Of a stretch of DNA of 5,936 nt, positions 1 through 5,936 are shown in pieces. The translations under genes and the position numbers were made by a program. Each line of letters opens with the position of its first letter. The first letter of the stretch is position 1. Under the pieces are notes generated by a model, which searched no databases, was not told the DNA's origin, and saw nothing but the letters and a program-made list of their open reading frames with translations. The stretch is from Thermoplasmata archaeon (GTDB lineage: Archaea > Thermoplasmatota > Thermoplasmata > Thermoplasmatales > Thermoplasmataceae), in the NCBI GenBank assembly GCA_021850745.1, contig JAJZKX010000131.1:1-5936 (forward strand). Direction: 5' to 3'.

Positions 1-1504
1 CTATTCCAGGGGCAACCTCGACGAGTGTTAAATTTCCTGAAATTAGCTTAAATACCCCTCTTTCCGTTATATAAGTGACCTCCTTTTTCCTCCCATCCAT
101 CAGTTTTGCGGAGAATAGTGTTTGATAAGCCTCCTTCACAAATTTCTTTCCACCATCACTGATTATTTTTATTCCTTCCATAGTAACATCTATTTTCGGC
201 TTCCCCGATGTGAAAGCACCCGAGAAAATTATTCTTGGTGAGCCGGTAACGATTACAGGAAACCCGCCGGGTCCTGTTATCTTATTCCTGAGTGATGATG
301 GATTCACGCTGCCAGTGTGATCCACTTCCATGAACCCAAGGACTGCCAGATCGATCATACCACCTTCATAAAGGGTGAATTGGTCAGGAAGTGGAATTAT
401 GGCAAATGGCCCCATCGAAAGACCAAAGTCAGGCCCTTTCAATGGAACTCCTCCCCATGGACCCGCTTCGACTGTAGAATAAACAAAGTCCCTGAGTCCT
501 TCATCATTAAGGATTGATGGTACCTCAGCCGGTATGCCAACACCAAAGTTCACTATTATGGGCCCTTTCTTTTCTGAAATAACATTCGCAACTTCTATTG
601 CCGTTCTTCTTGTGATTACATCCCTGAATGTCAATTGATCTGTTGATTCGTTTCTGGGCACATCCGGCGGAATTATGGTTCCTGAAATACCCGGATCAAA
701 TTCCAGGTTTCCACCTTGCCATGAATACATTTCCGGAGAAACGACCACATAATCAATGAGAGGACCCGGTACGTGCACAGCCTTAGGGTTCAACGTCCCG
801 AATTTTGCTATTCGTTCAACCTGCGCGAAAACTATGCCTCTCTTGGGCATTGCCTTGGCGGCTTGTGCAATGGAAAACACGCTTCCATATATGCCTTCCT
901 TCTCCATGCTCATGTTACCAATTTCATCGGCGGTTGTCCCCCTTATCAGTGAAAAGTCAGGTTGCGGGCCTTTGAAGAAAATGAATTCCTGCCCGTCAAT
1001 CATTATAATTTCCTGCGCAATACGTCTCCTGTCTTTCCCCTTGTCGTTGATGTAACATCCCGATTCCCTTGGATCCAGAAAGGTTCCCAACCCAACCCTT
1101 GTTATAAGTCCCGGCCTGCTGGCAGATATTTCCCTGAACCAATGTGCAACCGTTCCTATACTTGCTGTATATCCTTCTATATTGTTTTCCCTGACAACCT
1201 TTTCCATCCATGGAGTAAAACCAAGGAAAGGAGAAAGAATTCCGGAAAGGAATTTGAAATCACCGGATTCATACATCTTCTTTGCAATTATGTCAAGCCC
1301 TCTTCCCGGAGAACCGGGCGAGCTGTCAGAAATCAGAAATAAATCTGATGGATGACCTGTTTCTTCATACGTCTCAAAAAGTTTTAGAAGAAGAAATTCT
1401 GGTGAAGTTGATAGGTTGAACCCAGATACGGCAAATGATGAAGCATCCTCCATTTTAGTGTAAAGGAATCTGAGATCTCGTTCCTCCTTAATTATATGAG
1501 TCAT
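1..1504 (-). CDS. Family I acyl-CoA:carboxylate CoA-transferase (propionate/acetate CoA-transferase type), C-terminus beyond window
   Basis: The protein moves coenzyme A between short-chain acyl-CoA and a free carboxylate in the cytoplasm, through a glutamyl-CoA thioester. 501 codons are readable without a break from the ATG at 1504 to the left edge. The last visible residues, LVEVAPGI, match the point where Pct/YdiF-type enzymes (about 520-530 residues) have only some 20-30 residues left, so little is missing. It is an alpha-beta fusion. The N-terminal half carries GLITRVGLGTFLDPRESG (132-149), IRGTTADEIGNMSMEKE (187-203) and AQVERIAKFGTLNP (227-240). The C-terminal half carries the oxyanion loop GVGIP (321-325) and STVEAGPWGGVP (343-354), in which E346 is the expected catalytic glutamate. 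The start is the first in-frame ATG, two codons after a TAA, and the N-terminus aligns with the family. Exact substrates (acetate, propionate or another acid) cannot be read from the sequence. Family assignment is firm. Confidence 0.93.
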   Translation of the reverse strand, partial: MTHIIKEERDLRFLYTKMEDASSFAVSGFNLSTSPEFLLLKLFETYEETGHPSDLFLISDSSPGSPGRGLDIIAKKMYESGDFKFLSGILSPFLGFTPWMEKVVRENNIEGYTASIGTVAHWFREISASRPGLITRVGLGTFLDPRESGCYINDKGKDRRRIAQEIIMIDGQEFIFFKGPQPDFSLIRGTTADEIGNMSMEKEGIYGSVFSIAQAAKAMPKRGIVFAQVERIAKFGTLNPKAVHVPGPLIDYVVVSPEMYSWQGGNLEFDPGISGTIIPPDVPRNESTDQLTFRDVITRRTAIEVANVISEKKGPIIVNFGVGIPAEVPSILNDEGLRDFVYSTVEAGPWGGVPLKGPDFGLSMGPFAIIPLPDQFTLYEGGMIDLAVLGFMEVDHTGSVNPSSLRNKITGPGGFPVIVTGSPRIIFSGAFTSGKPKIDVTMEGIKIISDGGKKFVKEAYQTLFSAKLMDGRKKEVTYITERGVFKLISGNLTLVEVAPGI

Positions 1505-1532
1505 GCATTGTTATTCTCAGCCCCAATGTAAA

Positions 1533-1598
1533 GGTTTAGGCTTAAATATGAGTTGTGGAATGTTTTTTTCAACCGTGAAACAATGATTTAGGCTAAAT
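1533..1598. repeat. Two-copy palindromic repeat TTTAGGCT(T)AAA in the map/CoA-transferase gap
   Basis: The distal copy at 1586-1598 is a perfect 6-base inverted repeat around one base (ATTTAG-G-CTAAAT). The proximal copy at 1535-1546 reads TTTAGGCTTAAA, the same sequence with one extra T, and overlaps the putative TATA box. Centres are about 51 bases apart, roughly five helical turns. The arrangement resembles paired operators, but no binding protein is known and AT-rich gaps produce such matches by chance. Confidence 0.45.
1541..1549 (-). promoter_or_regulatory. Putative TATA box of the CoA-transferase gene
   Basis: On the minus strand this reads ATATTTAAG, centred about 41 bases before the ATG at 1504. 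With archaeal spacing (box about 25 bases before the transcription start) the leader would be roughly 15 bases. The box lies within one copy of a palindromic repeat, so a repressor bound there would block TBP. It suggests independent transcription from map despite the same orientation. No transcript data support it. Confidence 0.45.
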
Positions 1599-1617
1599 TT
1601 CGTAGGTTCCCGAATGA

Positions 1618-2490
1618 TTATCTGGTAGTAACGATAATTTCATCAGATAATACGAGAATTGTGTGTTCGGCCTGGGATATCATTGCACCATTATGTTCCT
1701 TCAATACGGGAAACTGTGATATCTGCTTTTTTGACATCATGTTTTTCATGTAGTCACCGTGATCAGGAATCAAACCCGCAACCCACCTTTCTGCGAAAGG
1801 TAGCAGGTTGAACGCGTTAAATACGGGGTCTCTTTTATCCTGCTTCGTTCCGCTCATTATGTAAATGTTGCCTCCCGGTCCATTGTGGATCATGCCAATG
1901 CCGGTGGAAGCAAACGGTTCTATTGCAATGAGGCTTCCGGGAGTGATTGTTGCTCCGTTTCCATCATCATAATTCGGAATGAAGATCCTTGAGTGTAAAT
2001 CGAACCTGTTTATTCCATGTCCCCCCAGATTCCTGACAGGTTTGAAGCCGAATGTGCTTATCCTGTCGCCTATTGCTTTTCCAATGCGGTTGATTGGTAC
2101 ATTGGGCCGCAATACTCTCAGTGCTGCCTCAAGGGCTTCCCTGGACGAATCGATAAGAGTTGAGTATTCACCCTTTCCTCCTACCTCAATCGTTGCAGCA
2201 TTGTCGGAAATGAAACCATCTACCTGTGCCCCGATGTCAACCTTGACAAGATCTCCCGTTTTGAATTTTTTCTTATCCATTGGAGTGGGGGTATAATGTG
2301 CTGCTTCATTGTTGATTGACAGGTTGAGCGGAAATGAAGGCTGTGCGCCCTCCTGCCTTATGAAATTTTCCGTTTTTTCAGCCACATCCAGAAGCAATGC
2401 GCCCGGTTCAATCATCGTAAGCGCGAACTCCAGTGCTGCCTTTCCTAATTTACCGGCATTCAATATTCTGGTCTTGTCTGCTGCATCCAT
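1618..2490 (-). CDS. map: Methionine aminopeptidase, type II (archaeal)
   Basis: This enzyme removes the initiator methionine from nascent proteins when the second residue is small. It is cytosolic and essential in most organisms. The 290 residues match the usual archaeal length of about 295. All five dinuclear metal ligands are visible: D85 (VKVDIGA), D96 (ISDNAAT), H158 (GGHGI), E191 (AIEPFAS) and E275 (QAEHTIL). H65, in NEAAHYTP, is the conserved substrate-side histidine. The helical insertion that separates type II from type I enzymes occupies about residues 200-262, between the last two ligand motifs. The ATG at 2490 is the first start after an in-frame TAA two codons upstream, and the N-terminal ADKTRILNAGKLGKAA is family-like. 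It is transcribed divergently from the SDR gene. The reading frame and active site look intact, so it should be functional. Confidence 0.97.
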   Translation of the reverse strand: MDAADKTRILNAGKLGKAALEFALTMIEPGALLLDVAEKTENFIRQEGAQPSFPLNLSINNEAAHYTPTPMDKKKFKTGDLVKVDIGAQVDGFISDNAATIEVGGKGEYSTLIDSSREALEAALRVLRPNVPINRIGKAIGDRISTFGFKPVRNLGGHGINRFDLHSRIFIPNYDDGNGATITPGSLIAIEPFASTGIGMIHNGPGGNIYIMSGTKQDKRDPVFNAFNLLPFAERWVAGLIPDHGDYMKNMMSKKQISQFPVLKEHNGAMISQAEHTILVLSDEIIVTTR

Positions 2491-2513
2491 GATTTATGGC
2501 TATGACATGTTCA

Positions 2514-2553
2514 AACAAAATCCTTTTTAATTTATTTTGTTAACCATTTTGTT
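2514..2553. repeat. Three copies of ATTTTGTT in the divergent promoter region
   Basis: The 8-mer ATTTTGTT occurs at 2534-2541 and 2546-2553, and its reverse complement AACAAAAT at 2514-2521. The two direct copies start 12 bases apart. The copies flank the map TATA box and abut that of the SDR gene, a position suited to shared control of both genes. The AT-rich background makes this only a candidate operator cluster. Confidence 0.35.
2524..2534 (-). promoter_or_regulatory. Putative TATA box of map
   Basis: The minus strand carries an AT-only stretch (AAATTAAAAAG) centred about 38 bases before the map ATG at 2490, which would give a leader of about 10 bases. No clear Shine-Dalgarno site lies before the start, which fits a short-leader or leaderless archaeal message. 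Confidence 0.4.
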
Positions 2554-2564
2554 TATTTAATATA
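2552..2564 (+). promoter_or_regulatory. TATA box of the SDR-QueA-like operon (leaderless)
   Basis: TTTATTTAATATA is centred about 22 bases before the ATG at 2580. That is the spacing expected if transcription starts at or next to the start codon, as is common in Thermoplasmatales. No Shine-Dalgarno sequence precedes this ATG. An ATG ten bases upstream (2570) meets a stop after six codons and is not the start. Confidence 0.6.
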
Positions 2565-2579
2565 CCCACATGATAATCT

Positions 2580-3254
2580 ATGACAAATAATAAAGAAAGT
2601 GCGAGTGTGCTCATAACCGGAGGTACTTCCGGATTGGGAAGGGCATGTGTTGAAACGTTCCTGAAATCAGGATGGAGAGTAGCCACCTTTGGAAGACGAA
2701 TGGATTTGATCTCAGAGCTAAGAGAAGTTTATTCCGGTTCATCCTTAATAGCAGAAGTGTGCGACTTGCGGGTATCAAATCATGTAGACCATGTTTTGGA
2801 TCAAGTCATGGTGAAGTTTCAAAAGCTTGACGCAATAATTCTGAATGCAGGAGAGCTCGGCAGAACACCGCTGGTTACTCTTGAACAGCTGGAACTGAAC
2901 GATTTTAGAACAGTTTTTGAGACCAATTTCTTTGGAAACCTATCCATAGTTGAAAAGGTAATGAGGCGGTTTCCAAGCGGGAAAGAGGTTCTTGTCCACA
3001 TAACATCTGACGCTGGCTTAAATCCTTACCCAAAGTGGGGGCCCTATGGATCATCAAAGGCGGCTATGGATTTCCTCTTCAAGATCTTGCAATCGGAAAA
3101 CATCGAGAGCCAAAGGAGATTCCTATCCTTTGACCCGGGCGACATGAATACAGAAATGCACAAGAAAGCTCTGCCCGAGGACGAACCTGAAACATTGAAG
3201 GATCCGATGAAATCTGCGGCTGAACTGGAATCTTTGCTAAAGGAGATGATCTGA
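2580..3254 (+). CDS. Short-chain dehydrogenase/reductase (classical SDR)
   Basis: This is an NAD(P)-dependent oxidoreductase with a single Rossmann domain, 224 residues, slightly shorter than the usual 240-250. The cofactor glycine motif TGGTSGLG is at 13-20 and NAG at 89-91. The catalytic tetrad is complete: N116 (ETNFFGN), S143 (ITSDAG), Y156 and K160 (YGSSK). The basic pair R39-R40 after beta-2 suggests NADP(H) preference. PGDMNTEMH (186-194) follows the family's PG(x)xxT motif before a short, mostly acidic C-terminal helix. There is no signal peptide or membrane segment, so it is cytosolic. The substrate is unknown, because SDR sequence alone rarely reveals it. It is the first gene of an operon with a QueA-like protein one base downstream, so a role in the same, perhaps nucleoside-related, pathway is an inference from context. 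Confidence 0.9.
   Translation: MTNNKESASVLITGGTSGLGRACVETFLKSGWRVATFGRRMDLISELREVYSGSSLIAEVCDLRVSNHVDHVLDQVMVKFQKLDAIILNAGELGRTPLVTLEQLELNDFRTVFETNFFGNLSIVEKVMRRFPSGKEVLVHITSDAGLNPYPKWGPYGSSKAAMDFLFKILQSENIESQRRFLSFDPGDMNTEMHKKALPEDEPETLKDPMKSAAELESLLKEMI
3241..3245 (+). promoter_or_regulatory. Shine-Dalgarno site of the QueA-like gene
   Basis: AGGAG lies inside the last codons of the SDR gene, 10 bases before the ATG at 3256. It supports that start and coupled translation of the two genes. Confidence 0.65.
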
Positions 3255-3255
3255 G

Positions 3256-4296
3256 ATGGATTATGAAATGCTGTATGAAAGCGGGACTAAAACAGAAAAC
3301 ATGCCTCAGGAACTAATTGGCAGGGATAGGAGCGATGTCAAGCTGGCGGTTGCAGAGAAACAAAACGGGAATATTTCTCTTTTCCCGAACTTTCGCTTTA
3401 TCTCAAGAATTTTTGAACCGGGAGATCTTCTTATTCTTAATGACAGCATGATGCTGCCATCGTCTTTGTCTGCCATTGAGGAATCCACTGGAAAAAGCTG
3501 CAGGGTTCATGTGGGACAACCTCTCTCAGGAAGTGTGTATCTGGCTGAGATAAGGTCCAGATATAATTTCAGGAATGTAAAACCCAGCGACTATTTTCAT
3601 ATATCCAATTCAGGCGCAGGAGTTGAGGTTGTTGGAAAATATGAAGAATTTCCGAGGTATGCCAGAATCAGATTCCATGATTTGAAGGAGGAATTGAATT
3701 CGTTCCTGTTGAGTTTTGGTAAACCCATTTATTATGAGGGAATAACTAGGTCCTTTGATTACAAATACTATAAGAATGTGTTTCAGAACAAGTTAGGTTC
3801 CTCTGAATATCCATCTGCATCAAGACCGTTCAACAATGAGATCATGAGAGAACTTTCATCGAGAGGTGTTCAGTCGTCCACTATAACACTTCACTGCAAC
3901 CTGGCTTCGCTTGAGCGAAATGAATTTGGAAATTCCAACAGTCTTCTTCCAGAGTATTATGAGGTGCCAGGAGAGACCATTGAGAAAATAAGGAGGGCAA
4001 CGCTGATGCACAAGAGAATTATTGCTGTGGGGACAACAGTTGCAAGGGCCATAATAACATCAATAGAGAATGAAAAATTCACAAAACCAAACGGGATGAC
4101 AACGATAAAAATTGGACCTGAAACGGAGCCTTTTCCCATAACGGGAATAATTACCGGTATCCACGATGCAGAGAGTTCTCACCATGATCTCACGTCCGCC
4201 TTCATAGGGGATCTAATCTCTGAGCCTCTTTCCAATATCGTATCATCCTTTAACCTTGGTGGGCATGAGTTTGGAGATTCCCTCATGATAATATAA
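3256..4296 (+). CDS. Diverged QueA-like protein (SAM:tRNA ribosyltransferase-isomerase fold)
   Basis: Bacterial QueA transfers and rearranges the ribose of SAM onto 7-aminomethyl-7-deazaguanine in tRNA to make epoxyqueuosine. This 346-residue protein has QueA length (E. coli about 356) and motif order. EPGDLLILNDSMMLPSSL (54-71) matches the PGDLLVFNNTRVIPARL block. EYYEVP (234-238 region) matches SEYAEVP. RIIAVGTT (254-261) matches the VGTTSVR block. TGIHDAESSHHDLTSAF (300-316) matches TNFHLPESTLLMLVSAF. GGHEFGDSLMI (335-345) matches the terminal RFFSYGDAM block. Key catalytic-region blocks differ, however: PTAGLHF is PSASRPF (186-192), and HVGAGTFQPV is HCNLASLERN (213-222). The protein is therefore a distant paralogue, and its substrate may not be queuosine-tRNA. 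It sits one base after the SDR gene with its own Shine-Dalgarno site. Fold assignment is confident; function is open. Confidence 0.82.
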   Translation: MDYEMLYESGTKTENMPQELIGRDRSDVKLAVAEKQNGNISLFPNFRFISRIFEPGDLLILNDSMMLPSSLSAIEESTGKSCRVHVGQPLSGSVYLAEIRSRYNFRNVKPSDYFHISNSGAGVEVVGKYEEFPRYARIRFHDLKEELNSFLLSFGKPIYYEGITRSFDYKYYKNVFQNKLGSSEYPSASRPFNNEIMRELSSRGVQSSTITLHCNLASLERNEFGNSNSLLPEYYEVPGETIEKIRRATLMHKRIIAVGTTVARAIITSIENEKFTKPNGMTTIKIGPETEPFPITGIITGIHDAESSHHDLTSAFIGDLISEPLSNIVSSFNLGGHEFGDSLMII

Positions 4297-4298
4297 AT

Positions 4299-4325
4299 TG
4301 AAAAATTATCCACATCAAAATTTTT
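4299..4325. terminator. Short convergent gap with T-runs on both strands
   Basis: The QueA-like and regulator genes converge with only 18 bases between their stop codons. A run of five T lies at 4321-4325 on the plus strand, and another at 4301-4305 on the minus strand (AAAAA on plus). Archaeal termination needs little more than a T-run, so each may end the opposing transcript. No hairpin is seen, and the plus-strand run lies inside the 3' end of the regulator gene. Confidence 0.3.
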
Positions 4326-4956
4326 CCTTGAAATTAATCACGAACCTGCAGGTTTTTGCACCAGAAACAATTCTATGTGTTGATTCGATATCGGCCCCGA
4401 GGAGGTCCTCAAAAAGTTTTCTTTCGGTATTGCATGCCTCAGAATACTTTTCGGAAACCTGCAGAATCGGACAATTGTATTCGCAAAGTTCGAAGACGTT
4501 TTCTGAAAGTTTCTTTACTTCCGCCATGTATCCGTCAGAATTCCTGAGGGATTTCAGTTTTCCTACAAGAGTTTCCTCGTCCGTTCCATCAAGAGATTTC
4601 CGGTAATCTTCAAGAATTTTTGATGATCTAAGATGAAGTATATCTGTGACCCCCTGCATCCCCATATTCTTTTCAACATAGTCCAGGGCATCTATTGCAA
4701 GAGATGAGTAAGATTTTGGAAGAACACTATGCCCTTTTTCTGTTATGTAGACTTTACAAACCGGCCTTCCTTTCCCGGATGGAACGTATGTTCTCTCGAG
4801 CATTCCCTCCGTTTCCAGTTCGACTATGTGCTTGATTATGGCAGCCTTGGATATTCCCAATATCTCGCTCAATTCTGAAAGGGACGGTTCCCCGTTTCTT
4901 TTAACTGTTAAAAGCAATTTTGTTTTCGGAGATGATTCTGAATAGAGACCCTTCAC
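4315..4956 (-). CDS. Winged-helix transcriptional regulator with SufR-like Fe-S cysteine pattern
   Basis: This is a probable DNA-binding repressor that senses an iron-sulfur cluster (213 residues). The N-terminal helix-turn-helix spans about 24-55 (LSELSEILGISKAAIIKHI), followed by a beta-wing (SGKGRPVCKVYITEKG, 60-75) typical of the COG2345/SufR group. The C-terminal half carries NCPILQVSEKYSEACNTE, then RIVSGAKTC. Cysteines 162, 175 and 203 are spaced C-x12-C-x27-C, as in SufR, where such cysteines bind the cluster. An extra C158 makes a CxxxC with C162. The start is GTG at 4956; an overlapping ATG at 4958 is followed at once by TGA. The gene is divergent from the Rieske-ETF operon across a 138-base region with candidate operators, so it may regulate that operon and itself. 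No suf genes lie in the window. Cluster binding is inferred from cysteine spacing. Confidence 0.85.
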   Translation of the reverse strand: MKGLYSESSPKTKLLLTVKRNGEPSLSELSEILGISKAAIIKHIVELETEGMLERTYVPSGKGRPVCKVYITEKGHSVLPKSYSSLAIDALDYVEKNMGMQGVTDILHLRSSKILEDYRKSLDGTDEETLVGKLKSLRNSDGYMAEVKKLSENVFELCEYNCPILQVSEKYSEACNTERKLFEDLLGADIESTHRIVSGAKTCRFVINFKEKF

Positions 4957-4967
4957 ATTAGAATATT

Positions 4968-5016
4968 TCCTTTACTTTATTAACTGTTTCGTGAAAAAAT
5001 TGTTTTATATATAAAT
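4968..5016 (-). promoter_or_regulatory. Candidate promoter of the SufR-like gene
   Basis: On the minus strand a strong TATATATAAA box lies at 5005-5014. It would start a message with a leader of about 27 bases containing a weak AAAGGA ribosome site (4968-4973), 11 bases before the GTG. A second box, TTAATAAAG (4975-4983), is centred 23 bases before the GTG and could give a leaderless message instead. The sequence does not decide between them. Confidence 0.4.
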
Positions 5017-5022
5017 TGAGGA

Positions 5023-5042
5023 CGATTTCGATTTCGCGATTG
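5023..5042. repeat. Tandem CGATTT repeats between the regulator and the Rieske gene
   Basis: CGATTT occurs at 5023-5028 and again directly after at 5029-5034. Two bases later comes CGATTG (5037-5042). It is the only GC-containing patch in an otherwise very AT-rich promoter region and lies between the promoters of the two divergent genes. It may be part of an operator; the function is unproven. Confidence 0.35.
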
Positions 5043-5047
5043 AAATA

Positions 5048-5076
5048 GTTATTAATTGCCGATAATAATTTATAAC
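5048..5076. repeat. Inverted repeat over the Rieske gene TATA box
   Basis: GTTATTAATT (5048-5057) and AATTTATAAC (5067-5076) are reverse complements at 9 of 10 positions, separated by 9 bases, so half-site centres lie 19 bases (about two helical turns) apart. The right arm contains the TATA box, so a dimeric repressor bound here would block transcription. The divergent SufR-like regulator is the obvious candidate, by inference. Confidence 0.45.
5067..5075 (+). promoter_or_regulatory. TATA box of the Rieske-ETF operon (leaderless)
   Basis: AATTTATAA is centred about 24 bases before the ATG at 5095. The transcription start would fall at or beside that codon, which supports it over the longer frame starting with TTG at 5056. 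That TTG lies upstream of the TATA box and so outside the predicted message. Confidence 0.6.
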
Positions 5077-5094
5077 CGTTCTAAATTTGAAGTC

Positions 5095-5412
5095 ATGAAC
5101 TGGTATAAAGTTGGAAAAACCAGCAGCTTAAAAGATGGAGATATCGCGAAGGTCAAGGTTTCAAACAGGGAGATCATTATAATGAATATAAATGGAAATT
5201 ATTATGCAACCTCTCACCTGTGCACTCACGAGGATTATGATCTGTCTGAAGGGTTCATAGATGATGGAACCCTTATCTGCCCTAATCACTTTGCAACATT
5301 CAGTCCTAAAACGGGGGAAGTTATCAGTCCCCCTGAAGGAGCTGGGGATATTGGCCCTTTGACATCATTCAAGACTAAGGTGGAAAACGGGGAGATCATG
5401 GTTGAGGCGTAA
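5095..5412 (+). CDS. Small soluble Rieske [2Fe-2S] protein (Rieske-type ferredoxin)
   Basis: This is an electron carrier of 105 residues with one Rieske domain and no signal peptide or membrane segment, hence cytosolic. The cluster ligands are C43 and H45 (box 1, CTHEDYDLSEG) and C62 and H65 (box 2, CPNHFATFSPKTGEV), giving C-x-H-x16-C-x2-H. The disulfide cysteines of bc1-type Rieske proteins are absent, as in ferredoxins of dioxygenase systems and in NirD-like proteins. The usual CPH is CTH, and the usual Gly after the last histidine is Phe, both mild departures. The start was placed at the ATG at 5095 because of the TATA box 24 bases upstream and because the N-terminus MNWYKVGKTSSLKDGD is the normal beginning of such domains. 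Its stop overlaps the start of the ETF beta gene by one base, so the two are probably translated together and may exchange electrons. Confidence 0.9.
   Translation: MNWYKVGKTSSLKDGDIAKVKVSNREIIIMNINGNYYATSHLCTHEDYDLSEGFIDDGTLICPNHFATFSPKTGEVISPPEGAGDIGPLTSFKTKVENGEIMVEA
5404..5407 (+). promoter_or_regulatory. Shine-Dalgarno-like site of the ETF beta gene
   Basis: GAGG sits in the last codons of the Rieske gene, four bases before the ATG at 5412. Spacing is short but usable. Together with the TAATG overlap it indicates translational coupling. Confidence 0.4.
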
Positions 5413-5936
5413 TGAAAATCCTCGTACTTGCAAAGCAAGTCCCGGATGTCAATAAAATTTCTTTTGATCCTTCCACGGGCAGGATTATCAGGGAGGGTGT
5501 TCCACTTTCAATCAACTCTTTTGACAAGAAGGCTGTTGAGGAGGCCATCAGGATCAAGGAAAGGCTTGGAGCGGAAGTTGTTGTTGCAACCATGGGGCCG
5601 CCACAGGCATCTGATATACTCAATGAATCACTCCGAATGGGAGCGGATAGGGGAATCCTCATAACAGACAGGCAGTATGGAGGTGCGGATACATGGGCAA
5701 CATCAAGGGTTCTTTCAAGGCTTGTGGAAATTGAATCCCCAGAAATTGTACTGTGCGGCAAGTACTCCCTTGATGGAGAGACTTCGCAGGTACCTCCGCA
5801 GATTGCATTCTTTTCCGGATACTCACTTGGGACTTCTGTCTCGTCAATAGAATTTCAGCAGGATAACAAGCTCATTCTTGAGAAAGAGACTGAGGGTGGA
5901 ATTGAAAAGATCAGATTGCCGATGCCCATAGTGATT
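5412..5936 (+). CDS. etfB: Electron transfer flavoprotein beta subunit (EtfB/FixA), 3' end beyond window
   Basis: EtfB forms a heterodimer with EtfA and carries electrons from flavin dehydrogenases, such as acyl-CoA dehydrogenases, to a membrane quinone reductase or, in bifurcating Fix-type complexes, to ferredoxin. 175 codons are visible of the usual 250-260. Family hallmarks are MKILVLAKQVPD (1-12), INSFDKKAVEEAIRIKE (34-50), VVATMGPPQASDILNESL (57-73), GADRGILITD (77-86), YGGADTWATSRVL (89-101) and VLCGKYSLDGETSQVPPQIA (113-132), the last being the nucleotide-binding DGxTxQVxPQ segment. The EtfB signature region (about residue 180 on), the partner alpha subunit and any dehydrogenase lie to the right, so a fused beta-alpha form or bifurcating type cannot be judged. 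It is the second gene after the Rieske protein. Confidence 0.93.
   Translation, partial: MKILVLAKQVPDVNKISFDPSTGRIIREGVPLSINSFDKKAVEEAIRIKERLGAEVVVATMGPPQASDILNESLRMGADRGILITDRQYGGADTWATSRVLSRLVEIESPEIVLCGKYSLDGETSQVPPQIAFFSGYSLGTSVSSIEFQQDNKLILEKETEGGIEKIRLPMPIVI

What the first reader, a model, noticed from the sequence alone, without database searches (positions are those of the whole stretch)
3256..4296. Diverged QueA-like enzyme in an archaeon
QueA acts in bacterial queuosine synthesis, while archaea are known to make archaeosine and not queuosine. This protein keeps QueA scaffold blocks (PGDLLILND, EYYEVP, IIAVGTT, ESSHHDLTSAF, FGDSLMI) but replaces two conserved active-site blocks (PTAGLHF to PSASRPF, HVGAGTFQPV to HCNLASLERN). 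This suggests SAM-ribosyl chemistry on a different acceptor, or a SAM-binding protein with a new role.
Basis: partly seen in the sequence, partly recalled or inferred. Interest (0 to 1): 0.72.

Follow-up and report, generated by a model that had tools for sequence, protein, structure and literature searches.

The report
QueA-like enzyme with reductase partner
An archaeal gene that databases name after a tRNA-modifying enzyme belongs to a separate branch of that family that is almost always coupled to a reductase gene and often lies beside redox-sensor genes, so it probably makes or changes something other than queuosine.

The parts
3256..4296 (+). Divergent QueA-family protein (346 aa), the finding itself
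2580..3254 (+). Classical SDR (224 aa), probably NADPH-dependent; near-constant upstream partner; one base between its stop and the QueA-like ATG
   Evidence: PF00106 119 bits; S143, Y156, K160 and R39 in all rows and N116 in 97% of 39 aligned rows, the window's SDR counted twice; adjacent in 81 of 88 loci and 20 of 20 further loci
3811..3831 (+). PSASRPF block (residues 186-192), in place of canonical PTAGLHF
   Evidence: Class-specific switches E184/A, S187/T, R190/L (divergent/canonical) in 88 vs 54 rows, two of the 88 being duplicates
3892..3921 (+). HCNLASLERN block (residues 213-222), in place of canonical HVGxGTFxPV
4153..4191 (+). TGIHDAESSHHDL block (residues 300-312), in place of canonical TNFHLPxSTLLML; H303 kept, G301 and H309 clade-specific
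4264..4290 (+). HEFGDSLMI block (residues 337-345); GD invariant in both classes, HE clade-specific
4315..4956 (-). SufR-like winged-helix regulator with C-x12-C-x27-C; candidate Fe-S/redox regulator of the module
   Evidence: TIGR02702 106 bits, below its cut-off of 178.8; its BLAST cluster lies near the module in 14 of 88 loci, window included; Cys 162, 175, 203
2539..2555 (+). GTTAACCATTTTGTTTA, candidate operator in the SDR promoter, inside a longer stretch conserved in L001, L002 and L003
   Evidence: in genome G001 the pattern has only two exact matches, here and before the regulator. The pattern was built from these sites
4979..4995 (+). ATTAACTGTTTCGTGAA, the same element in the promoter region of the SufR-like gene

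Best explanation
The gene is the second half of a conserved two-gene module: an NADPH-type SDR followed by a QueA-family enzyme of a separate clade. Shown by computation: clade separation, predicted QueA fold, changed motifs, near-constant SDR partner, hosts without the queuosine pathway, frequent Fe-S/redox-type regulators nearby, and a promoter element shared with the SufR-like gene. Inferred: the enzyme still binds SAM and starts the QueA chemistry (deprotonation next to the sulfonium, loss of adenine, attack by an acceptor nucleophile on the ribose-derived carbons, loss of methionine). The acceptor is not preQ1-tRNA but probably a small molecule, and the SDR reduces a carbonyl either in the acceptor or in the ribose-derived product. 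The product is made in response to redox or Fe-S stress, or to the compounds that cause it.
For: Separate clade: one branch parts 88 divergent rows (86 without duplicates) from 54 canonical rows, support 1.0; SH-aLRT 100 in a 59-row IQ-TREE quick run. Residues invariant in both classes (N62, E233, G259, T260, H303, G340, D341) argue for shared core chemistry, while ten columns switch, including Pro158 and Pro160 to Ile and Tyr, AAPT to ExPS, LHF to RPF, Asn to Gly two before the conserved His, and Ser to Glu two before GD. SDR upstream on the same strand in 81 of 88 divergent loci and 0 of 47 canonical loci; 20 of 20 further loci out of 39 counted in an even sample of Actinomycetota. The SDR keeps the SYK residues in all rows, Asn116 in 97%, TGxxxGxG at 94-97% and Arg39 in all rows. 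No TGT found in 14 of 50 host genomes, 9 of them named isolates. Small-molecule hints: an MFS transporter gene next to the QueA-like gene in L013, L019, L060 and L062; a VOC/glyoxalase-type gene directly downstream in 11 Bacillota loci; methionine-salvage genes mtnB, mtnC and an ARD-family gene beside the module in L004. Redox: Cys-motif ORFs of regulator size, 37 within 3 kb (474 kb) against 4 farther out (833 kb); SoxR at 196 bits, cut-off 117, in L037.
Against: No substrate-bound QueA structure is reported in PMC10491745 (2023; passage read), so SAM binding is inferred from conserved residues only. Acceptor and product are unknown. An acceptor in RNA other than preQ1 is not excluded. Many actinobacterial sensor kinases beside the module lack the Cys motif, so redox control is not shown for all. 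The motif control scores raw six-frame ORFs and for the kinases only three of the four Cys. The loci compared are related, so counts are not independent events. In genome G002 the promoter element has a third exact match elsewhere, and in G003 the regulator's copy is not found at one mismatch. The methionine-salvage neighbour was seen in one locus only. Some host genomes are MAGs, so absences may be gaps in assembly.
Confidence: 0.55

Rival explanations
1. It is a tRNA or rRNA modification enzyme that adds the SAM-derived cyclopentane or ribose to a base other than preQ1, with the SDR finishing the modification on RNA or making the acceptor.
For: The whole QueA scaffold is kept. Of the 11 archaeal genomes among the 50 searched, 9 have a TGT in an open frame of 545-781 aa, the size of the archaeal type (that size is recalled).
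Against: No TGT found in 14 of 50 hosts. The constant partner is a classical SDR, a class that mostly acts on small molecules (recalled). Motifs conserved in canonical QueA are lost. None of the recurrent neighbour clusters that I annotated is a tRNA-modification gene; not all clusters were annotated. Net charge of the two classes was not informative.
Confidence: 0.18
2. It is a SAM sink or SAM-cleaving enzyme without a true acceptor (water or intramolecular attack), making a ribose-derived enone or cyclopentanoid that the SDR reduces; this could be a signal or a metabolite.
For: It would explain the constant SDR partner, the transporters and the VOC gene without needing a specific acceptor.
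Against: No direct evidence. The clade-specific conserved residues (E184, R190, S218, H309, E338) look like a rebuilt binding site rather than a lost one.
Confidence: 0.12
3. It is a non-catalytic SAM-binding or regulatory protein that modulates the SDR.
For: Changed active-site motifs.
Against: 31 columns remain conserved in both classes, and several new residues are as conserved as the old ones, which is the pattern of a working enzyme.
Confidence: 0.06
4. It is ordinary QueA in an archaeon that makes queuosine.
For: Database name; fold.
Against: Below all three QueA equivalog cut-offs that it matches; outside the canonical clade; QueH in 0 of 18 archaeal hosts and QueG over its cut-off in 0 of 18, with sub-threshold matches of 18-22 bits in 5; 24 of 50 host genomes carry it in addition to a canonical-range copy.
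Confidence: 0.03

Closest known systems
QueA, tRNA preQ1(34) SAM ribosyltransferase-isomerase (PF02547, TIGR00113, NF001140; structures 1yy3, 1vky, 1wdi)
   Same: Fold, length, 31 conserved columns, likely SAM-ribosyl core chemistry
   Different: Active-site blocks replaced; separate clade; near-constant SDR partner; many hosts without TGT, archaeal hosts without QueG/QueH
Streptomyces coelicolor SCO1804 (listed as QueA in PMC4932002) with SCO1803 (listed as a dehydrogenase in PMC11272600) and SCO1801/SCO1802 (NarL-type response regulator and kinase in PMC9739842)
   Same: By locus-tag order and annotation the same layout as many actinobacterial loci found here: response regulator, kinase, SDR, QueA-like
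   Different: No function reported in the passages read; its sequence was not compared here
SufR, AirS and SoxR redox sensors
   Same: Cys motifs near the module match those published for SoxR and AirS (PMC4601167, passages read); the SufR-like genes that I scored match TIGR02702 below its cut-off
   Different: The AirS and SufR likenesses are motif- or domain-level only; binding of a cluster was not tested

Membership tests
PF02547 (Queuosine_synth superfamily) | Pfam gathering score of 25 bits | tested here: met
   149.1 bits over residues 23-344
PF02547 (Queuosine_synth superfamily) | QueA two-domain fold | tested here: met
QueA (tRNA preQ1 SAM ribosyltransferase-isomerase) | NCBIfam equivalog cut-offs | tested here: not met
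   117.3 of 324, 98.3 of 267.45, 52.1 of 588 bits
QueA (tRNA preQ1 SAM ribosyltransferase-isomerase) | Columns conserved in canonical QueA (around PPY, AAPTAGLHF, GTFxPV, TNFHLPxS, SYGD) | tested here: not met
   10 switched columns and 20 columns conserved in canonical rows only, 88 vs 54 rows
QueA (tRNA preQ1 SAM ribosyltransferase-isomerase) | Groups with canonical QueA in a tree | tested here: not met
QueA (tRNA preQ1 SAM ribosyltransferase-isomerase) | Host has TGT to insert preQ1 and QueG or QueH to finish queuosine | tested here: not met
   For the clade, not for the window, whose genome is not held: TGT in 36 of 50 hosts; QueH 0 of 18 and QueG over cut-off 0 of 18 archaeal hosts
QueA (tRNA preQ1 SAM ribosyltransferase-isomerase) | Turns preQ1-tRNA plus SAM into epoxyqueuosine-tRNA | not testable with these tools
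   Needs an enzyme assay
Classical NADP(H) SDR (partner gene) | TGxxxGxG, NSYK tetrad | tested here: met
   S143, Y156, K160 in all and N116 in 97% of 39 rows (38 different); T13 94%, G14, G18, G20 97%. The window's SDR has all of them. NADPH preference from Arg39 is inferred
SufR (4315-4956) | TIGR02702 cut-off 178.8 bits | tested here: not met
   106 bits; three spaced Cys kept

The most novel reading that the evidence does not exclude
A widespread bacterial and archaeal pathway of two core enzymes (SDR plus QueA-like) that takes the ribose of SAM, with QueA-type rearrangement, onto an unknown small molecule. It makes an undescribed metabolite or cofactor used under Fe-S/redox stress and hides in databases under the name of a tRNA enzyme.
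Probability: 0.4. Interest if true: 0.82.

Novelty: new variant of a known kind. Interest (0 to 1): 0.62.

Why it matters
QueA performs one of the oddest reactions of SAM, and I know of only one substrate for it (recalled). A large, consistently misnamed sister clade with a near-constant reductase partner means that this chemistry is probably used for a second purpose in many common genera (Bacillus, Actinomadura, Thermoplasma and others). The partner gene, the host range and the regulators make the question directly testable in laboratory strains, and this gene alone should not be read as evidence of queuosine synthesis.

Full report

2. A clade, not an oddity. Protein search found 256 relatives (120 listed), first from Thermoplasmatales, then proteins from Solirubrobacteraceae, Acidimicrobiia, Nannocystis and others named SAM:tRNA ribosyltransferase-isomerase. 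The 582 were not all checked for clade, and the query alignment held three canonical rows. The 80 come from Thermoplasmatota, Actinomycetota, Bacillota, Chloroflexota, Verrucomicrobiota, Acidobacteriota, Cyanobacteriota, Bacteroidota and others. Canonical rows are loci picked by their high Pfam score (L081-L127) plus seven proteins. FastTree on 142 rows splits 88 divergent (86 without duplicates) from 54 canonical rows with no misplaced row and support 1.0; a quick IQ-TREE run on 59 chosen rows gives SH-aLRT 100. In the second tree archaeal rows lie in at least two places within the divergent clade, so transfer between domains is likely.

3. What changed. Across these 88 and 54 rows, 31 columns are conserved alike and 10 switch: T/V 66, I/P 158, Y/P 160, E/A 184, S/T 187, R/L 190, S/T 218, G/N 301, W/F 336 (Gly in the window) and E/S 338, divergent first. 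H309 (100%) and H337 (99%) are conserved in the divergent rows only. PSASRPF and HCNLASLERN in the window are therefore variants of a clade signature. E184, R190, S218, H309 and E338 are 88-100% conserved, which looks like a new specificity rather than decay.

4. Not queuosine. I searched the genomes of 50 of the 80 loci. PF02547 scores fall in two bands: 26 genomes hold only the divergent gene and 24 also hold a canonical-range copy, in two cases in pieces. TGT was not found in 14 of 50, among them nine named actinobacterial isolates (Actinomadura kijaniata, Kribbella sindirgiensis, Acrocarpospora, Glycomyces, Mycobacterium colombiense, Paractinoplanes, Micromonospora, Streptosporangium, Nonomuraea); the other five are MAGs and could be incomplete, and one of them (G008) has pieces of a canonical QueA. 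In 18 archaeal genomes with the divergent gene, two of them near-identical in this protein, QueH was found in 0 and QueG over its cut-off in 0; five had sub-threshold QueG matches of 18-22 bits against 200.

5. The constant partner. By script, a classical SDR lies within 500 bp upstream on the same strand in 81 of 88 divergent loci and in 0 of 47 canonical loci, whose flanks are 1.5-3 kb or less at contig ends. In one of the 81 (L060), and in two of the seven misses (L013, L062), an MFS transporter gene stands between the two. The other five misses lie near contig ends (L017, L019, L031, L052, L070). As an independent check I took 20 of the 39 full-length hits in the divergent score range (209-277 bits) that I counted in the capped list from 198 Actinomycetota genomes: 20 of 20 have the SDR upstream, 19 within 90 bp and one at 546 bp. 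Four-base overlaps are common; in the window one base separates stop and start. In 39 aligned SDR rows (38 different) S143, Y156, K160 and Arg39 are in all, N116 in 97% and the glycine motif in 94-97%. Arg39 suggests NADPH.

6. Other neighbours. In 88 loci and up to six genes either side, by BLAST clusters: sensor kinases in 37, response regulators in 24, SufR-like regulators in 14, VOC proteins directly downstream in 11, all Bacillota. Four loci have a MerR-type gene with the SoxR Cys motif; the one scored is SoxR at 196 bits, cut-off 117. The three kinases scored are GAF plus HisKA_3. The four SufR-like proteins scored reach 84-106 of 178.8 bits. In L047 the GAF cysteines are spaced C-x7-C-x-C-x17-C, exactly as published for AirS, and the SoxR spacing C-x2-C-x-C-x5-C is met in L037. 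By motif alone (three Cys for the kinases), ORFs of regulator size number 37 within 3 kb (474 kb) and 4 farther away (833 kb). These loci are related, so this is a tendency, not a test. In the window and its nearest relatives, GTTAACCATTTTGTTTA before the SDR and ATTAACTGTTTCGTGAA before the SufR-like gene are variants of one element. The pattern was made from these sites, so their presence in the window is by construction. In genome G001 they are the only two exact matches in about 1.7 Mb. G002 has both plus a third before an unrelated gene. G003, whose protein is 44% identical, has the SDR copy unchanged, but its regulator copy is not found at one mismatch.

7. How it most likely works. From the published QueA proposal (PMC10491745, passage read): deprotonation of SAM with loss of adenine, addition of the amine to the vinyl sulfonium, ring closure to the epoxide with loss of methionine. 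I infer that the divergent enzyme keeps the first steps and uses another acceptor, and that the SDR adds an NADPH reduction. Redox control would fit a protective or signalling product. None of these steps has been measured.

8. Known or new. The proteins are in public databases under the QueA family name, and S. coelicolor SCO1801-SCO1804 shows the layout by annotation (PMC9739842, PMC11272600, PMC4932002; passages only). In the searches listed under Tried and rejected I found no paper that recognises the clade, the SDR pairing or the regulators. I therefore call it a new variant of a known kind, with unknown product.

Noticed in passing
L081-L110 (search of 194 Thermoplasmatota genomes): 33 of 194 Thermoplasmatota genomes carry a canonical-scoring QueA (322-412 bits); 21 of the 30 fetched loci have a gene beside it that matches a Bacillota TGT by phmmer. 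Queuosine capacity in archaea may be wider than the 34 genomes reported in PMC8204110.
   Followed up: partly
L004:2314-4311: Methionine-salvage genes (acireductone synthase, an ARD-family gene, MtnB) lie divergently beside the SDR-QueA-like pair in one Thermoplasmata MAG. A link to SAM-derived sugars is possible but was seen once.
   Followed up: partly
window 5095-5936: A Rieske ferredoxin and EtfB gene follow divergently from the SufR-like gene, and a Rieske gene is near the module in L001, L002 and L003 too. The regulator may also control these.
   Followed up: no
L013, L019, L060, L062: An MFS transporter gene sits directly beside the QueA-like gene, between it and the SDR where the SDR is on the contig: a hint that the product or substrate is exported or imported.
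   Followed up: no
window 2-1504 (-): Open-ended CoA-transferase with a FadX-like score of 223 bits, below that model's cut-off of 750.
   Followed up: no
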